Below are positions 1-64,000 of a stretch of DNA of 64,000 nucleotides, piece by piece. How positions within the stretch are numbered: position 1 is the stretch's first letter; each line of letters starts with the position of its first letter. The stretch is from NCBI GenBank assembly GCA_019636845.1, contig JAHBWV010000001.1, positions 1,178,001 to 1,242,000 of the forward strand. Reading direction: 5' to 3'. The notes beneath the pieces are model-generated. The model was not told where the DNA came from and did no database searches. It saw nothing but the letters and a program-made list of their open reading frames with translations. Source of the DNA: Phycisphaeraceae bacterium (lineage in GTDB: Bacteria > Planctomycetota > Phycisphaerae > Phycisphaerales > UBA1924). A program made the translations under genes and the position numbers.

Positions 1-986
1 CACGCGGCGTTGGGCGCGATGGCGTGCGCGACGGCGACCTCGATGAACTTGTCGTAGAGATCGCTGTTGCCATCGGCATCATCCCATGTCACGCCATAGG
101 TGCCGGACCAGTCCTTGTTCTTCGTCGGGCGGCTGCGGGGCTTGGTCGTGCTCGCAGCACGCATCGACGGTAACGCGGCACCCGAAGGCATGACGGCGCT
201 TCGCGCTGCCAGCTCGACACCATTGGCGGCCTTCGTGACTCGTTGATGCGGACCGGGTTGTTTGGTGCCGGGTTGCTTGGTCCCCGGGTGATTCGTGCCG
301 TCGTAGTCAACCAGATATGGCGGGTCGGTCGCGAACAACACCGCTCGCTGCCCATCCATGAGACGTTGGACATCAGCAACGATCGTGCAGTCGCCGCAGA
401 GCAGCCGGTGCCCGCCCAACTGGATCAGCTCACCCGGCTTGGTCACGGCGGGCTTGGCCGCCTGCAAGTTGGCGGCGACATCGAACGCTGAGTCGTCGTT
501 GGCCAGACCCTCGGTTGTCGTGACGCTCGCGAGCACGTGGTCGATCTCGGCGCTGTCGAAGCCCGTGAGGCCGATGTCGAGCGCTGGATCGGTGGTCAGG
601 TCCTGGAGCAGTTCCGCCAGCTTGCCCTCATCCCAATCACCAACGATGCGATTGAGCGCCAGGTTGAGTGTCTTCTCCTGTGGGACATCGAGATCAACGA
701 CCACAACGTCGACGTGCGTGTGGCCGAGGTGCTTGAGCACACTGAGCCGCTGGTGGCCACCGACGACATGGCCTGTGCGGCGGTTCCACACGATCGGCTC
801 GACGGTGCCGAAGGTCTCAATGCTGCGACGGAGCTTCTCGAAGGTGGGATGGCTTGGCGTCAGCTCGACACGTGGGTTGTACGGCGCGGGTGTGAGTGCC
901 GGGATGGCGACACGGCGAAGCTGCATCGGGCTGGCCTCTTGCTTGACCTCGGTGCGAGTGATGTTCTTGGAGCGAACCTTTGCCAT
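1..986 (-). CDS. ParB-like nuclease domain / DNA methyltransferase fusion, 3' end outside window
   Basis: I translated this frame directly; it is open from an ATG at 986 to the window edge, so the C-terminus is missing. The first ~100 residues look like a ParB/Srx N-terminal domain (YNPRVE, then GTVEPIVWN, then VVGGHQRLSVL, then NLALNRI). After a linker comes LIQLGGHRLLCGDC followed by ATDPPYLVDY, the DPPY catalytic motif of N4-cytosine/N6-adenine methyltransferases. ParB-methyltransferase fusions are typical of phages and integrative elements, where they act as orphan methylases. No partner restriction enzyme is visible. The lower-coordinate end of the gene is unknown, so whether it is intact cannot be judged. 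Confidence 0.85.
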   Translation of the reverse strand, partial: MAKVRSKNITRTEVKQEASPMQLRRVAIPALTPAPYNPRVELTPSHPTFEKLRRSIETFGTVEPIVWNRRTGHVVGGHQRLSVLKHLGHTHVDVVVVDLDVPQEKTLNLALNRIVGDWDEGKLAELLQDLTTDPALDIGLTGFDSAEIDHVLASVTTTEGLANDDSAFDVAANLQAAKPAVTKPGELIQLGGHRLLCGDCTIVADVQRLMDGQRAVLFATDPPYLVDYDGTNHPGTKQPGTKQPGPHQRVTKAANGVELAARSAVMPSGAALPSMRAASTTKPRSRPTKNKDWSGTYGVTWDDADGNSDLYDKFIEVAVAHAIAPNAA

Positions 987-1573
987 GACATGTCTCCTGG
1001 CTGCGTGAGCAGCCATGTGTCGGACCTTGTCACTGATCGCACGGGCGCGACGCCTACGTGACGGCGCACCGTGTGCGCTAAGCACTCCGCAGGAGAACAC
1101 CTCCCGCGAGCACACTCACGCGCACTTCGTCATGCGGGCGGGGCGCATCGTGCATGCCTTAGGGCGCCGCACCAAGCGCACGGGATGCCCTCGGTGACCG
1201 TGGATCAGGCCCACGCCCCCCACGTCACACCACGCGACAACTCGCACGACGAATCGATCAGTAATGGATGAACTTGGGATCGAGAGACACGCTCGTTGGC
1301 AACAGCGTCGGCGTTCCGCCTCAGCTTTGCCGACAGAAGCTTTCCGCTTCCGCCCTACCGCGTCGCCGGCATTTCACCGGGCTTCTGGCCTCGGGCATTC
1401 CACCGGGCTTCTGGCCTCGGGCATTCCACCCTCGTCCAGACCATCGAGCCGCACGTGAGGTGCGGTCAAGTGCAGGAACACTAACCGCGAACAGCCGCAG
1501 CGTCAAGCAATCTGTTGATTTGTCACGGTTCTTTGGAAAGTCTCGCCTCGACACACTATGCGATCAATCGTGT
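987..1573. other. Non-coding interval between two mobile-element genes
   Basis: Nearly 590 bases carry no frame with convincing protein character on either strand. The only structure I can see is the 26-base tandem repeat near its right half. It lies downstream of the winged-helix-like gene and upstream of the ParB-methyltransferase gene, so a promoter for the latter probably lies here, but no clear -35/-10 pair stands out. Confidence 0.5.
1365..1430. repeat. 26-bp tandem repeat, about 2.5 copies
   Basis: Two consecutive copies of a 26-base unit beginning gcttctggcctcgggcattc start at 1381 and 1407. A third, partial and diverged copy (gccggcatttcaccgg) lies immediately before them. The second full copy matches the first for 24 bases. 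The unit is not in a convincing coding frame. It may be replication slippage or an iteron-like binding site; three units are too few to decide. Confidence 0.7.
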
Positions 1574-2083
1574 TCAGTTGGGACTCTGCGGTCGTTCGGT
1601 GAGACACCGTACAAGGCGACGCCTGCCCGCCGTCGTGAGCCGCCAGCTTCCGACCTTGGGCGCGACCACATCGCCCGCGACGCGAAGCAGATTCAGGGCT
1701 GTGGGCACGCTGGCCGGTGAGAACCCGACCTCCATCGCCATCGCTCGAATATCCGAGACCCGCATCGGCTGGTCAACTTCAAACAATGTTCGCAGGATAA
1801 GTCCGTTGAGCGTCTGGCCCGGCACGATGGGATTGCCGCCGCCTCGGCCATCAGGTGTTCGGAATAGGCCTTCTAATGGCGTGGACGCGACAGCGCGGGC
1901 GATTGCGGACCGCCGCTTCCTGATCTCCTGCCGAGCCTCGCTGATCGCGGCTTCGAGGTCGGCGATCTCGGCGGTGAGCGTGCGGACCAGTTCCGCTCGC
2001 AACTGTTCGGTCGACATGGAACGGGGAGAGGGGGTAGTTGGGGCAGACGTGTTCTTTGCGTTCGCGATGCTCCGACGCGCCAT
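1574..2083 (-). CDS. Small coiled-coil plus winged-helix-like protein (hypothetical)
   Basis: About 169 residues when read from ATG 2083, the start placed just after the upstream gene's stop. Residues ~25-60 are a charged helix (ELVRTLTAEIADLEAAISEA) expected to form a coiled coil. The C-terminal half (LNGLILRTLFEVDQPMRVSD, then ASVPTALNLLRVAGDVVAP) reads like a winged helix with a recognition helix and a beta wing ending in SWRLTTAGRRRL. A DNA-binding role is inferred, not shown. It follows the TPR fragment by one base, implying co-transcription. No family name is recognised. Confidence 0.55.
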   Translation of the reverse strand: MARRSIANAKNTSAPTTPSPRSMSTEQLRAELVRTLTAEIADLEAAISEARQEIRKRRSAIARAVASTPLEGLFRTPDGRGGGNPIVPGQTLNGLILRTLFEVDQPMRVSDIRAMAMEVGFSPASVPTALNLLRVAGDVVAPKVGSWRLTTAGRRRLVRCLTERPQSPN

Positions 2084-2084
2084 C

Positions 2085-2354
2085 TCAGCGCCCCTCACGC
2101 ATGGCCAGCTGCCCCTGGGCCCAGGACCGCCAGCTCTCGTCGTCGCCTCGGAGGGCGATCTCTCTGAGCATGTCGAGCGTGCGATCGTCGGCTTTGTCTG
2201 TGCGGATCTGAAGGGAGGCCATCGCCTGCATGGCGGCGATGTGCTCAGGGGCCACTTCAAGCGCTGTGCCGTCGGCGGCGAGGACCTCGTCGTTGCGGCC
2301 CGCGGACTCCAGCGTCATGGCAAGGTTCATGCGGGGATCGGGATGACCAGGCAT
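2085..2354 (-). pseudogene. TPR-protein fragment, 5' truncated
   Basis: The 89-residue frame reads as tetratricopeptide helices (PGHPDPRMNLAMTLESAGR, then EVAPEHIAAMQAMASLQIR). The same frame stays open upstream of the ATG with TPR-like sequence (AAGEFEWARKF) to about 2385, where the similarity to a TPR stops. The ATG is therefore an internal methionine and the 5' part of the gene seems to have been lost. On the other side of that point a glycosyltransferase fragment begins on the opposite strand. It ends one base before the start of the winged-helix-like gene. Confidence 0.55.
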
Positions 2355-2395
2355 GAACTTCCGAGCCCATTCGAACTCTCCCGCCGCTGGACGAG

Positions 2396-2767
2396 ATGTG
2401 CCCGCCCGAGGTGCGATCGCGGGCGGCCTGCGAACAACTCGATATCGTCTCCAACGCGGCGGTGGGCTTCCCGCCCCACCACCCGGCGATGTGGCACAGG
2501 GTGGCGATGATCAAAGAGTCGTTTTTCGAGCGCCGGTACGTCGGCGATCAGGCGGGGCCGGGGTTGATCGCCCGGGTCCTCACGCAGTACGACGTGGCGT
2601 TGTACCCGCCAGCGTACTTCCACCCGACGGTTGGGGAGTCGAAGTCCAATCCGGACGCGAAGCATTTCTTGCTGGGAGCGCATCTCTTCGCCGGCACATG
2701 GGTAGAAGCTAACCGAGGGCGGTACGAGGATGTTTGGGCCGCGAATCGCTCGAAGGAACCGTCATAA
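2396..2767 (+). pseudogene. C-terminal fragment of a sugar-binding (DXD-type) glycosyltransferase
   Basis: The ~123-residue product (NAAVGFPPHHPAMWHRVAMI, then GPGLIARVLTQYDVALYPPA, then YFHPTVGE) resembles the C-terminal half of glycosyltransferases of the sugar-binding DXD type: the segment after the nucleotide-sugar site where acceptor loops sit. The N-terminal half with the DXD motif is absent; the frame closes at a stop at 2354-2356. I read this as a truncated remnant joined to the TPR fragment at ~2385. Family assignment is from memory of motifs only. Confidence 0.5.
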
Positions 2768-2818
2768 ACATCCGGCAAAGCGCTACCCGTCAACAACTTC
2801 TCCCGATGACGGTGTCGC

Positions 2819-3520
2819 TCACTGTTGCCGCTTCGCTGTCGCTAGATACTGCTCAAGTGTTCCACCAAATGACGCAACCCATGATGTTGCCAGAAACGCT
2901 CGCTCAAACTCAGCATCGACGAGCCTCGCGCCCTCGCGACACAGCAATGTGTAACCGGGATGAGGCAGCAGAGTATTGTCCACATGCCTGACTCCGGCAA
3001 CGGGTCGCTCGTCAGCCACAAGTACGTGCCCCAACGTGGGCAGCGATGATGGATCACCCCAAGGCACAAAGGCAACTGGACACAGGTGATAGCCACGCTC
3101 ACGCTCTCTGAGTGCTGGCAGATCCGAAGCGGGCACGTCGATCAAGCGTCCCGTAAGGACTGACTCGCTCTTGCCCGTCCAAGCTGCGTTCAATGCAGCT
3201 CGTTCGCGAGGTGAGATCTGGTCGCCGTATCTGTCTAGCACAGACTGCGGCATCACGTAATTGAATACACGCGTGGCCCCGAAGGCGATCACTGGGGGAT
3301 GCCCCACGGGAGGAGTGCTGCAAATGGTCCGCTTCGCCGACGCAGGGTTCAGCAAGCTGCCATAGCCGACTAACAGTAGTGGTCGACCGGTATCCATGAT
3401 GGACGGCTCGAGAGAGGCCCATGGATATGGGAGAGGCATGTTGTCGCTTTGGGCGAGGAGCCAGCCACACGCCTCTCTTGCAGTTTCAATCTTCTGGACG
3501 AAGTCCATGGCTTTGCTCAC
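2819..3520 (-). CDS. Gamma-glutamylcyclotransferase-like (GGCT/AIG2-fold) protein
   Basis: 233 residues from a GTG at 3520 that overlaps the stop of the TIR-NB-ARC gene by four bases (GTGA), so it is translationally coupled to it. Residues 51-59 read VGYGSLLNP, the substrate-binding YGS loop that defines the GGCT/AIG2 fold. A downstream RERGYHL segment (Glu141) is where these enzymes carry the acid catalyst. Family members release 5-oxoproline from gamma-glutamyl amino acids, glutathione or gamma-glutamyl-protected products. The substrate here is unknown. The ~45-residue N-terminal extension is not part of the usual fold. It is the last gene of a three-gene block with a phytochelatin-synthase-like gene, which also suggests a gamma-glutamyl substrate. 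Confidence 0.8.
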   Translation of the reverse strand: MSKAMDFVQKIETAREACGWLLAQSDNMPLPYPWASLEPSIMDTGRPLLLVGYGSLLNPASAKRTICSTPPVGHPPVIAFGATRVFNYVMPQSVLDRYGDQISPRERAALNAAWTGKSESVLTGRLIDVPASDLPALRERERGYHLCPVAFVPWGDPSSLPTLGHVLVADERPVAGVRHVDNTLLPHPGYTLLCREGARLVDAEFERAFLATSWVASFGGTLEQYLATAKRQQ

Positions 3521-6423
3521 TTGGATTCTACGCCGAGCGACGATCGCAACCGCAGATAATCCACGTATCTGCTTCGTGTTCGTTCAATCGGCCAGTCGCG
3601 ATCGCCGAGTCCACGGATCCGCACGAACTCACTCGCGTCCTCAATAAAGATGCGGGCCTCCTTCTGCCTGCCATCCTCGGATGCGATGCGAGCTAGTAGC
3701 ACGCAGATCGCAAAATCCCGCTCAAGTGCGCGAATGTTGCTCCGGCGGGACCACGCGCGAGCCGCCTGAAGCGTCGTCTCAGCGGCGCGCACATCCCCGC
3801 ACCAGTACTGCGCCTCGCCTTTGACCTGCAGGAACAGGGCAATCGTCTGTCCATACTCGGTGCCCATCACCAACTGTTGGTGCTCATCAGCCAGTGCGAT
3901 TGCCTTCGAAGCATTGGTCGCTCTTTGCGCGGTCCGACCAATCCCGCCCTGATACAGCGTGGCCATGATGAGCGCAGTGCGGTTGACAGCCCCGAAGGCC
4001 TCGTTACCCTTGGTCAAGGGGTAGCTTTCCCCAAGCACTCGGAACGCTTCATCGCACTGACCCAAATCGATGTACACCAAGCCAATGTTAGTAAGTGCCC
4101 CACCCTTCGCAGTGAGCAAGCTGCCCTCCGAGCCCGCCGCCAACTGCTGGTCGATCCATGTCAACCCTTCCTGATGGACGCTTAGTGCCTCATCAAGTCG
4201 CGCGTCGCGCCACAGCAGTATGCCTAAGCACGCTCTCGCCCGCCACGACAGGAATGGGTCGATATCTCTGTTACGGGCGATTTCGAGAGCCCTTCTTGCA
4301 AACCTCGCTCCGGACTCGAATCCATCAACCAGCTCTGAGGAATATGCAGCCTCAATCAGCGACACGCACAACGCGCCAGGATCCGGGCCACCTTCAAGTC
4401 GCTCCAGTAGTTCAATGAGCTCCCGATGAACCCGGTCCAGCGTTTCGCCTTCGCCGGCATGTTCCGCCGACATGCGGAGGCGAGCGAGGACCATGAGCCT
4501 CAACTGCAGATCCTCTGACGGCACAAGCAACTCGGCTGCCTTGATGTACGCGCCAGCACTCTTGTATCTCCCCAGCAATTCTGCCGCTGTCGCTGCCTCG
4601 ACGTAGGCTCTCACAGCGTCGGTTGGGTTCTTGCTAGCGACTGCGACTTCCTCCGCAAGCTCCTGCAACTCGCTAGCAGGCCCGTACCTCATATAGACGG
4701 GAACGAGAGCTTTTAGTACGCCTAGTGCTTGTCCAGAATCCGATGCGGAGCACGCGCGTCGCAGCGCGACCCGATAGTTGTGAACATCGGCATGCGCTTC
4801 CTGCAGAAGCTCCAAGCGAGCTACTCCCTTGCTGGTGGTCTGGAGGCTTGTGTGCAGCGCTCTCGCCTTGGATACAAATGCTCTTTGATGTCCATTGTCG
4901 AACGCGCGACGGACATCAACTCCGTCAACGCGCTCTGCCATGATCGCGTCGCCGACTTCTTGACACGGCAGATACATGGACCAACGCGAGGACCGCTCGG
5001 CACGAAGCAGCCCGCTCTCATGCAGACCCACCATGAGCTCGTACGGATTGCCCACTCCATCAAGCACGCTCTCCGCTGCGGTATCGTCGAAGCTTCCACG
5101 AAACTGTGAAAGCAGCAGGAAGGCCCTCTTGGTGGACTCGGGCAGAGTCGCAAGTGTCGACCGAACGGCCACCTCCATGGTCTCCGCGGATGAGGCACCA
5201 ACGCGTAGACTTTGGCGATACTTGCGAGCCTCGCTTACATACCGCTGAAGTCTTCCGAACCTTCCAAAGTTCTTGGCCGCTTGGTCGACGGGCGCTGGAA
5301 AGCCACCGAGTAATGCACAGAGTCTGGCAATCTCTCGAATCGTGTCGGGCTCTCGTTGAAGGGCAGCCCGCACGTCCGACAAAGGCTCAGCGGCCCGCAC
5401 ATCTTGGACTCTATCTAGGAAAAGCTGGACCACGGAGTACGCTTGCTCCAGCGCCGCTGGTGTCAGACTTTGAATCTCTTTCTCCGAGGGCACTGGCAAT
5501 GGCTCGAGAGATCGCCCCACCACGCCGGAGACGGCAGCACATCGAAACACTCGAGAGGTGATAAGCACCTTGAGCTCAGCAACCCGCTTGCACCATTCGA
5601 TGAACTGCGCCTCGGACTCCGATGATACTTGCTCGAAGTTATCGACATACAGTAGAAATCGATTCGCAGCGGACACTCGCTGCCGCAGGAGGCGCAGCAT
5701 CTCGTCCGTGCTCGCACCCGCGTCCACATCGATCGCAAGGTCGTTCATGATCCGGGTGACAACTTGAGCGAAGGAGGTGTCATCACGAGACAGTGAGACC
5801 GCGCCGATCGTCCAGCCCTCGCCGAACAGCAGCTTCTGGACCAACGCTGCCACCGTTGACTTTCCCGCGCCCGGGGGACCATAGATGATGTACACGCGAC
5901 GGTTGAGGGAGACAATATGAGCTGCGATCTCTCGGGCGGCATGATCTCTGCCGTACACATCGTTGTCGATGGCCGAGCCCCAGCCCAACTCGTCGCGAAC
6001 AGCCTTCGCAAGTCGCTCGATGGTGGGCGTGTCAACCAGCCCGTTGCCGAGAATGAGTCCGGACTTCTTGGGGATCAAGAGCTGGAGTTTGATGTCTGAG
6101 TCGGAAGCTAGCGCGGTATCGAGAAACACAGGAATGATGTTCCGGTTGTTCTCGATCGCAGTCTGTATCTCAAACAAAATCTCCCGATATCCACCGCCTT
6201 CCGCTGCCGCATCGCGACTAACCAGTAATATGAAGGCAGAGCTCTTAATGATCTCTGCCTCGCGCACCAAGTAATCCTCTCCCGGACGTCCATCTCGTTT
6301 ATATGCATAGCATTTCAAGCCATATCGTGCCAGGCGATCGGAAAGTTCCTGGGCGAGCGGTGCCTGCTCCCCTGCATGCGAAATGAAGGCATGAAACGCC
6401 GAGGCGGAGGGGTCGGGCGTCAT
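3517..6423 (-). CDS. TIR-NB-ARC-TPR (NLR-like STAND) protein
   Basis: 968 residues. Residues ~9-115 form a TIR domain (FHAFISHAGEQ, IIKSSAFILLVSRD, then YREILFEIQ, where Glu81 or Glu85 could be the catalytic glutamate of a NADase TIR). An NB-ARC-type STAND NTPase follows: Walker A GPPGAGKST at 182-190, Walker B FLLYVDNFE near 257-264, LITSR near 287-291, and a GLPL-like LLGGFPAPVD motif. The C-terminal ~450 residues are helical TPR-type repeats (LLTAKGGALTNIGLVYIDLG), the usual sensor part. This is the layout of bacterial NLR-like immune proteins in which ligand binding to the repeats drives oligomerisation and TIR activation. The start ATG overlaps the stop of the upstream phytochelatin-synthase-like gene (ATGA). 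Confidence 0.88.
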   Translation of the reverse strand: MTPDPSASAFHAFISHAGEQAPLAQELSDRLARYGLKCYAYKRDGRPGEDYLVREAEIIKSSAFILLVSRDAAAEGGGYREILFEIQTAIENNRNIIPVFLDTALASDSDIKLQLLIPKKSGLILGNGLVDTPTIERLAKAVRDELGWGSAIDNDVYGRDHAAREIAAHIVSLNRRVYIIYGPPGAGKSTVAALVQKLLFGEGWTIGAVSLSRDDTSFAQVVTRIMNDLAIDVDAGASTDEMLRLLRQRVSAANRFLLYVDNFEQVSSESEAQFIEWCKRVAELKVLITSRVFRCAAVSGVVGRSLEPLPVPSEKEIQSLTPAALEQAYSVVQLFLDRVQDVRAAEPLSDVRAALQREPDTIREIARLCALLGGFPAPVDQAAKNFGRFGRLQRYVSEARKYRQSLRVGASSAETMEVAVRSTLATLPESTKRAFLLLSQFRGSFDDTAAESVLDGVGNPYELMVGLHESGLLRAERSSRWSMYLPCQEVGDAIMAERVDGVDVRRAFDNGHQRAFVSKARALHTSLQTTSKGVARLELLQEAHADVHNYRVALRRACSASDSGQALGVLKALVPVYMRYGPASELQELAEEVAVASKNPTDAVRAYVEAATAAELLGRYKSAGAYIKAAELLVPSEDLQLRLMVLARLRMSAEHAGEGETLDRVHRELIELLERLEGGPDPGALCVSLIEAAYSSELVDGFESGARFARRALEIARNRDIDPFLSWRARACLGILLWRDARLDEALSVHQEGLTWIDQQLAAGSEGSLLTAKGGALTNIGLVYIDLGQCDEAFRVLGESYPLTKGNEAFGAVNRTALIMATLYQGGIGRTAQRATNASKAIALADEHQQLVMGTEYGQTIALFLQVKGEAQYWCGDVRAAETTLQAARAWSRRSNIRALERDFAICVLLARIASEDGRQKEARIFIEDASEFVRIRGLGDRDWPIERTRSRYVDYLRLRSSLGVESK

Positions 6424-7217
6424 CGTGGCTCCAAAGGTTCACTTGTGGCCGCATCGTGCAGGCCTGGCGCGGCGGCCGAATCGGTCGGTCTGGGCGACGT
6501 CACAATGACGAATCCACGACTTCGACCTGACTCAGAATCGATCGCCTGCATACCTTTCCAAAGCGACGGAGTGTCGATCCACACTGGAGGGAGCCGATAC
6601 CGCGCTACGTCCAGAAGGAGGAATGCGTCCGCAGCCGCCGAGTAGGCTCCCAGGGGCGAGATGTGTCCGCCGCCTGGTTGCGCAACCGCCGGTCGGTGGT
6701 AGTTTACAAGCACTACACCTTGGTCTGCCCGTAGAGTACCGCGGACCCGCTGCCGAAACGTGTTCAGGTCCGTCATGTCAGCATGAACGATCTCCGCCCG
6801 AGCACCTTTAGCTTCAAGTAAGCGGCCAAGTTCGTCTAGTGTCATGCCGCTTGCTCGTACTTTTGACTCCGAAACGACGCCGACCGCGACGCCATCGAAG
6901 AAGCTCTCTTGCGTGAATGCGCGATACGGCTTCCATTGCGGAACCTCCGGAGCTGTGACGCCGACAGCATGCAGCGCAATGACGCTCGACGCGACCCCGC
7001 AGTAGGTCTGCGTTGCCTGTGTCTCGAACTTCTCAATCACCCGAGAAAATCCCTTGAGGCTTTCGGCATCTTCGAGCAACGCGACACCCTCGGGGCTGGT
7101 CATCGCGAGTGGACCCCTGAATGAGCCCGTCTTGGACGTGTCTACACAGCCGACGAGCAAGAGAACGCTCGAAAAAGTGGCGAGCGTTAACGCCAACTTG
7201 GACAACATCGCACTCAT
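6420..7217 (-). CDS. Phytochelatin-synthase-like (papain-fold) lipoprotein
   Basis: 265 residues. The N-terminus is a lipoprotein signal with lipobox LLVGC (Cys24), so the protein is expected to be membrane-anchored outside the cytoplasm. The catalytic triad of the phytochelatin synthase family is present: Cys73 in QTYCGVASSV, His185 in GGHISPLGAYS, and Asp203 in LLLDVARYRLPP. The last two segments match the eukaryotic enzyme motif closely. Short bacterial relatives of this family cleave glycine from glutathione rather than build phytochelatins. An AAGGAGA ribosome site lies six bases upstream of the ATG. It heads a block of three overlapping genes with the TIR-NB-ARC and GGCT-like proteins. 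A lipoprotein export signal paired with cytoplasmic partners is odd. Confidence 0.85.
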   Translation of the reverse strand: MSAMLSKLALTLATFSSVLLLVGCVDTSKTGSFRGPLAMTSPEGVALLEDAESLKGFSRVIEKFETQATQTYCGVASSVIALHAVGVTAPEVPQWKPYRAFTQESFFDGVAVGVVSESKVRASGMTLDELGRLLEAKGARAEIVHADMTDLNTFRQRVRGTLRADQGVVLVNYHRPAVAQPGGGHISPLGAYSAAADAFLLLDVARYRLPPVWIDTPSLWKGMQAIDSESGRSRGFVIVTSPRPTDSAAAPGLHDAATSEPLEPR

Positions 7218-7472
7218 CCGAACTCTCCTTTTCAGAGGCCAGGACCAGACGGCATATCACGGCGTAACGAAGTGTATCTTGCTCAGGGGGCTCGCGGGCG
7301 AATGGCTGAGAGTCCACACCAGCGGAGTCAAAGGCCCGCGAACTCTTCGGGGTTGTGGTCGGCACTGGAGAGATGTGCCCCTCATGCTGGTGGAACCAGT
7401 GCTCAAGTCAGTGCGTCGAAGGGTGTGGCGAGGTGCCCTGCATGGTCGTGACTCTCATCAATCTCCAGCGCC

Positions 7473-8006
7473 TCAATCCCAGTCGCCGGTCGTTGGGTCG
7501 ATCCTGATGATCCGGGTTCCTCGCTCCCTGGACAACTCGACTACGTTCGCCGTGCCGCCGGGGCCTCGAGCAGGCGAGCCGTCCCATACCGCGATCAGCA
7601 CGTCAGCCATGCTTGCTATCTCTCGTGCCACAGCAGCGTGATCTACATAGTTGTTGTTGCGGGACAAGACGGTCGGCGCGACTTCGCTCGCCACGCAGAT
7701 CCGTGTGAAGTCGCACTTGTGCTCGTTTGGGGTGAGAGCAAGCATCTCATCTAGTGAGCATGGGAGCACAATGCGTACTGGGATTCCAGATTGGAGGCAG
7801 GCCTGTGCCACCATCAGGTCCGCTCCGATGGCCGCGGAGCCAAACCCGAACCAGCCCGACGCGCTGCGAGTCGTGCCATCGGGTGCGCGTGAAGTGAGCT
7901 CCGAGATCACCTCGCGGATCGCGTCCGTCACGGCCCGTTCGTTCTCCACGACTCGGTGTCCTGTCCAGCCGAGGCACCGTCGAGGCCCGGTCATCGCCTC
8001 GCTCAT
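7473..8006 (-). CDS. Stand-alone SLOG-fold nucleotide-sensing protein
   Basis: 177 residues from an ATG at 8006 whose first bases overlap the stop of the RyR-channel gene (ATGA). The sequence has the SLOG (LOG/DprA-like Rossmannoid) hallmarks: CLGWTGHRVVE at the N-terminus, GSAAIGADLMVAQACLQSGI with VRIVLP, and ADVLIAVWDG followed by GPGGTANVVELS near the C-terminus. SLOG domains bind or process nucleotides; in Thoeris ThsA a SLOG domain senses a cyclic ADP-ribose isomer. Here no effector is fused, and the translational coupling points to the RyR/TrkA membrane protein as partner. That partnership is inference. Confidence 0.8.
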   Translation of the reverse strand: MSEAMTGPRRCLGWTGHRVVENERAVTDAIREVISELTSRAPDGTTRSASGWFGFGSAAIGADLMVAQACLQSGIPVRIVLPCSLDEMLALTPNEHKCDFTRICVASEVAPTVLSRNNNYVDHAAVAREIASMADVLIAVWDGSPARGPGGTANVVELSRERGTRIIRIDPTTGDWD

Positions 8007-10096
8007 GAGGCCTCCATCTTGGCCGTGGCGGGGGGAGAGCCCTTCGAGGCGGCCGCGGGCCCAAGACTGAAGGTGGTGCTGTTGCCAAGCCACCGGAATA
8101 GATCATCGATCTGGGCGTAGTCCTTGTCGGCTTCGTCCTGGCTCAGGTGGCTCCAATCGACGATGGCCGAGCGCAACTTGTATTCATCGCTTCGCTTTCC
8201 GAACTGCCACCCGCTCACGAGTCGATCGGCCAGCCAGCGGTTGTGCTCCATCACCGCAAGGAGCTTGCGGGACTCTGGCGGCAACGTGAAGCCATCGAGC
8301 GTCTCGCTCGTGGGTCCACGCCTCACGACACAAAGGCCCACCGCCGCGAGCTTCACGGGAAGGTGCCCGGCGGCGGCCAGATTCGATCGACGCTCCCACA
8401 GCGGCAGATTGACAAAGTGCGTGTTTGCCTCCGGGGTCGAGTTGGAGCGGGTGCTTTCGGCAGCATGCACAGGCTGCGACTTGCTGGTCCGAGCGAGGTA
8501 CTGCATCGCCAGTTGCTCCGCGAGCGGGCGTTGTGCGCTGCTCGCCAGCGAGGTCAGCGCGCACATTCCGCCCGGCACGCCAAAGACCACCACTCCGGAT
8601 TGACGAACAAGCTCCGCCAACCTGGGACGCGACGGCACATAAGCAGCGACGGTCACACGACGCTGCGAGTCACCGGTCTGAGGTGCGGTGGTACACCGGG
8701 CGACCAGCTCAGCTTGGAGGTCGATCGCAGTTGTGCAGATCTCCTCATCATCGTCGCCGCAAACAACCACCACTGGCACCACCCCCGGTGCGTTGGCCAG
8801 CGCGACGATGCTCGAACGCACGTCCGGGCTCGACAATCCCCCTGTGTGCTCGGCAAATCCGCCGTTGACTGCGAAGGTCACACCCTGCGCCCGCTCGGAG
8901 GGATGGTCCGACTTCGAATTCCGAACACCGAATCCCCAGTCATCCTTCGCGGACTCCGGGTTCCACGGGTCGCGGATCTCGTTCGGAAAGAACCGAGGAT
9001 ACTGCCCATTGAACGATTCCACAGCCGCACGGTCATTTGGAGACACCAGAATCGTCATCCGGGTTCGCTTGCAGTTCTCGAAGTGAGCGCGATCAGCGAT
9101 CCGGACGGCTAGCCGTTGCGCGACTGGGCTCACTCCGACAATGACCACATGCAGCACTTGGTCCGTTGTTCGCGGGCGAAGAGGCATCAAGACCCTCGCC
9201 ACAACGTCATCCGCGGCCTGTTCTAGTATGTTAAAGCACTGGACATCGAGTGGCTGGCTATGGGCAGACGCCGGCCGAGCGACTGGCTCGAGCAACAGTG
9301 CGAGTTCGGGGCGTCGCAGGTGGATGCTGACCTGCGGTCGAGCCGCCTCGCTTGTAGGGAGAGCGTGAACGAGCTGGCGTAGGTCACAGGCCCCCTCGAT
9401 GTTGGCTTCATCCGAACCGGTGACAAAGTACACCTGGGCGGCACGTTCTGCGCGCACTCTTTCCAGGAGCTTCTCGTCCGTGGCGTCACCATGAATCACG
9501 ACAGCACCGAGTTCACGGCAGCGTTCGATGTGCTCGTTCGATGGGTTGGCATCGATCACGACGACATACGGCCGGGGAGGGTTACCCGCGGTCGAGCCGT
9601 TCGGTTCACGGAGGTGTCGCACGAGACCGAGCCCGGTTGCTCCAAGCCCACAGATGACGATGTGTCCGCGCTTGCGCCGCAGCAATGCCTGTTGGATTGA
9701 GTCGGCAAAGAGGCGAGTCAACGCCTCGAAGGCGACGAGCACAACTGTCGCCACGGCGCAGAGTCTGGAAGCCAGTATCCAGAAGTTCTGGTGCGGCTCG
9801 GCCGGCGCATTCAGAAAGAGGTGCTGGGATGCCAGATATACAGCGTCAACGAGCCTGATGGTCCAATTGCCCGCGTGAGTCGTGGCTCCCCCGCTTGAGT
9901 TAGGTTGCAGGAACCAGCCGACGGTACCAAATGCCAAGGTTGCCGCCGCTGTTCCCAACAAGATCGTGGCCTTCGCGCGTTTGCCACTCGGAACACGCCG
10001 CGGAACGCGATCGCCGAGGAAAGCCCACGTCACCATCGCGATCAATACTCCGCCGAGCGGGAGCAGTGCGATTTGGCTCAATTCATCAGTAGTCAT
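8003..10096 (-). CDS. Channel-like membrane protein with TrkA-N/RCK and C-terminal RyR domain
   Basis: 697 residues from ATG 10096; a GTG at 10129 is an alternative start. Hydrophobic segments lie near residues 9-28, 44-63 and 104-131. A pore-helix-like stretch (RLVDAVYLASQHLFLNA) precedes the last one, but no TVGYG-type selectivity filter is visible. Next is a TrkA-N/RCK Rossmann domain (HIVICGLGATGLGLVR, then VVVIDANPS and VIHGDAT). A second, weaker RCK-like unit starts with LHVVIVGVSPVAQRLAV. The end of the protein is a RyR domain (LAVMEHNRWLADRLVSGWQF, then DYAQIDDLFRWL). RyR-TrkA proteins have been noted by comparative genomics in nucleotide-centred conflict neighbourhoods. A ligand-gated ion leak is a reasonable role. 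The gene precedes and overlaps the SLOG gene. Confidence 0.8.
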   Translation of the reverse strand: MTTDELSQIALLPLGGVLIAMVTWAFLGDRVPRRVPSGKRAKATILLGTAAATLAFGTVGWFLQPNSSGGATTHAGNWTIRLVDAVYLASQHLFLNAPAEPHQNFWILASRLCAVATVVLVAFEALTRLFADSIQQALLRRKRGHIVICGLGATGLGLVRHLREPNGSTAGNPPRPYVVVIDANPSNEHIERCRELGAVVIHGDATDEKLLERVRAERAAQVYFVTGSDEANIEGACDLRQLVHALPTSEAARPQVSIHLRRPELALLLEPVARPASAHSQPLDVQCFNILEQAADDVVARVLMPLRPRTTDQVLHVVIVGVSPVAQRLAVRIADRAHFENCKRTRMTILVSPNDRAAVESFNGQYPRFFPNEIRDPWNPESAKDDWGFGVRNSKSDHPSERAQGVTFAVNGGFAEHTGGLSSPDVRSSIVALANAPGVVPVVVVCGDDDEEICTTAIDLQAELVARCTTAPQTGDSQRRVTVAAYVPSRPRLAELVRQSGVVVFGVPGGMCALTSLASSAQRPLAEQLAMQYLARTSKSQPVHAAESTRSNSTPEANTHFVNLPLWERRSNLAAAGHLPVKLAAVGLCVVRRGPTSETLDGFTLPPESRKLLAVMEHNRWLADRLVSGWQFGKRSDEYKLRSAIVDWSHLSQDEADKDYAQIDDLFRWLGNSTTFSLGPAAASKGSPPATAKMEAS

Positions 10097-10294
10097 TGGG
10101 CGGTGTATCTCAGAGGCGGGAACAGTCACACAACGGACACATCGTACGGCTGGCTCAGTCTGAGAGTGGGAGAGCTAGTCTGGAGGGTCTCACCAGCAAC
10201 CGGTCCCCCGCAGTAGTGACGATGGATTCCTGTGGGCCCTATAGGTTCCGGAGATTCTTCGTGACCCGTCGAGGTTCCGTTCTGGCCGGGCAAG

Positions 10295-13200
10295 CTATGG
10301 ACATGGACGCGCTTCCATGGCGATGCCAAGCTTGCCGCGTACAGCGGCGACCTCAATCGTGCGGTCACCTCGCCGGACGAGAAGCTGGAAGGTATCGCGC
10401 ACCGCCAGATCGATTAGCTCACTCAGTTGAGAACTAGCACACAGCCGGTGATCGTCAAATCTGACAAGCACGTCACCTGGCAGCAGCCCCAACGATTGTG
10501 CTTGGCTTCCAGCCACAACTCGCTGAATCACCACTTCAGAGCACGCCGGCCGTCCGAATGTGTCGAGTGCACTCCAGGTTGGAAGCGCAGCCCCATTCGC
10601 CATCGTCCGCGTGAGTCGCGCCCAGCCGGATGGTCCCGTCGCTGGACGATCTACAGTATCGCTGTACGCTCTCTCACGCAGCGCAAGGCCATCAAAGCTC
10701 TGAACGAATCGATGGAAGCCTCGCGTCCCGTTTGTCGGACAATCGGCAAGGTCAAAGCGTCGTTCAGAGACGAGTCGGTCCCGCCAGTCGTACTCACTGA
10801 CAAGACGGGCGACCCCGTCCTCATTGAGAACGGGGCGGCCCTCGGCGTCTAGAAAACGGATGTCAACCGAATTGCCGCGGCCATCGAGTTGGTGAACCGC
10901 TCGAACGACGGTTGGCGGCTTGTCCGACCCTTGCGGCGATGCGAACAGGAACGTCCTCTCCAGTGCACGCGATCCGGCGTCAAATGTGGTCTCCACGGCA
11001 TACGCACCGCCATCCGCAAGCGGTGTCGGGTTATCCTCGGCGTCGAAGTACTCCTCTTTGACCGGGTTGCCACGCTGGTCGCGCGTATATCTCAGTTTCG
11101 CGTACCCAAGCGAGTTCACGACCGGGTTTCCGGCGAGGTCGATCGATAGCAGTTCCAGTGGCTGCTGGCTTTCACCATATCGGGCTCTTAGTCCCGCCGA
11201 TCCTTGGTAGCCGAGCATGGGCTCACCGGCTGTGTCCAAGTAACGTTCTTCGATCACGCGCCCCTTGTCATCTAGGCTGCGACGCACGAGGAACGCATCG
11301 AGTGAGCCGCGCGTTGGCGCTCCACTCGTATCTTCATATCGTTCGAGGCTCGTGCGATCCTGATCGTTGTATGACGTAACCACCGCCGCGCATGACTGAG
11401 TTCTGTGGCGCACCGGCTTTCCGTCCGCATTGAAGTACGACGATCGGAGTCGTCGACCCTTTGAGTCGAGTGTGACAACATATCGCGCAGCCCCGTCCTT
11501 ATCCGGAACGAGTCGGCCATCGATCCCCAGACAGCTGGTCTCGACCGTGCTGGCCTGATCATCACGAGCGGTCACGAGGGCCGCGATTCCGGACAAGTCT
11601 GCTGCGGGCAGGGAGACGGTGTTAAGGTATCTGGTTTCAGTGAGCCGCCCGCGGCTGTCGTAGGTGTACTTGGCGCTGACATAACCGTCTGGTCCGGCGG
11701 CCGGACGATCGTCCGCATCAGTGTACTTCAGCTCGAGAATACGGTTGCCTGAGTCGAAGCGGCGGGTAACCAGGACGATGTCGCCCTTCGATCGTTCGCC
11801 CCAGAGTTCCCGAGCGACAGTTGTCTCCTTCGCAGCTCCTTTGTCATCGAACAGCACCGTGGTCCGAATCGGCGACGACCCCTCCTTCTTGCGCGGAGCC
11901 GCGAGGGGAAGCGTGTAGAACATCTGCTCTTCGACGGCGGCCTTGGAGTTGCCGTACCTCGTAGTAAGCCGATAAGGCACATCCGCACTCACCAACGGCT
12001 CGCCGTTGACACCGAAGACTAACAATTCAATCTGTCGCCCATTCTGGTCGTAAGTCATTCTTGAACTGGCGAACCCGTACAAAGACGCGATCGGCTTGAG
12101 GTCGGGGCCGAAGCACGCCACGAACACCGGATTCCCGTTGACGTCGTTCTCGATTCGATCAACGGCGTGCCCAAGCGGACCGATGGTCAGGCGTCCCTCG
12201 CGATCAAGGTATTCCGTGCCGATCTGACGTCCTGCTCCATCGAGGAGTTGCTTCTCGAGGACGGCAGGAGCCTCGGCGGTTGGCAGAGCGATCACGTAGT
12301 TGTTCTCACCGCCGATGGTGTTGCCAGATCCGTCGAAACGGGTAATCACTCGGCGGCTGACACGGTCGACGAACTGTGCGGCGTCCAGTTCGGGATCCAT
12401 GAACAAAAGCGTCGTTTGGCGAACAACAGCAGAATCGGTATACTCCATGACTTCAGTGTGCGGGTAAATCTTGCTTGCGAGCAGGGCACCTTTGGCATCA
12501 AAACGACTGCGTCTTTCGATATCACCGCGGGCGTTGTAGCGAACTGTAAAGCGAGCGACCCCGTCGGCAGGGTCCACGATCAATCGATCATCAGGATCCC
12601 ATCGGGCCTCTTCCAAAGGTTGTCCTCGTTGGTTGTACACAAGTGTCCGGCGAGCATACCCAGCGGTTCCGATTACCAGTTGGCCCGTGGTGCCCAAGTA
12701 TTTGACTTCTAGCACGCGGCCCTCACCGTCTGTGCGCTGGGTCCTTCGAGCCCAACCTCCAGGGCCGGTGACCAAAGCGCCGTCAGCACCAAAGCACGAT
12801 GCTTCAATCACAACGCCGCTCTCGTCGTATAGGCGTGTCACACGCGCGACCCCTTCGGCACCGGTGACCGGCTCACCGCGCTCGCTCCAGAACGCCTCCT
12901 CAACGATGTTCCCCTGATCGTCATAAGCCAACGTACGTCGTGCGTATCCGAGGAGAGGCCGGTCAACGCGGATGAGATTGCCGTCGGCTCCGAAGTAGGT
13001 CGATTCCGCGAGACGTCCGGCCCGATCGTACCGCAGGGTCATCCGTGCGAAGCCAGCGGCGACAATGTCCGGCGCCCCGTCTGGGGCAAAGAGGGCCATT
13101 TCGATCACACGCCCATGATCGTCATACTGAGTGACCTGCCTCGCAACACCCTCCGGTCCTCTTATCGCTTTCCCATCCGCACCGAAAAACGCAGCATCGG

Positions 13201-16200
13201 TGACGTTGCCGAGGCGGTCGTACGCCATACGCGAACTTGCAAATCCGACCGTCGAGACGATCGGCCTCCCATCCACGCCCTCAAAGTGCTGTTCTATCAC
13301 GTTCCCGCGATCGTCATACGCGTGACGGACTAGGTGGACATTCTCCGCGTCGAGTACGGGCCTCCCGGTGACATCGAAGTATGCCTCTTCGACTGGCCTG
13401 GACATCGCATCGAATTGCGTGCTTGCGCGGTGGATGTGAGCGTTTGAGAGCGTAGGTTTGCCATTGACGCCGAAAAACGCTTGTTCAATGCGATTGCCGC
13501 GATCGTCGTACGCCACTCGCCTGATCGCGACGTCGTCGTTGTTCTTGGTCTGCCTTCCATCGTTGCCGTAGTACCGCTCTTCAACGACGAGATTGCGATC
13601 ATCGTAGAGGCGGACACGCCGGGCGACGCGGTCCCCACCCCCGGCGACCGCCTCGCCAGCAACGCCAAATGTGGCGGACTCGGTGATGTTGCCGCGGTCG
13701 TCATATGTAATGTCAATCCTTGCAAAAGCGTGTGTCTTGTGAAGCACGGGCTTGCCGTCCACCCCGAACAGGCGCATGGATGTGTTCCTGTTGCGCTGGT
13801 CGTAGTCTGTACGCAAGGTCGCCGCTCCGTCGATATCCGCACGTGGCCGATAGTCCACGCCGTAATGCCTCGTAACGATCTGATTCCCGCGTGCATCGTA
13901 CTCGCGGACAACTCTCGCACGTCCGTTCTTGTCAAGCGATGGAAAGCCGTCAATACCGAGGTGATCTGTGCGAAGAGTGCGGCCTAGATCGTCGTACTCG
14001 CGATGTACCCGGGCGACGCGGTCGCCATAGTCACTGTTGGTCGTTGGCGCGCCGCGCACGTCAAAGAAAGCAATATCCTCGAGATTGCCGCGATTATCGA
14101 ATGACTGGGTGTACTTCGCGTAGCCGTTCTTGCGAGCGACGGGACTACCATCAACGCCCATATACGCTCGCGCGATGAGTTGACCGCGCTCGTTGTACTG
14201 ACTTTCCACGCTCGCAAAGCCGTCGCGATGGAGGGCGGGTTCTTGATCAACACCGACATGGCTGGCGCGAATCTCGTTGCCCCGCTCGTCGTAAGCGTAG
14301 TCCGTGCCCGAAATCCCATGCTCGTCAACCGTCAAAAGCCCATCGATACCGAATACTCGACGAGACAACACCCGGTGACTCCCGTCAAATGTCTGAGCAA
14401 TCAAATGGCCTCCACTCGTACTGAGGCACGGTTTACCATGCACGTCCAGGTTCCGGCTCGTCAGCATGTTTCCGCGGACGTCGTAGGTGAATTCAATCGT
14501 GGCGTAGCCGTACTGCGTGTTCACCGGCATGCCATCGGTTCCGTACGAACTGATTGTGATCGGATTACCACGACCGTCGCACACGCTTTCAATGCGGGCA
14601 TAACCGCCGCTGCGAAGCGTCGGCGCGCCGTCGGGCCCGAACACCGACCAGTTCGTGATAAAACCGCGATCGTCGAACTTCGCGTGAAAGCGCGAATAGC
14701 CATCGCGATGTCTGACCGGCGAGCCATCGGTGCCCGCATACTCACCTCCGTTCCAGTTTCCCCGACCGTCATACGAGAACACTGCAGAGGCATAGCCGTC
14801 ATTGTGATATACTAAACGGCCCTCACCGTCGATACATCGCCGAACTACTTCGTTGCCAGAAGCGTCGTACTCGTAAGTCAGCCTTGCCGGACCGTCCGGA
14901 CCGGGGACGGGCTTTCCTTCGCCGTCGAAATAAGCCCGTGCCACGACGGAACCCAGTGCATCGCGATCCTCGTCGACTCTCCCAACGCCCTTTCGATCTG
15001 GCAGTGGTGTCCCCGACGCGTCGAGGTGGATGGTGCGGACGATCAGGCCGCGGGCGTTGTACTCGAACTGTTTCCCGAACACCCCCGATGCGTCGGCCAC
15101 GGCGCTGCCGTAGGAATTGCGGAAGAGCAGCGAGTGGGTCAGCCCGTCGACGGCGAAATACACTTGATACGCTGTAATGTCGGAACGCCGCATGTCCTCG
15201 CGGTCCGTCGGTGCCGTGAGAAGTGCCTGCGCGAACTCACCCTGTGACTGGAAGTTGATGGCGCATCCCCGAAGTCCCTTCTCGTCGGGTGCGCCATGCC
15301 TCGAGAACGCTCGCTGCTGAACCAGCCGGCCATTGCGGTCCTTCAGTACCAGCCTTTCAAGCGAGCCGTCCTCGCGGTATCCGATTTCGGTGATCGAGGC
15401 GTTGGCGTTCAAGGAGTCATCGACGGGGCGACCCGCGCTGTTGACCCGTTCGACCCGCCGTGTCTTGTAACCCCGATACTCGAACCGGAAGCTAATCTCG
15501 CGTGCCGAGCGCTGCGCCTCGCTGAGTTGCGATACACCCTCTGGAACACCCCATCGATCGGTCGTGAACGCGTAATACCGAACCTTGAGCCGGCGATAAT
15601 CCCACGTACCCAGCCCAGCAAGAAAGAGCACCAACACCAATACGCCAACAACCCACTGCTTGATGCGATCCCGTTTGGCCTGCCGCTTTGCAAAGGCATC
15701 GAACCCGAAGCCGGTCACGCCTGCGACTGCCTTTAGGCAAGCCGTCTTCCAACCATCCCCATTCGGGCGAGCATCGCCCGCGATCGGCTCGACCCGTTGA
15801 TCTGAGAGCAAGCCGTCAGGGCCGATTCGATAGCGAAGCGCCGGAGGGAAGCATTCACTTGCAGACCGAATAGGTTCATCGGAGGCGTTTGGCTCTCCAT
15901 CCGCGATGATCGCAAAGATCCGGTCTTCGCGGCCTAGTGATTTGAAGAAGCGGATTTCCTCGTTGACCCAGCGCGACCCGGCTGCACTAGGAGTGCAGAG
16001 CACGATGAGGTACTTTGACGCGCGGAGTGCATCTTCAATCGCCGAACCCAGGTCGGCAGAAAGCGGTAACTCCTCGCGGTCACGGAAAATCGGAAACAGC
16101 CTGCGGGGTACCGGACCGTCACGGCCTGGACGACCGGCAATCGATCGGGGAATCCTATAGGATTCCAAGAATGCGTGGAGTCGCTTAGCATCTCTTGCGT

Positions 16201-16252
16201 TCTTGCTCGAGTATGAGATGAATGCCCAGTATCGTGCATCCGTCAGCGGCAT
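10295..16252 (-). CDS. Giant TIR-transmembrane-YD-like repeat-PDZ protein
   Basis: 1985 residues, with AAGGAG placed six bases before ATG 16252. Residues ~7-150 are a TIR domain (YWAFISYSSKNARDAKRL, FRDREELP, YLIVLCTPSAAGSRWVNEEI; Glu98/Glu99 sit at the NADase position). A single membrane helix follows at ~200-217 (WVVGVLVLVLFLAGLGTW). Residues ~260-1890 are a solenoid of a ~32-residue unit with consensus YDDRGN-x6-8-FGVDGKP-x5-G-x-A, which I estimate at about 45 copies, some interrupted. It resembles RHS/YD or YwqK-type repeats. The last ~85 residues are a PDZ domain (GLLPGDVLVRFDDHRL). With the TIR domain cytoplasmic, the repeats and PDZ would lie outside, so this could be a transmembrane sensor. 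Confidence 0.8.
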   Translation of the reverse strand: MPLTDARYWAFISYSSKNARDAKRLHAFLESYRIPRSIAGRPGRDGPVPRRLFPIFRDREELPLSADLGSAIEDALRASKYLIVLCTPSAAGSRWVNEEIRFFKSLGREDRIFAIIADGEPNASDEPIRSASECFPPALRYRIGPDGLLSDQRVEPIAGDARPNGDGWKTACLKAVAGVTGFGFDAFAKRQAKRDRIKQWVVGVLVLVLFLAGLGTWDYRRLKVRYYAFTTDRWGVPEGVSQLSEAQRSAREISFRFEYRGYKTRRVERVNSAGRPVDDSLNANASITEIGYREDGSLERLVLKDRNGRLVQQRAFSRHGAPDEKGLRGCAINFQSQGEFAQALLTAPTDREDMRRSDITAYQVYFAVDGLTHSLLFRNSYGSAVADASGVFGKQFEYNARGLIVRTIHLDASGTPLPDRKGVGRVDEDRDALGSVVARAYFDGEGKPVPGPDGPARLTYEYDASGNEVVRRCIDGEGRLVYHNDGYASAVFSYDGRGNWNGGEYAGTDGSPVRHRDGYSRFHAKFDDRGFITNWSVFGPDGAPTLRSGGYARIESVCDGRGNPITISSYGTDGMPVNTQYGYATIEFTYDVRGNMLTSRNLDVHGKPCLSTSGGHLIAQTFDGSHRVLSRRVFGIDGLLTVDEHGISGTDYAYDERGNEIRASHVGVDQEPALHRDGFASVESQYNERGQLIARAYMGVDGSPVARKNGYAKYTQSFDNRGNLEDIAFFDVRGAPTTNSDYGDRVARVHREYDDLGRTLRTDHLGIDGFPSLDKNGRARVVREYDARGNQIVTRHYGVDYRPRADIDGAATLRTDYDQRNRNTSMRLFGVDGKPVLHKTHAFARIDITYDDRGNITESATFGVAGEAVAGGGDRVARRVRLYDDRNLVVEERYYGNDGRQTKNNDDVAIRRVAYDDRGNRIEQAFFGVNGKPTLSNAHIHRASTQFDAMSRPVEEAYFDVTGRPVLDAENVHLVRHAYDDRGNVIEQHFEGVDGRPIVSTVGFASSRMAYDRLGNVTDAAFFGADGKAIRGPEGVARQVTQYDDHGRVIEMALFAPDGAPDIVAAGFARMTLRYDRAGRLAESTYFGADGNLIRVDRPLLGYARRTLAYDDQGNIVEEAFWSERGEPVTGAEGVARVTRLYDESGVVIEASCFGADGALVTGPGGWARRTQRTDGEGRVLEVKYLGTTGQLVIGTAGYARRTLVYNQRGQPLEEARWDPDDRLIVDPADGVARFTVRYNARGDIERRSRFDAKGALLASKIYPHTEVMEYTDSAVVRQTTLLFMDPELDAAQFVDRVSRRVITRFDGSGNTIGGENNYVIALPTAEAPAVLEKQLLDGAGRQIGTEYLDREGRLTIGPLGHAVDRIENDVNGNPVFVACFGPDLKPIASLYGFASSRMTYDQNGRQIELLVFGVNGEPLVSADVPYRLTTRYGNSKAAVEEQMFYTLPLAAPRKKEGSSPIRTTVLFDDKGAAKETTVARELWGERSKGDIVLVTRRFDSGNRILELKYTDADDRPAAGPDGYVSAKYTYDSRGRLTETRYLNTVSLPAADLSGIAALVTARDDQASTVETSCLGIDGRLVPDKDGAARYVVTLDSKGRRLRSSYFNADGKPVRHRTQSCAAVVTSYNDQDRTSLERYEDTSGAPTRGSLDAFLVRRSLDDKGRVIEERYLDTAGEPMLGYQGSAGLRARYGESQQPLELLSIDLAGNPVVNSLGYAKLRYTRDQRGNPVKEEYFDAEDNPTPLADGGAYAVETTFDAGSRALERTFLFASPQGSDKPPTVVRAVHQLDGRGNSVDIRFLDAEGRPVLNEDGVARLVSEYDWRDRLVSERRFDLADCPTNGTRGFHRFVQSFDGLALRERAYSDTVDRPATGPSGWARLTRTMANGAALPTWSALDTFGRPACSEVVIQRVVAGSQAQSLGLLPGDVLVRFDDHRLCASSQLSELIDLAVRDTFQLLVRRGDRTIEVAAVRGKLGIAMEARPCP

Positions 16253-16343
16253 GCCAACTCCTTACTTGGTTCGCATTGTGCTCCAATGCTTCACGCTGGC
16301 GGACTGCCAGGTCCTCTAGCCACAAGTGGCACCGAGACTGTGA

Positions 16344-16739
16344 CTACTGATTGCCTAAGGGCGCAATCGCGGCGTGTACAGCTTTCCAGTCCAAGCCGAT
16401 CATGCTGGTATCATGAGCGACACCGTGCGGCAGGGAGGAACCATACTTGAACGCTTGCAGGTAGACGATTGGCTTGTGGCGCTGAATCGCCATTTGAACC
16501 TCGGCAATCACGCCCTTAGCAGAGTGCGTGTTCTTGCCGCAGATAACAAGCACCGCCTTGGCTGAGTCGATCGCCTTGGCCGCGTCCGCTTGCCACCGAT
16601 GATCGGTAACTGCACCCGGCAATGAAACGTCCTTGATCCAGATAGGGCATTGTTCGCCCGCCCACTCCGCAACGAGTCGGTTCTTTGTGGCCAGATCGTG
16701 CTCGTAGTCGAAGCTCAAGAACACTGGTGTGCGATTCAT
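16344..16739 (-). CDS. Small TIR-like protein of the ThsB (MTH538) type
   Basis: 131 residues from ATG 16739, chosen because GGAGG lies eight bases upstream; a GTG at 16754 is in frame but overlaps that site. The product opens with PVFLSFDYEHDLATKNRL, the beta-A motif of ThsB/MTH538-type TIR-like domains, and continues with AKAVLVICGKNTHSAKGVIAEV, where the final Glu matches the catalytic helix. Thoeris ThsB proteins make a cyclic ADP-ribose isomer that activates a SLOG-containing effector. It is the first gene of the minus-strand island cluster, 91 bases ahead of the giant TIR gene. Confidence 0.75.
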   Translation of the reverse strand: MNRTPVFLSFDYEHDLATKNRLVAEWAGEQCPIWIKDVSLPGAVTDHRWQADAAKAIDSAKAVLVICGKNTHSAKGVIAEVQMAIQRHKPIVYLQAFKYGSSLPHGVAHDTSMIGLDWKAVHAAIAPLGNQ

Positions 16740-16787
16740 CGAATACACCTCCACGGATCCGATTGGTTCGGTCGGCGCAACTGTAGG

Positions 16788-16812
16788 GTGCGACGGCGTT
16801 GCCGTCGTCGCA
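16788..16812. promoter_or_regulatory. GC-rich inverted repeat upstream of the island cluster
   Basis: gtgcgacgg and ccgtcgtcgcac form a near-perfect inverted repeat about 50 bases upstream of the first cluster gene. It has no T-run on either side, so an operator is more likely than an intrinsic terminator. No regulator gene is adjacent. Confidence 0.35.
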
Positions 16813-17710
16813 CGTTAACAGGTCCATTCGGGCCAGATCCCCATGCTGTTCGAAGAGAATCGGTTCGCAACCGTTGTGAATACGGAGTTCTGAGTAAGGC
16901 CTCCTAATGCGCCTGATCTGCCCCGGAACCTGATCCACCAACTATGAGAGTCCCGATGGGCCGCGCGCGGCAAGGCCCCGGAGACTCTGGACCATGAAGC
17001 GGACAAGACGGTCGGCGGAGCAGGTCGCGACCAAACTGCGTGAGGCCGACGCCATGTTCGCGGCGGGCAGAGGGAGGTGCTGGTTGTGCAGGCACCGGCC
17101 GTCAATGTCGGCACCAGCGGAGCCGCGGAACGGGCAACAGACTCTTCAATGTCGCCTTCGCAGTGGACCGGCTATACCGGTTGATCTGTGAGAAATGGCG
17201 CGACGGATCTCGCGTTGGCGGAAATGTCGGACCGTCTTCGCCCGACACGGCATAACAGATTGCAGAACAAGAGGTTGCGCGTATTTTGGCACCGGCCAAC
17301 CATGACAAATCCGCCACCAGAATGTGGACATTTCATGACATCACGTCACCTTCTCCACAGATACGAACTCCCCGATCCCACTTCCCTCTCCGCTTGTCCG
17401 TCTTGTGATGTAACCGGCCCCCGACCTTATCGAGGCGGGGTATGAACCGCCGAGTGCGTAGAGCGTACACGCGGACGGTGAGCGGCTTTCCTCTTCCGCG
17501 TGACCTTGGCGATGAGTCTGTATCAGTCATCAGCGCCATCTCGCTGAAGTGGGGCTCATGCTTGGCTTGTCCGGGGGGCTGCAACATCACGTGGATGGTC
17601 GCGACCGGCGGGACAAAGGCCGCGTCGGTCGCGATCACTCGGCTCTGCGATGGAGGTGGGGGGGCTGAGAATGAAGCGACCTCCGGCGGATGCCAGAGGT
17701 CGTTGCGGAA
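16813..17710. other. Island edge: degraded non-coding DNA
   Basis: About 900 bases between the cluster and tRNA-Lys. Apart from an IS3-type OrfA start I find no frame with convincing protein content on either strand. It looks like decayed mobile-element DNA at the island boundary. Confidence 0.5.
16915..17100 (+). mobile_element. IS3-family remnant (OrfA N-terminus only)
   Basis: The frame starting at 16994 encodes KRTRRSAEQVATKLREADAM, the typical N-terminal helix of IS3-family OrfA. Similarity ends after about 26 codons; the helix-turn-helix recognition region and OrfB are absent. A TG-starting sequence at 16915 could be the left terminal inverted repeat, but the right end is not found. 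It is a dead fragment. Confidence 0.55.
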
Positions 17711-17783
<73 letters not shown>

Positions 17784-18028
17784 CACAGAGCGGCATCGTG
17801 CCGGGCTGTTCGAGCAAGTCTAGGCGTCGGTGCGGGAACGTCCAGTCTTTGGGAATCGGGGCGGGGGCTGGAATTCGGCGTTTGATGGGAGGCGGATGTC
17901 GAGGGGTGGTTGGGGAGAGGGGTGTTGATGATGGGAACTGGCGTTGACACCGTATGGGCGAACACCTACCGTTCCTCCCTGTGTGATCGCCTGATGGCGA
18001 CTTGCACGAACGATTTGAGGTACTTGCC

Positions 18029-18229
18029 ATGAATCCAGCGATGCGTCAGAGTTATGGTCGGACCCGGCGTCGGCGTTCCCACCACGCTCTGAAGGCCACA
18101 TCTCCTACGACGTGCCCTCTCTCGGGCATGCCGAAGCAGCACCACCGTGCGTGCGCAGAGTCCGGGTATGTTCGCCCTGGCCTGCGGATCTCTGTACCGA
18201 AGCTCGGCATCGGCGTCCAGAAGAACTGA
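18029..18229 (+). CDS. rpmF: 50S ribosomal protein L32
   Basis: 66 residues beginning MNPAMRQSYGRTRRRRSHHA, with the short basic N-terminus typical of L32. A central zinc-ribbon-like part (TCPLSGMPKQHHRACAESGY) and the usual end around GYVRPGLRI follow. I chose ATG 18029 because GAGG lies eight bases upstream; an in-frame ATG at 18002 would add nine residues. It sits directly before plsX, the conserved rpmF-plsX-fabH arrangement that links ribosome and lipid synthesis. Confidence 0.82.
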   Translation: MNPAMRQSYGRTRRRRSHHALKATSPTTCPLSGMPKQHHRACAESGYVRPGLRISVPKLGIGVQKN

Positions 18230-18248
18230 GTAACCGAAGGGTCCGCCC

Positions 18249-19301
18249 ATGCGCCTGGCGGTCGATGTCATGGGGGGCGACCACGCTCCTGACGCCATTC
18301 TGCGCGGCTGCGTCGATGCCCTGCCCGACTTGGGCGATGGCGATCGGCTTGTTCTCGTCGGCCCAAGCGACATCATCGTTGATTATCTGAAAGAGCGGCG
18401 CGTCAAGGACGACCGCGTCTCGATCGAGCATGCTTCGGAAGTCATCGCGATGGATGACACGCCGGCGATGGCTGTGCGGACCAAGCGTGACTCGTCGATC
18501 GTCAAAATGTCGATTCTGGGCTCGCACAAGGCGGATCAGCCGTGCGATGCGGTGCTCTCTGCGGGGAATACGGGGGCGTGTGTCGCGGCCGCGATCATGC
18601 ATATGAAGCGGCTGCCGCATGTGCACCGGCCGGGGATTGCTGTGACGATTCCGGCTTTCCACGGTCCGCTGGTGCTCTGTGATGCGGGGGCGAACCCTGA
18701 GCCGAAGGGGGTGCACCTCTGGCAGTACGGGGTGATGTGCCAGGCGCTCGCGCAGCACATGCTGAAGATCGCGTCGCCTCGCGTGGCTCTCATGAATATC
18801 GGATCCGAGGAGGCGAAGGGGTCCGACCTCGTGAAAGAGGCGCGGAATCTGCTTCGCAAGACTCCGGGTCTGAACTACATCGGATATGTCGAGGGACGGG
18901 ACTTCTTCGACGGTGTCGCGGATGTGATCGTGACCGACGGCTTTGTGGGCAACTCGATGCTCAAGATGGCCGAGGGCATGGGCAGCGCGATGATGAAGGC
19001 GATCGTCTCCGAGGTGTTCTCGATCGATCCCGATCTGGGCATGCAGCTCGAGCCCGTGCTGAAACAGATTTACAAGAAGAACGATTATCACGAGTATGGC
19101 GGCGCACCACTGATGGGCGTCAACGGGGTGTGCATGATCGCGCATGGATCCAGCCAGCCCCGGACCATTCGGGCTGCGATCCGGAACACGTTTCAGTATG
19201 TCGCGGCCGGCGTGAATGAAGTCATCGTCAAGCGGTTGGGCGAGGTCGCGGATGTGGCACATGGGGCCGTGGCACCCGTTGCAGGGCAGGAGCACGCATG
19301 A
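18249..19301 (+). CDS. plsX: Phosphate acyltransferase PlsX
   Basis: 350 residues beginning MRLAVDVMGGDHAPDAILRG, the PlsX signature. It also has SAGNTGACVAAAIM, LCDAGANPEPKGVHLWQYGV and DGFVGNSMLKMAEGMGSAMM, all standard for the family. It makes acyl-phosphate from acyl-ACP for PlsY in phospholipid synthesis and is a peripheral membrane enzyme. It follows rpmF by 19 bases and overlaps fabH by four (ATGA). The length is normal for the family. Confidence 0.96.
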   Translation: MRLAVDVMGGDHAPDAILRGCVDALPDLGDGDRLVLVGPSDIIVDYLKERRVKDDRVSIEHASEVIAMDDTPAMAVRTKRDSSIVKMSILGSHKADQPCDAVLSAGNTGACVAAAIMHMKRLPHVHRPGIAVTIPAFHGPLVLCDAGANPEPKGVHLWQYGVMCQALAQHMLKIASPRVALMNIGSEEAKGSDLVKEARNLLRKTPGLNYIGYVEGRDFFDGVADVIVTDGFVGNSMLKMAEGMGSAMMKAIVSEVFSIDPDLGMQLEPVLKQIYKKNDYHEYGGAPLMGVNGVCMIAHGSSQPRTIRAAIRNTFQYVAAGVNEVIVKRLGEVADVAHGAVAPVAGQEHA

Positions 19302-20317
19302 GCGGGCGAGGTCGATCTCCGGTCTGTGTCGGAGTGGAGATCGCTGGAAGCGGATCGTCCTTGCCAGCGCGTCGCGTGACGAACGGTGACCTCGTTGCGA
19401 TGATGGACACGTCCGATGAGTGGATCGTGCAGCGCACGGGGATTCGCGAGCGGCGGATCTACGACCGTGAGAAGGAAGGTACGGCTGACCTTGCTGCTGA
19501 CGCGGCACGGAAGGCCATCGCGGATGCGGGGCTGTTGCCGACGGACATCGATCTTGTCGTCGTCGGCACAATGACGCCTGACTCGCCGACGCCGAGTGTG
19601 GCGTGTGTTGTTGCGGACAGGATCGGTGCGGGGAAGGTCGGTGCGTTTGACGTGAACGGCGCGTGCTGTGGATTCGTCTTTGCGATCAACACCGCGCACG
19701 ATCTCATCAATGGCGGTGCGTATCGGAATGTTGTGGTCGCCGGGGCTGACACGATCACTCGCTTCTGTGATTTCAGCACTGCGGGCAGAAACGTCGCGGT
19801 GTTGTTCGGCGATGCCGCGGCGGCGGTTGTGCTGCGTGTCAGCAGCGACACGAGCCGGGGGCTTCTCGCTCAGGCGATGCACTCTGACGGGGGTGGAGCA
19901 AAGAACCTGTTTGTTCCTGGGCGTAAGCAGGACTTTCCTTCGAATGTCGAGTATGACCCGAAGCGCATCAACCAGATCTACATGGACGGTCAGGCTGTGT
20001 TCAAGTTCGCGGTGGGCACGTTCTCGAAGTTGATCGAGCAGACGCTGGAGCGATCGGGTCTGAAGGCCGACGAGGTTGACCACTACGTGTGCCATCAGTC
20101 GAACTATCGGATCCTCGATTCGGCGCGCGAGCGGTTCGGGTTGTCGCCGGAGCGGCTGCACGTCAACATCGATCGCTATGGGAACACGGTTGGTGCTTCG
20201 GTCCCGCTGGTCTTCGACGAGCTGCGGAAGTCCGGGCGCGTGCAACCGGGTCAGAAGGTGATGTTCCTCGCGTTCGGAGCGGGTCTCACGTGGGGCTCGT
20301 CGCTCTGGCAGCTCTGA
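19298..20317 (+). CDS. fabH: 3-oxoacyl-ACP synthase III
   Basis: 339 residues with the full Cys-His-Asn triad of FabH: Cys123 in NGACCGFVF, His266 in VCHQSNYRIL and Asn296 in RYGNTVGASVPL. The N-terminal TSDEWIVQRTGIRERRI is also diagnostic. It starts type II fatty acid synthesis by condensing acetyl-CoA (or a branched primer) with malonyl-ACP. The start overlaps the plsX stop by four bases, so the two are co-translated. Confidence 0.96.
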   Translation: MSGRGRSPVCVGVEIAGSGSSLPARRVTNGDLVAMMDTSDEWIVQRTGIRERRIYDREKEGTADLAADAARKAIADAGLLPTDIDLVVVGTMTPDSPTPSVACVVADRIGAGKVGAFDVNGACCGFVFAINTAHDLINGGAYRNVVVAGADTITRFCDFSTAGRNVAVLFGDAAAAVVLRVSSDTSRGLLAQAMHSDGGGAKNLFVPGRKQDFPSNVEYDPKRINQIYMDGQAVFKFAVGTFSKLIEQTLERSGLKADEVDHYVCHQSNYRILDSARERFGLSPERLHVNIDRYGNTVGASVPLVFDELRKSGRVQPGQKVMFLAFGAGLTWGSSLWQL

Positions 20318-20347
20318 ACAGTCTGTTTGTTCTCTGCGGCCATCGCC

Positions 20348-20376
20348 CCGACAGGAGGGATTTGCGTGTCGGTTTT
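20348..20376 (+). terminator. Possible intrinsic terminator after fabH
   Basis: ccgaca and tgtcgg form a six-base stem with a 13-base loop, followed at once by TTTT. It lies 30 bases after the fabH stop. The stem is short, so this is a moderate call. Confidence 0.4.
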
Positions 20377-20565
20377 CGCCCATCCTGAATGGGGGGTTGC
20401 GTTCCTGCATCGAATGATGGTGTGGGTTGAGCGGGTTGATGATCCTGTTATCCGGTCCGTGTGATGGGATTCCATGCCTGGGTATGTGTGCGTGCGTCGA
20501 TATCGCTCTGATCGTGTGAAGCGACATGCGCGGGGTTTGCGTAGGTTGTTTACAGGAAGCTCATC

Positions 20566-21828
20566 TTGCTCCTCTGCGCGATCCATGATGTAAGGCCGGG
20601 CATGATCCTGGGCTCGCAGGTTCGGGACCCTCGTGCGCCGGATCTTCAGCTGCTGAGGCCCGGGGTTGTGCTCGATGCCGCGCTGCTCGCGAGCATCCGC
20701 AAACGCGGTGTATCTCAGGTCTGGGTTGAGGATGATCTGACGCGCGATCTCGATGCGGCGTTGGCTCCGGAGCTTTCTGCGGCGCGTCTCGAGGTGTATG
20801 CGCGGCTGCGTGATGATCTCTCGTCGATGTCGCGTCGCACGCTCTCGGTTGCCTCGGTGCAGTCGTACCGGCAGGCGGTGATGGGGCTTGTGGTTCAGGC
20901 GATCTCATCGAAGAAGTATGCCGCGATGACCGACTCGCTTTTCGACTCTGATGGCCTTGCCACGCACTCGAGCAACGTCGCGTATCTCTCGCTGATCTGC
21001 GGGCTCCACCTTGAGGGCTACGTCGTATCGGAGCAGCGGCGTCTCTCGCATGAGCAGGCGAGAGACATGGCGGTTCTCGGGATGGCCGGCCTGATGCACG
21101 ATCTCGGGAAGGCTCGTCTCCGGGGCCCCGCGAGCGATACGCACGAGATCCATCTTGAGGGCGATGTGGGACCAGATGGGTATCGAGAACACGGCTGGCT
21201 CGGGCATCGCATGCTGAGCGAGACGCGCGTGCCGGCGCGTGTCGCGCACGCCGCCTTGAACCACCATCAGCGGTTCGACGGTCATGGGTGGCCGGACCTT
21301 ACGCGGTCGAGCGGGGGCAGGGTGAATGGTCCGCTGGCGGGGCACAGGATCCATATCTTTGCGAGGATCGTGTGCGCTGCGAATGTGCTTGACAATCTCA
21401 TGCGCGACGCTTCAGGATCGCGCCGACCACCGGTCGCTGCACTGCATGCCTTTGCCTCCTCGCGATTTGACGGGTGGTTCGATCCGGTTGTGCGTCGGGC
21501 GATGCTGCTGCGGATCCCGCCGTATGCCATCGGTACCGAGGTCACCCTGAGCGATGGGCGAAGGTGCGTGGTGATGTCCCCGAATCCCGAGCGTCCGTGC
21601 AGGCCGGTGGTGCGGGTGCTCGCGGGGGCGAGCGGGGAACGACCACGCGAGACGATGAATGTGGATCTCGCGGATGAGGCAGTCGAGAAACGTGGCGTCG
21701 CCATCACTCATTCGCTTGGAGAGGATGTCTCTGCGTATGTGTACGACGTGCCTGCTGCGCCTCATACTGTACTGATGCAGGACAAAAGGGGCGATGAGAG
21801 GGCACAGAATCGGAGTGCTGCGGCGTGA
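20566..21828 (+). CDS. HD-GYP-type phosphodiesterase with variant motif
   Basis: 420 residues from a TTG at 20566, preceded by an AGGAAG site. The N-terminal ~70 residues (VRPGMILGSQV, then RPGVVLDAALLASIRKRGVS) are the DUF3391-like segment common in front of HD-GYP domains. The catalytic domain has HSSNVAYLSL, LMHDLGKARL, EHGWLGHRML and NHHQRFDGHGWPDL. Canonical proteins read HHE at the last motif and GYP; here they are HHQ and GWP, so metal binding and cyclic di-GMP hydrolysis may be altered. A PilZ-like or beta-rich tail follows. It probably acts in cyclic di-GMP signalling. Confidence 0.78.
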   Translation: MLLCAIHDVRPGMILGSQVRDPRAPDLQLLRPGVVLDAALLASIRKRGVSQVWVEDDLTRDLDAALAPELSAARLEVYARLRDDLSSMSRRTLSVASVQSYRQAVMGLVVQAISSKKYAAMTDSLFDSDGLATHSSNVAYLSLICGLHLEGYVVSEQRRLSHEQARDMAVLGMAGLMHDLGKARLRGPASDTHEIHLEGDVGPDGYREHGWLGHRMLSETRVPARVAHAALNHHQRFDGHGWPDLTRSSGGRVNGPLAGHRIHIFARIVCAANVLDNLMRDASGSRRPPVAALHAFASSRFDGWFDPVVRRAMLLRIPPYAIGTEVTLSDGRRCVVMSPNPERPCRPVVRVLAGASGERPRETMNVDLADEAVEKRGVAITHSLGEDVSAYVYDVPAAPHTVLMQDKRGDERAQNRSAAA

Positions 21829-21862
21829 ACCGGGAGTGGGTCTGAGTGCCTGACGTGGTCTG

Positions 21863-23020
21863 TCACTCCAGCCAGTCCTTTGCTTTCAGGCGCTGTGGGA
21901 CGTACTCCTCGGTGATGTACGAGATGTCCTTCTGCAGCATGGCTTCGACTTCCATCTTGAAGCCGTTCTTGAGGAGTTGGGCGATCTCTTTCTGCCATGG
22001 GCGGTTCTCGGCGAACCAGGGGTAGGCAGCGATCTCGTTGGCGCGCTTGATGTCGTTGTCTGTCAGGGTGATTTTGACGCCGTCGTCGAGCTCGCACTCC
22101 TCGTAGTCTTTCGCGCGGATGCCGAGGAACTTCGCATCCGGAATCGCGAGTCGCGATGATTCGAACGCGAGCGAGATCGAGCCCTGCTTGATGACGCTGT
22201 AGATGTAGTGCCCCCAGGGGTCGTTATCGAGCACGCAGATGATCGGGAGCTTGAGTTCCTGGTTGAGTCGCTGCAGGAGGCGGCGGCAGCCTCGTGGCGG
22301 CTGTCCACCGCCATGGGTCAGGATGCAGTTGTGCTTCTCCCAGAAGCGGTCCTCATTGAAACGTTGCCAGACCGTGTCCTTCTCGACATGGAGGACAAAC
22401 TTTGCTTCACACTTCCCGAACTGGAGCGCGCTCGGCTCGACGATGGACGGGATGCCCCAGCCCCCCGACCCCATGCGCCTTGCGTTGATCTCGTCTCCCT
22501 TGTCGATGATGGTGATGTTGCCGACGAGATTTCCCCTCGTCGACGCGAAGATGTGAAGCTCTTCACGGAGCGCGCCGAGCGAGACCTCGAGGTCTTCGAG
22601 GATCGGGTCGGACTCGTCCTGCGTGTCGAAAGTGTTCTCCTTGGTGCCTGCGACGGTGTGCTTCGCGCGATAGAAGACACCACGGAGCGAGCTGGTCTTG
22701 CCTTGTTCGATGAGGTCCTTGATCGTGCTCGCGTGCAGCATGGTCTGCATGAACTGCTTGGCTGTTTTCAGGTCGAAGAGGGGGCGATCGGCCTTGGCAT
22801 CGCCCATCTCGAGGATGCCCTTCTTCCGGTTCCAACTGGTGTTGCTCTTGGTGCGAAGGGGGATGTGGATGACAGGGTCTTTGCCGCTCATGCCGCGCTT
22901 TACGACCATCTCGGAGAGCCCGACGAGCTTTCCGATCGTCTTCACGTCCCGCTCGGGGAGCGTGCCGATCGGCTTCTTTGCTGTTGTCGATGCGGTCTTT
23001 GGTGCGGGTTTGCGGGCCAT
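21863..23020 (-). CDS. top6A: DNA topoisomerase VI subunit A (Spo11-like)
   Basis: 385 residues. The CAP domain carries SSLRGVFYRAKH with the nucleophilic tyrosine at about residue 117. The Toprim domain has FVLHVEKDTVWQ (Glu213) and VLDNDPWGHYIYSV (Asp265, Asp267) for magnesium. A lysine-rich tail of ~20 residues precedes the fold. With subunit B it forms a type IIB enzyme that makes ATP-dependent double-strand passage. Topoisomerase VI is mainly archaeal and plant and patchy in bacteria, so acquisition by transfer in an ancestor is likely. The partner gene lies two genes upstream on the same strand. Confidence 0.92.
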   Translation of the reverse strand: MARKPAPKTASTTAKKPIGTLPERDVKTIGKLVGLSEMVVKRGMSGKDPVIHIPLRTKSNTSWNRKKGILEMGDAKADRPLFDLKTAKQFMQTMLHASTIKDLIEQGKTSSLRGVFYRAKHTVAGTKENTFDTQDESDPILEDLEVSLGALREELHIFASTRGNLVGNITIIDKGDEINARRMGSGGWGIPSIVEPSALQFGKCEAKFVLHVEKDTVWQRFNEDRFWEKHNCILTHGGGQPPRGCRRLLQRLNQELKLPIICVLDNDPWGHYIYSVIKQGSISLAFESSRLAIPDAKFLGIRAKDYEECELDDGVKITLTDNDIKRANEIAAYPWFAENRPWQKEIAQLLKNGFKMEVEAMLQKDISYITEEYVPQRLKAKDWLE

Positions 23021-23071
23021 CGAAGGGTCCTGTGTCGAGCGGAGAGCGGGGCGTGGTGGTGCGTGAGCGGT

Positions 23072-23539
23072 TTACTTGGCGCGTGAGAACTTCATGAGCT
23101 CGCCTGCGGCATTCGAGAGTGAGAGGGTGTCGCCCTTGACCGAGATGCCAGTCGCCTCGCCGAGTGCTTTCAGGAACGAGTCCTCGAAGTTCATCGCCTC
23201 GGGTGATCCGGCCATCTTCGTGCTCGCTGTCGGTGCGAGCTTGAACTGGCCCTTGGCCAGCGACTCCAGATCGATGGATGAAGCGAGGCGGTTGATACCG
23301 CCTGTGCCGGAGACCTTGCCGTCTTCCGTGAAGGAGAGCGATGGAACGCGAAGCCCCTGAGGCATGATCGTCGAGAGGTCGGCTCCTCGCAGCGAGGTGA
23401 GGTTCCAGTCGCCTGCGAGTTTCTGGATCATGGCGGCGGAGTCTGTCATGCTCTGGCCGGATCGGCAGCCCGACAGCGATGTGATCGCAAGGGGGAGCGA
23501 CAGCGCGGACCCGATCAGGATGATGCGTGCGATGTGCAT
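23072..23539 (-). CDS. META-domain-like lipoprotein
   Basis: 155 residues from ATG 23539, with AAGGAGA five bases upstream. The N-terminus (MHIARIILIGSALSL, then SLSGC) is a lipoprotein signal. The rest resembles the META/HslJ fold: LAGDWNLTSLRGADLS, SLSFTEDGKVSGTGGINRLA, and the closing GELMKFSRAK. Family members are small beta-rich envelope proteins of uncertain function. It sits 40 bases downstream of topoisomerase VI subunit B and 51 bases upstream of subunit A. Confidence 0.7.
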   Translation of the reverse strand: MHIARIILIGSALSLPLAITSLSGCRSGQSMTDSAAMIQKLAGDWNLTSLRGADLSTIMPQGLRVPSLSFTEDGKVSGTGGINRLASSIDLESLAKGQFKLAPTASTKMAGSPEAMNFEDSFLKALGEATGISVKGDTLSLSNAAGELMKFSRAK

Positions 23540-23579
23540 GTGTATCTCCTTCGATGAGCGATGTCTGTGGCGGCCTGAG

Positions 23580-25949
23580 TCAGAACAGGCCGGGGTCTTG
23601 TTTCGGGACGAGTTTGATCTGTATTCGCGGCTTGGAGGGGCGGGCCGTTGATGGTAGTGGTTCGGCTGCGTGGCGAGCCTCGGCCTTCTTTGCGGCGGTC
23701 TTCGGGCCGGTGTTCGCTGTCGGGACATTGGCGCGAGTGGATCTCGCGGGTGCAGTCGAGCGTTGCGAGCCCGACGAGTCGCCTTGTGGCTCCTTGGTTC
23801 TCTCACGCGGCTTTGCCTGGTTGCCCTTCTGATTGAGGCGCTTGGGAGGGCGGACATCGATCAGCGTCGGCTCTTCGTCAGTGGCACGCAACGCATGCAC
23901 CTTGAGTGCCGCGGCTTCCGCGCGGGAGGGCTTGCCGATCGGCGGTGCATCGCCAAGGTCCCCGACATCGGAGGAACCGGCGGGCTCGACGATGATGACG
24001 CCGTCTTCGTCGGCGTCGATGGAATTGTCCTTGACGGCCTTACCATCCTGATCGAGTTCGAGATCGGCCACCGCGGTCTTTCGCTTAGCTTGTTCGAGCA
24101 GGGCGGCATAGAGCTCCTGGGCATCCACGCCGCTGATGGCGTTGCATGCCTTGGCGATCTCTCCGATGTACTTCTGGAAGACGTCTCGGCGCTCGCCCTC
24201 GCGGCGCATCTTGGCACGCTTCTTCAGGTATGTGCCGAGTTTGCGGCCGCACTCCTGGAGTGCGAGTTTCATCTCTTTGCGGATCTCGTCGTAGTCTGCG
24301 ATGGCCTCTTTGGATTCGCTGGTGAAGGGGACCCACACGCTCGCCATGTGGATCATGATGACCATCGGTCCGATCGGCACGCCTCCGCGGGGGTGCTGGA
24401 GGTCGTAGTTTCGCCAGTTCGTCTCGGTGACGGCTTTGAAGGATGAGCACGCGGACTGTTGATAGAGGAGCGGGACGCGGTTGGCGAAGCGGATGACGCG
24501 GGCGGGCTCGTCGGCTTTCAGTTCGCCGCCGAACGCGAGTGCGGCTTCGATCTGGAACGGGCGGCCACGATAGACATCGGGCTCGCGGCTCGACGCGGCG
24601 TAGAACTCAGCACGCACACCCTTGAGCATGCCGGCGAGCAGCTGGCGCACACCGATCGGAGCGAGGCAATCGGTGGGTGGAGGCGGGAGCTTTGAATCCT
24701 GGAGGACCTTGAAGAGCCGCTCTGCCTGGTCGTGGTCGATGTCCGATATGCGTGTTCGGGCTGTGGCCTTGATGGTCTGGCAGAACGAGCTGGCGGATGC
24801 CGCGGAGACGCGCGAGAACTTGTCCTGGAGGAAGCTGTAGAGCGTGTAGTTGTCGCGCTCGGCCTGGGCCTCTTTGAGCATCTGAAGAAGGATGCCGAGT
24901 TCGATGCCTCTGGGGTGGGGCTGGATTTCTTTGGTTTCTGGCGGGAGTTCGGTGACGGCTCTCGGGTAGACCGTAACGCCGCCGGTTTCGAGCGTGACGA
25001 CGGGAGTATTCGGCTGTGCGCTGCTGTCGGCATGTGCGTCGGTCTGAGCCGCGGGTTCAGAGAGTGTTGCTCCGTTTGAACCTCCCTTCGGGAGCAGCGG
25101 GGCGTCGTCAGCGTCTTCCGGCGAGCTTTCCTTGGATGGGGGGACGAAGACGAACCGCGCGTGCGGGTTTGCGATCGCGGTGAGTTCGAGGAACTCATCG
25201 ACACTGCCTCGGCCCTTCTGGTACCGGCCTTCGAGTTCGATCGAGACGCTGGTGCCGGTTGTGTAGTCCTTCGCGGCGAGGAACTGGTCCCGTTCGGCGA
25301 GGTCGCGGGTGCCGGAGGTCAGAGAGTTGAAGCGACGCGGGGGAAAGTCGTCGGTCTCGACGTCGACAGTGACCTCGGCGCGATTGGTCTTGGTGTTCAT
25401 GGCCAGCTCGATGTGGTGAGCCGGCTGAGTGGCCTTGGGCTTGGTGTGGATGACCATCGGCTTGCCGGTGGTGATCAACCCGTACATGCCCGCAGCGGAG
25501 ATGCCGATGCCCTGCTGGCCTCGGGACATCTTGAGCCGATGGAACTTCGACCCGAAGAGCAGCCGCCCGAAGACGTTCTCGACCTGCTTGCGGACGATAC
25601 CGGGCCCGTTGTCGGCGACGGTCACGCGGTATCGTGACGCTTTGGAGTTTGCGGGTCGGTTGGGCTGGAGATCCTCGATGATGACGGTGATGTCGGGGAG
25701 GATGCCGGCTTCTTCGCATGCATCGAGCGAGTTGTCGACGGCTTCCTTGACTGTCGTCAGGAGGGCCTTGCGGGGGTTGTCAAACCCGAGAAGGTGCCTG
25801 TTCTTGGCGAAGAACTCGGAGACAGAGATGTCTCGCTGCTTCGACGCCATGCTTTCAGCGGTGGCGCGCGGCAAGTGCTTGGGCTTTCTCATCGGCATCC
25901 GTGTTGTTTCCGACGTGTCCGGCGCGTCGGGGAGGAGTGTGGTCGGCAT
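23580..25949 (-). CDS. top6B: DNA topoisomerase VI subunit B (GHKL ATPase)
   Basis: 789 residues. The Bergerat ATP-binding fold is clear: N-box KEAVDNSLDACEEAG (near 68-82), ADNGPGI (112-118), and RGQQGIGISAAGMYGLITTG. The transducer region follows with RFANRVPLLYQQSACSSFKA. It is larger than archaeal homologues, with an acidic, low-complexity insertion near residues 285-325 and a ~110-residue basic Pro/Ala/Lys-rich tail that may bind DNA. Several in-frame starts exist (Met18, Met34), so the exact N-terminus is uncertain. Confidence 0.92.
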   Translation of the reverse strand: MPTTLLPDAPDTSETTRMPMRKPKHLPRATAESMASKQRDISVSEFFAKNRHLLGFDNPRKALLTTVKEAVDNSLDACEEAGILPDITVIIEDLQPNRPANSKASRYRVTVADNGPGIVRKQVENVFGRLLFGSKFHRLKMSRGQQGIGISAAGMYGLITTGKPMVIHTKPKATQPAHHIELAMNTKTNRAEVTVDVETDDFPPRRFNSLTSGTRDLAERDQFLAAKDYTTGTSVSIELEGRYQKGRGSVDEFLELTAIANPHARFVFVPPSKESSPEDADDAPLLPKGGSNGATLSEPAAQTDAHADSSAQPNTPVVTLETGGVTVYPRAVTELPPETKEIQPHPRGIELGILLQMLKEAQAERDNYTLYSFLQDKFSRVSAASASSFCQTIKATARTRISDIDHDQAERLFKVLQDSKLPPPPTDCLAPIGVRQLLAGMLKGVRAEFYAASSREPDVYRGRPFQIEAALAFGGELKADEPARVIRFANRVPLLYQQSACSSFKAVTETNWRNYDLQHPRGGVPIGPMVIMIHMASVWVPFTSESKEAIADYDEIRKEMKLALQECGRKLGTYLKKRAKMRREGERRDVFQKYIGEIAKACNAISGVDAQELYAALLEQAKRKTAVADLELDQDGKAVKDNSIDADEDGVIIVEPAGSSDVGDLGDAPPIGKPSRAEAAALKVHALRATDEEPTLIDVRPPKRLNQKGNQAKPRERTKEPQGDSSGSQRSTAPARSTRANVPTANTGPKTAAKKAEARHAAEPLPSTARPSKPRIQIKLVPKQDPGLF

Positions 25950-26062
25950 CGCGGCCCTCCGTGGCTGCGGCTTATTTTAGTGCTTCGCCGAGGTGTGAGG
26001 CGAGCGTGGGGTGAGACTCGTGCCAGTTCCTCTCGGGCGACGCGCGGGTGATGGTGGTGGGA

Positions 26063-27772
26063 TTATGGCCCGACGGTGGCCGGCGAGTAATGCAGCGGGG
26101 CGTCCGGGCCGAGAGGGAGCCCGGTCTGCATCCAGATCACGATGAAGATCCCCCATGCGAGAGCGAACGCAATCGAGAAGGGAAGCATGGTGGAGACGAG
26201 CGTACCGATTCCGGCGCGGGGTGCGAACTTCTGCATGACCGCGAGGATGATGATCATGTACGCGTTCATGGGGGTGATGATGTTCGTCGCGCTGTCGGCG
26301 ACACGGTAGCCCGCCTGTGTGAGCTCGGGGCTGATGCCGAGCATCATGAACATGGGGACGAAGATCGGAGCGACAAGGACGTACTTCGCGGACATGGAGC
26401 TGATCAGGAGGTTCAGGAACATGACGAGAACGATGAAGCCGAGGATGACCACGCTCGCGGGCAGGTTCGCCTCAGCCAGTCGTGTGCCGCCGATGATGGC
26501 GAGCATCTGTCCGAGGTTCGAGTGCGTGAAGAAGGCAATGAACTGAGATGCGAAGAAAGCCATCGTGATGACAGGTGCCATGGATCGCATGGCGTGGATC
26601 ATGCAGGAGATGACGTCTTTCTGAGATCGGATCTGTCCGGTGGCGACGCCGTAGGCCGCGCCGGGAACGAGGAATGCGAAGAGGACGATGGGGACGACGG
26701 CGTTGACCCAGCGAGTAGAGGATCGGCCGGTTGATGTGTCAAGGAACGATCCATTGAGGGGGGCGCCGGGCACAAGGATGAGGGCTCCGAGAGCGGCCAT
26801 GAACAGAGTGAGCGCAACTCCCGCCCACACGAGGCCCTTCAACTCTGTCGAGGTGAGGCGCATCGAGGCGAGATCGATCTTCGCGTTCGGGGATGGCCCA
26901 CCCTCATCTGCGGGGCGGTTCTTCAGGCGGGGTTCGACGATGAGGGCCGCGACCGCCCAGCCGACGGCGACGAGCAGAACGGTGGAAGCCGCAAGGAAGT
27001 ACCAGTTAGCGGTCGCGTCTACATCGTAATTCGGATCGAGTATGTGCGCATTCGAGGTGGTGATGCCAGCGATGAGCGCGTCGGTGCCACCGATCAGGAG
27101 GTTTGCGCTGAAGCCGGCGGAGACGCCGGCGAACGCCGCGGCGATGCCCGCAAGAGGTGAGCGGCCTGAGGCAAGGTAGAGTGCGGCGGCCAGCGGCGGG
27201 AGCACGATGTACCCGGCATCGCTCGCGATGTTGGCCATGATTCCGATGAAGATCATCGCGGGAGTGAGCAGCTTCTGGGGGACGAGAAGTGCCATGCCCT
27301 TGATCAGCGTGTCGAAGAGGCCGGTTTTCTCGGCGACGCCGACGCCGAACATCGCGACCAGAACGATGCCGAGCGGCGGGAACCGAACGAAATTGTTGAC
27401 CATGTTCGCGAGGCACCAATAAATGCCATCCGCGCTGAGCAGACTGCGGGCTGTGATCGGATCGCCGGACTCAATGAGTTCGGTCTTGGGCCGACCAGTC
27501 CGGGTGTCGATCACGGGTTCGGTCTTCGGCAGGCCTGTCTCGGCATCGATGACCGGTACACCGGAGGCATCGACGATCTGCGTCGTGACCTCTTGCATGC
27601 GGATGGGGGTGACCGACCAACCGGCGACGACGCCGAGGTGTGAGACGACCATGATCAGGATGCAGCCGTAGAAGAAGAGGAGCGCGGGATCGGGGAGAGC
27701 GTTGCCGATTCGCTCGATGAGCCCCAGAATGCCGCGTGGGGCGGATGCGGGGACTGGTGTCGATTCTGCCAT
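26063..27772 (-). CDS. AbgT-family transporter
   Basis: 569 residues with about a dozen hydrophobic helices, matching AbgT-family carriers: GLIERIGNALPDPALLFFYG at the N-terminus, then NNFVRFPPLGIVLVAMFGVG, VEKTGLFDTLI-like sequence and TPMNAYMIIILAVMQKF. The family was named for p-aminobenzoyl-glutamate uptake, and some members export sulfonamides. A ~50-residue insertion after the first helix (VTTQIVDASGVPVID, then RTGRPKTEL) contains a short internal duplication. GGAGG lies six bases before the ATG. Substrate cannot be read from the sequence. Confidence 0.88.
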   Translation of the reverse strand: MAESTPVPASAPRGILGLIERIGNALPDPALLFFYGCILIMVVSHLGVVAGWSVTPIRMQEVTTQIVDASGVPVIDAETGLPKTEPVIDTRTGRPKTELIESGDPITARSLLSADGIYWCLANMVNNFVRFPPLGIVLVAMFGVGVAEKTGLFDTLIKGMALLVPQKLLTPAMIFIGIMANIASDAGYIVLPPLAAALYLASGRSPLAGIAAAFAGVSAGFSANLLIGGTDALIAGITTSNAHILDPNYDVDATANWYFLAASTVLLVAVGWAVAALIVEPRLKNRPADEGGPSPNAKIDLASMRLTSTELKGLVWAGVALTLFMAALGALILVPGAPLNGSFLDTSTGRSSTRWVNAVVPIVLFAFLVPGAAYGVATGQIRSQKDVISCMIHAMRSMAPVITMAFFASQFIAFFTHSNLGQMLAIIGGTRLAEANLPASVVILGFIVLVMFLNLLISSMSAKYVLVAPIFVPMFMMLGISPELTQAGYRVADSATNIITPMNAYMIIILAVMQKFAPRAGIGTLVSTMLPFSIAFALAWGIFIVIWMQTGLPLGPDAPLHYSPATVGP

Positions 27773-28179
27773 GCCGTGCCTCCATGGAATACAGAGCGGC
27801 TAAGGTAGCGAGAATTGTTGGGCGTGGCACGCGTCAGGGATAAAAAAGGGTGCGGCCCCGGCGGAAGCTCCGGGGCCGCTGTCTCTCCCTCAACTCCTCG
27901 GCGGATCGCGTAGAGGCGGGTCGTCTTGTCGAACTGTCTTGAGCAGCAATGGCGATGTGGCCGACCTGGTGTCAGCATGCCATGGGATTTCTGCTGTCGC
28001 CATGCAGCGGTTGATTCAGCGAGGATCACGGGGGGGCTGTGCGTTGAGGGCAATTTGGGCTATCTGATTCTTTCGGGTGAGGGTCCGAATATGACGGCGG
28101 ATGCGTGGTCCATAGAGTTGTCGATTAGTGCCGTTCGTGTGTGCCATTCGTGATGCCGATGTCTTGAGGAGAGTGAGAT
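27773..28179. other. Intergenic leader region between AbgT and Bcp genes
   Basis: About 400 bases separate the divergent AbgT and peroxiredoxin genes. No credible coding frame is present. It contains a strong intrinsic-terminator-like hairpin reading leftward and must carry promoters for both genes. No recognised riboswitch consensus was found by eye. Confidence 0.5.
27842..27879 (-). terminator. Strong intrinsic terminator, minus strand, upstream of AbgT gene
   Basis: gcggccccgg and ccggggccgc form a perfect ten-base stem with an eight-base loop. Read on the minus strand it is followed by ACCC and then TTTTTT. No minus-strand protein gene lies directly upstream, and the AbgT start is about 70 bases further on. 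It either ends an unannotated small RNA or acts as an attenuator in the AbgT leader. Confidence 0.75.
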
Positions 28180-28707
28180 ATGCCGCTGATTGAGCGGGGA
28201 CAGAAGGCACCAGCGTTCTCTCTTCAAGATCAGCATGGAGTTGTGCGAAGACTCACGGAGTTTCGCGGGACCATGCTGGTGCTTTATTTCTATCCAGAGG
28301 ATGACACGCCGCTCTGCACGACTGAGGCGTGTCAGTTCAGAGACCGGCATGCTCAGATCAGATCGCTTGGCGCGGAGGTCGTCGGCATCAGCCCGGATTC
28401 TCCGGGTTCGCACCTGTCGTTCGCCTCGAAGCATGGGCTGCCGTTCGTCCTGCTCGCGGATCGCGTCGGATCGGACGGCGTGCCGCAGATCTGCGGGAAG
28501 TACGGCGTCTGGCGTGAGAAGAATATGTATGGCAAGCGGGTCCTCGGCATGGTGCGGACGACATATCTGATCGACGAGGATGGCGTCGTGGTCAGGCGTT
28601 GGGATTCAGTGAAGACGCCGACGCATGGCGATCAGGTTCTCGCTGAACTGCGTGCCCTCCGCGGCGAGACACCGGGGCCGGCGGTACGCAAGAGCAAGAA
28701 GCGGTGA
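28180..28707 (+). CDS. bcp: Thioredoxin-dependent peroxiredoxin (Bcp/PrxQ type)
   Basis: 175 residues with the peroxiredoxin fold. The peroxidatic Cys46 lies in DDTPLCTTEACQFRD, and a second cysteine five residues later (Cys51) is the PrxQ-type resolving residue. LVLYFYPED and GVWREKNMYGKRVLGMVRTT are also Bcp-like. It reduces hydrogen and organic peroxides in the cytoplasm with thioredoxin. A GAGGAGAG site precedes the ATG. The C-terminal ~15 residues are basic. Confidence 0.93.
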   Translation: MPLIERGQKAPAFSLQDQHGVVRRLTEFRGTMLVLYFYPEDDTPLCTTEACQFRDRHAQIRSLGAEVVGISPDSPGSHLSFASKHGLPFVLLADRVGSDGVPQICGKYGVWREKNMYGKRVLGMVRTTYLIDEDGVVVRRWDSVKTPTHGDQVLAELRALRGETPGPAVRKSKKR

Positions 28708-28747
28708 TCCGATTCATAAGATCACAAGACCGGTGCTGCGGTAGATC

Positions 28748-30013
28748 TCACGCCTCTCGTACGATGGCGCGAATCGCCTCTCGATTGAATCCTCTGTAGC
28801 CGTCGTTGCGTTCGATTCGTTCGAGCTGATTCCTCGTGGGTGTAGAAGTGCCGCATCGAGCCGGATCCTGCACGGGATTCGGTGCCAGCGCAGACTTGAA
28901 GAAAGGGAGTTCGGCAAGAAGGTGATCTGCTGGCCTTGCGGGGAGCCCGCTGTCTGGGGACGGTCGGTGCAGCGAAGCGCGGCACGCGAGACGCTGCATG
29001 CCCGCGCTGAGCGGTGATTCTCGGTGTGCGGCGCACCAGGAAGAGATTGGGCCGCTGGATGTGTGCGGTGATGCGAGGGGAGAATCAGAGTCTGAGTCCG
29101 TGTGGATGAGGGCAACGATGTCTGCGACGGGCTGCTCCATCACCAGCACGCGATAGAGATTGTCTGGCGAATCGATCCATTCTCGACGGTGCAGGCCGAG
29201 ACGTTCCATGATGGCGACTAGGGGGGCAAAGGTCCGCGCTGAGCAGAAATACGCGTGGCTGTCACGATCGGGCCATCCGATACCGACCTCCTCGCGAGCG
29301 GCGTGCTCAGCAGTCGCAGCGGTGCATCGCCGGCGCCAGTAGTCGCGCTCAGCAGAGAAGAAGATGTCACACGTCCAGTCCTGTCCGATATCGGAGATCG
29401 TGGTTTCGACCAGCGCGGCGAGAGTTGTGAGTTGATCGGTCTCGGCGGGTGTTGTGCGTGGGCGGCGCTGGAACGACTCGGCGTGGATCCGTGCGCAGAG
29501 AATCTTTGCGGGATCAACGGGAGGGGGAACAAGCCCGCGATAGCCGTGACGCTCAACGGCCGCGAACTCGGAGTGTCCGCATACGCCGATCTGGGCGATG
29601 CGGAATGGGGATCCCGGGGCTCCGCTGATTGTGTGGTCCGGGCCGAGATGCCATGCCGTGAGAAAGTCCACGATCGAGTCGACTCTGATTGCCAGACGAG
29701 TCCGGTTGCCCGGCGAGAGAATGACCGTTGGGAGGAGTGCGGCGTCGTGCGTGTATGCGTTCGGGGCACCGGGCTGCGGTCTGTGGCAGAATCCAAGCGT
29801 GAGCAGCTCGTTGCGAGCGGCATCTGATTGCGGCACGACCACGTGGTCTGTAAGGTCTGACAGACGCACGCCAAGAGTGGTCGTGAGTCGGGCGGCGACT
29901 TGCGAGGCGAGCGGAACTGCGTCTATGACGCTGTGCAGCAGTTGCTGGATGTGGTTCGTCGCGTTCGGATGCGGCTGCCAGCCAGGGTGTGTGGGTGGGA
30001 TTGAGGTCTGCAT
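28748..30013 (-). CDS. Conserved-looking protein of unknown function
   Basis: 421 residues, no signal peptide or membrane helix. I do not recognise the family. Features: HHVQ-like helical N-terminus (HIQQLLHSVIDAVPLASQV), a beta-rich part with GYRGLVPPPVDPAKILCARI, then WTCDIFFSAERDYWRRR and a histidine/aspartate-rich stretch (GWPDRDSHAYFCSARTFAPL, then VLVMEQPVADIVALIHTD) that could bind a metal in a VOC-like fold. The segment after residue ~310 is lower in complexity (TDSDSDSPLASPHTSSG). The codon pattern supports coding. It converges on the Bcp gene with a 40-base gap. Confidence 0.6.
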   Translation of the reverse strand: MQTSIPPTHPGWQPHPNATNHIQQLLHSVIDAVPLASQVAARLTTTLGVRLSDLTDHVVVPQSDAARNELLTLGFCHRPQPGAPNAYTHDAALLPTVILSPGNRTRLAIRVDSIVDFLTAWHLGPDHTISGAPGSPFRIAQIGVCGHSEFAAVERHGYRGLVPPPVDPAKILCARIHAESFQRRPRTTPAETDQLTTLAALVETTISDIGQDWTCDIFFSAERDYWRRRCTAATAEHAAREEVGIGWPDRDSHAYFCSARTFAPLVAIMERLGLHRREWIDSPDNLYRVLVMEQPVADIVALIHTDSDSDSPLASPHTSSGPISSWCAAHRESPLSAGMQRLACRASLHRPSPDSGLPARPADHLLAELPFFKSALAPNPVQDPARCGTSTPTRNQLERIERNDGYRGFNREAIRAIVREA

Positions 30014-30121
30014 GATCTCGTTCTGTGGAGTGCTAAGCCTCAGCGGGAGCCAGAGCGGCCACTTACGCCGGACGCCTGGCCCGTGCGTGGGAACGATAGG
30101 ATGCGGGACGATCTGCAGCGA

Positions 30122-32050
30122 TCAGGCAGCTTTGGCTTCTTGCCCGAGGAGACTCAGCACCCATCGACCGATGTCGCTGCACATCTCGATCTTGCTGACC
30201 AGACTGTCCGCGCCTGCCTGGCGTGCGGTTGACTCGATCTCGGGCGAGATGCTCGCGCTCATGACGACGATCTTTCGGATGTCCGGCGTCTGGGAGCGGA
30301 TCTCTTGTATCAGATCGACGCCTCGTCCGTCGGGTAGGTGCTGATCGAGGATCGCGACACCCGGACGAAAGTCGTTCCCGGCGAGCACAGCGTGAACTGC
30401 TGCAATCGAGGTGGCGACTCGGGCTTCTGTGTTCGGAAGACGCTGGAGGAGCATGGACAGGAGTTTGGCAGCGAGCGGATCGTCCTCTACAACCAGCACG
30501 CGAAGGACACCGTCTTCGTGGCGGAGGGATCGTGCGACGCCGCCACTCTTGCTGTCTGACGCGCGGCGGGCCGGGGGCTGTTCCGGCATCAGCGTCGCGG
30601 AACGGACGCAGTTGCGACCGGCAGATTTCGCTGCGTAGAGGGCCTGGTCTGCGAGCGCGAGCAGCTTCTCCTGTGTTGCTGCTTCGCCGCTGGCGTCATC
30701 CATGCAGCCGATGCCGAGACTGATCGTGACGGCGAGTGAGGGCGGTGCTCCTTCAACGCTGGCAAGGTCGAGCGGCTTCGATGCGATGGAAGTTCGGATC
30801 TCTTCGGCGATCTCTCTGGCTCGAACTCCGTCCGTGCTGCGGAGGATGACCGCGAACTCCTCTCCGCCGAATCGGCACACGAGCCCGCGATCTGCGGTTG
30901 TCGCGGCGACTCGCGATGCGATCTGCTTCAGGACGGCGTCGCCTGCTGAGTGGCCGAATCGATCGTTGACCGACTTGAAATTGTCGGCATCGATCATGAT
31001 CACGCAGACCGAGCCGCGATCCTTCTTGGCTTGGGTGAAAGCGTTGGCGAAACCTCCTTCGAAGCGGCGTCGGTTTCCGACGCCAGTAAGGGTGTCGGTT
31101 TGCGTCTCGACTCTGAGCCGGTCCGTCTCGCGTTGCATCTGGATCTGGCCGGTCAGGAGCGCGTCCTGCGCTTCTGCGATGATGAGCGAGGCGTTCGGGA
31201 TCGCCACATCCTGCTCGAAGAGCTTGGCAAGCTCGTTCGCGGATGAAGCGGTTGATTTCAGGATTGCGGCAACCCGATCGGACGGGATCGAGAACCATGC
31301 CTCCGCCTTTGTCGCGAGGCGTGTGAGGAGTGATGATGCGCTGGGCGTGCTCATTACCTCGGAGAGGTACATCGAGAGAGCCGCGATTCGCACGACAGGT
31401 CCGTACGTCAGACCCCCGGCATCCGGGGCGTGGTGCTTTCGGATGACCTCTGTGAAGAGATCAGGGAGTTTCCACTTGCGGGCAAGTTCGGCACCGATGG
31501 TGGTGTGATCGAAGGGAAAGACTTCGCGTTCATGGCGGCAGAGCAGGTCGTGGTCTTCGGGTGCTGTCGCGAGCGTGGAGACGTACTCGTCGCTCAGGGC
31601 AGCCACGCAGGCGAGGATTCCGATGTCCTGGAAAAGTGCGGCTGTGAACGCTTCGTCGGGATCTGCCGCACGGGTCAGTTGGGCGATCTGGCGAGCCCCT
31701 GCGGCGGCGAAGATCGTGCGGCGCCAGTGCTGCCTGAGGTCGACGCCGGGCTTGTTACCTACACCTCTGGTGGCATCGACAAGACTGAATCCGAGGACCA
31801 GCGACTTCACGGCCTGCAGGCCGAGATAGGACATGGCGCGATCGAGGCGCGAGCAGGGCTGCTGGAGCCCGTAGAACGACGAGTTGACGGTCTTGAGGAT
31901 CTTGGCCGCCAGCCCCGGGTCGTTCTGAACAACACGAGAGATGTCGGCGAGCGAGACGTCAGGGGAGCGGGTCAACGCGAGGACTTCGACCGCGACGGCC
32001 GGCAGCGATGGGAGTGTGGGGCACGATAGAACTCGGTCGATGGTCGCCAT
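30122..32050 (-). CDS. HDOD-GGDEF-REC signalling protein
   Basis: 642 residues from ATG 32050; an in-frame start at 32125 would add 25 residues of unlikely sequence. Residues ~1-270 are an HDOD domain (LPSLPAVAVEVLALTRSPDV, NDPGLAAKILKTVNSSFYGL). A GGDEF domain occupies ~315-475 with an intact active site (RFGGEEFAVIL) and DTLTGVGNRRRFE, so it should make cyclic di-GMP. The C-terminus from ~515 is a response-regulator receiver (LRVLVVEDDPLAAKLLSMLL, VAILDQHLPDG with the phospho-acceptor Asp). Receivers are usually N-terminal in such enzymes, so the order is unusual. Confidence 0.9.
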   Translation of the reverse strand: MATIDRVLSCPTLPSLPAVAVEVLALTRSPDVSLADISRVVQNDPGLAAKILKTVNSSFYGLQQPCSRLDRAMSYLGLQAVKSLVLGFSLVDATRGVGNKPGVDLRQHWRRTIFAAAGARQIAQLTRAADPDEAFTAALFQDIGILACVAALSDEYVSTLATAPEDHDLLCRHEREVFPFDHTTIGAELARKWKLPDLFTEVIRKHHAPDAGGLTYGPVVRIAALSMYLSEVMSTPSASSLLTRLATKAEAWFSIPSDRVAAILKSTASSANELAKLFEQDVAIPNASLIIAEAQDALLTGQIQMQRETDRLRVETQTDTLTGVGNRRRFEGGFANAFTQAKKDRGSVCVIMIDADNFKSVNDRFGHSAGDAVLKQIASRVAATTADRGLVCRFGGEEFAVILRSTDGVRAREIAEEIRTSIASKPLDLASVEGAPPSLAVTISLGIGCMDDASGEAATQEKLLALADQALYAAKSAGRNCVRSATLMPEQPPARRASDSKSGGVARSLRHEDGVLRVLVVEDDPLAAKLLSMLLQRLPNTEARVATSIAAVHAVLAGNDFRPGVAILDQHLPDGRGVDLIQEIRSQTPDIRKIVVMSASISPEIESTARQAGADSLVSKIEMCSDIGRWVLSLLGQEAKAA

Positions 32051-32416
32051 ACATATCCCGGAACGTAGTGAGAAATGGCACACTGAGAGAACGAACTCAG
32101 TGGGCAATTGGGATCGGCTACCCAAGCCCCACAGTCAAGGGGAAGCCCCGGGGGAAACATGGGGTCTTAACCTGTCAAAGGTCGGAATCGTGTCAGGCGC
32201 GTCACAGTCGGCTCAACAGCGTGCTTGATTGGCCATGTTTGGCCAGAAGCCGTGACCATGTGCGGTTACAAACGACTGCACAGTGATCGGTGATCCCAGT
32301 TGGGAACTCGTTCGCGGGAGCGTGCTCTGGGGTGTATGCGGAACCGCACGTGGCTGGTTCCGGTTGCCAACGAGTGAGATCCCGCGGACTTGTGTCGGCA
32401 GATGGCGTTCGCTGAG
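32051..32416. other. Intergenic region with a perfect hairpin upstream of the HDOD-GGDEF gene
   Basis: No gene is seen between the HDOD-GGDEF-REC start and tRNA-Ala. A perfect seven-base stem (cactgag/ctcagtg, 32081-32102, eight-base loop) lies about 30 bases ahead of the start codon, in the expected leader mRNA. I compared the region by eye with the cyclic di-GMP riboswitch core and found no match. Confidence 0.45.
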
Positions 32417-32489
32417 TGGAGCGGAGGAGACTCGAACTCCCAACTTCCAGCTTGCAAAGCTGGCACTCTACCAATTGAGTTACCGCCCC
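32417..32489 (-). tRNA. tRNA-Ala (anticodon TGC)
   Basis: The minus strand folds as a 73-base cloverleaf: acceptor GGGGCGG/CCGCTCC, D-arm with ATTGGTA, anticodon stem CCAGC/GCTGG around TTTGCAA (anticodon TGC), and T-loop TTCGAGT. The third acceptor pair is G3-T70, the classical alanine identity element. CCA is not encoded. Confidence 0.95.
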
Positions 32490-32693
32490 GGAGGGGTCAG
32501 AGTGTAGGTCACGGTCGGAATCACGGGAAGCACGGCTCAGTAGTCGCCATAGATGGCGTGTCTCGACATGCTGCCAGTCGTCCGGCCTGAAGGTCCTATA
32601 TCGGGTCGCTTTGGATGGCCAGGACTGTTCGGTTGGGATGACGGGCGGGGGTTGGAGCGAGGAGTCCGATGTGTGGGGATGTCGTGAGGGTCT

Positions 32694-33920
32694 TTGGCCG
32701 AATGTGGACATATGGGTCAGGCGTCTGCGCTACATATGTTCATGGTGAGGTTGTGGCGTCTGGCGGGGTGCGGAACGCTCGCGGCCACGTTCATGGCGGT
32801 GGATGTGTTTGCGCAGCCAAAGGAGACGACAACGCCGCCGATGCACATGCCCAGGGTGACTGAGCATCGCGGGCTGAGTGCCTCAGGTCCTGAGGTGGTG
32901 GGGGATGATGGCATCCAGCGCGAGCACGTCGTGCCGGCTGAGCGGGAGGAGGCGTCGGCACTGCGTGAAGGGGCGGCTCTGCTGCAGAGTGGGGACATTG
33001 CGCGTGCGGAGGTGCTCCTGCGGAACGCGCGGTGGGTGGCGAGCGAGAGGCGGGATGCAACGGCGTTGCTCTGGCAGATCAGCGATGCAAGAGGCACCAT
33101 TCATGTGGACGAGGAGCGTGTTTCCTCGCTCGCGAGAGTGCTTGGTCGTGGGTTTGCGAGATACGAGGGACAGAGCGTGGTGCTGCTCTCCGATGCCTCG
33201 GCGGCTGTGGCGCGTGCCAGACTCGGGACGCTGGAGCGGACACGGGTCGAGTTCATCAAGTGGGCACGGCGCGCGGGCTTACACCCCGCGCCTGAGGGGA
33301 GCAAGCATGTGTGCGTGCTGTTCGCGACGCGAGAGGCGTACATCGCGTTTGCAGCGGCTGAGGATGGGCTCGATGGGCGTGTGCTGGGTGGGCATTATGT
33401 CCCCAGCAAAGAGCGCATGGCGATGTTCGTGGGGGAGCCGCACGGCGCAGGTGCCGCGAGCGCTGTATCCAGAGCGAGCCATGAGGCGGCCCATATGGTG
33501 GCGTTTCGATCCGGCGTGCAGACTCGCAGACGGACGCAGCCGTTCTGGCTCAGCGAGGGGATTGCGTCGGCGTTCGAGCCGTGCGGTGAGATAATCGGCA
33601 CTCCGGACCGGTCACGGAGCGGCTTCCGGGATACGTATCTGGCGATCAGGGAGCAGGAGAGGATATCGATCAGGATGCTTGTTTCGCGGGACGCCCCAAT
33701 GCGAGAGGAGATGGAGCGGATCGGCGCGCTCTACGTCACAAGCGAGGCACTCGTGAGATACCTGTCCCGCTACAGGCGGGAGTCGTTCGCGGCGTATGTG
33801 GAGGCGGCGGCAACGAGCAAGCCCGGGCGGAGATCGCCCCCCGAACTGCTCGCGGAGTTTGAGGCCGCGTTCGGGGATCCGGACCGGGTGGAACGCGAGA
33901 TGCGGCTGCGTCCGTGGTGA
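32694..33920 (+). CDS. Secreted DUF1570-like zinc metallopeptidase
   Basis: Up to 408 residues. The real start may be Met15 (32736), which gives a clean signal peptide (LWRLAGCGTLAATFMAVDVF, cleavage near AQP). Near residue 265 lies SHEAAHMVAFRSG, an HExxH zinc motif, followed by FWLSEGIASAFE, where the third ligand Glu is expected. This arrangement is that of DUF1570-type peptidases common in planctomycetes. An exported protease role is inferred; substrate unknown. A charged helical segment at ~85-130 precedes the catalytic part. Confidence 0.72.
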   Translation: MAECGHMGQASALHMFMVRLWRLAGCGTLAATFMAVDVFAQPKETTTPPMHMPRVTEHRGLSASGPEVVGDDGIQREHVVPAEREEASALREGAALLQSGDIARAEVLLRNARWVASERRDATALLWQISDARGTIHVDEERVSSLARVLGRGFARYEGQSVVLLSDASAAVARARLGTLERTRVEFIKWARRAGLHPAPEGSKHVCVLFATREAYIAFAAAEDGLDGRVLGGHYVPSKERMAMFVGEPHGAGAASAVSRASHEAAHMVAFRSGVQTRRRTQPFWLSEGIASAFEPCGEIIGTPDRSRSGFRDTYLAIREQERISIRMLVSRDAPMREEMERIGALYVTSEALVRYLSRYRRESFAAYVEAAATSKPGRRSPPELLAEFEAAFGDPDRVEREMRLRPW

Positions 33921-34014
33921 GAATCCTGGCCTGCCGGAGCCGGCGTTGCTGCGCGGATCACCGGGCTCGGCTACAGTGCGCTCCATTTCAAGATGGCTAG
34001 TACGGAGCCGCTGC

Positions 34015-34965
34015 ATGCGTCACAATCAGTCTGAGGGTGAGTTCTCAGTCGGTTTGAAGCGAGTGATTCTTTCGGGTGTTGCCGCGTTGCTCGCGGGGTA
34101 CGCCCACGGGCAGGCAGAAACCGGACTTCCAGTCGCTGCGGAGAAGGGGCCTCCCAAGCTTTCGTTCAGTCTCACAGGCAGAACGGAGTTCGGGATGGAG
34201 GCGGACATCGACGGGGGCGGCGATGTCACAACGACACGCGTCGGGGCGGATCTTGGTGTCAGGTATCGAGCGAATGATCGTGTGACGCTGTCGATGGGAT
34301 TCGGGGCGGAATACTCGTTCTACGACTTCGATGGCTACGAGACGGTCGCCGGCGGGGGAGAGCCGATCGACGATGCGTTTCTATACAGTCTGACGCCCAC
34401 GGTGAGCGTCAAGGCGAGCGACCGGTGGACACTCATCGGGGGGGGCATCTTTCGGTGGGCGGGTGAGTCCGGGGCTGATCTCGGCGACGCGTTCACGGTG
34501 GGTGGGCTCGCGGCGGCAAACTACAGAGTCAACGACCGGCTCTCGCTTGGGTTCGGGTTCATCATCGCCACACGTCTGGAAGACGACGAGATTTTCATCC
34601 CCGCGCTGACGATCGACTGGAAGATCAATGACAAGTGGACGCTCACGAACGATGGCAAGCCGGGGCTTGCGTTGAAGTATCAGGCCACTGAGCGGCTGGA
34701 ACTCTCGGTTGAGGGTTCGTACACCACGCGCGATTACCGGCTTGACGACGACAACGCGATTCCCGAGGGGGCGATGGAGGACACCCGTGTTCCGATCTTC
34801 TTTGCTGCGGAATGGCGTGCAATGGATCGCCTGACGCTTACGGGCAGAATCGGCACGTATGCGTACCACCGCTTCGAGTTCCGCAACGACGATGGCAATG
34901 AGGTTGACGATATCGACGTCGATCCGTCGCTGTTCGTGGGGTTCGAGGCTCGAGTCAGTTTCTGA
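34015..34965 (+). CDS. Outer-membrane beta-barrel protein
   Basis: 316 residues from ATG 34015, with GGAG eight bases upstream. An N-terminal signal (RVILSGVAALLAGYAHG) is followed by alternating polar/hydrophobic strands (RVTLSMGFGAEYSFYDF, RWTLIGGGIFRWAG, RLSLGFGFIIATRL) ending in SLFVGFEARVSF. The terminal phenylalanine is the beta-barrel assembly signature. The aspartate-rich turns and repeated strand pattern fit a ~12-16-strand porin-like protein of the kind annotated as planctomycete outer membrane protein. Role unknown. Confidence 0.72.
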   Translation: MRHNQSEGEFSVGLKRVILSGVAALLAGYAHGQAETGLPVAAEKGPPKLSFSLTGRTEFGMEADIDGGGDVTTTRVGADLGVRYRANDRVTLSMGFGAEYSFYDFDGYETVAGGGEPIDDAFLYSLTPTVSVKASDRWTLIGGGIFRWAGESGADLGDAFTVGGLAAANYRVNDRLSLGFGFIIATRLEDDEIFIPALTIDWKINDKWTLTNDGKPGLALKYQATERLELSVEGSYTTRDYRLDDDNAIPEGAMEDTRVPIFFAAEWRAMDRLTLTGRIGTYAYHRFEFRNDDGNEVDDIDVDPSLFVGFEARVSF

Positions 34966-35037
34966 GTATCGACGCGCGACCTGGCGAGCCGCCCATGGTC
35001 TCCAGGGTGGACTCATCGTGGTGCGATGCCCTGCGTT

Positions 35038-36096
35038 CTATCGCACACCCTCGGGCGTTTCTCGCCATGAGATGGGCTTGGGGCCGGTGCCGTAAGGTGG
35101 CGCGTTTTCGAGAGTGATGGAGGTGACACGGGGTGGATCCGCGGGTCGTCCCTCGGCGTTGACAGGTACTGAGGCGATCGCACGTATGACCTCCGCGCCG
35201 GATACGGCCTCTGCGAACGAGGCGTACCTGCCGTCGAGATGCTTCGTGCCCTCGCGGCTCAGGCAGATGAAGACCTGTGACCCTGCGGTGTTCGGCTCGG
35301 TCGCCCGTGCCATCGACAGTACCCCGAGGTCGTGCGGGAGAATGCTTCGTTCAAGGTCGATGGAGTAACCGGGACCTCCGTTGCCCGACGCGGTAGGATC
35401 GCCGAACTGGACGACAAAAGGTGTGCCATCCGCTCGAACAGGCACGATGCGGTGAATCTCTATGTCTGTGTAGAAGCCACCTCGGACGAGGTCGAGAAAG
35501 TTCTGAACGGTGTTCGGTGCCGCGTCGGGTCGCATAACGAACCTGATCTCGCCGAGTGTTGTCCGCACGACGGCGATCTGCTCTGCTTCGATGCGCAATC
35601 CAGTGAAGGCGGTTTCTTCTGCGGGGCCGAAGGTGATGACACCGTTTCGGCCATCGAATGAGGGCTTGCTGGTCCTTGGATCCATAAACCAGGGCGCGTT
35701 GTTCGCCGGATTGAGGAGCATCGCGGGTTTCGGCTCGACCAGTGGACGCAGGACCAAAGCGGGACCGACCTTCTCAAGTCCTATGGTGAGCTGTGCGTAC
35801 AGGAGGCGGGGCGTCGGGGAGCGCCAGAGTATGGGGAAGTGTGCCGCGAGATCGACTCGTCCCGGCTCAACGATCGAAGAGGCGACGATGGTCGCGGTGA
35901 CGGGCTCGAGCAGAATGATGGTCGGGGTACCCTCCAGCCCCTCTGGCACGCGGACTTCGATCGGGATTGAACGATCGACGCCGTAGTACGCGCGAATGGG
36001 CGTAAGCTGGGCGTACGTGGACGTAGTCACGAACTGAGACGCAAGAGCGATGAGGCCAGCGACGAGAGGAGGAGCGGTCTTCTGGAGGAGGTGCAT
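35038..36096 (-). CDS. Exported cyclophilin-type peptidyl-prolyl isomerase
   Basis: 352 residues with a signal peptide (PPLVAGLIALASQFVTTSTYA). Residues ~25-170 are an unrecognised beta-rich domain. Residues ~175-340 are a cyclophilin: TTLGEIRFVMRPDAAPNTVQ, NFLDLVRGGFYTDIEIHRIV, FVVQFGDPTASGNGGPGYSI, LSMARATEPNTAGSQVFICL. The active-site region HRIVP and SQVFICL are preserved, although F-type residues differ from the Escherichia coli enzyme. It would assist folding in the periplasm. It lies 43 bases downstream of the prepilin gene and is co-directional with it. Confidence 0.85.
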   Translation of the reverse strand: MHLLQKTAPPLVAGLIALASQFVTTSTYAQLTPIRAYYGVDRSIPIEVRVPEGLEGTPTIILLEPVTATIVASSIVEPGRVDLAAHFPILWRSPTPRLLYAQLTIGLEKVGPALVLRPLVEPKPAMLLNPANNAPWFMDPRTSKPSFDGRNGVITFGPAEETAFTGLRIEAEQIAVVRTTLGEIRFVMRPDAAPNTVQNFLDLVRGGFYTDIEIHRIVPVRADGTPFVVQFGDPTASGNGGPGYSIDLERSILPHDLGVLSMARATEPNTAGSQVFICLSREGTKHLDGRYASFAEAVSGAEVIRAIASVPVNAEGRPADPPRVTSITLENAPPYGTGPKPISWRETPEGVR

Positions 36097-36139
36097 CGGA
36101 CCAGAGGATACCGAGGTCGCTGCGGGAGGTTGTGGATGA

Positions 36140-36946
36140 TCAGTCGGGTCCGCCAGCGGGTGTGCCGGCTGTCTGAAGATCGATCTGGACCCAGACGTTG
36201 CGAAGCGCGGCAGAGCTGCCGTGCGTGTCCTCTTCCATGGGAAGCATGTTGTAGATCTGTCGGCTCACATCGTTGAACCAGACGATCGCCAGATCGGCTC
36301 GGAGGATGTTCATCCCGAGTTCGTGGTTGTAGTCCATCTGGGTGCGAAGGCCATCGGCGGCGATAGCGGATCTGGCCGGTTCGATCTGGAAAAGTCGCGT
36401 GGCACCGTTGGGTCCGAGTCCGCGGTACTGGTAGTTCGAGACAATCTCACCGTTCTCGCCCTTCCAGAGCTTGGAATACGCGGCGAACGGATGCTTGCCG
36501 GAGTGTGAAGGACAGTAGTACGCCGGCGGCGCGGCTAGATATTCGCCGACATAGAGCAAGCCGAGTCCGTCCCACTCGAAGTCCGTGTCGGTCTCCTCGT
36601 TGAAACGTGATGAACTGAAACGCACGATCACCGTGTCGGCGAGTTCGAGCTCTTCGTTGCGTGCGCCCGGCGGTGCGAAGACCGTGTACGGGATGTGGTT
36701 CTTCGAATCGTCGGCGTACATCGCGACCGCGAGACCGATCTGACGCACATTTGACGCGCACACGACGCGGCGAGCTGTCTCTCGGGCCTTGTTCATGCTT
36801 GGAAGCAGGATCCCGAGAAGCAACGCGATGACCATCAGCGTGACGAGGACGTCGATCAACGAAAAGCCACGCGAGACTGGGCGTCTCGCAGTTCGTCTTT
36901 CACCGGTATACGGGGCACCACGAGAAGGCATGCCATCGCTCCGCAC
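36140..36946 (-). CDS. Type IV prepilin-like / planctomycete pseudopilin
   Basis: 268 residues. Prepilin signal RGFSLIDVLVTLMVIALLLG is followed by ILLPSMNKARETARRVVC and SNVRQIGLAVAMYADDSKNH, the pattern of the planctomycete pseudopilin (DUF1559-like) group. The residue at position +5 after the Gly-Phe cleavage site is aspartate rather than the usual glutamate. Such proteins are usually processed by prepilin peptidase and assembled in the envelope. Neighbours are an exported cyclophilin and, divergently, an ECF sigma factor. Confidence 0.8.
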   Translation of the reverse strand: MRSDGMPSRGAPYTGERRTARRPVSRGFSLIDVLVTLMVIALLLGILLPSMNKARETARRVVCASNVRQIGLAVAMYADDSKNHIPYTVFAPPGARNEELELADTVIVRFSSSRFNEETDTDFEWDGLGLLYVGEYLAAPPAYYCPSHSGKHPFAAYSKLWKGENGEIVSNYQYRGLGPNGATRLFQIEPARSAIAADGLRTQMDYNHELGMNILRADLAIVWFNDVSRQIYNMLPMEEDTHGSSAALRNVWVQIDLQTAGTPAGGPD

Positions 36947-37182
36947 GCACGGATCCCACCCGTGTTCGAATCAGGATAACGATCCATGAACGATGTCGCA
37001 AGCCCGAAATGGGCAAAGAAGGCACAATGTGTGCCAAAGGGCGACTCATATACGATTTTTGTTTGGTATCAAGAGTCTTCGGCATAATCGGTTCTGGGGA
37101 GGCATCCTTCTGCCACGTGCTGCGTAAATGATTGTGGCTTCAGGATGAAGCAAGGATGGAGTACCTTGCAGGAGCGTGGGGA

Positions 37183-37758
37183 ATGGCCGACAAGCACCTC
37201 CAGGATGATGTCGATCTAGAACTGATGCGTCGTGTCGCGGCGAATGAAGAAACCGCCATCGGCGAGTTGTATGACCGATTCGGCTCACTTGTGTTTCGGA
37301 TGGCGTTCCAAGCGATGCCCACACGAGCCGAGGCAGAAGATGCAGTCCAGGAGGTTTTTGTTCGGCTGTGGAGAACCGCGGGCAGGTATGATCCGAAGCG
37401 TGCGGCTCTGGTGACTTGGGTCATGCTGATCTCAAGGCGCCATTTGGTAGACAAGCTTCGGCGGACGCGTGCCAGGGTCAAGGCGGGCTCGTTGGACGAG
37501 ACGCAGGCCGGTTTTGCGGGCGAACTCGGGCTAGGAGATTCGAGCCCGGAGCGTCAGGAGCAGTTTGCGGCATTGATGAAGAAGATAGAAACTCTGCCAG
37601 AGTTGCAACGCACTGTGGTCGTGCGTGCGTATCTAGGGGGGCAGACCCTCCGGCAGATCGGTGAAGAGCTTGGTACCCCGTTGGGGACTGTCAAATCAGC
37701 GCTCAGCCGCGCACTTGTGCGGCTCAGAGAGCGTGTGAACGAGGAGCCGGTGGCATGA
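37183..37758 (+). CDS. ECF-type RNA polymerase sigma factor
   Basis: 191 residues from ATG 37183, selected because GGAG sits eight bases upstream; ATGs at 37132-37156 would extend it. Region 2 includes YDRFGSLVFRMAFQAMPT and AEDAVQEVFVRLWRTAGRYD. Region 4 is TLRQIGEELGTPLGTVKSAL with a recognisable helix-turn-helix. The stop overlaps the start of the anti-sigma gene by four bases. It is likely released by the adjacent membrane anti-sigma factor under an unknown signal. Confidence 0.92.
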   Translation: MADKHLQDDVDLELMRRVAANEETAIGELYDRFGSLVFRMAFQAMPTRAEAEDAVQEVFVRLWRTAGRYDPKRAALVTWVMLISRRHLVDKLRRTRARVKAGSLDETQAGFAGELGLGDSSPERQEQFAALMKKIETLPELQRTVVVRAYLGGQTLRQIGEELGTPLGTVKSALSRALVRLRERVNEEPVA

Positions 37759-38564
37759 AGGTCCAGGATCTGATCGAACTCGCACTGCTCGACGTTCACG
37801 GCCTCCTCGATGAGGACGAGCGTCAGGCATTCGAGCGTGCGTTTGCATCGTCGCCTGCTGCCCTTCAGGCGCAGGTCCGGCGCGAGCAGGTCCGCTTCGC
37901 GGATCTCGGTTCACTGCTGCCCGATGTGGAAGCGCCGAGTGATCTGCGTGCCCGTGTGATCGAGCGTGTTCGTCTTGCGATCGCGGAACAGGCCGCGACC
38001 CGCGGCGACCGAGCCGGTCGAGTGGTGCCTCCGATCATCAGCAGCAAGCGGGTCTCGCCGGTATGGCGTGCGGGCGCGCTCGGGTGTGCTGCGGCTGCGG
38101 TGGTCTTCGCGGTCACGACGATGCAGATGCGGGTTCGTTACGACGAGCTGGCCTCCACCATTCAGAGCGACGTGCTTCTCTCTCGGATGCTCGAATCGTA
38201 CGGTCCGAACCATATCCGCGACATGCTCTTTGATGACCAGACGCAGCGTGTCACGTTCACCTCAGCCGATTCTTCGGTATCGAGCGAGGCATCGCTGTGG
38301 ATGAACCCCGATTGGCAGGCGGCGCGTCTGTTCTATCTGAATCTTCCACGCCAGGCCGGCAACGTGTACAAGCTCGCGGTGCTCGATCAGAGCGGGAATG
38401 TCATCGATGTGCTTGCGGAGTTCGATTCCAGCGGCGGTTTGATGACTCGCGATGTTCGAGCCAGCGGGCCATCCGCTGCTTCCGAGAAGCTGGCGATTCT
38501 CGGGCCCGGCGCGAGCGGTGTGATGACGCCGCTCATGATCGCTTCTTCACGCAGCAGGTCTTGA
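37755..38564 (+). CDS. Membrane anti-sigma factor (RskA-like)
   Basis: 269 residues. The N-terminal ~70 residues (DLIELALLDVHGLLDEDERQ) resemble the anti-sigma N-terminal helix bundle. One membrane helix lies at ~98-120 (AGALGCAAAAVVFAVTTMQM). The C-terminal periplasmic part contains a beta domain of the RskA type (FYLNLPRQAGNVYKLAVLDQ). Overlap with the sigma gene is four bases. It should hold the sigma factor at the membrane. Confidence 0.85.
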   Translation: MKVQDLIELALLDVHGLLDEDERQAFERAFASSPAALQAQVRREQVRFADLGSLLPDVEAPSDLRARVIERVRLAIAEQAATRGDRAGRVVPPIISSKRVSPVWRAGALGCAAAAVVFAVTTMQMRVRYDELASTIQSDVLLSRMLESYGPNHIRDMLFDDQTQRVTFTSADSSVSSEASLWMNPDWQAARLFYLNLPRQAGNVYKLAVLDQSGNVIDVLAEFDSSGGLMTRDVRASGPSAASEKLAILGPGASGVMTPLMIASSRSRS

Positions 38565-38639
38565 TGTTTCGACCTATTCAAGCGAGATGCGAACCATCAC
38601 ATGTATAACGACGCCCGTGCATTGCTCGGGCTGCTGTCT

Positions 38640-40718
38640 TCAAGCCGTGCGTTTGGGCATGGTCCAGCGTGTTTCGTCGATGAGACCTTCAAACTCGTCG
38701 GTGCGTTCGAGAGAGGCCTTTGCCTCGTAGAGCTTGCGCCAGAGGCCGTACGCCGCGATGATCGAGAGCAGCGTGAGCCCGGCGGCGATTGCGGCGGCGT
38801 AGTACACCCGCTCGTCGTACAGCGGTGCGTCCGAGGCAGTTGATTCTGAGGCGATGATCGTGTTCGAGCCGTCAACGCGGCGTTCACGTGCGGAGTTCGC
38901 TGTGCGGACGAACGTGGTGGTGATGGTGTCGAGTTCTCGTTTGGTTTTCTCGGCCCCCAGCCCTCGGAGCTCGATCGTGAGCGATCCGGGGCGGTCTGAG
39001 ACCAGCGTCATGTCAGCGTCGAGGCGGTCCTTCAGGGCAGTTGGAGTAGAGAGCGATGCGATGCCGCGTTGCTTGAGTTTGTCTGAAGCGATATCGAGGA
39101 ACCGCGGATCTGTGATGAGGTCCTCGTGGTACCGCTGCCACTCGTCGAGTTCGGCCTGGGAGAGGGGCCTGCCGGAGGCGTCGGCCTGCACCTGTGTGGT
39201 GACGGCGTAAACGGCTGGCGCGACGTTCTGGGCGACGATCCAGCCAATGCCGGAGTAGATCAGCAACGCCATCGAGACGTAGAAGATTGCCGAGAGTGCG
39301 CCGTTCCGGGCCTGGCGGCCTCGGAGCTTCCGCTTGGATTCGTCGATCGATTTTTTCGCAGCGAGGAGCTCGGCTCGCTGGGAGAGGATCTGCTCGACCT
39401 GCTCGAAGCGGTCGCGGACGGCATCGCTGGCGCGTCTGACCTTCTCGGACTGTTCCCGGAGCAGCTTCCGCTGGCGACGCAGGCGATCGCGACGGGCGGC
39501 AGTCGACTCGTCGGACGGACTCGCGATTGTGCCTGGCTGGCGAGCACGAGCGGCGGCGAGTTCTTTGCCAAGTGTGCGAGCAAAGTCGCGCAGCTTCTCG
39601 GCTTCCTCGAGAGCCAGGTCGCGTTCGGCGGTCGTTTCCTGGAGTCTGGCCTGAAGCTCGGAGTCGTCTGTTGCAGCCGGGGCATTGCTTGAGGCAGTGA
39701 CGAGGGCGCGCTGAGCCTCGACGAGCTGGCCCTCAATCTCTGCGATATGTCTGAGATACTCGTCTGACTTGGCCTGTGCCTCGTTGAGTCGTGAGCGAAG
39801 CTGCTCAAGCTCTTCGAGTGAGCGTGTCTGGGTCTGTTGGAGCTCTGCCAGCTGAGTCTTGAGCGCGCCGTCCGCGCCGGACTTGTCGCGGAGGGTGGCC
39901 ACCTGGCTTCGGAGCGACTTGAGTTCCTCGTTGCGCGAGGCGATGACCTGGGATTTCTCCTGCAGGTCGGAGGTCAGCCGGGTGATTTCCGAACGGGTGG
40001 AAGCAAGCTCGGATTCGAGCGTTGCGATCTTTGAGGCGTGCCTCTCCGCTGTCGCTTGCGCCTCAGAGATCATTACGCTCGTGTCCGAGGCACGCTGTTC
40101 CATGCGCTCTTCGGCGGCGCGGAACGCGGCGGTGCGCTCGGCGAGCGTGCGCTCCATCTGGGAGCGGCGTTGATCGGCCTCTTTCACGGCGGTCTGCGCC
40201 TGGGCCATCGCCAACTCGGCCTCAGCGGCCAGACGTTCTGCCTGTGCCTGGAGTTCCGCGGCGGTGTGCCTGGCGTTCTGGGTTTCCTGTTCGAGGGCTG
40301 CGATCCGATCGAGTTCGCGTTCGAGTTCGGCCCGCTGAGACTCGAGTTCCTTCTTCGCCGTTGCGATCTCTCCACCGGCAGCGGCCAACGATTCACGCTC
40401 GGCGTCGAGCGTCTCCCGCTGGAGGCGAAGACGCTCAGCTTCTGCCTCGTTCGACTGTGCTGCTTCGAGCGCACGCTGCTCCATCGCCAGTGCCGCGGAT
40501 TCGCGAGCGGCAAGCGCCTCGTCGGCGATTCTGCGTTGCTCGTCCGCCTCGCGGAGACTGGCCAGCTGTTTCTCGACATCGGCGATGAGGGCCATGATCC
40601 CTGCCGAAGACGAGGGTGTCTGCGTGCCTTCGCCTGCAACGGATTGAATCGGCTTGTTGCCAGTGGGCATCGGAGAACCCCAAACAGATACCAACTTGTG
40701 TGACGTGTCTGCGCTCAT
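38640..40718 (-). CDS. Large coiled-coil membrane protein with Wzz-like periplasmic part
   Basis: 692 residues from ATG 40718; an upstream in-frame start at 40814 is less likely because the added part lacks character. Residues ~30-450 are an almost continuous coiled coil rich in Glu, Ala, Gln and Arg (AEAERLRLQRETLDAERESL). Two membrane helices follow (IFYVSMALLIYSGIGWIVAQ near 480 and YYAAAIAAGLTLLSIIAAYG near 640). The ~150 residues between them (KLKQRGIASLSTPTALKDRL) resemble a Wzz-type periplasmic domain. Polysaccharide chain-length control or envelope scaffolding is suggested. Function not established. Confidence 0.65.
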   Translation of the reverse strand: MSADTSHKLVSVWGSPMPTGNKPIQSVAGEGTQTPSSSAGIMALIADVEKQLASLREADEQRRIADEALAARESAALAMEQRALEAAQSNEAEAERLRLQRETLDAERESLAAAGGEIATAKKELESQRAELERELDRIAALEQETQNARHTAAELQAQAERLAAEAELAMAQAQTAVKEADQRRSQMERTLAERTAAFRAAEERMEQRASDTSVMISEAQATAERHASKIATLESELASTRSEITRLTSDLQEKSQVIASRNEELKSLRSQVATLRDKSGADGALKTQLAELQQTQTRSLEELEQLRSRLNEAQAKSDEYLRHIAEIEGQLVEAQRALVTASSNAPAATDDSELQARLQETTAERDLALEEAEKLRDFARTLGKELAAARARQPGTIASPSDESTAARRDRLRRQRKLLREQSEKVRRASDAVRDRFEQVEQILSQRAELLAAKKSIDESKRKLRGRQARNGALSAIFYVSMALLIYSGIGWIVAQNVAPAVYAVTTQVQADASGRPLSQAELDEWQRYHEDLITDPRFLDIASDKLKQRGIASLSTPTALKDRLDADMTLVSDRPGSLTIELRGLGAEKTKRELDTITTTFVRTANSARERRVDGSNTIIASESTASDAPLYDERVYYAAAIAAGLTLLSIIAAYGLWRKLYEAKASLERTDEFEGLIDETRWTMPKRTA

Positions 40719-40846
40719 CCCGCTTATCGGCTCAGAAAATGCGTGACTGGACCCCGGGAAGCGGAACAGTTCGATACAGTTGTCGATAGAACTATGCATT
40801 GGCGGTCTACCCACTCCGGGAGGCCGCTACACAAGGAGAATCGGAC

Positions 40847-41359
40847 ATGCGGAGAGGTTCAACACTCAAGATCGCGGCTGTCGGGCTGGTTGGCGTAGCC
40901 GCGGCGTCGGTTTTCGGGTATCGGGCTGTGACCGGCAATTGCATCTTCGGCACCTGCGAGAGCAAGGTCGAGAAGCAGGCGATCGTGACCCCTGTCGCCG
41001 CGACGAGCGGCACCGAGGAAGCATGCCCGATGGGCTGTTCCGAGGGTGCTGATGCGAAGGTTCAGAACGTCGCGCATACGACCGAGTCCGAGTGCGCGGA
41101 CAAGTCCGCTGACTGTTCCGACAAGGCCACCGCCTGCGCTGAGAAGGCGTCCGAGTGCGCGGACAAGGCCGTTGACTGTTCAGACAAAGCCGCGGCATGC
41201 ACGGAGAAGGTTGCCTCGTCGTGCGCAGACAAGAGCGCGGATGCGTGTGCGACGGCCGGTGCCGACTGCGCCGATGATTGCAACGCCGAGACCTGCGACA
41301 AGCCCGACTGCTGCAAGAAGGTTGCTCAGAAGGGCACATCCGAGAAGGTCGGCGGCTGA
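40847..41359 (+). CDS. Small exported protein with cysteine heptad repeats
   Basis: 170 residues from ATG 40847, with AAGGAG eight bases upstream. An N-terminal membrane/signal helix (LKIAAVGLVGVAAASVFGY) is followed by NCIFGTCES. From about residue 85 a seven-residue unit, Cys-Ala/Ser-Asp/Glu-Lys-Ala/Ser-x-x, is repeated at least eight times (ECADKSADCSDKATACAEK). The protein ends CDKPDCCKKVAQKG. About 20 cysteines with acidic and lysine residues suggest metal binding or redox buffering in the envelope. I do not recognise a named family. A hairpin terminator follows. Confidence 0.72.
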   Translation: MRRGSTLKIAAVGLVGVAAASVFGYRAVTGNCIFGTCESKVEKQAIVTPVAATSGTEEACPMGCSEGADAKVQNVAHTTESECADKSADCSDKATACAEKASECADKAVDCSDKAAACTEKVASSCADKSADACATAGADCADDCNAETCDKPDCCKKVAQKGTSEKVGG

Positions 41360-41390
41360 TTCCACGCTGACACTTCGCAAAGGCACGTAC

Positions 41391-41421
41391 AAGGGGCCGG
41401 GCTCACGAGAGTCCGGCCCTT
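41391..41421 (+). terminator. Hairpin terminator after cysteine-heptad gene
   Basis: aaggggccggg pairs with a downstream ccggccctt across an ~11-base loop, and TGTCATT follows. It lies about 30 bases after the stop of the cysteine-heptad gene and before the EVE gene. Confidence 0.6.
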
Positions 41422-41460
41422 GTCATTGCAACTCTGGTCGCACGTCGGGTACGCTTGGGA

Positions 41461-41886
41461 ATGGCGACATATCTCCTCAAGACAGAGCCGGGGACGTACT
41501 CGTTCGACGATCTGGTCCGTGACGGGCGTACGACATGGGATGGCGTCTCGAACGCGGCCGCGTTGATTGCGCTGCGAGCGATGAAGAAGGGCGACGAGGC
41601 CTACATCTATCACACGGGCGACGAGCGAGCGATCGTCGGGTTGGCTGTCGTGACGAAAGGCGCGTACGAAGATCCGAAGAGCCCGGGCCTAAACGCCAGG
41701 GGAGAGCCCAAGCACGCGGTTGTAGACCTCAGGGCATCTAAAGCCGCGAGGACTCCGGTCACTCTGGATGTGATCAAGGCCGACAAGCGATTCGCCTCGT
41801 TCCCTTTGGTGAAGATCGGGCGTCTGAGCGTGATGGCGGTCGAGCCGACGCTCGATCGCGCGTTGCGGTCATTGGCCGGACTCTGA
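41461..41886 (+). CDS. EVE-domain protein
   Basis: 141 residues from ATG 41461; an in-frame TTG at 41455 is possible but unnecessary. The entire protein is an EVE domain: MATYLLKTEPGTYSFDDL, TWDGVSNAAALIALRAMKKG, EAYIYHTGDERAIVGLA and SVMAVEPTLDRALRSLAGL. EVE/PUA-like folds bind modified bases in DNA or RNA; bacterial members are often near tRNA/rRNA modification or defence genes. Here it is an isolated gene whose 3' end overlaps the oppositely oriented DUF1080 gene by 18 bases. Confidence 0.9.
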   Translation: MATYLLKTEPGTYSFDDLVRDGRTTWDGVSNAAALIALRAMKKGDEAYIYHTGDERAIVGLAVVTKGAYEDPKSPGLNARGEPKHAVVDLRASKAARTPVTLDVIKADKRFASFPLVKIGRLSVMAVEPTLDRALRSLAGL

Positions 41887-42627
41887 AGCGTCGCGCTGGC
41901 AGGTGGCTTGGGGGTGATGAACGGGCGTGAGCAGGATCTGGCGCCAACGGACTTCCAATGGCTCGACTCGCGGCCCGACGCCGTGAACCTGGAGCGCGAT
42001 GAAGCCGGCGGGGCTCATCGAGTCCCGAAGATCCGACGCGGGGACGTCGTTGACCCAGGTACGGATGCGGTCGTCGATCGCCTCGATTCGCATCGTGTTC
42101 CACTCATTCTGCCTGAAGGCGGCTCTTGCCTCTGGATTGTTCGAGAGGTCTGCGATCCAGCCGCGCCGAGACTCGTCATAGATCCCGCCGGTCCATGAAC
42201 GCGGTGATGGGTCGATCTCGACCTGGTACCCGCGGACCCTTCCGCCATGGAGGTCCGGGTCGCTCGCGCTGCGGATCTGGATGCCTGAGTTGAGGCGTGG
42301 ATCTACGAGGAACTCCAGTGTCAGAATGAAATCGCCGTAGTCTGCTTCGGTGCAGAGGAACGTGTTGGGCTGGTTCGGCGCGGTACGCCCGACGATGCAT
42401 CCATCTTCGACGGTGAAAGAGGCCTTGCCGCCTCGGACGATCCAGCCGTTGAGCGTTTGGCCATCGAAGATCACGAGTGGGGCCTCGTTGCTGGCAGGGG
42501 TGTGCGAGCGAGGTCGTGAGGTAGAGCATCCCGCGGGCATCAAAGCCAGAGCGCACGCGAAGCACGCGATGAGCGTCGACGCGACGGTACAAGAACAAGC
42601 TGGACGGGTGCGTGCGCCGGGTCTCAC
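41869..42627 (-). CDS. DUF1080 lipoprotein (3-keto-disaccharide hydrolase-like)
   Basis: 252 residues read from a GTG at 42627 that overlaps the upstream gene's stop by four bases (GTGA); longer in-frame starts exist but lack a signal. The N-terminus (LIACFACALALMPAGC) is a lipoprotein signal. The mature part is DUF1080: PLVIFDGQTLNGWIVRGGKA, DFILTLEFLVDPRLNSGIQI, GYQVEIDPSPRSWTGGIYDE. Family members hydrolyse 3-keto-glycosides made by periplasmic dehydrogenases; coupling to a dehydrogenase-like gene fits that. Confidence 0.82.
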   Translation of the reverse strand: MRPGARTRPACSCTVASTLIACFACALALMPAGCSTSRPRSHTPASNEAPLVIFDGQTLNGWIVRGGKASFTVEDGCIVGRTAPNQPNTFLCTEADYGDFILTLEFLVDPRLNSGIQIRSASDPDLHGGRVRGYQVEIDPSPRSWTGGIYDESRRGWIADLSNNPEARAAFRQNEWNTMRIEAIDDRIRTWVNDVPASDLRDSMSPAGFIALQVHGVGPRVEPLEVRWRQILLTPVHHPQATCQRDASESGQ

Positions 42628-45302
42628 GGCTTGGGCTCCAGTTCTTCGATGCGCCACGGCCGATTTCGCGTGCTGGTCGCGGCGCGGGCCTGTGCGATCT
42701 CCTCGGGTGAGACGGGCTCGGCGTTGTTGCCCCACGCTCGGCGTATATAGGTCAAGACCGCTGCGAACTCCTCGTCGGACTTGAATGGAGCCGCGGGCAT
42801 GCTGCTGTTGAAACGTTGTCCGTCGGATTCGAGCGGGCCTTCAAGCCCATGCAAGAGGATGCGGATCGTTGTGTCGGTCGGGCCGCGCACACGCGAAGAG
42901 CCCGCCAGTGCGGGCGCATGTCCGGGCGCGCCGGTGCCGGCCTTTCCGTGGCATCCCGAGCAGGTGGTATCGAAGAGCGAACGCCCGACATCGAACCGTG
43001 CGATCTCCTGCGGCGTGAGCACACGCCCGCTGGAGGTGATTGTCGAGCCGTGGCCGGGCCAGAGCAGCCATTGGTCGGTATCTCGCGCGGCATAGGAGAG
43101 GGGTGATCCTGATGCGACGAGTCTGATCCATGGTTCTGGAGGCGCGGCGAGCTCAATCGGCTTGGGCTGGTCGGTGTTGAGCCGCAGCGCGAGCTGGAGC
43201 CGCCCGAGGAGGTACGCCGCGAGTTCCGGGCGTTCGCTCGCGAGAGCGGGAATGAGGTTGATGGCTCTTCCGCGTGCGCCGTAGTCGGGACCTGTGAGAT
43301 CGGCATCGAAGAGATCTCTGATGAACCAGAGGCGACCGCCGCGGATCTGGTGCGAGTCGGCGGCGAGTGAGGAGATAGCATCGGTTGCGCGTCCATAGAG
43401 CCCGCTGATGGCGATGGCGCGGAGCGACTCATCATCTGGACGGGTGCGGATCGCATCGACAAGATGTTGGATCGCGCGGGGATCGGCGGATGCGCCAAGC
43501 GAGAGCAGGGCCTGATTCCTGAGGCGCGGATTCTGATGGGAGGCGTGAGCAAGGGCCGAATCGAGGAGAGGAGCATGTACGTGCGTTGAGACGACGCCGC
43601 GTGATGCGATGCTCGCGGGTGGTTGTGAGAGCCATCGCTCGGAGATGCGAAGCCCCGCGATCGCGACATCGATATCCGGATCGTTGAGGGCCGCGTGGGC
43701 GTCGTCGATTGTCGCGATGCCGAGTCCGTCGAGGGTCCAGTGGGCATGGAGGCGTGCGATGGGGTCTGCGCCCTGGTGCGCGAGGCGTCGGAGCCGATCC
43801 GCCAGATCTGTCGCGGCGCGCTCGATGAGCAATCGCTGAGCGGTGGTGCGCCGCCACATGTCTTGGTGCGAGAGTTGTTCGACGAGACGTGCGTTCGTGA
43901 GCGACCCGAGCCGGACTCGAGTCGGGATCGTCGTGTTGTCGGGAACGATGCGGAGGATGCGTCCCATGTCGAGCGGGCGTTCGAGGCCGCGCTCGACGAC
44001 TTGTTTGCGGAGGTAGTCGGTGAGGTAGGTCTTGTGCTGGATCACGCCCCGGTGCATGTCGACGATGTACAACGCGCCCTCGGGGCCGACGATGCACTGC
44101 ACAGGGCGGAATCTCTCATCGGCGGAGGCGAGGAACTCGCGCCCCGTGTAGGCGGGAACGGCGCGGACTCGATCGCCCGTCGGTTCGACGATGAGCCGCC
44201 GAACGAGATTGCCCGCCGGCTCGGCGACGAATGCGTTGCCCCGGTAATCCGGGCCGAGGAGCGAGGCCTCGTAGATAGTGGTGCCGCACGCGGCAGTATG
44301 GACCGCCAGGCGCTTGTCGGCCCTCAGGATTCCATCCATGTACCCACGATTGACACCGGGTGTTGGTCGGATGGGCCAGACTGTCTGGTCGTTGCAGACG
44401 AGCACGCCCATCATGGGGAAGCCGCGCTGCGCGGGGTTGCGCAAGGCGTAGTGCTTCGGGACGAGGTCCATTCTGAGGGCCTCGGAATTCGGCGTGTAGA
44501 AGAGCCGCCCGACACGATCCATCGCGAGCCCCCATTGCCCGTGGGGGGGCGTGGGGCGTGTGATGGCGTCGTATGTTGGGGGGCCTGAGAATCGGAACTC
44601 GAGAGAGTGCTGGGAGAGGTGGATCCAGTTGTCGAGCCCCCACGTGAGGGCGTTGGGGGCGTGCTCCGGGTTCTCGCCCTCGAAGCCGGTGAGGATGACG
44701 CGCCTGAGATCGGCACGCCCATCGTTGTTTGTGTCCTTCAGGTAGATGAGGTTCGGCGGCTCGATGACGAGTGCGCCGGGGCCTCTTGCATCCTGGAAGC
44801 AGGGGAGAACGGCGCGGGGCATGACAAGCCCGTCGGCGAAGGTGGTGCGAGTGTCCATCGCGCCGTCGCCGTCGGTGTCTTCGAGGATCGCGATTCGACC
44901 CGAGGGCTCGTTCTCGCCCGCGCCGTCGGCATCGCGCATGTAGCCGACCATCTCGACGACCCACATCCGCGCATGCTCGTCGAACTGGATCCAGACGGGT
45001 GCCTCGATCAGGGGCTCCGCAGCGATGAGCTCGGCTCGGAAACCCGGTTCGAGAGCGAGGGGCAGGAGTGCGTCGGCGAGGGTCGCGCCCGTTCTCCATG
45101 AGAGATCGAGGTTGGTGAGGCCGGTCGGCGCAGGATCTGTGCGCGGGGCTCGCGAGTGTGCGACAAGGGCACCGGAGGCCGCGACCATCGCGAGCCCGGT
45201 GAGGAGAATCGACGGTAGCAGGATCGAGGGTGTCGCTGGCTTGGCGGGTGCGGTGGTCACGTGTGGAGGGTGACAGGATGAGCGAGCCGCGTCAAGTCGC
45301 AT
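42624..45302 (-). CDS. Exported Pirellula-type dehydrogenase / HEAT-like repeat / cytochrome c protein
   Basis: About 892 residues from ATG 45302; a GTG at 45260 is equally plausible and both give an export signal (ILLTGLAMVAASGALVAHS). Longer starts would run into a terminator-like hairpin. The N-terminal ~450 residues are the membrane-bound dehydrogenase beta-propeller domain common in planctomycetes (EPGFRAELIAAEPLIEAPVW, RIAILEDTDGDGAMD). Residues ~470-690 are HEAT-like helices. The C-terminus is a cytochrome c with heme motif CSGCH (FDTTCSGCHGKAGTG). It would oxidise a sugar-like substrate in the periplasm. DUF1080 is translationally coupled downstream. Confidence 0.85.
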   Translation of the reverse strand: MRLDAARSSCHPPHVTTAPAKPATPSILLPSILLTGLAMVAASGALVAHSRAPRTDPAPTGLTNLDLSWRTGATLADALLPLALEPGFRAELIAAEPLIEAPVWIQFDEHARMWVVEMVGYMRDADGAGENEPSGRIAILEDTDGDGAMDTRTTFADGLVMPRAVLPCFQDARGPGALVIEPPNLIYLKDTNNDGRADLRRVILTGFEGENPEHAPNALTWGLDNWIHLSQHSLEFRFSGPPTYDAITRPTPPHGQWGLAMDRVGRLFYTPNSEALRMDLVPKHYALRNPAQRGFPMMGVLVCNDQTVWPIRPTPGVNRGYMDGILRADKRLAVHTAACGTTIYEASLLGPDYRGNAFVAEPAGNLVRRLIVEPTGDRVRAVPAYTGREFLASADERFRPVQCIVGPEGALYIVDMHRGVIQHKTYLTDYLRKQVVERGLERPLDMGRILRIVPDNTTIPTRVRLGSLTNARLVEQLSHQDMWRRTTAQRLLIERAATDLADRLRRLAHQGADPIARLHAHWTLDGLGIATIDDAHAALNDPDIDVAIAGLRISERWLSQPPASIASRGVVSTHVHAPLLDSALAHASHQNPRLRNQALLSLGASADPRAIQHLVDAIRTRPDDESLRAIAISGLYGRATDAISSLAADSHQIRGGRLWFIRDLFDADLTGPDYGARGRAINLIPALASERPELAAYLLGRLQLALRLNTDQPKPIELAAPPEPWIRLVASGSPLSYAARDTDQWLLWPGHGSTITSSGRVLTPQEIARFDVGRSLFDTTCSGCHGKAGTGAPGHAPALAGSSRVRGPTDTTIRILLHGLEGPLESDGQRFNSSMPAAPFKSDEEFAAVLTYIRRAWGNNAEPVSPEEIAQARAATSTRNRPWRIEELEPKP

Positions 45303-45327
45303 CGTGCAACATCGGCGCCAGAGAAAG

Positions 45328-45369
45328 CCAAGAACGCGAGAGTGCCTGGTGGCACCTTCGCGTTCCTGG
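45328..45369 (-). terminator. Long hairpin after the S9 peptidase gene
   Basis: A nearly perfect 19-base stem (ccaagaacgcgagagtgcc against ggcaccttcgcgttcctgg) with a four-base loop lies 70 bases beyond the S9 peptidase stop. On the minus strand CTTTCTC follows, so termination there is plausible. Confidence 0.6.
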
Positions 45370-45437
45370 GTGATCGGTGGCATCATGCTCCCGGGGCACT
45401 GATCGCGGTCATCGTGTGCGGCCGGGTATGTGGGGGT

Positions 45438-47552
45438 TCAGCGACCGCCGGGCGTAAGGCCGGGGATGTCATCACCGCCCGCCTTGATCTGGGCGGTGGA
45501 CTTGCTGAGATCCTCGCCGACTGGCTGTGCCCGGCCGCCGAGGTTCTTGGCAAGGAAGTTCTCTGTCACGGCGTTGAAGGCCATGTTGTTGTCGGGTCTC
45601 GCGAAGCCGTGCCCCTCGTCGGGGAAGAGGACATAGGTGACGGGGATGTTCTTCTTCCGCATGACCTCGACGATCTGGTCGGACTCTGACTGCTTGACGC
45701 GCGGGTCGTTTGCGCCCTGGCCGATGAGCAGTGGCTTCTTGATGTTGTCCACGAAGTTGATCGGCGAACGCGACTCGAGCAGCTTGCGCCCCTCCTCCGT
45801 GCGATGATCGCCGACACGCTCCGTGAACATGGTGATCATCGGTGCCCAGTAGGGTGGGATGGTGTTGAGGAGGGTGACGATGTTGGAGGGACCGACGATA
45901 TCGACGCCGCACGCGAAGACATCGGGCGTGAAGGTGAGACCGACGAGTGTGGCGTATCCGCCGTAAGAGCCGCCCATGATGGCGACCTTGCTCTTGTCGG
46001 CGATCTTCTCGTTGACGGCCCAGTTGACGGCGTCGATGAGGTCGTCGTGCATCTTTCCGGCCCATTCGAGGTTGCCGGCGTTGACGAAGTCCTTGCCGAA
46101 GCCGGTGGAGCCCCTGAAGTTGACGCTCAGGACGGCATACCCACGGTTGCTGAGCCACTGGTGATACGGGTTGAAGCCCCAGTTGTCACGCGCCCACGGG
46201 CCGCCGTGAACAAGCAGGACCATCGGCACTGGCTTGTCCGGACGCCCATCACGATCTGCATCGGCCGCAAGCGGAACGGTGAGGTACGAGACGAGATTCA
46301 GCCCGTCGCGGCTCTTGATCACCAGGTCCTGCATCGGCGCGAGGGGGAGTCCTTCGAGTTTGCTCCGATTCGTGAAGAGGAACGTCGCGCGGCCGGGCTT
46401 GCCGGAGTTGGGCGTGCGCTCGTAGAGGTAGTAACGAACAGGGCCGGCATCCTGGAGATACGTGACGACCCACTTGGTGTCGTCGAGCGTGCGGCTGCCG
46501 ATGCTGAACTGCCCCGGGGCGACGCCCGCGAGGAACTCAAAGTCCGGACGGATGGCGTTGTCGAGGATTTTCCACTCCGTCCGTCCGTAGGTGAAGGAGA
46601 CGGCCTGGATGTTCTTCTCGGTTGGGTGGGCGATCGCGCCTCCGGCGTCGGCGCGAGCGTCCTCGGCCAAGAGTGTGCGTGCTCCGGTCGCGAGGTCGAC
46701 CATGTACAGCGCGCCCGTGTTGCGATTGCGGCTATCCTGCATGTAGACCGAGGTGCCGGCCTTGTTGAAGCCGCCCAGGCCGGTCGTCAGCGAGTCTTCC
46801 TGCCCGTACTTCTCAAAGAGCACGGTGGTGCCATCCGGGAGGAGGGTGTGGATCTCGGTGCCGCCGTCGGCGGTCATTCTCTGAGCGAAACGGAGGTTGA
46901 AGTCGTCATCAGGGATGTACGCGGCCCACTGGTTGTTCTCGGCGATGAGCGTCGATACGCCGGTCTCGATGTTGATGCGGTGGACATCGTGGAACTGCGG
47001 ATTGCGGTTGTTGAGCCCGACGAGGATCTCGGATGGGAAACGCTCGCTGGTGCCGATGAGGCGTGCCGCGGGGCGCAGCGGCTGACCGGATGGCAGGATG
47101 ATCGGCTTGCCGTCCGGTCCTGCGATCGTCTCGTATGGCGTGAGGTCGCGGACCGCGCCGGATGAGATCTCGACGGCGTATACCTTCCAGTTCTCATCGC
47201 CGCCGACATCCTGGATGTAGAGCAAGTGGGTGTCGTTGTAGGCCCAGAAGTACTGGCGGATGTTCCGGTTTGTGTCGTTGGTGACGGCGCGTGCCTTTGA
47301 GAGATCGCCCACTGGCGCGACGAAGACATTCATCACGCCGTTTACGTCGGCCAGCCATGAGAGGTGCTTTCCTCCCGGGCTGATCTGTGGCCCGGCCTTG
47401 TCCGGGTTCCCGAAGATGACATCGCGCGGGATGAGGGGAACATCCGCGTGTGCGGAGAGGTATCCGGCCTCTCTGCCGGTCGCCGAAGCGAGTGGCGCGG
47501 GGAGCGCGACAAGGGTGAGCGTGGCGAGTGCGACAAGGGCTCGGATAGTCAT
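45438..47552 (-). CDS. S9 family serine peptidase (acylaminoacyl/prolyl oligopeptidase-like)
   Basis: 704 residues. A signal peptide (RALVALATLTLVALPAPLASA) suggests export. Residues ~40-420 form a seven-bladed-propeller-type domain (KVYAVEISSGAVRDLTPY). The alpha/beta hydrolase part has the nucleophile in GGSYGGYATLVG, the Asp region in GQGANDPRVKQSESDQ, and the His in FPDEGHGFARPDN. PMVLLVHGGPWARDNWGF supplies the oxyanion area. It trims short peptides. The start ATG lacks a strong ribosome site. The stop is followed by the long hairpin. Confidence 0.92.
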   Translation of the reverse strand: MTIRALVALATLTLVALPAPLASATGREAGYLSAHADVPLIPRDVIFGNPDKAGPQISPGGKHLSWLADVNGVMNVFVAPVGDLSKARAVTNDTNRNIRQYFWAYNDTHLLYIQDVGGDENWKVYAVEISSGAVRDLTPYETIAGPDGKPIILPSGQPLRPAARLIGTSERFPSEILVGLNNRNPQFHDVHRINIETGVSTLIAENNQWAAYIPDDDFNLRFAQRMTADGGTEIHTLLPDGTTVLFEKYGQEDSLTTGLGGFNKAGTSVYMQDSRNRNTGALYMVDLATGARTLLAEDARADAGGAIAHPTEKNIQAVSFTYGRTEWKILDNAIRPDFEFLAGVAPGQFSIGSRTLDDTKWVVTYLQDAGPVRYYLYERTPNSGKPGRATFLFTNRSKLEGLPLAPMQDLVIKSRDGLNLVSYLTVPLAADADRDGRPDKPVPMVLLVHGGPWARDNWGFNPYHQWLSNRGYAVLSVNFRGSTGFGKDFVNAGNLEWAGKMHDDLIDAVNWAVNEKIADKSKVAIMGGSYGGYATLVGLTFTPDVFACGVDIVGPSNIVTLLNTIPPYWAPMITMFTERVGDHRTEEGRKLLESRSPINFVDNIKKPLLIGQGANDPRVKQSESDQIVEVMRKKNIPVTYVLFPDEGHGFARPDNNMAFNAVTENFLAKNLGGRAQPVGEDLSKSTAQIKAGGDDIPGLTPGGR

Positions 47553-47713
47553 GTGCGGGATCTCACGAGATCGCGGGGCGGATCGGCGACAATCGCTCCT
47601 CCGTGGTCGCCCCGGCGATGGATGGGTCAGAATGGTACCAGCCAGGTCTGGACCGGTTGAGCATCAACAGTTCGGAGACCGATGCTGGCGATTTCGGGAT
47701 TGAATCAGGAATG

Positions 47714-49138
47714 TCAGGTCCGCGCCGGCAACACCGTCCCGCGGCACTCGCCGAAGCCGATCCTTCGATACCCGTCGCGCTCGCAGTACGCCTTCATGAT
47801 CACCGTGTCCCCATCGGCAAGAAACGTCCGCTTCTCGCCCGTGGGCAACTCGATCGGCGTGCGCTGCGAGCCGGGGACGAGCTTGGGCGGGTTGGCGAAG
47901 GGGTCCCCATCCCAGGTGAGCTCGATCATGCTCCCGCGGCTGTCGCGCGTGGGGCCCGAGATCGTGCCGCTCGCCAGCAGATCCCCCGGCTGGAGATTGC
48001 ACCCGTTCACCGTGTGGTGCGCGATCATCTGCGCAAAGGTCCAGTACATGTGCCTGAAGTTGCCCTTTGAGAGTCGCACCGGCGACATGGAGCGTTTGGC
48101 CATCTCTGCGGATTGCAGGTGGACTTCGAGCGCAATGTCGAAGCCGCCCCGCGCCGTGTTGGCGTCGCTGGTGAGATACGGGAGCGGGCGCGGATCGGAG
48201 GCGGGCCTCTCATATGCGGGGATGCGGAAGGGGGCGAGGGCCTCCATCGTGACGATGTAGGGCGAGATGGTGGTGGCGAAGTTCTTGGCGAGGAACGGGC
48301 CGAGGGGCACGTACTCCCACTTCTGGAGGTCACGCGCGGACCAGTCGTTGACGAGACAGAGCCCGAAGATATGCGACTCGGCATCGGCGATAGAAACGGG
48401 AGAGCCGAGAGCGTTACCACGCCCGATGATGCACCCAATCTCAAGCTCGTAGTCCATCAGCTTGCACGGCCCGAAGCCGGGGCCCGCTGATGGATCAGAG
48501 TCCGGAGGCGAGGTCTGACCCACGGGGCGATGGAACGACGTGCCGGACGGGACGATCGAGGATGCCCGCCCGTGGTAGCCGATGGGGATGTGCTTGTAGT
48601 TCGGCAAGAGCGCATTGTCGGGCCTGAACATCGAACCGACGTTCGTGGCATGGTGGATCGACGCGTAGAAGTCGGTGTAGTTCGACGGAGCGATAGGCGG
48701 TTCTTCATCGAACGCACCAGTACCGGATGCGCCGTCGACCGGCAGGATGACTCGCGCGCTAAGCTCCTTGTTGTCCCGAAGTTCCTTTGAGTCGGCCAAG
48801 AGGAGTTCCACGAGTCGCTTACGGCATGCGCTTCGAATGGACGGAACCTCGACGAACTCTGATTGAGGATTCGCAAGCCACGCGATGCCCAAGCCTTTCA
48901 ACAGTCCAGCGTCGCGTAGAGGTTCGAGCAGGACATACACATCACCGACACGAACGGCTGTCGCCCACGGATCTTGTGCGCTTGTTTCGACCAAACATAG
49001 CGGCAGATTCTGAATCGGAAAGTCCGTCGCCGGATCGTTCGCCGATTCAACCCATGACTTCAGGTTCGGGTCGTGCGTCTCGTCGATGCCGTGGAGGGGA
49101 TCAGGGTGCCCGCTGCCGGAGTGTCCGTGTGTCGCCAT
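47714..49138 (-). CDS. fahA: Fumarylacetoacetase
   Basis: 474 residues. It matches fumarylacetoacetate hydrolase: DFPIQNLPLCLVE, NYTDFYASIHHATNVGSMFR, PIGYHGRASSIVPSGT, LVNDWSARDLQKWEYVPLGP and GDLLASGTISGPT. The metal ligands in the acidic segments DFYASI and MDYELEIG are visible. It performs the last step of tyrosine breakdown, giving fumarate and acetoacetate. No other tyrosine-degradation gene is adjacent. An N-terminal ~15-residue His/Gly-rich extension may be natural. Confidence 0.94.
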   Translation of the reverse strand: MATHGHSGSGHPDPLHGIDETHDPNLKSWVESANDPATDFPIQNLPLCLVETSAQDPWATAVRVGDVYVLLEPLRDAGLLKGLGIAWLANPQSEFVEVPSIRSACRKRLVELLLADSKELRDNKELSARVILPVDGASGTGAFDEEPPIAPSNYTDFYASIHHATNVGSMFRPDNALLPNYKHIPIGYHGRASSIVPSGTSFHRPVGQTSPPDSDPSAGPGFGPCKLMDYELEIGCIIGRGNALGSPVSIADAESHIFGLCLVNDWSARDLQKWEYVPLGPFLAKNFATTISPYIVTMEALAPFRIPAYERPASDPRPLPYLTSDANTARGGFDIALEVHLQSAEMAKRSMSPVRLSKGNFRHMYWTFAQMIAHHTVNGCNLQPGDLLASGTISGPTRDSRGSMIELTWDGDPFANPPKLVPGSQRTPIELPTGEKRTFLADGDTVIMKAYCERDGYRRIGFGECRGTVLPART

Positions 49139-49291
49139 GCCGCAGGATAGGAAGGCGATTCGCGCAACAGCAGATCATTGGCTCGGATCGCCTCAGACAA
49201 TCAGTGAGAAGCTCCCCAAGCACGCGATTATTGAACGCCGGGGCTTGTCGGAAGCAACTCGACTGCATGAGCGCGGCATGCGTTCTGCCGC

Positions 49292-50347
49292 TCATCCCCC
49301 GGTTCGGCCTGTGCCCGTGGTGGCGGGAGTGTTGGCCTCGCTGGCCGCGCGTCGTGCCTCACGCTCTGCTCGCCGCCGTTCTTCCATCGCCTTGCTGTAT
49401 GCCACTCCGATGAACGCCACGGGGATGAACGCCCGCTCTCCTGCGGCACGGGAGACCTCTTCGATGTCGCGCATCTTGCCCGCGGCAACATCCTTCCGCA
49501 TGTCGATCAGCACGTTCCGGAAGGCGTCGATCAGCTGCATCCAGATCGCGTACTCGTCGGGGGTTTTCGGCAGCAACTGGTTCATGGGCGGCAGGTGGAT
49601 CGGCGGCGCGAGGTACCACTTGTCGTCGTACGCCGAACGCTGGATCACGATCCCCACGGGTGGGAAGATCGGCTTGTTGTCCCAGAGCATCGCGGCCATC
49701 TCATCGTTGATCGGGGTCACCGAGAGACGCTCCGAGTTCTCGCCCAACCACGCGAATGGATCGGCGAGAATCTGTCGCATCGCGTCGTTGATCGCGCTGC
49801 GCGGGTCACGCGAGGGGTCCATCGTGGGGTCGGCCTGGGCCGGCTGCCCACGTCCGGGCGGTCCACGGCGTGCCCCCGGGCGCTGCCCCGCGCGCTGTCC
49901 GCCCGTGATCTGTGAGAGGAGTGCGCCTCCGGAAGAAGGCATCTCACCGGATGCCGCCTTTCGCTTGATCTCGGCGATCTCCTGTGGGAACGAAGCGTTC
50001 AGTTGCACGCCCAGATCGGCGAGATCCCCGCAGAGGTAGCCGATCCGGTCCCAGAGCGCGCGCATCTCCTTCGTGTCGGCCTGAATCAGCTCGGTCAGGC
50101 GGCGAGTATCTCCGTTTGCCACCATGGCCTTCGCGGAGGCGAGCACCGCCTCGGGTGTGGACTGGTCATACGTGTTCGGCTTCTTGCGGCACGCGCCTAG
50201 CCCGATCATGCACATAGCCAGAAGGACCAGCGGGAGTGCACGCCGGTGCGATGTGGTCTGTCGCCGAGGCCCACGGTGGGAGGCACCCCGAGCGGTGGTC
50301 ATTTGACCGGCGGACAGAGGAGAGGGGGACAAGCGTGTGGGGGTCAT
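49292..50347 (-). CDS. Lipoprotein of unknown function
   Basis: 351 residues; the ATG at 50347 has GGGAG six bases upstream. A long basic leader ends in a lipobox (LAMCMIGLGACRKKP). After it comes STPEAVLASAKAMVANGDTR, a helical part, and a ~50-residue Gly/Arg/Gln/Pro-rich linker (GGQRAGQRPGARRGPPGRGQ). The C-terminal half (VIQRSAYDDKWYLAPPIHLP) is a mixed alpha/beta segment, ending in a charged helix. I do not recognise the family. It is divergent from thiS. Confidence 0.6.
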   Translation of the reverse strand: MTPTRLSPSPLSAGQMTTARGASHRGPRRQTTSHRRALPLVLLAMCMIGLGACRKKPNTYDQSTPEAVLASAKAMVANGDTRRLTELIQADTKEMRALWDRIGYLCGDLADLGVQLNASFPQEIAEIKRKAASGEMPSSGGALLSQITGGQRAGQRPGARRGPPGRGQPAQADPTMDPSRDPRSAINDAMRQILADPFAWLGENSERLSVTPINDEMAAMLWDNKPIFPPVGIVIQRSAYDDKWYLAPPIHLPPMNQLLPKTPDEYAIWMQLIDAFRNVLIDMRKDVAAGKMRDIEEVSRAAGERAFIPVAFIGVAYSKAMEERRRAEREARRAASEANTPATTGTGRTGG

Positions 50348-50527
50348 GCGGGGCTCCCGATCGGCCGTTCACTCAAAAATGTACCACCCAAAGCGGCATC
50401 GGCCCAACGGAGGTCGGGCTTCGTGGGTCTGGTTGGGATTCGTGAGCCCTACAATTCACGGATTCGGCCAGATTTGGGATGATTTCGGGGAATCGGGTTT
50501 TGTTTCGTGCCATCCAAGAGGCCTCGC

Positions 50528-50728
50528 ATGCGAGTCAGAGTGAACAACGAGGAGAGAGATCTGCCCGAGGGGACGACACTCGAGCGGCTGCTGCGTGAGA
50601 TCGGGCTGGCCGATCGACCGTGTGCCGCGGAAGTCAACAGGAAGCACATCCCCAAGCGCGACCATGCGGGGCACACGCTCCGCGATGGAGACACGATCGA
50701 ACTCGTGACGCTGGTGGGTGGCGGTTGA
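50528..50728 (+). CDS. thiS: Sulfur carrier protein ThiS
   Basis: 66 residues from ATG 50528 (an in-frame start at 50507 would add seven). The beta-grasp sequence MRVRVNNEERDLPEGTTLER ends in ...TLVGGG; the C-terminal Gly-Gly is the residue adenylated and thiocarboxylated for thiazole synthesis. It lies 21 bases before thiG, with which it forms a thiamin-synthesis pair. Confidence 0.92.
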   Translation: MRVRVNNEERDLPEGTTLERLLREIGLADRPCAAEVNRKHIPKRDHAGHTLRDGDTIELVTLVGGG

Positions 50729-50749
50729 GCGCGGAAGGACCGGAGACTT

Positions 50750-51610
50750 ATGGCGAATGTGACCACAACCAATGAACTGTCGGAGCCGGGCCTCGCGCCG
50801 CTGAGCATCGCGGGGCGTTTGTTCTCGTCGCGTCTGTTCGTGGGGACCGGAAAGTACGACTCGTTCGAGCGGATGGCCGGCGCGCTCGATGCGTCCGGGT
50901 GCGAGGTTGTGACGGTTGCGGTTCGCCGCGAGCGGCTGTACAACGACAAAGGCCAGAGTCTGCTCGACCATCTGGACCTCTCACGATACACGATCCTGCC
51001 GAACACGGCGGGGTGCTTCACCGCTGAGGATGCGGTGCGCGTCTCGCGGCTCGGGCGTGACCTGCTTGAACAGGTCGGCAATCCCGGGGCATCGTGGGTG
51101 AAGCTTGAGGTCCTGGGCGACAAGAAGACGCTTCTGCCCGATCCGATCGGAACGATCGAGGCCTGCAAGGAACTTGTCGCGGACGGGTTCCAAGTGCTCG
51201 TCTACTCATCGGATGATCCGATCGTCGCCGAGCGTCTGAAGGCGTGCGGCGCGGCCAGCGTCATGCCCGCGGGTTCGCCGATCGGTTCCGGACAGGGCAT
51301 CCTCAACGCCAACAACATCGTGATCTGCCTGGAGAAACTCAAACAGGGAGATCCTGCGTACCCCGTGATCGTCGATGCGGGAGTGGGGGGTGCGAGCGAT
51401 GTCGCGCGGGCGATGGAACTGGGCGCGGATGGCGTTCTCCTGAATACCGCCGTCGCCCACGCCAAAGACCCTGTCATGATGGCCCATGCGATGCGAAAGG
51501 CGTGCGAGTGCGGAAGGCAGTCGTACCTCGCCGGGCGGATTCCCAAGCGGCTCTACGCGACCGCGAGCAGCCCGTGGGACGGCGCGATCTCGTACATTCC
51601 CGGTGAATGA
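50750..51610 (+). CDS. thiG: Thiazole synthase ThiG
   Basis: 286 residues. It carries the ThiG motifs [52 protein letters not shown] with Lys118 forming the imine, and [20 protein letters not shown]. It builds the thiamin thiazole phosphate from 1-deoxyxylulose 5-phosphate, dehydroglycine and ThiS-thiocarboxylate. The upstream thiS gene is co-directional. ThiF and ThiO/ThiH are not seen nearby. Confidence 0.95.
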
Positions 51611-51628
51611 TGGGAAGGCGGTCTCGCC

Positions 51629-52924
51629 TCACAGGACATCGTGACGCTCGTTCCACAGTTTCTCGATCCGCTCCATGGTGCTCGGGGCCTGGGGCAATCG
51701 CTCGCCACACGCGATCAAGAGATCAACAAGGCCGTGATAGTCGCTGACCGAGACGAACTCACGATCCACTCTCGGGGGCGACGAGTTTGTCCCGGCCTGC
51801 ACCGCGTCGAGATCGGCCATGTTGTGGTAGTTGCCCAAGGGTAAGCAGACGCACGTCGCATCGTGCCCATACGCGCAATACACCGTCGCCTCGCACGCGC
51901 CGCCCGCCATGAGTTTCCGTTGCCATCGCCACTTTGGTGCCGTCTGGGGTGAGGGGTCCGTCTTCTGCTGGGCCGTGGGTGTCGCCGGCGCGCCGGCGAT
52001 CTGTTCCGCACGCTGCGCAACCGATGCGGAGAGCGTCGGCGAGAAGACGCTCAGCCGATCTCCGACACGGACGATCGGCCCCCCGCCGATCGGCGAGTCG
52101 GCAAACGATCGAGAGTTCTCGAGCGCGATGAGGCGTGCCCCCGGGGGGATCGTGCCGAGGCGGCACGCCGCGATCGCTCCGATGAATCCGACCTCCTCCG
52201 CGCGTGTGAAGAGCAGCCGAACGTCCTCGATGGTCTCTCCCGACAGATGCTTTCGGAGCAGTACGTCGAAGGCGCAGAGCGAGGCGGCCAGCGCGACCAG
52301 ATCGTCGCACACAATCGTCTTGATCAAGCCATCCTCGATCGCTCCCGGGCCGACATCCCACGTTGCCACATCGCCGAGCGAGATGTCGTCGTGGGCGGAT
52401 TCCAGCTCGCAGAGGTAGTGTTTGTTGTAGGGGCCAGGGGTCGGCGATGTCCCGATCAGCACGCCGCGGATCGGTGTGGCGATTCCCTGCCCGCTGCCGT
52501 CATCGGTCTTGGGCCAGAGCAGGATGCGGGCGTCGTCGAAATAGTCGTCCATGACACCGCCACGGAACGAGAGTTCCAGTGTTGTCGGGGCGATCATGCG
52601 TTCGACCACGAAGGCCGGATGGTCGAGGTGCGAAGTGAAGAAGACCGCCTGACCGCCACCCCCCACGCCACCCCCCACGCCACCACCCGCCCCGCCCCCC
52701 ACGTTACCCAGCGCACCACGCGACTCGGTGATCCCGCGTATCGAGACGGTCATGTTCCCCGCGGCATCTTCCTGCAACAGCAGGTCGGGCCGGACCGAGA
52801 TCCATCGCCTGAGCCACTGGATGACGCGCTGTTCGCGTCCCGCCGCGGTCGGCAACTGCGTCACTTGCAGGGCCAGATCCAGATGTCCCTGCCGCTCGGA
52901 CTCGCTCAGCATGTGAACATTCAT
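51629..52924 (-). CDS. M42/M20-like zinc aminopeptidase or deacylase
   Basis: 431 residues from ATG 52924; starts further upstream would run into the deoC gene's leader on the other strand. Co-catalytic metal motifs are visible: FFTSHLDHPAFV, VCDDLVALAASLCAFD, LFTRAEEVGFIGAIAACR (Glu pair as catalytic base and ligand), and YGHDATCVCLPLGNYHNM. This order fits M42/M20 metallopeptidases. A Gly-rich insertion (GGGAGGGVGGGVGGGGQ) interrupts the domain just before the first metal motif and is coded by short C-rich repeats. Confidence 0.78.
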   Translation of the reverse strand: MNVHMLSESERQGHLDLALQVTQLPTAAGREQRVIQWLRRWISVRPDLLLQEDAAGNMTVSIRGITESRGALGNVGGGAGGGVGGGVGGGGQAVFFTSHLDHPAFVVERMIAPTTLELSFRGGVMDDYFDDARILLWPKTDDGSGQGIATPIRGVLIGTSPTPGPYNKHYLCELESAHDDISLGDVATWDVGPGAIEDGLIKTIVCDDLVALAASLCAFDVLLRKHLSGETIEDVRLLFTRAEEVGFIGAIAACRLGTIPPGARLIALENSRSFADSPIGGGPIVRVGDRLSVFSPTLSASVAQRAEQIAGAPATPTAQQKTDPSPQTAPKWRWQRKLMAGGACEATVYCAYGHDATCVCLPLGNYHNMADLDAVQAGTNSSPPRVDREFVSVSDYHGLVDLLIACGERLPQAPSTMERIEKLWNERHDVL

Positions 52925-52952
52925 GGGGCGAGGGTACGCCTTACACTTGCCC

Positions 52953-53927
52953 ATGCCCCGCACAGCCGCTGCACCCACTCCCGCCCCGACGCCCGTCCTC
53001 CCCCCGCGCATGACCGTCGATCGCGTCATGGCCGATCAGCGTGCGGCTTCCTTCACAAAGCGTTCGATCAAGACAACGGCCAAGATCTCTGGCCTGAAAC
53101 TCGCCCTCTCGATGCTCGATCTGACGACGCTGGAGGGCAAGGACTCGCCAGAGAAGGCGCGATCGCTCTGCCGCAAGGCCGTGCGCCCCTATGAGCGAGA
53201 TGAGGAGCTCTTCGGCGAGCGTCTCCCTCACGTTGCCGCCGTGTGTGTCTATCCCGCGCTGGTGCCGACGGCCAAGGAACTGCTCGCGGGCACTGGCGTG
53301 AACGTTGCGTCGGTTGCGACGGGCTTTCCTTCGGGTCAGTACCCGCTGAAGGTGCGTCTCGCGGACGTGCGTGCCGCGGTCGCCGACGGTGCGGATGAGA
53401 TCGACATGGTGATATCGCGCGGTCAGTTCCTTGCCGGGAAGTACAAAGAAGTGTGGAGAGAGATCTACGAGACCGCGCACGCGTGCGTCGGCAAGCATCA
53501 CACCGCCCACCTCAAGGTGATCCTGGAGACGGGAGAGCTCGAAACCTACGACAACGTGCGCTGGGCGAGTGATATCGCGATCTCGGCTCTTTCGGCCGCG
53601 AACGCCCCGCACGCCTTCATCAAGACCTCGACCGGCAAGGTCCAGCCCGCGGCGACGATGCCTGTGACGCTGGTCATGCTCGAAGCGATCCGCGATCATC
53701 ACCTGGCGACAGACGAGATGATCGGCATGAAGCCCGCGGGCGGCATCCGCACTGCGAAGCAAGCCCTGCACTATCTCGTGATGGTCAAAGAGACGCTCGG
53801 CGATGCGTGGCTCACGCCAGACCTCTTCCGCTTTGGCGCTTCCACACTCCTCAACGACATCCTCCGCCAACTTGTCAAGCAGCAACGGGGCCTGTACACA
53901 GCAGGACACGACTTCTCGGAGGCGTGA
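52953..53927 (+). CDS. deoC: Deoxyribose-phosphate aldolase
   Basis: 324 residues from ATG 52953; an in-frame ATG at 52923 is possible. The aldolase core is clear: LSMLDLTTLEGKDSPEKA, PHVAAVCVYPALV, ASVATGFPSGQYPLKVRLAD, EIDMVISRGQFLAG, AHLKVILETGEL and AFIKTSTGKVQPAAT with the Schiff-base lysine. An N-terminal ~60-residue Pro-rich and helical extension makes it longer than the ~250-residue Escherichia coli enzyme, matching the longer bacterial subgroup. It cleaves deoxyribose 5-phosphate in nucleoside salvage. Confidence 0.94.
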   Translation: MPRTAAAPTPAPTPVLPPRMTVDRVMADQRAASFTKRSIKTTAKISGLKLALSMLDLTTLEGKDSPEKARSLCRKAVRPYERDEELFGERLPHVAAVCVYPALVPTAKELLAGTGVNVASVATGFPSGQYPLKVRLADVRAAVADGADEIDMVISRGQFLAGKYKEVWREIYETAHACVGKHHTAHLKVILETGELETYDNVRWASDIAISALSAANAPHAFIKTSTGKVQPAATMPVTLVMLEAIRDHHLATDEMIGMKPAGGIRTAKQALHYLVMVKETLGDAWLTPDLFRFGASTLLNDILRQLVKQQRGLYTAGHDFSEA

Positions 53928-54001
53928 TTCGCGGCAGTGGTCGCTTGAGATGCCGTGCATTCCCGTCCGCCCGCACTCGCTGTCGGTTGTACGATGACTG
54001 C

Positions 54002-56821
54002 ATGCGCATCGGACGCGTGATACTCCCGACCGGCATCTCCTTGGCGATTCACGCCGCGCTGCTCGGTCTGGCTGCGCTCGCGACCTGGACGGTCGTGCGA
54101 CCACCATCGCGATCCATGCCGACGGTTGAACTCTCGCTGGGCGGCTCTCCGGTCGAACCGGCAGCCCAGCCAACCCCAGTGCCACCCGATCGCGCCGAGC
54201 CCGGCTCGGCAGACGCACCCTCGCTTGCGGACGTTGTCTCACTGCTCACGCTCCCTGTTCGTGCCACGCCCCCGGCGTCGAGCCCGATGCTCATGCCCCG
54301 TGCGTCGGGCCACCCAGAGCGAGCGATTCGACTCGCGCCCGGTGGGGCGGCCGCTGGACCCGCCTCGTTCGCGGGTGTCACCTCGCGCCGTGCGGCATCT
54401 GTCGTCTTCGTCGTCGATTGCTCCGGCTCGATGGTCTCGGCGATGTCGATCGTTCTTGAAGAACTCGGTCGTTCGATCGAGCGACTCGCTCCCGACCAGC
54501 GATTCGCGATCATCCCCTTCCGCGGCTCGGACTCCGCTGACGCGCCCGCGACATTCCCAGCTCGGTTGGCGCTTGTTCCTGCGACCGATACGAACCTGCG
54601 AGATGCCCGTGCGTTCCTTCGCACCATCGTGCCCGAAGGAAGGTCAGACCCACTCGCTGGCCTTATCCCTGCCCTCACGCTGAAGCCCGAGGCCGTCTTC
54701 TTTCTCGCACGCAGCATCCCTCGCACCGAAGGGACTTGGGGGGGAGGAGAGGCGGCCATCCTCGCCGAGCTCGATCGCCTCAACCCCGAGCAGACACGAC
54801 GCGGGGTCCGCGCGCGGCCCACACAGATCAACGCGGTGCAGTTCCTCCAGCACGATCCCACAGGGATCATGCAGGCGATCGGTTCGGTACATGGGCGCGG
54901 CACATCCGGCTACACACTTGTCACGCTCGAACAACTCGGGCGAGCCGGTCTTGCGAACGCCCCGAGTGCCCGCGCGATCGCATCCGATCTCGATCGGGCC
55001 GAGTCGATCCTGAGCGACCTTGCTTCGGAGGCATCCGATATCACACTCTTGCTCGGGTTCCCCACCTCTGCCCAGACCGATCGCGTGCGTCGTGCCGCGA
55101 GGCAGGTACTTGACCTCGTTGATCAGGCGTCGGCCGCTCTCGGAATCTCCGAAGACGGCGTGACAGGCGGGGACGACCCGCGAATCGTCCTTCTCGGTGG
55201 AAGAGCCGCTCTGTTTCTCGCGGCATCCGAACCAAGCCATGAGTTCCGGGCCGCGCTCCTCGAACGGGCCGCGCGTGTCGTGACGCTCCTCGAAACGGAT
55301 ACTTCATCGCCCGACGACACCGCCCCGATCGTGCAGAGCGAGCCCGCTCGCGCACTCGTTCTCTCGACCTGGGCGCTGGCGCACGGCCTGCGGGATGAGC
55401 CGCCCGATGCCGGGGTGAGAACCCGTCTTCAAGCTCTCATGCGTGCGGAGCCCACGCTCGCTTCGGCGTCGCTGGAACTGTCGCTCTCGCCTCTCTTCGT
55501 CGAGCGAGGCCCGGGCGCACATCCGGCTGCCATCGACTGGAACGCACCGCCCTTCATAGACGAAGCGGGCCATGTTGAGATCGGGGCGGTATTGCTCTCC
55601 TGCGATGCGGCCACACGATCAGCGAGGATGCGCGGCGCGATTGAACGCTCGGATCAGCCGCCCCCGTTGGACTCGCCATACGCCTCGTTCCTGAAACTGC
55701 CCGATCCATCCGGCGAGCACGTGGCGATCGTCCGCTACCGCCTCATGCATCTTCGCTCGTTCCCGCCGAGACAAACATCTGGCGAGCCGCTGGAGCAACT
55801 CGACACGCTTCTCGCCTCGATGCAGGTCGGCACTGGCGCTGTGCCTCTCGATCTATCCACCCTTGATGTGACGCTCCGCGACCTGGTTGCACTGTCTCAG
55901 CCGCTTGGCGCGGAGCTCATGCTCGACCGCGCTCACGAATTGATCGCAACACCTGAAGCGACCAGCGACGCGCTGAAGCTCGGATCGCTTCTTGCCTCGA
56001 TCGCTGGCGACACCACGCACCGCGACGCTACCCGCGAGCGAGCATGGGAAACACGCCTGATCGCCAGCTCGCGGCTTTTGGAACGATCACCATCGGAGCC
56101 CTCGATCGAGGAACTGATCCGGCTCCTTGGTTCGCCAGAATCGAGTGCGCTCGGGCCCTCGACGCGTGAGGCGGCCTCGCTCATGGCCGTGTCAGCACTC
56201 GTTGCCGAGTCGCGTGAGCCGCGCTGGAGCGATGCCCGCGCCTACGACCTGCTCGCGACAGTCAGCGCGAGTTCCACGGCTCGGCACACGGCCCACGAGC
56301 TCGCATTGCGTCTCGATGCCCGGTTTGCGCTGCTCGCAGGCACGGATGGCGACCTTGATCGGCATCTCGTCACCATGCGCCGGTCGATCGAACTCTCGCG
56401 CGGGCTGGGCTTTCTGGCGAACGTGCGGACGCTCGACGCCGTTGCTCGGTCCCTGATCGAACTCGGAAGCGACGAGGCGATCCACGCCTGTACCGATCTG
56501 CTCACGCATCCGGATGTCGCGACCACGCAAGACGGACGCGAGGGCGCGACGATCCTCGCGGCCCGGGCACACATCAACGCCGGCGATCACGCAGCGGCCC
56601 TTGATATCCTCGTGCCCCTCGCGCGGGCAATGCCGGAGCCCGGCCCTGTGCCGACTCGCATCTTTTGGGAGGCGTGGACGCTTACCCTCGAGACCATGAT
56701 CCGTGCCGAGCCGCAGCGTCAGCAAGAGGCGCACGCTCACACCGTGCGCCTGGGATTGATCGATGAGCAACTCGGTGGAGAGCCCTGGGCGAGTCGCATC
56801 CGGGCCGTTGCGTCACGCTGA
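54002..56821 (+). CDS. Membrane-anchored von Willebrand A domain protein
   Basis: 939 residues from ATG 54002. An N-terminal membrane helix (GISLAIHAALLGLAALATW) is followed by a ~80-residue Pro-rich linker, as in TonB-type anchors. A VWA domain starts near 130: SVVFVVDCSGSM has the MIDAS motif DxSxS (Asp139, Ser141, Ser143) and NLRDARAFLRTIVPEGRSDP the following parts. The last ~550 residues are helical solenoid without a recognised name. It could bind proteins through a metal-dependent site in the periplasm; function otherwise unknown. Confidence 0.72.
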   Translation: MRIGRVILPTGISLAIHAALLGLAALATWTVVRPPSRSMPTVELSLGGSPVEPAAQPTPVPPDRAEPGSADAPSLADVVSLLTLPVRATPPASSPMLMPRASGHPERAIRLAPGGAAAGPASFAGVTSRRAASVVFVVDCSGSMVSAMSIVLEELGRSIERLAPDQRFAIIPFRGSDSADAPATFPARLALVPATDTNLRDARAFLRTIVPEGRSDPLAGLIPALTLKPEAVFFLARSIPRTEGTWGGGEAAILAELDRLNPEQTRRGVRARPTQINAVQFLQHDPTGIMQAIGSVHGRGTSGYTLVTLEQLGRAGLANAPSARAIASDLDRAESILSDLASEASDITLLLGFPTSAQTDRVRRAARQVLDLVDQASAALGISEDGVTGGDDPRIVLLGGRAALFLAASEPSHEFRAALLERAARVVTLLETDTSSPDDTAPIVQSEPARALVLSTWALAHGLRDEPPDAGVRTRLQALMRAEPTLASASLELSLSPLFVERGPGAHPAAIDWNAPPFIDEAGHVEIGAVLLSCDAATRSARMRGAIERSDQPPPLDSPYASFLKLPDPSGEHVAIVRYRLMHLRSFPPRQTSGEPLEQLDTLLASMQVGTGAVPLDLSTLDVTLRDLVALSQPLGAELMLDRAHELIATPEATSDALKLGSLLASIAGDTTHRDATRERAWETRLIASSRLLERSPSEPSIEELIRLLGSPESSALGPSTREAASLMAVSALVAESREPRWSDARAYDLLATVSASSTARHTAHELALRLDARFALLAGTDGDLDRHLVTMRRSIELSRGLGFLANVRTLDAVARSLIELGSDEAIHACTDLLTHPDVATTQDGREGATILAARAHINAGDHAAALDILVPLARAMPEPGPVPTRIFWEAWTLTLETMIRAEPQRQQEAHAHTVRLGLIDEQLGGEPWASRIRAVASR

Positions 56822-56847
56822 CGCCGACGCACCAGATCGTTGCAAGA

Positions 56848-58041
56848 ATGACTTACATGCACAGACCCGCTGATCCACACAATCCCGTCCGACGCTCCGA
56901 GGTCGCTCGCGACGCTTCGGAGGCACTTTCACGGGCGGATTTTCGCTCGACTCGCGCCCTCGTTGGCTTCGACGGCTTCATCGACTCCATTCTGGATCTC
57001 GTGGATGTGCGAGCGGATATGTCACCCGACGGGTATCGTCGCATCCAGACGCTCGAGGCCCTTGCCGGACGCATCGGCGCCGCATCGGGTAAGAGCACAA
57101 ACATCGAGGGTGTTGTCCGCGAGAAGCGGTGGGGTGGAAACGGACCGCTGCTGGCAGGGGGCGTCGCTCGGCTCGGCGTGCGCACCACCTACATCGGCGC
57201 TGTTGCAGCGGAAGAAGCCCACTCGCCCCCCAAGCGGCACCCGATCTTCGCGCCGCTGGGCACATTGTGTGACGATGTCATCGCCATCGCGCCGCCCGGA
57301 CGCACCGACGCGATGGAGTTCGACGATGGCAAGTTGATGATCAACCACTGCACAGCCGTGCAGGGTGTCACGTGGGAGCGGATCCTTGAGATTGTCGGCC
57401 TCGAACGTCTCCGAGAAACGGTCGGGAGTTCGGCTTTGTTCGGCATCGTCAACTGGTCGCTGATGGGAGGCGTCAACGGCATCTGGCGGGGGCTGATCGA
57501 TCTCGTTCTGCCGTCCATCCCCTCGCGCCCACGGGTCTTCATCGATCTCTCCGATCCTGCCAAGCGCACGGATGACGATCTTGCAGCAGGACTCGCGCTG
57601 CTTACGGAGATGAACACCCTGACGCCGGTCACGATCGGGCTCAACCTCGCCGAGGCGGAACGGCTGTGCATCGTGTGGGGCATTCCCGCTGTCGGTCTTT
57701 CTCTCTCAGAGCGCATCGTCGCCATGGCCGAGGGGCTCCGCCACGCGCTCCGGCTGGCATGTGTCGTGATCCATCCGCGTGAGGGTGCGGGAGCCGCAAC
57801 GAGCGACGGCGACGTGGCCTGGTTCGAAGGACCCATGACGCGCACGCCCCGCATCTCGACCGGCGCGGGAGACCATTTCAATGCGGGATTCGCCGCGGCC
57901 TGTGTCGCGGGACTGAGCCTGGAGCAGTCGCTCGCAACCGGTACGGCCGTGAGCGGCGCGTACGTGCGTGATGGGCAAGCACCGACGATCGGGCGTCTTT
58001 GCGAATTCCTCCGCGATCTGCCCCCCCCTGAGGCCGATTGA
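56848..58041 (+). CDS. PfkB-family carbohydrate kinase
   Basis: 397 residues. The ribokinase/PfkB signature is near the C-terminus: ISTGAGDHFNAGFAAACVAG, with the catalytic Asp. N-terminal parts are LVGFDGFIDSILDLVD and EKRWGGNGPLLAGGVARLGV. RVFIDLSDPAKRTDDD contributes to the substrate side. Sugar specificity cannot be read. It is 26 bases after the VWA gene and about 60 bases before the ALDH gene, in the same direction. Confidence 0.85.
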   Translation: MTYMHRPADPHNPVRRSEVARDASEALSRADFRSTRALVGFDGFIDSILDLVDVRADMSPDGYRRIQTLEALAGRIGAASGKSTNIEGVVREKRWGGNGPLLAGGVARLGVRTTYIGAVAAEEAHSPPKRHPIFAPLGTLCDDVIAIAPPGRTDAMEFDDGKLMINHCTAVQGVTWERILEIVGLERLRETVGSSALFGIVNWSLMGGVNGIWRGLIDLVLPSIPSRPRVFIDLSDPAKRTDDDLAAGLALLTEMNTLTPVTIGLNLAEAERLCIVWGIPAVGLSLSERIVAMAEGLRHALRLACVVIHPREGAGAATSDGDVAWFEGPMTRTPRISTGAGDHFNAGFAAACVAGLSLEQSLATGTAVSGAYVRDGQAPTIGRLCEFLRDLPPPEAD

Positions 58042-58101
58042 CGCCACCATTGACACGAGACGGACCGTGTGCCGCTCCGGTCGGCATAGCATCTCGCCAC
58101 C

Positions 58102-59640
58102 ATGTCCAGCGCGATGCACACGGAAGTCCTTCGCTCGCTCGGCCTCGACTCGCACCCGCGAGTCGTTCCGGGCGTTGGACCTTCGGACGGCGTCATCGTC
58201 AGCAACAATCCAGCGACCGGGCAACCGATCGCAGGTGTCAGACTCGACGATGCTTCGTCATACGAGCGAACGGTGGCTCAATCCGCCGAGGCCTTCATCC
58301 GCTGGAGGTCTGTCCCTGCCCCAGCGCGAGGCCAAGTTGTGCGCGCGATCGGAGACGAGATCCGGAAGCATAAAGACGCCCTCGGGGCGCTCGTATCGCT
58401 CGAAGTCGGGAAGATTCGATCAGAGGGCCTCGGCGAGGTGCAGGAGACGATCGATATCGCCGATTTCGCGGTGGGACTGTCTCGCCAGTTGCACGGGCTG
58501 ACCATGCCATCGGAGCGGCCCCAGCACCGGCTGATGGAGCAATGGCTCCCGCTCGGGCCGATCGGCGTCATTACCGCGTTCAACTTCCCAAACGCCGTGT
58601 GGGGATGGAACGCGATGCTCGCCGCAGTATGCGGCGATACCACCGTCTGGAAGCCCTCTCTGCTCGCCCCGCTCACAGCGATCGCAACAAACGCCATCGC
58701 CGACCACGTCGCGAAGTCGATGGGGCATCCGGGCGTCTTCACGCTCGTCATCGGGACCGATGACGTGGTGGGGGAACGCATGGCCGCCGATCCGCGGTTC
58801 CCGTTGATCTCTGCAACCGGATCCTGCCGCATGGGCAGGCGAGTGGGGCAGGTGGTTGCATCGAGGTTCGGCCGCTGCCTCCTCGAACTCGGCGGCAACA
58901 ACGCCCTGATCGTGACACCCTCGGCCGATCTCGATCTCGCGGCGAAGGCCGTCGTCTTCGGCGCAGTGGGCACCGCGGGCCAGCGTTGCACCACAACACG
59001 GCGATTGATCATTCATCGATCGATCGCGGACCGCTTCACGCAGACGCTTATCAATGCGTACAAAACGGTGCGCATCGGCGATCCGCTCGCCGAAGGAACG
59101 CTCGTTGGTCCGCTCATCAACGCACGGGCAGTCGAGCAGTTCGAGCGTGCCATTGCCCAAGCAAAAGCGCAAGGGGGCGAAGTGCTTGTTGGTGGCGGGC
59201 GGGCGAGCGTCTCGGGTGCACCGGGCGGACACTACGTCCAGCCGACGATCATCCGTGCCCCGGACTCGGGTGAACTCCCCATCGCCAAGGAAGAGACTTT
59301 CGCCCCTCTTCTCTACGTCTTCGCGTATGACACGCTCGACCATGCGATCGCTATGCACAACAGCGTCGAGCAGGGGCTCTCGTCGGCAATCTTCACCAAC
59401 GACATGCGCGAGTCGGGTAGATTCCTCAATCCAGACGGCTCCGGCTCTGACTGCGGCATCGCCAACGTCAACGCGGGGACTTCAGGGGCAGAGATCGGCG
59501 GGGCGTTCGGTGGCGAGAAAGCCACCGGCGGCGGACGCGAATCCGGCTCCGACTCGTGGAAGGCGTACATGCGCAGGCAGACAATCACCGTGAACTTCGG
59601 TTCCACCTTCGCCCTTGCACAGGGGATCCGCTTTGAGTAA
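58102..59640 (+). CDS. ALDH7-type aldehyde dehydrogenase (aminoadipate semialdehyde type)
   Basis: 512 residues. Catalytic features are GQRCTTTRRLI (nucleophilic Cys) and CLLELGGNNALIV (general-base Glu), with NAD-binding NFPNAVWGWNAMLAAVCGDT and TGSCRMGRRVG. Sequence such as NVNAGTSGAEIGGAFGGEKA and GRESGSDSWKAYMRRQTITV is characteristic of the ALDH7/antiquitin group (lysine degradation, aminoadipate semialdehyde to aminoadipate). The stop overlaps the start of rpiA by eight bases. Substrate specificity is an inference. Confidence 0.9.
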   Translation: MSSAMHTEVLRSLGLDSHPRVVPGVGPSDGVIVSNNPATGQPIAGVRLDDASSYERTVAQSAEAFIRWRSVPAPARGQVVRAIGDEIRKHKDALGALVSLEVGKIRSEGLGEVQETIDIADFAVGLSRQLHGLTMPSERPQHRLMEQWLPLGPIGVITAFNFPNAVWGWNAMLAAVCGDTTVWKPSLLAPLTAIATNAIADHVAKSMGHPGVFTLVIGTDDVVGERMAADPRFPLISATGSCRMGRRVGQVVASRFGRCLLELGGNNALIVTPSADLDLAAKAVVFGAVGTAGQRCTTTRRLIIHRSIADRFTQTLINAYKTVRIGDPLAEGTLVGPLINARAVEQFERAIAQAKAQGGEVLVGGGRASVSGAPGGHYVQPTIIRAPDSGELPIAKEETFAPLLYVFAYDTLDHAIAMHNSVEQGLSSAIFTNDMRESGRFLNPDGSGSDCGIANVNAGTSGAEIGGAFGGEKATGGGRESGSDSWKAYMRRQTITVNFGSTFALAQGIRFE

Positions 59641-60334
59641 CGAGCAGCAGACAACGATCGACGCCCTCGCGGAAGCAGCCGTTGCTCCAGTGCAATCCGG
59701 CATGTACGTCGGGCTCGGCACCGGCCGCACCGCAACACGAGGCATCCACGCACTCGCGCGGCGTGTCAAGGAAGAGAAACTCGACGTCAAGTGCGTCCCT
59801 ACTTCCGAGGCCTCCGAGCGGCTCGGCAAGGAACTCGGACTCAAGATCGTCGATTTCTCCCTGCTCGAACGCATCGATTACCTCTTCGACGGCGCGGACG
59901 AGGTCGACCGCGAGCTCCGCATGCTCAAGGGCGCGGGCGGCGCGATGACACGCGAGCGGATCGTCGCCTGGGGATCCGACCGTTGCGTGTACATGGTCGA
60001 TCAGTCCAAGATCGTTCCTCGCCTCGGGACACGCAACACCCTCGGCGTCGCCATCATGATGTTCGGCATGGCCGCGGCTCGTGCCGAGATCCGGTCCCTC
60101 GGGCTCAACGGCGTCTGGCGTCGCACCATCCAGGGCGAGCTGTTTGTGACCGACAACGGCAATCTGATCCTGGATGTCACGCTCGATGACCGGAACCTCG
60201 AAGAACTTGCCGCCGCACTCAACGACATTCCAGGGGTGATCGACCACGGGCTCTTCCTCGGCGAGGCCGATGAGATCCTCGTGGACACTGGCTCGTCCGT
60301 TGATCGCTACCGGCGTGAAGAGTCACAGATTTGA
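59633..60334 (+). CDS. rpiA: Ribose-5-phosphate isomerase A
   Basis: 233 residues from TTG 59633, which has AGGGG eight bases before it; another TTG at 59615 would add six residues. RpiA motifs are present: GMYVGLGTGRTATRGIHALA, PTSEASERLGKELGL, YLFDGADEVDRELRMLKGAG (catalytic acids) and ERIVAWGSDRCVYMVDQSK. It interconverts ribose 5-phosphate and ribulose 5-phosphate. The start lies inside the 3' end of the ALDH gene, implying coupled translation. Non-ATG start and overlap are the only oddities. Confidence 0.93.
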   Translation: MSNEQQTTIDALAEAAVAPVQSGMYVGLGTGRTATRGIHALARRVKEEKLDVKCVPTSEASERLGKELGLKIVDFSLLERIDYLFDGADEVDRELRMLKGAGGAMTRERIVAWGSDRCVYMVDQSKIVPRLGTRNTLGVAIMMFGMAAARAEIRSLGLNGVWRRTIQGELFVTDNGNLILDVTLDDRNLEELAAALNDIPGVIDHGLFLGEADEILVDTGSSVDRYRREESQI

Positions 60335-60470
60335 GATGCCGGATGTGAACCTCCAGGTCTGAGCGAGCCCTCCCGGCAACAGCCCCACGCAAGGCCCGGC
60401 TTGCCGGGGCCATCACAACCGACACGAAGGCGGCCGTCACAAGCGACCCCTGAAACCAGCGAGCGGCCAG

Positions 60471-61268
60471 ATGAGCAAGCAGAAGGATGAAGGCGAACCG
60501 AAGCCGAAGAAGACGTTCTTCCAGCAGTTGATGGAGTGGGTGAAGGCCTTCGTGTTCGCCCTGGTTGTGATGGTTCCACTCCGTTCATCGATCGTCGACT
60601 GGTTCGATGTCCCATCCGGCTCGATGGAGCCCACGATCGTACCCGGCGATCGGATCTTCGTGAACAAACTGGCTTACGGCCTTCGTGTTCCGCTTACCGA
60701 CGAGCCGTGCCGCTGGATCACCAAGTGGAACTCGCCCGCACGCGGAGAGATCGTGATCTGCTATTCGCCGGAGGACGGGACTCGCCTGGTCAAACGCATC
60801 ATCGGGATCGCCGGCGACACGATCGAGCTACGTGCCGGCAAGCTCTTCATCAACGGGACCGAGTCCGAGTATGGTCCGCTCGAAGACGAGATCCAGCGGC
60901 AGATTGACGGCGGACGTTTCGGCGTCATGCGCTTCGCACGCGAGTCCTTCGAGGGCGCATCCCACCCCGTGGTTACCACGCCCAACTGGCCGCAGGCACG
61001 CGAGCTCGAACGGGGTGGCGTTTTCGCAAGGCCCCCGTGGAATCAGCCCTCATGGACACCCTCGAACTTCGGCCCGATCGAGATCCCCGCAGGCAAGGTG
61101 TTCGTCGTGGGTGACAGCCGCGATCAGAGCAAGGACTCTCGATATTTTGGCTACATCGACGAGGGACAGGTCGTCGGGCGGAGCCCGGCTGTTGTCTTCT
61201 CTTGGCAGTTCAGCAAGGGCCGCGGGCTGAAGATCAAGTGGGATCGGTTCTTCCGCAGCTTTGAATGA
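60471..61268 (+). CDS. lepB: Signal peptidase I
   Basis: 265 residues. After a basic N-terminus comes one membrane helix (AFVFALVVMVPLRSSIVDWF). The catalytic serine is Ser51 in DVPSGSMEPTIVPGD, and the general-base lysine is Lys108 in TRLVKRIIGIAGDTIEL. GDSRDQSKDSRYFGYI is box E. A ~70-residue insertion between the catalytic boxes (ESEYGPLEDEIQRQIDGGRF) is larger than in the Bacillus enzyme. It removes signal peptides of exported proteins. It lies convergent to the YebC-family gene. Confidence 0.95.
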   Translation: MSKQKDEGEPKPKKTFFQQLMEWVKAFVFALVVMVPLRSSIVDWFDVPSGSMEPTIVPGDRIFVNKLAYGLRVPLTDEPCRWITKWNSPARGEIVICYSPEDGTRLVKRIIGIAGDTIELRAGKLFINGTESEYGPLEDEIQRQIDGGRFGVMRFARESFEGASHPVVTTPNWPQARELERGGVFARPPWNQPSWTPSNFGPIEIPAGKVFVVGDSRDQSKDSRYFGYIDEGQVVGRSPAVVFSWQFSKGRGLKIKWDRFFRSFE

Positions 61269-61272
61269 GCTA

Positions 61273-61308
61273 CAGGATCCGGTCCCATGACAGGGACCTG
61301 GGATCCTG
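61273..61308. terminator. Bidirectional hairpin between convergent lepB and YebC genes
   Basis: caggatccggtccc and gggacctgggatcctg form an almost continuous stem with one bulge. It begins five bases after the lepB stop and ends seven bases before the other gene's stop. The flanking T-runs are weak, so it may terminate transcription in both directions with protein help. Confidence 0.6.
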
Positions 61309-61314
61309 CCGGGG

Positions 61315-62088
61315 TTAACCCTCGATCGCTTCATCGGGGATCAGCCCGTTGTGATAGACCTTCTGAACGTCATCGTTGTCGTCGAGCGAGTCGATGAGTC
61401 TGATGATCGACCGCGCCTGCTCGACACCAACTTCCACGCTCGTTGATGGCACGAGCGCGAGTTCTGCCTCCACAATCTTGAAGCCAACTCGCTCGAGGCC
61501 GTCTTTCACAACCTGGAACTCTGTGGGCTTTGAGAGCACCGTCCAAATCCGATCGGCATCCTCATCGCTGTTATCCTCGGAAGTGGGAGGGGGCTGGATA
61601 TCCTCCGCGCCGGCCTCTATCGCGCCCTCGAACATGGCGTCGTCGGCTCGCCCTGATTGCTCGATCAGGATCCGTCCCCGGGTCTCGAACATATAACCGA
61701 CTGAGCCCGCGTTCCCGAGGTTGCCGCCGTGCTTCTCGAAGATAAGACGGAGATCCGTCACGGTCCGTGCACGGTTGTTCGTCAGCGCATCCGCCACGAT
61801 CGCGACGCCGCCCGGTCCGTACCCCTCGTATCGCACGGGCTCCCAGTCGGCGGCACCGACCTCGCCGATCCCCTTCTGGATCGCCCGCTCGATCGTGTCC
61901 TTCGGCATGTTGGCGTATCGCGCTTCGTCGATCGCGTACCTGAGCGTTACGTTGGCAGAGGGATCGGGCCCCCCTTGGCGAGCCGCGGACATGATCGCCC
62001 GTGCGCACTTCGTCCACACCTTGCCCCGTCGCTTGTCAACGACGGCCTTCCGATGCTTGATCTTGCTCCACTTGTTGTGGCCTGCCAT
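61315..62088 (-). CDS. yebC: YebC/PmpR-family transcription regulator / translation factor
   Basis: 257 residues from ATG 62088; upstream in-frame starts add a Pro-rich stretch that does not fit. It begins MAGHNKWSKIKHRKAVVDKR, the family hallmark. NMPKDTIERAIQKGIG, YEGYGPGGVAIVADALTNNR and VQKVYHNGLIPDEAIEG complete it. Family members either act as DNA-binding regulators or help ribosomes through difficult codon runs. An acidic stretch (TSEDNSDEDADR) lies near residue 180. Length is normal. Confidence 0.94.
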   Translation of the reverse strand: MAGHNKWSKIKHRKAVVDKRRGKVWTKCARAIMSAARQGGPDPSANVTLRYAIDEARYANMPKDTIERAIQKGIGEVGAADWEPVRYEGYGPGGVAIVADALTNNRARTVTDLRLIFEKHGGNLGNAGSVGYMFETRGRILIEQSGRADDAMFEGAIEAGAEDIQPPPTSEDNSDEDADRIWTVLSKPTEFQVVKDGLERVGFKIVEAELALVPSTSVEVGVEQARSIIRLIDSLDDNDDVQKVYHNGLIPDEAIEG

Positions 62089-62128
62089 CGCTCGCTCCAT
62101 CCGCACCCCTGGGGGCGGGGGTGCAACC

Positions 62129-64000
62129 TTAGCGCGATGCGTCACGAGAGTGCAATGCGGGTGAGCCGGGAACTCCAGCAGTGCCCCGCAGCCGCATCGG
62201 CGCGATCTCCGGTTCGGACCCTGCCCGAGCCGCTGCGAGCTTTGCTTCCAGCGATGCCAGCAGCTTCGGATGGTCCGGGTCTGAGCGTCCCTGCGCCGAG
62301 AGCGCGGCCATCCTCCGTTCCAGCGTCGCGAGCGCGTGCGCCCACTGCTCGATCGCGTCCTCGCGCTCGCCCGCTGCCCAGAGCGCGTCGGCGTAATGAT
62401 CGAGCGAGACCGGGGAGCCGCCGTCTGAGTCGAGAATCAGCGCATTCGACAGAAGCGTGACCGCGCCCTCAACGACCGCGCCGTCCGGTGTCTGATGGTC
62501 AAGAATGATGCCCTGCTGATATCGCAGCCAACCGATCGAGTCTACAACGTTCGCATCGTCCGGGGCCAGCCGATAGGCAAGCTCAAGAAGGGACGCCGCC
62601 TCGTCAAGGTCTCGTCCTTCCTCCAGAAGCGTGTATCCGAGGTTGTTCGCGGCCATCGCATGAGTTGGGTTGTAAGCCAGCGCAAGCCGGTACACATCAA
62701 ACGAGCGATCAGGAGTCTCATCCGAGAGCGTGACCGCGTTCGCAGCGATGAAGGCGATCTCGGCACGGACCGCGTCGAGTGAGGCCCCCGACGGGAGCGC
62801 CAGCTCCCCGTCCGGGTGGATTTCACGCAACACCTTCGACGCATCCTCTGCGGCTCGCATGGTTTGAAGCACACGCCCGATGTCTCGGGCTTCTCCGGCG
62901 ATGACCGAGAGGCGCACCGTCGCGAGCGCGAGTTCTGGATCGAACGCATCGACACGCTCGAGCTCGTTCACAGCTACCGCGAGTGCGGTCCGATTCCGAT
63001 CGTCAGCAAGCAGCGCGGAGAGCGCAAGCCGGGCCGGACGCTGTCCCAGCGATGGCGCATCTTTGCGGGCGTGCTCGATCGCGTCGATCAATGTAACGGG
63101 ATCGGTAGCGGGGTCGGAAGCGAGTGCAGAGATACGAAGCTCGTGCACACCCGGAGCCAGCGATGTGGTTCGTGAGGCAACGATCCCGAGCAACGCGATT
63201 CCATCTCTGGCACTGGGTGTTCCCCGGGATCTGGTGATCTCAGGACCCAGCTCGGCCACCATGATCTGTAACGCCGCGCCCTGCCCGGGTGTGAGCGTCG
63301 AAGACGCGGGAAGATCGCTCGCGAGACATGCCGCGGCTTTCCCGATCTCGCCGGCGTTTGCGTGCCTCCGAGCGAGCTCGATCGTCGCGTCGATCGGACG
63401 CGGAAATGGCGAGAGCCGATCGACCGCGAGTTGATATGCCACAGCCGGATTGGAGAGTGCGTCAGCGATCAACGCTTCGAGAGCGGACGCAAGCTCCGGT
63501 GTCGGCCGTCTCTGCATCGACTCTTCGAGCAGGTCTCTCGCTTCCAAAGTCCGCCCGGCCATGGCAAAGAGACGCGCGAGCGCAAGAATCGGTCCGGTTG
63601 CGTCGGGCCGATCCGCTCGTAGCGATTCGACCACCGAGATGCCTCGTTCGAGTGCCCGTGCATCCGTGCGGCCGATGTGCTCCCAGACAAGCAGAAGAAC
63701 CTGCATCGCACGGGCATCATCGGGCGCGGTTTGTACAAGCGAGACGAGCTCGCGTTCGGCCTGTGCAAACTGACTGCGCTGGGCCGCGTCTTGCGCGTTC
63801 AATACTCGCAGAAGACGGCTCGATGGCACGGATTCCCGTAGCTCACGGTACACGGCAAAGAGACGATCCTGGTCCGCACGAGGCGCGCCGGGTCGATAGA
63901 GGGCCGCGAGCCGTTCGTAGAGCCGCTCGTCGAACGGATCCGCCTCGATCGCTCTCCTGAGAAGCGACTCGGTTGTAGCGGCGTCGCGCCTCAGCGTCGC
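62129..64000 (-). CDS. TPR-repeat protein, 5' end outside window
   Basis: The frame is open from 64000 to a stop at 62129 (about 623 residues seen), so the N-terminus is missing; the GTG at 63853 is internal because TPR-like sequence continues upstream of it (ESLLRRAIEADPFDERLYER). The product is a run of tetratricopeptide helices (RLYERLAALYRPGAPRADQD, LALARLFAMAGRTLEARDLL). The C-terminal TPRs have TPNLG-type sequence (NPTHAMAANNLGYTLLEEGR). A scaffolding role is expected; no partner is evident. The gene lies 40 bases upstream of the YebC-family gene. Confidence 0.8.
   Translation of the reverse strand, partial: ATLRRDAATTESLLRRAIEADPFDERLYERLAALYRPGAPRADQDRLFAVYRELRESVPSSRLLRVLNAQDAAQRSQFAQAERELVSLVQTAPDDARAMQVLLLVWEHIGRTDARALERGISVVESLRADRPDATGPILALARLFAMAGRTLEARDLLEESMQRRPTPELASALEALIADALSNPAVAYQLAVDRLSPFPRPIDATIELARRHANAGEIGKAAACLASDLPASSTLTPGQGAALQIMVAELGPEITRSRGTPSARDGIALLGIVASRTTSLAPGVHELRISALASDPATDPVTLIDAIEHARKDAPSLGQRPARLALSALLADDRNRTALAVAVNELERVDAFDPELALATVRLSVIAGEARDIGRVLQTMRAAEDASKVLREIHPDGELALPSGASLDAVRAEIAFIAANAVTLSDETPDRSFDVYRLALAYNPTHAMAANNLGYTLLEEGRDLDEAASLLELAYRLAPDDANVVDSIGWLRYQQGIILDHQTPDGAVVEGAVTLLSNALILDSDGGSPVSLDHYADALWAAGEREDAIEQWAHALATLERRMAALSAQGRSDPDHPKLLASLEAKLAAARAGSEPEIAPMRLRGTAGVPGSPALHSRDASR

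Follow-up and report, generated by a model that had tools for sequence, protein, structure and literature searches.

A STAND-TPR gene followed by a gene for a GGCT-fold enzyme was found at three planctomycete loci, where the two genes form a recurring, patchily distributed unit. At its N-terminus the STAND protein carries different domains at these loci (TIR or other), and the GGCT-fold partner is constant. We read the pair as a two-gene NLR-like immune-type module made up of a diversifying STAND-TPR sensor, a swappable effector and a conserved GGCT-fold enzyme, which a phytochelatin synthase (PCS) gene would have joined at only one of the loci, and we give this reading an even chance of being right.

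Three overlapping genes on the minus strand

The window, that is the whole 64,000-nt stretch of DNA analysed, comes from Phycisphaeraceae bacterium (GCA_019636845.1, contig JAHBWV010000001.1, positions 1,178,001-1,242,000 of the forward strand), whose genome is referred to below as G000. An ORF check placed three minus-strand genes at 7217-6420, 6423-3517 and 3520-2819, as described in an earlier reading made from the sequence only, and both of the 4-nt junctions claimed there were seen. An ATGA stop/start overlap (6420..6423, minus strand) leads from the PCS gene to the TIR-STAND-TPR gene and a GTGA overlap (3517..3520, minus strand) leads from the latter to the GGCT gene. Joint translation of the three genes is a fair inference from these overlaps. 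Scans for sigma-70 promoters and terminators gave matches at chance level only.

The first gene (6420..7217, minus strand) encodes a 265-aa lipoprotein of the PCS family, with PF05023 covering residues 38-236 in a Pfam profile search (E 1.9e-57). The nearest solved structure is that of Nostoc Alr0975, or NsPCS (phmmer E 4e-56, 44% identity over ~205 columns of the catalytic domain). When the two are aligned, the Cys-His-Asp triad previously claimed is found at C73, H185 and D203 in the segments YCGVAS, GGHISP and LLDVARY. By sequence the product is a genuine PCS family protein, for which catalysis (GSH hydrolysis/transpeptidation) is predicted by homology. The C-terminal regulatory domain is missing in both proteins, whereas the lipoprotein signal and lipobox, the planctomycete host and the TIR-STAND neighbour set gene 1 apart from its Nostoc relative. 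The hydrophobic N-terminal stretch ends in the lipobox LVGC at residues 21-24, which supports the earlier label of lipoprotein and makes export of the protein probable.

The second gene (3517..6423, minus strand) encodes a 968-aa TIR-STAND-TPR protein with Pfam matches to TIR_2 (E 2.2e-11), AAA_22 (E 5.2e-9) and nSTAND1 (32.0 bits against a cut-off of 27.1, E 1.4e-7). The TIR domain spans residues 9-103 (6115..6399, minus strand; TIR_2 match at 13-103) and contains the putative NADase glutamate E85 within FEIQTAI...NIIPV, the equivalent of E77 in the relative from a Phycisphaerae MAG (L009), where the NIIPV strand lies at the same spacing. A structure model of the TIR domain alone was of low confidence (pLDDT 53) and was set aside as too poor to serve as evidence. 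The P-loop of the STAND NTPase, GPPGAGKS, occupies residues 182-189 (5857..5880, minus strand), and a TPR superstructure, the putative sensor, extends over about residues 560-940 (3604..4746, minus strand). Several TPR matches were found in this region, each of them weak (TPR_8 and TPR_12), and the region is shared with the two relatives described below, one of which (G003) has a strong TPR_12 match (E 1.3e-18). Gene 2 therefore combines the TIR domain with a putative catalytic Glu, the P-loop NTPase and the C-terminal repeat superstructure by which TIR-STAND proteins are recognized. The layout had been named TIR-NB-ARC-TPR, of which the TIR domain, the P-loop NTPase and the TPRs stand, whereas NB-ARC is too specific; because PF00931 scored 16.1 bits, below its cut-off of 23.5, STAND NTPase is the safer label.

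The third gene (2819..3520, minus strand) encodes a protein of 233 aa with no match among the Pfam and NCBIfam profiles, including GGACT (PF06094) and ChaC (PF04752). Its AlphaFold (AF2) model, built from 12 homologues, has a pLDDT of 91.2, and the top PDB matches of this model are human GGCT, ChaC2 and B. subtilis YkqA, with plant AIG2-like proteins also present (best Foldseek match E 2.6e-6, probability 1.00). Human GGCT (3cry) aligns with Z 12.6 and an rmsd of 2.7 over 146 residues, well above unrelated rows; together with ChaC2 (6ky1) and YkqA (2qik) the range is Z 11.5-12.6 and rmsd 2.7-3.5, and the AIG2-like proteins 2jqv and 2g0q reach Z of about 8. Cas-like rows in the same comparison had Z under 4 and were treated as background. 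Gene 3 shares with these proteins the fold, the YGS loop and the candidate catalytic Glu, but it is only 12-17% identical to them, has a helical extension at its N-terminus that contains a YPW motif, lacks a Pfam match and is paired with a STAND gene. The YGSLLNP loop reported earlier is present at residues 53-59 (YGSL at 53-56). Six residues (G52, G54, S55, L56, R140 and E141) are invariant across the 12 homologues, and E141 is, by alignment, the candidate equivalent of the GGCT catalytic Glu. Since only intermediate homologues (in genomes G110, G135 and G481), which share the invariant residues including E141, pass the PF06094 cut-off, the protein was filed on the strength of its model as a divergent GGCT-fold enzyme, neither GGACT nor ChaC, with putative release of 5-oxoproline. 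No export signal was found in it. The earlier assignment as GGCT-like is upheld by a confident model and not by a family profile of its own.

Recurrence of the STAND-TPR and GGCT gene pair

With the GGCT protein as the only query, a single strong match (52% identity) was found among 150 relatives, in a genome of the same genus (G003), where a 1271-aa STAND-TPR gene ends 29 nt upstream of the GGCT gene on the same strand. The C-terminal part of this STAND protein is homologous to gene 2, and its first ~450 aa, before the NTPase, are not TIR. Scanning GTDB contigs with the two GGCT proteins led to a Phycisphaerae MAG (JAUIEC010000017.1; locus L009, apparently G242:C18) with a GGCT of 53% identity, directly upstream of which lies a 943-aa TIR-STAND-TPR gene on the same strand; the junction is an ATGA overlap in the place of the GTGA of the window. 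The STAND adjacency was in both cases seen after retrieval by GGCT alone, and these first finds are less affected by the circularity of the profile models used afterwards. With those models, strong GGCT matches among 397 genomes of the class and full-length STAND-TPR relatives among 298 genomes of the class were confined to the same three genomes (G000, G003 and G242), with scores that are not independent because each model includes its own three matches. Seven other STAND matches among the 298 genomes cover the NTPase part only.

Beyond these genomes, a restricted search of the order of G242 gave no new GGCT, and none was found in plasmids, phages or viral contigs. STAND matches in viral contigs were P-loop-sized and those in plasmids (Rhodococcus, Nonomuraea and Deinococcus) were partial, with no full relative in either. 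The same GTDB contig scan also returned a GGCT homologue without a STAND neighbour in an Opitutaceae MAG, where a 769-aa membrane protein without a Pfam match directly follows it (L010 9932-12928).

Identity to the window is 46-53% for GGCT and 26-29% for STAND, as would be expected of an enzyme beside a diversifying sensor. In the GGCT tree, the window protein groups with that of G242, which belongs to another family, over that of the same-genus G003 (fork support 93/92), and the STAND protein of the window likewise scores 201 bits with G242 vs 78 bits with G003. As both genes are closer to G242 than to the same-genus relative, the sequences suggest that STAND and GGCT were transferred as a pair. 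Points counted against the two-gene module include that only three loci are available and that the G003 genes are separated by 29 nt with no overlap.

More distant GGCT relatives outside the pair adjoin amide-hydrolase, gamma-glutamyltransferase or serine-dehydratase-like genes, so the GGCT gene is possibly metabolic and a companion of the STAND gene by chance. Those of one family (f92) have an AAT-type amide acyltransferase and a BPL_N protein as neighbours, with a gamma-glutamyltransferase nearby in one case. The gene order is conserved in three genomes (L024 5179-8105, L025 5898-8816 and L026 5542-8549), in which the GGCT comes after genes for an AAT-type (penicillin acyltransferase-like) hydrolase with a signal peptide and for a BPL_N/GATase-like protein, and the run is possibly an exported amide-scavenging operon. 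These apparently metabolic contexts also bear on the proposal that GGCT is a second effector which, once activated, destroys gamma-glutamyl metabolites or links in cell components and so adds to the loss of NAD+. Its active-site residues are conserved in all 12 aligned homologues and a 4-nt overlap joins it to the STAND gene at two of the three loci, but an enzyme whose relatives are found in such contexts is probably not toxic alone, and it lacks a regulatory domain. We consider a second effector unlikely.

The phytochelatin synthase gene and the role of the pair

The PCS gene was found to be far more restricted than its two neighbours. PF05023 passes its cut-off in one of 298 genomes of the class and one of 294 of the phylum, which is in both cases the genome of the window, and the one further match in those genomes is a fragment below the cut-off with stops. 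No PCS gene occurs at the G003 or the Phycisphaerae MAG locus, and none was found in viral contigs and phages. Four plasmid regions with PCS genes contain no TIR or STAND neighbour; the genes there adjoin oxidoreductases, cation ATPases, a gamma-glutamyltransferase with DsbB, or a replication gene, and three of the four proteins have, by eye, signal-like N-termini without a lipobox. The PCS was therefore ruled out as a conserved component, being absent from both relative loci and nearly all sampled genomes, and its coupling to the pair is, as far as these sequences go, a single-locus feature. The ATGA overlap between the PCS and TIR genes nevertheless argues for some coupling at the window locus.

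The sequence-only reading had joined all three genes functionally and proposed a gamma-glutamyl compound or thiol pool as the trigger, signal or target of the TIR protein. In one such defence system, PCS would convert GSH to gamma-Glu-Cys and GGCT would cut the product further. The 4-nt overlaps at both junctions and the intact PCS triad and GGCT E141 fit this arrangement, as does the activity of the homologue NsPCS/Alr0975, which splits GSH into gamma-Glu-Cys and glycine (PMC12065762), the former being a plausible GGCT substrate. However, a check of neighbouring genes returned STAND with GGCT in two further genomes, the PCS in neither of these and a TIR domain in one, so that the coupling holds for GGCT and STAND and not for PCS. 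The glutathione idea is further weakened since the PCS looks exported and GGCT carries no export signal, and since gamma-glutamylcysteine ligases of the GCS2 and PF04262 families were not detected in the host genome (assembly ~95% complete), where a single weak match to GSH-S_ATP (PF02955) was found; judged from its gene content, the host is unlikely to make GSH itself. The G003 locus, which keeps GGCT without TIR, speaks against a tie of gamma-glutamyl chemistry to the TIR signal. Taken together, a single three-gene system appears improbable. An equally improbable form of the idea has the threshold of the NLR-like sensor set by gamma-glutamyl chemistry, in which GGCT would consume or make a gating compound in the cell and the lipid-anchored PCS would here act on peptides outside the cytoplasm, so that TIR-driven shutdown of the cell would be coupled to the state of thiol peptides.

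For the two-gene module that we prefer, presumably one for antiviral defence or other conflicts, we propose that the TPRs would detect an invader molecule, after which the STAND NTPase would oligomerise and the N-terminal effector would act; here the TIR domain would cleave NAD+ through E85 and halt the infected cell. Since GGCT persists where another domain stands in place of TIR, its most likely partner is the sensor or switch part of the STAND protein and not the TIR domain. The enzyme probably forms or consumes a small gamma-glutamyl compound, or strips a gamma-glutamyl group from a protein, and this compound or group would keep the switch off or license it. The exported PCS most likely joined the gene run later, and its thiol-peptide role outside the cytoplasm would be accessory or unrelated.

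TIR-STAND and other NLR-like conflict proteins (AP-ATPase, NACHT and Avs-type; PMC7159879) resemble gene 2 in having an N-terminal TIR effector, a STAND NTPase and C-terminal repeats, and also in their exchangeable effector and defence-island location, but in the window and at its relative loci a GGCT-fold gene is the constant companion of the STAND gene. PMC7159879 and PMC8195603 contain none of the terms gamma-glutamyl, cyclotransferase and phytochelatin, and a comparison of the block with PADLOC-DB (2023 library) gave only weak partial matches (E 0.001 or worse). Nothing relevant on GGCT or PCS with STAND or TIR defence was found in the open-access literature, and the earlier reading likewise knew of no described system with this pairing. 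The three-gene thiol-immunity model is partly supported, and we replace it by the pair with a locus-specific PCS, as a variant of NLR-like conflict systems. If the pair is functional, NLR-like bacterial immune sensors would have a GGCT-fold small-molecule enzyme as a constant partner, an association of which we found no description. Plant AIG2-like proteins are named for their induction in NLR-mediated recognition of AvrRpt2. As the GGCT fold includes these proteins, a possible connection of NLR immunity with gamma-glutamyl chemistry would, again if the pair is functional, become testable in a simple two-gene system. The locus also illustrates how a neighbour present at a single site, here the PCS, can be taken for a component of a system.

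Defence-type island and a possibly mobile cassette

The block of the window is situated in a defence-type island. Just to the left of the window, Cas3, Cas7 and an array of the repeat GTCGCCCCTCACGCAGGGGCGCGGATTGAAAC belong to a CRISPR-Cas locus (L048 2464-13703, G000:C1), after which a serine recombinase is encoded (L048 13802-15823). The G003 pair adjoins a CRISPR array with a Cas12b (C2c1)-like effector and a Cas2-like gene (L006 14614-15972, G003:C1:144613-149094).

Both the G000 and G003 pairs are also near a multicopy terminase-HTH-ParB/DNA-methylase cassette of 4.6 kb, the copies of which (G000:C1:672892-677457 and G003:C1:131116-135681; L061, L006/L049) are 96% identical. These two copies lie at unrelated places in the two species, that of G003 being beside its pair, and relatives of the ParB-methylase give 11-19 matches per genome in the genus of the window. 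The cassette is possibly a mobile element without obvious capsid genes.

With CRISPR loci and this cassette adjoining two of only three loci, GGCT and STAND might be functionally unlinked, as chance neighbours carried as cargo in defence islands that mobile cassettes shuffle. Against this, gene order, orientation and tight spacing are the same in three genomes of two families, with the 4-nt overlap in two of them, and the flanks otherwise differ among the loci. The 96% homology moreover stops before the GGCT gene, by which the cassette was ruled out as the carrier of the pair. We regard unlinked cargo as a modest possibility and retain the two-gene module.

Further genes upstream of the block were observed on the minus strand. 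A gene that is possibly SLOG-like (PF02481 E 0.2; ~7473-8009) overlaps that of a TrkA-RyR membrane protein (8003-10129), which has a TrkA-N match (E 4e-16) and a C-terminal RyR match below the cut-off (E 1e-4). As phage RyR-domain proteins are reported to bind cADPR immune signals or to cut them (PMC13232231), the TrkA-RyR protein may, by analogy, be an ion-channel-like effector that answers a TIR-made signal. Further upstream of the block is a gene for a 1985-aa protein (10295-16252) with a TIR domain, one TM segment at residues 196-219, a very long stretch of YD/RHS-like repeats and, at the C-terminus, a PDZ domain. Thoeris (TIR ThsB with an effector) resembles the locus in its TIR domains, and a small ThsB-like TIR protein lies nearby, but gene 2 fuses effector and sensor in one STAND protein and no ThsA was found among the genes examined. 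The ThsB-like gene (16344-16754, minus strand; PF08937 28.7 bits against a cut-off of 21.2) is located directly upstream of the 1985-aa TIR gene.

Follow-up and report, generated by a model that had tools for sequence, protein, structure and literature searches.

Topoisomerase VI beside gyrase in a bacterium raises the question of what the enzyme does there, and the first-pass annotation of a locus from a Phycisphaeraceae bacterium (contig JAHBWV010000001.1) had read its retention as a sign of a real function beside gyrase. The stretch analysed here, the window, comprises 64,000 nucleotides of this contig; open reading frames and domain matches place on its minus strand, from 25949 to 21863, the genes for topo VI subunit B, a META lipoprotein and subunit A, in that order (Table 1). 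We consider it likely that topo VI is this cell's dedicated decatenase, taking the role played by topo IV (ParC/ParE) in other bacteria. Directly established for this role are intact genes, a single gyrase, no topo IV and a phylum-wide alternation of the two enzymes; topo VI activity, decatenation in the cell, essentiality and the direction of the replacements we infer.

Table 1 Features of the topo VI locus in the window
Feature	Position	Strand	Basis or remark
Topoisomerase VI subunit B (GHKL ATPase, H2TH, transducer), 789 aa	23580..25949	-	Pfam, NCBIfam, PDB sequence and fold matches
META-domain lipoprotein, 155 aa, incidental insertion between subunit genes	23072..23539	-	PF03724 1.4e-20; gap without META in most relatives
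Topoisomerase VI subunit A (winged helix with Tyr117, Toprim), 385 aa, type I lineage	21863..23020	-	Pfam, NCBIfam, PDB sequence matches, alignment
Subunit B acidic insertion, residues 273-322, GHKL-H2TH joint, in part of the order only	24984..25133	-	residues 283-313 predicted disordered
Subunit B C-terminal tail, residues 606-789, variable	23583..24134	-	mostly predicted disordered from about residue 658

The subunit B frame, which runs from an ATG start to a TGA stop, matches Topo-VIb_trans (6.6e-57) and TIGR01052 (443.8 bits against a cut-off of 380.7) and contains GHKL, H2TH and transducer domains. In an AlphaFold model of this subunit (mean pLDDT 72.9), the B subunits of M. mazei and S. 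shibatae topo VI were by far the best fold matches in the PDB. Subunit A matches Toprim (1.5e-57) and NF003333 (516 bits against a cut-off of 465), and in an alignment its winged-helix tyrosine, Tyr117, lines up with the catalytic tyrosine of M. jannaschii 1d3y, which we take to be Tyr103. The key residues were said in the earlier annotation to be kept in both subunits, and the alignments bear this out: Tyr117 and the Toprim acids E213, D265 and D267 are unchanged in 13 of 13 aligned A proteins, as are the N-box (E69, D72, N73), DNGPGI (113-118), GQQGIGI (144-150) and K547 of the ESK motif in 38 of 38 aligned B proteins. Two subunits encoded in one genome, as a rule next to each other, are a hallmark of topo VI, and both are present here. 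Judged from sequence, the locus appears to encode a working type IIB topoisomerase (topo VI, A2B2); such an enzyme would carry out ATP-dependent double-strand passage with 2-nt overhangs. Two other identities were considered. In topoisomerase VIII the A and B parts are fused in one chain, and this identity was rejected because A and B are here two separate frames with a gene between them; Spo11 is an A subunit without a true topo VI B partner and was rejected on the presence of a full subunit B.

The gene between the subunits is, as first annotated, a META-type lipoprotein on the same strand. Its longest frame begins too early, and the likely gene is the one in Table 1, which has an AAGGAG ribosome site; the META domain lies behind a lipobox, LSGC, read by eye, the arrangement of META/HslJ lipoproteins. 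Since the gaps on either side measure only 40 nt (B to lipoprotein) and 51 nt (lipoprotein to A), and a scan of 21600-26200 showed no terminator-like site on the minus strand, a single transcript for the three genes is plausible. This close packing, together with a META gene in the B-A gap in 4 of 4 genomes of the window's genus and in one further genome (G018), is what would favour a functional unit of lipoprotein and topo VI, for instance one that couples DNA topology to the envelope. We regard such a unit as very improbable. In 33 genomes, the window's among them, both subunits lie in a single stretch: B directly precedes A, within 113 nt, in 16, the gap holds META in 5 and something else in 11, and the genes lie on opposite strands in 1. 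The other genes in the gap are unrelated ones, encoding 3-keto-disaccharide hydrolase, SnoaL-like, RibD C-terminal domain and SMI1/KNR4 proteins. Of 80 named loci, which partly come from the same genomes and from which records near the window's may have been left out, 60 contain both subunits, with B and A adjacent in 43, an insertion in 16, opposite strands in 1 and META in none. META relatives are present in 20 of 61 genomes, mostly away from topo VI. Any meaning of the intervening gene is therefore not supported: the lipoprotein is a passenger, a chance lodger without a part in topo VI. The B-A gap takes unrelated genes repeatedly (L081-L093, L102, L104, L108, L226, L233), chiefly in the window's family but in Pirellulales-like genomes as well, and most lineages keep B and A adjacent. 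Beside the unit, on the opposite strand, lie tandem PlsX-like (PF02504) and FabH-like genes (window 18249-20317, plus strand).

Topo VI had been called uncommon in bacteria, which does not hold in this setting. A search of 61 related genomes, counting the window's, found subunit A in 55 and subunit B in 53. The genomes without subunit A are five of family f6 and one that is 88% complete (G011); outside f6, it is present in 55 of 56. Across 294 genomes of the phylum, subunit A was matched in 170, and topo VI was scored in 172 after two corrections, for G058 and G194, in which subunit B was found. That topo VI might be a recently acquired, decaying or non-functional foreign operon is scarcely credible: the differing histories of its subunits, described below, speak for it, but it is already contradicted by the invariant catalytic residues and by the occurrence of the enzyme throughout the order and across the phylum. 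A phage origin is without support, as none of 50,697 phage records matched topo VI. Subunit A also occurs on three haloarchaeal plasmids; at L245-L247 such plasmids carry topo VI genes, with gyrB nearby in Natronorubrum bangense. In family f35, one genome (G087, locus L397) carries subunits A and B that are 80% and 71% identical to the window's, and its GyrA groups with that of f13; either an operon transfer or a mis-binned contig would account for this. A genome of the window's own family, 98% complete and from an otherwise topo-VI-bearing genus (G174), lacks both subunits and has a single GyrA (L365), so that it has either gyrase only or an assembly gap.

The window's genome has a single GyrA/ParC gene, which carries two GyrA boxes, and a single GyrB/ParE gene; no topo IV (ParC/ParE beside gyrase) was found there. 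Family f6, of the same order, provides the contrast: topo VI A is absent from all five genomes, each of which has two GyrA/ParC and two GyrB/ParE genes, with parE within a few kb of parC on the same contig in three. Among the other 56 genomes, two PF00521 matches were obtained in five; these lie in one frame in G015 and are complementary pieces in G030 and G031, with G002 and G034 unexplained. Two PF00204 matches were obtained in G043 only.

The same pattern extends to the phylum. Of the 294 genomes, 164 have topo VI only, 8 have both enzymes, 43 have neither and 79 have topo IV only; for just 18 of this last group was ParC read and examined for a GyrA box, the others being scored by copy number. 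Before the final count, ParC was removed for a split gene (G305), a 20-bit match (G315), a 93-residue piece (G142, entered in the tree with unknown state), a split gyrA (G204) and two genomes in which both copies have a GyrA box (G121, G220), and it was added for G102, whose sole copy lacks one. Of the 124 GyrA proteins used, 122 have strict GyrA boxes; of the 26 ParC-like copies read, 25 lack them (G299 has one). Raw Fisher p-values ignore relatedness and were not leaned on. On a GyrA tree of 124 genomes, topo VI requires at least 26 changes and ParC at least 21, and independent pairs differed in the opposite sense in 7.0 cases and in the same sense in 0.0, with no difference in 9.0 (median p 0.0156, range 0.0078-0.125); in the other direction the counts were 7.8 versus 0.7 (median p 0.031, range 0.002-0.29). 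The sign test fell short of significance on an earlier tree of 85 genomes (median p 0.125 and 0.07), and the 39 genomes added thereafter, many from mixed-state families, enlarged the set after a first look, by our own choice.

The two kinds of ParC, which were separated after their sequences had been seen and, for unread copies, by domain score and length, behave differently. ParC-1 alone gave 6.6 versus 0.0 pairs (median p 0.0156), whereas short ParC-2 showed no association with topo VI on the 124-genome tree (median p 1). Topo VI stands beside ParC-1 in 1 of 24 tree genomes (G151) and beside short ParC-2 in 7 of 20; 7 of the 8 genomes with both enzymes carry short ParC-2. Topo VI and topo IV tend to stand in for one another in this phylum, and once relatedness is allowed for, the alternation holds for one kind of topo IV only. 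Together with the near-universal presence of subunit A outside f6, this alternation supports the retained function beside gyrase that had been proposed for the locus.

The decatenase role is favoured by the conserved catalytic residues, the single gyrase of the window's genome, the contrast with f6 and the phylum-wide alternation. Counting against it are the sign test on 85 genomes, the copy-number scoring of most topo-IV-only genomes, the 8 genomes with both enzymes and the 43 with neither, G174 among them, the latter indicating that gyrase alone can suffice. These gyrase-only genomes, and the absence of both enzymes from G174 within an otherwise topo-VI-bearing genus, are what would be seen if gyrase did all essential unlinking, topo VI had a side role (repair, stress, DNA-break formation) and the alternation were lineage history. 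We consider this unlikely given the retention of topo VI in 55 of 56 genomes of the order outside f6 and the relatedness-aware sign test on the 124-genome tree. If topo VI is the dedicated decatenase, subunit B would bind ATP and close on a crossing of two duplexes, and subunit A would cut one duplex via Tyr117 with Toprim-bound metal while the other passes. Replicated chromosomes could thus be separated through topo VI, with gyrase keeping the DNA negatively supercoiled, and one kind of topo IV would have passed between lineages of the phylum that mostly lack topo VI.

Such movement is suggested by the ParC proteins themselves. The ParC-1 proteins of f6, f13, f19, f30 and f54 form one clade (support 100), within which those of f6 are not one group. 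Of 39 pairs drawn from different families within this clade, 37 show a higher identity for ParC than for GyrA, by as much as 17 points, and 2 show equal identities, whereas within families GyrA identity is the higher in 16 of 16 pairs. Because ParC is more alike than GyrA across families and the opposite holds within them, topo IV of the ParC-1 type has probably moved between families. The holders of the ParC-1 clade that were read are without topo VI except G151 (L163, L164), the sole genome read with both, which was possibly caught during replacement. For Planctopirus limnophila, the sections available of PMC10632474 count DNA topoisomerase subunits among the groups of paralogs in which two members are essential.

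The subunits of topo VI themselves appear to differ in history. Subunit A of the phylum is of two kinds, about 33% identical, the window's being type I. In the A tree, type I groups with S. shibatae (100/99) and type II with M. jannaschii (99/96), and a single clade of both types is rejected (AU p 0.0001). In the B tree, the B proteins of both kinds cluster together to the exclusion of M. mazei and two haloarchaea (100/100), and the branches separating the kinds are short. The archaeal sample in these trees is six or fewer, M. jannaschii B not among them. When S. shibatae is included, an A-like split of B is not rejected (AU p 0.459), and this topology is not decisive given the great length of the S. 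shibatae B branch. The better argument for two sources is the median A/B distance ratio: type I taken by itself gives 0.80 and type II 0.69, compared with 2.50 (1.80-3.16) across the two types. These data would fit a swap of subunit A in one of the lineages, which is probable; the alternative is a burst of change in A, and neither is proven. Different sources for the subunits had been named in the first-pass annotation as a finding that would refute it. Such sources are probably what the trees and the ratio reveal, yet they do not argue against function, because the A-B pair has been inherited together across several families. Tentatively, and at somewhat less than even probability, we suggest that the window's topo VI is a hybrid from two archaeal sources, combining a Sulfolobus-like A with a Methanosarcina-like B common to the bacterial lineage with a Methanocaldococcus-like A, that it became the main decatenase of a large part of the phylum, and that a single horizontally transferred topo IV has replaced it on several occasions since.

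The large acidic insertion and basic tail first described for subunit B both exist: the insertion, between the GHKL and H2TH parts, has 50 residues and a net charge of -7, and the 184-residue tail has a net charge of only +2, with +10 in its last 130 residues. At the insertion site, most B proteins of the window's order have 23-56 residues and five have 3-6, compared with 2-3 in all other bacteria and archaea examined except G087 (29). The tail measures 97-203 residues in the window's order versus 24-31 in the type II lineage. For residues 283-313 and 690-785 the AlphaFold model predicts no structure, and both parts look like disordered, lineage-specific additions.

A replacement of topo IV by topo VI is already proposed in print from 17 bacterial families; new here are the phylum-wide test and the probable two-source origin of the subunits. 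In the sections available of Allen and Maxwell 2024 (PMC11302465), five of these 17 families with topo VI are planctomycete and lack topo IV, and topo VI is proposed as compensation for the missing enzyme. The same sections list 7 of the 17 with both enzymes, which counts against replacement, call the role of topo VI in bacteria an open question, describe two bacterial clusters for A and two for B, mention as unpublished the complementation of a temperature-sensitive E. coli parE or parC strain by M. mazei topo VI, and contain no phylum-wide test of alternation. We found no planctomycete-wide test of topo VI versus topo IV in the open-licence literature. The preference of M. mazei topo VI for decatenation, given in the available part of McKie et al. 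2022 (PMC8837201), counts for the decatenase role. Within the Planctomycetota, sister lineages that have either topo VI or topo IV serve as natural replicates. If topo VI decatenates here, these bacteria would depend on an archaeal-type enzyme to separate their chromosomes; subunit exchange between topo VI lineages that differ deeply, if true, would bear on how loosely A and B must match.

Among known systems, topo IV would do the same job, decatenation, and is a type IIA enzyme of other architecture. The topo VI of Pirellulales and other planctomycetes, as far as described in those sections of PMC11302465, resembles the window's in having both subunits, a GHKL-H2TH-transducer B, gyrase and no topo IV; the list of families given there does not include the window's order, and the window's B differs in the insertion and long tail. 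M. mazei topo VI (PDB 2q2e, 9o0g) is the top PDB match to the window's B by sequence and fold (422 bits, versus 256 for S. shibatae, which is far more distant). For the window's A, by contrast, the top PDB match is Saccharolobus (Sulfolobus) shibatae topo VI (PDB 2zbk; 259 bits, versus 160 for M. mazei), with which it has in common a longer loop and the segment GSISL..ES.RLA.PDAKFLG.
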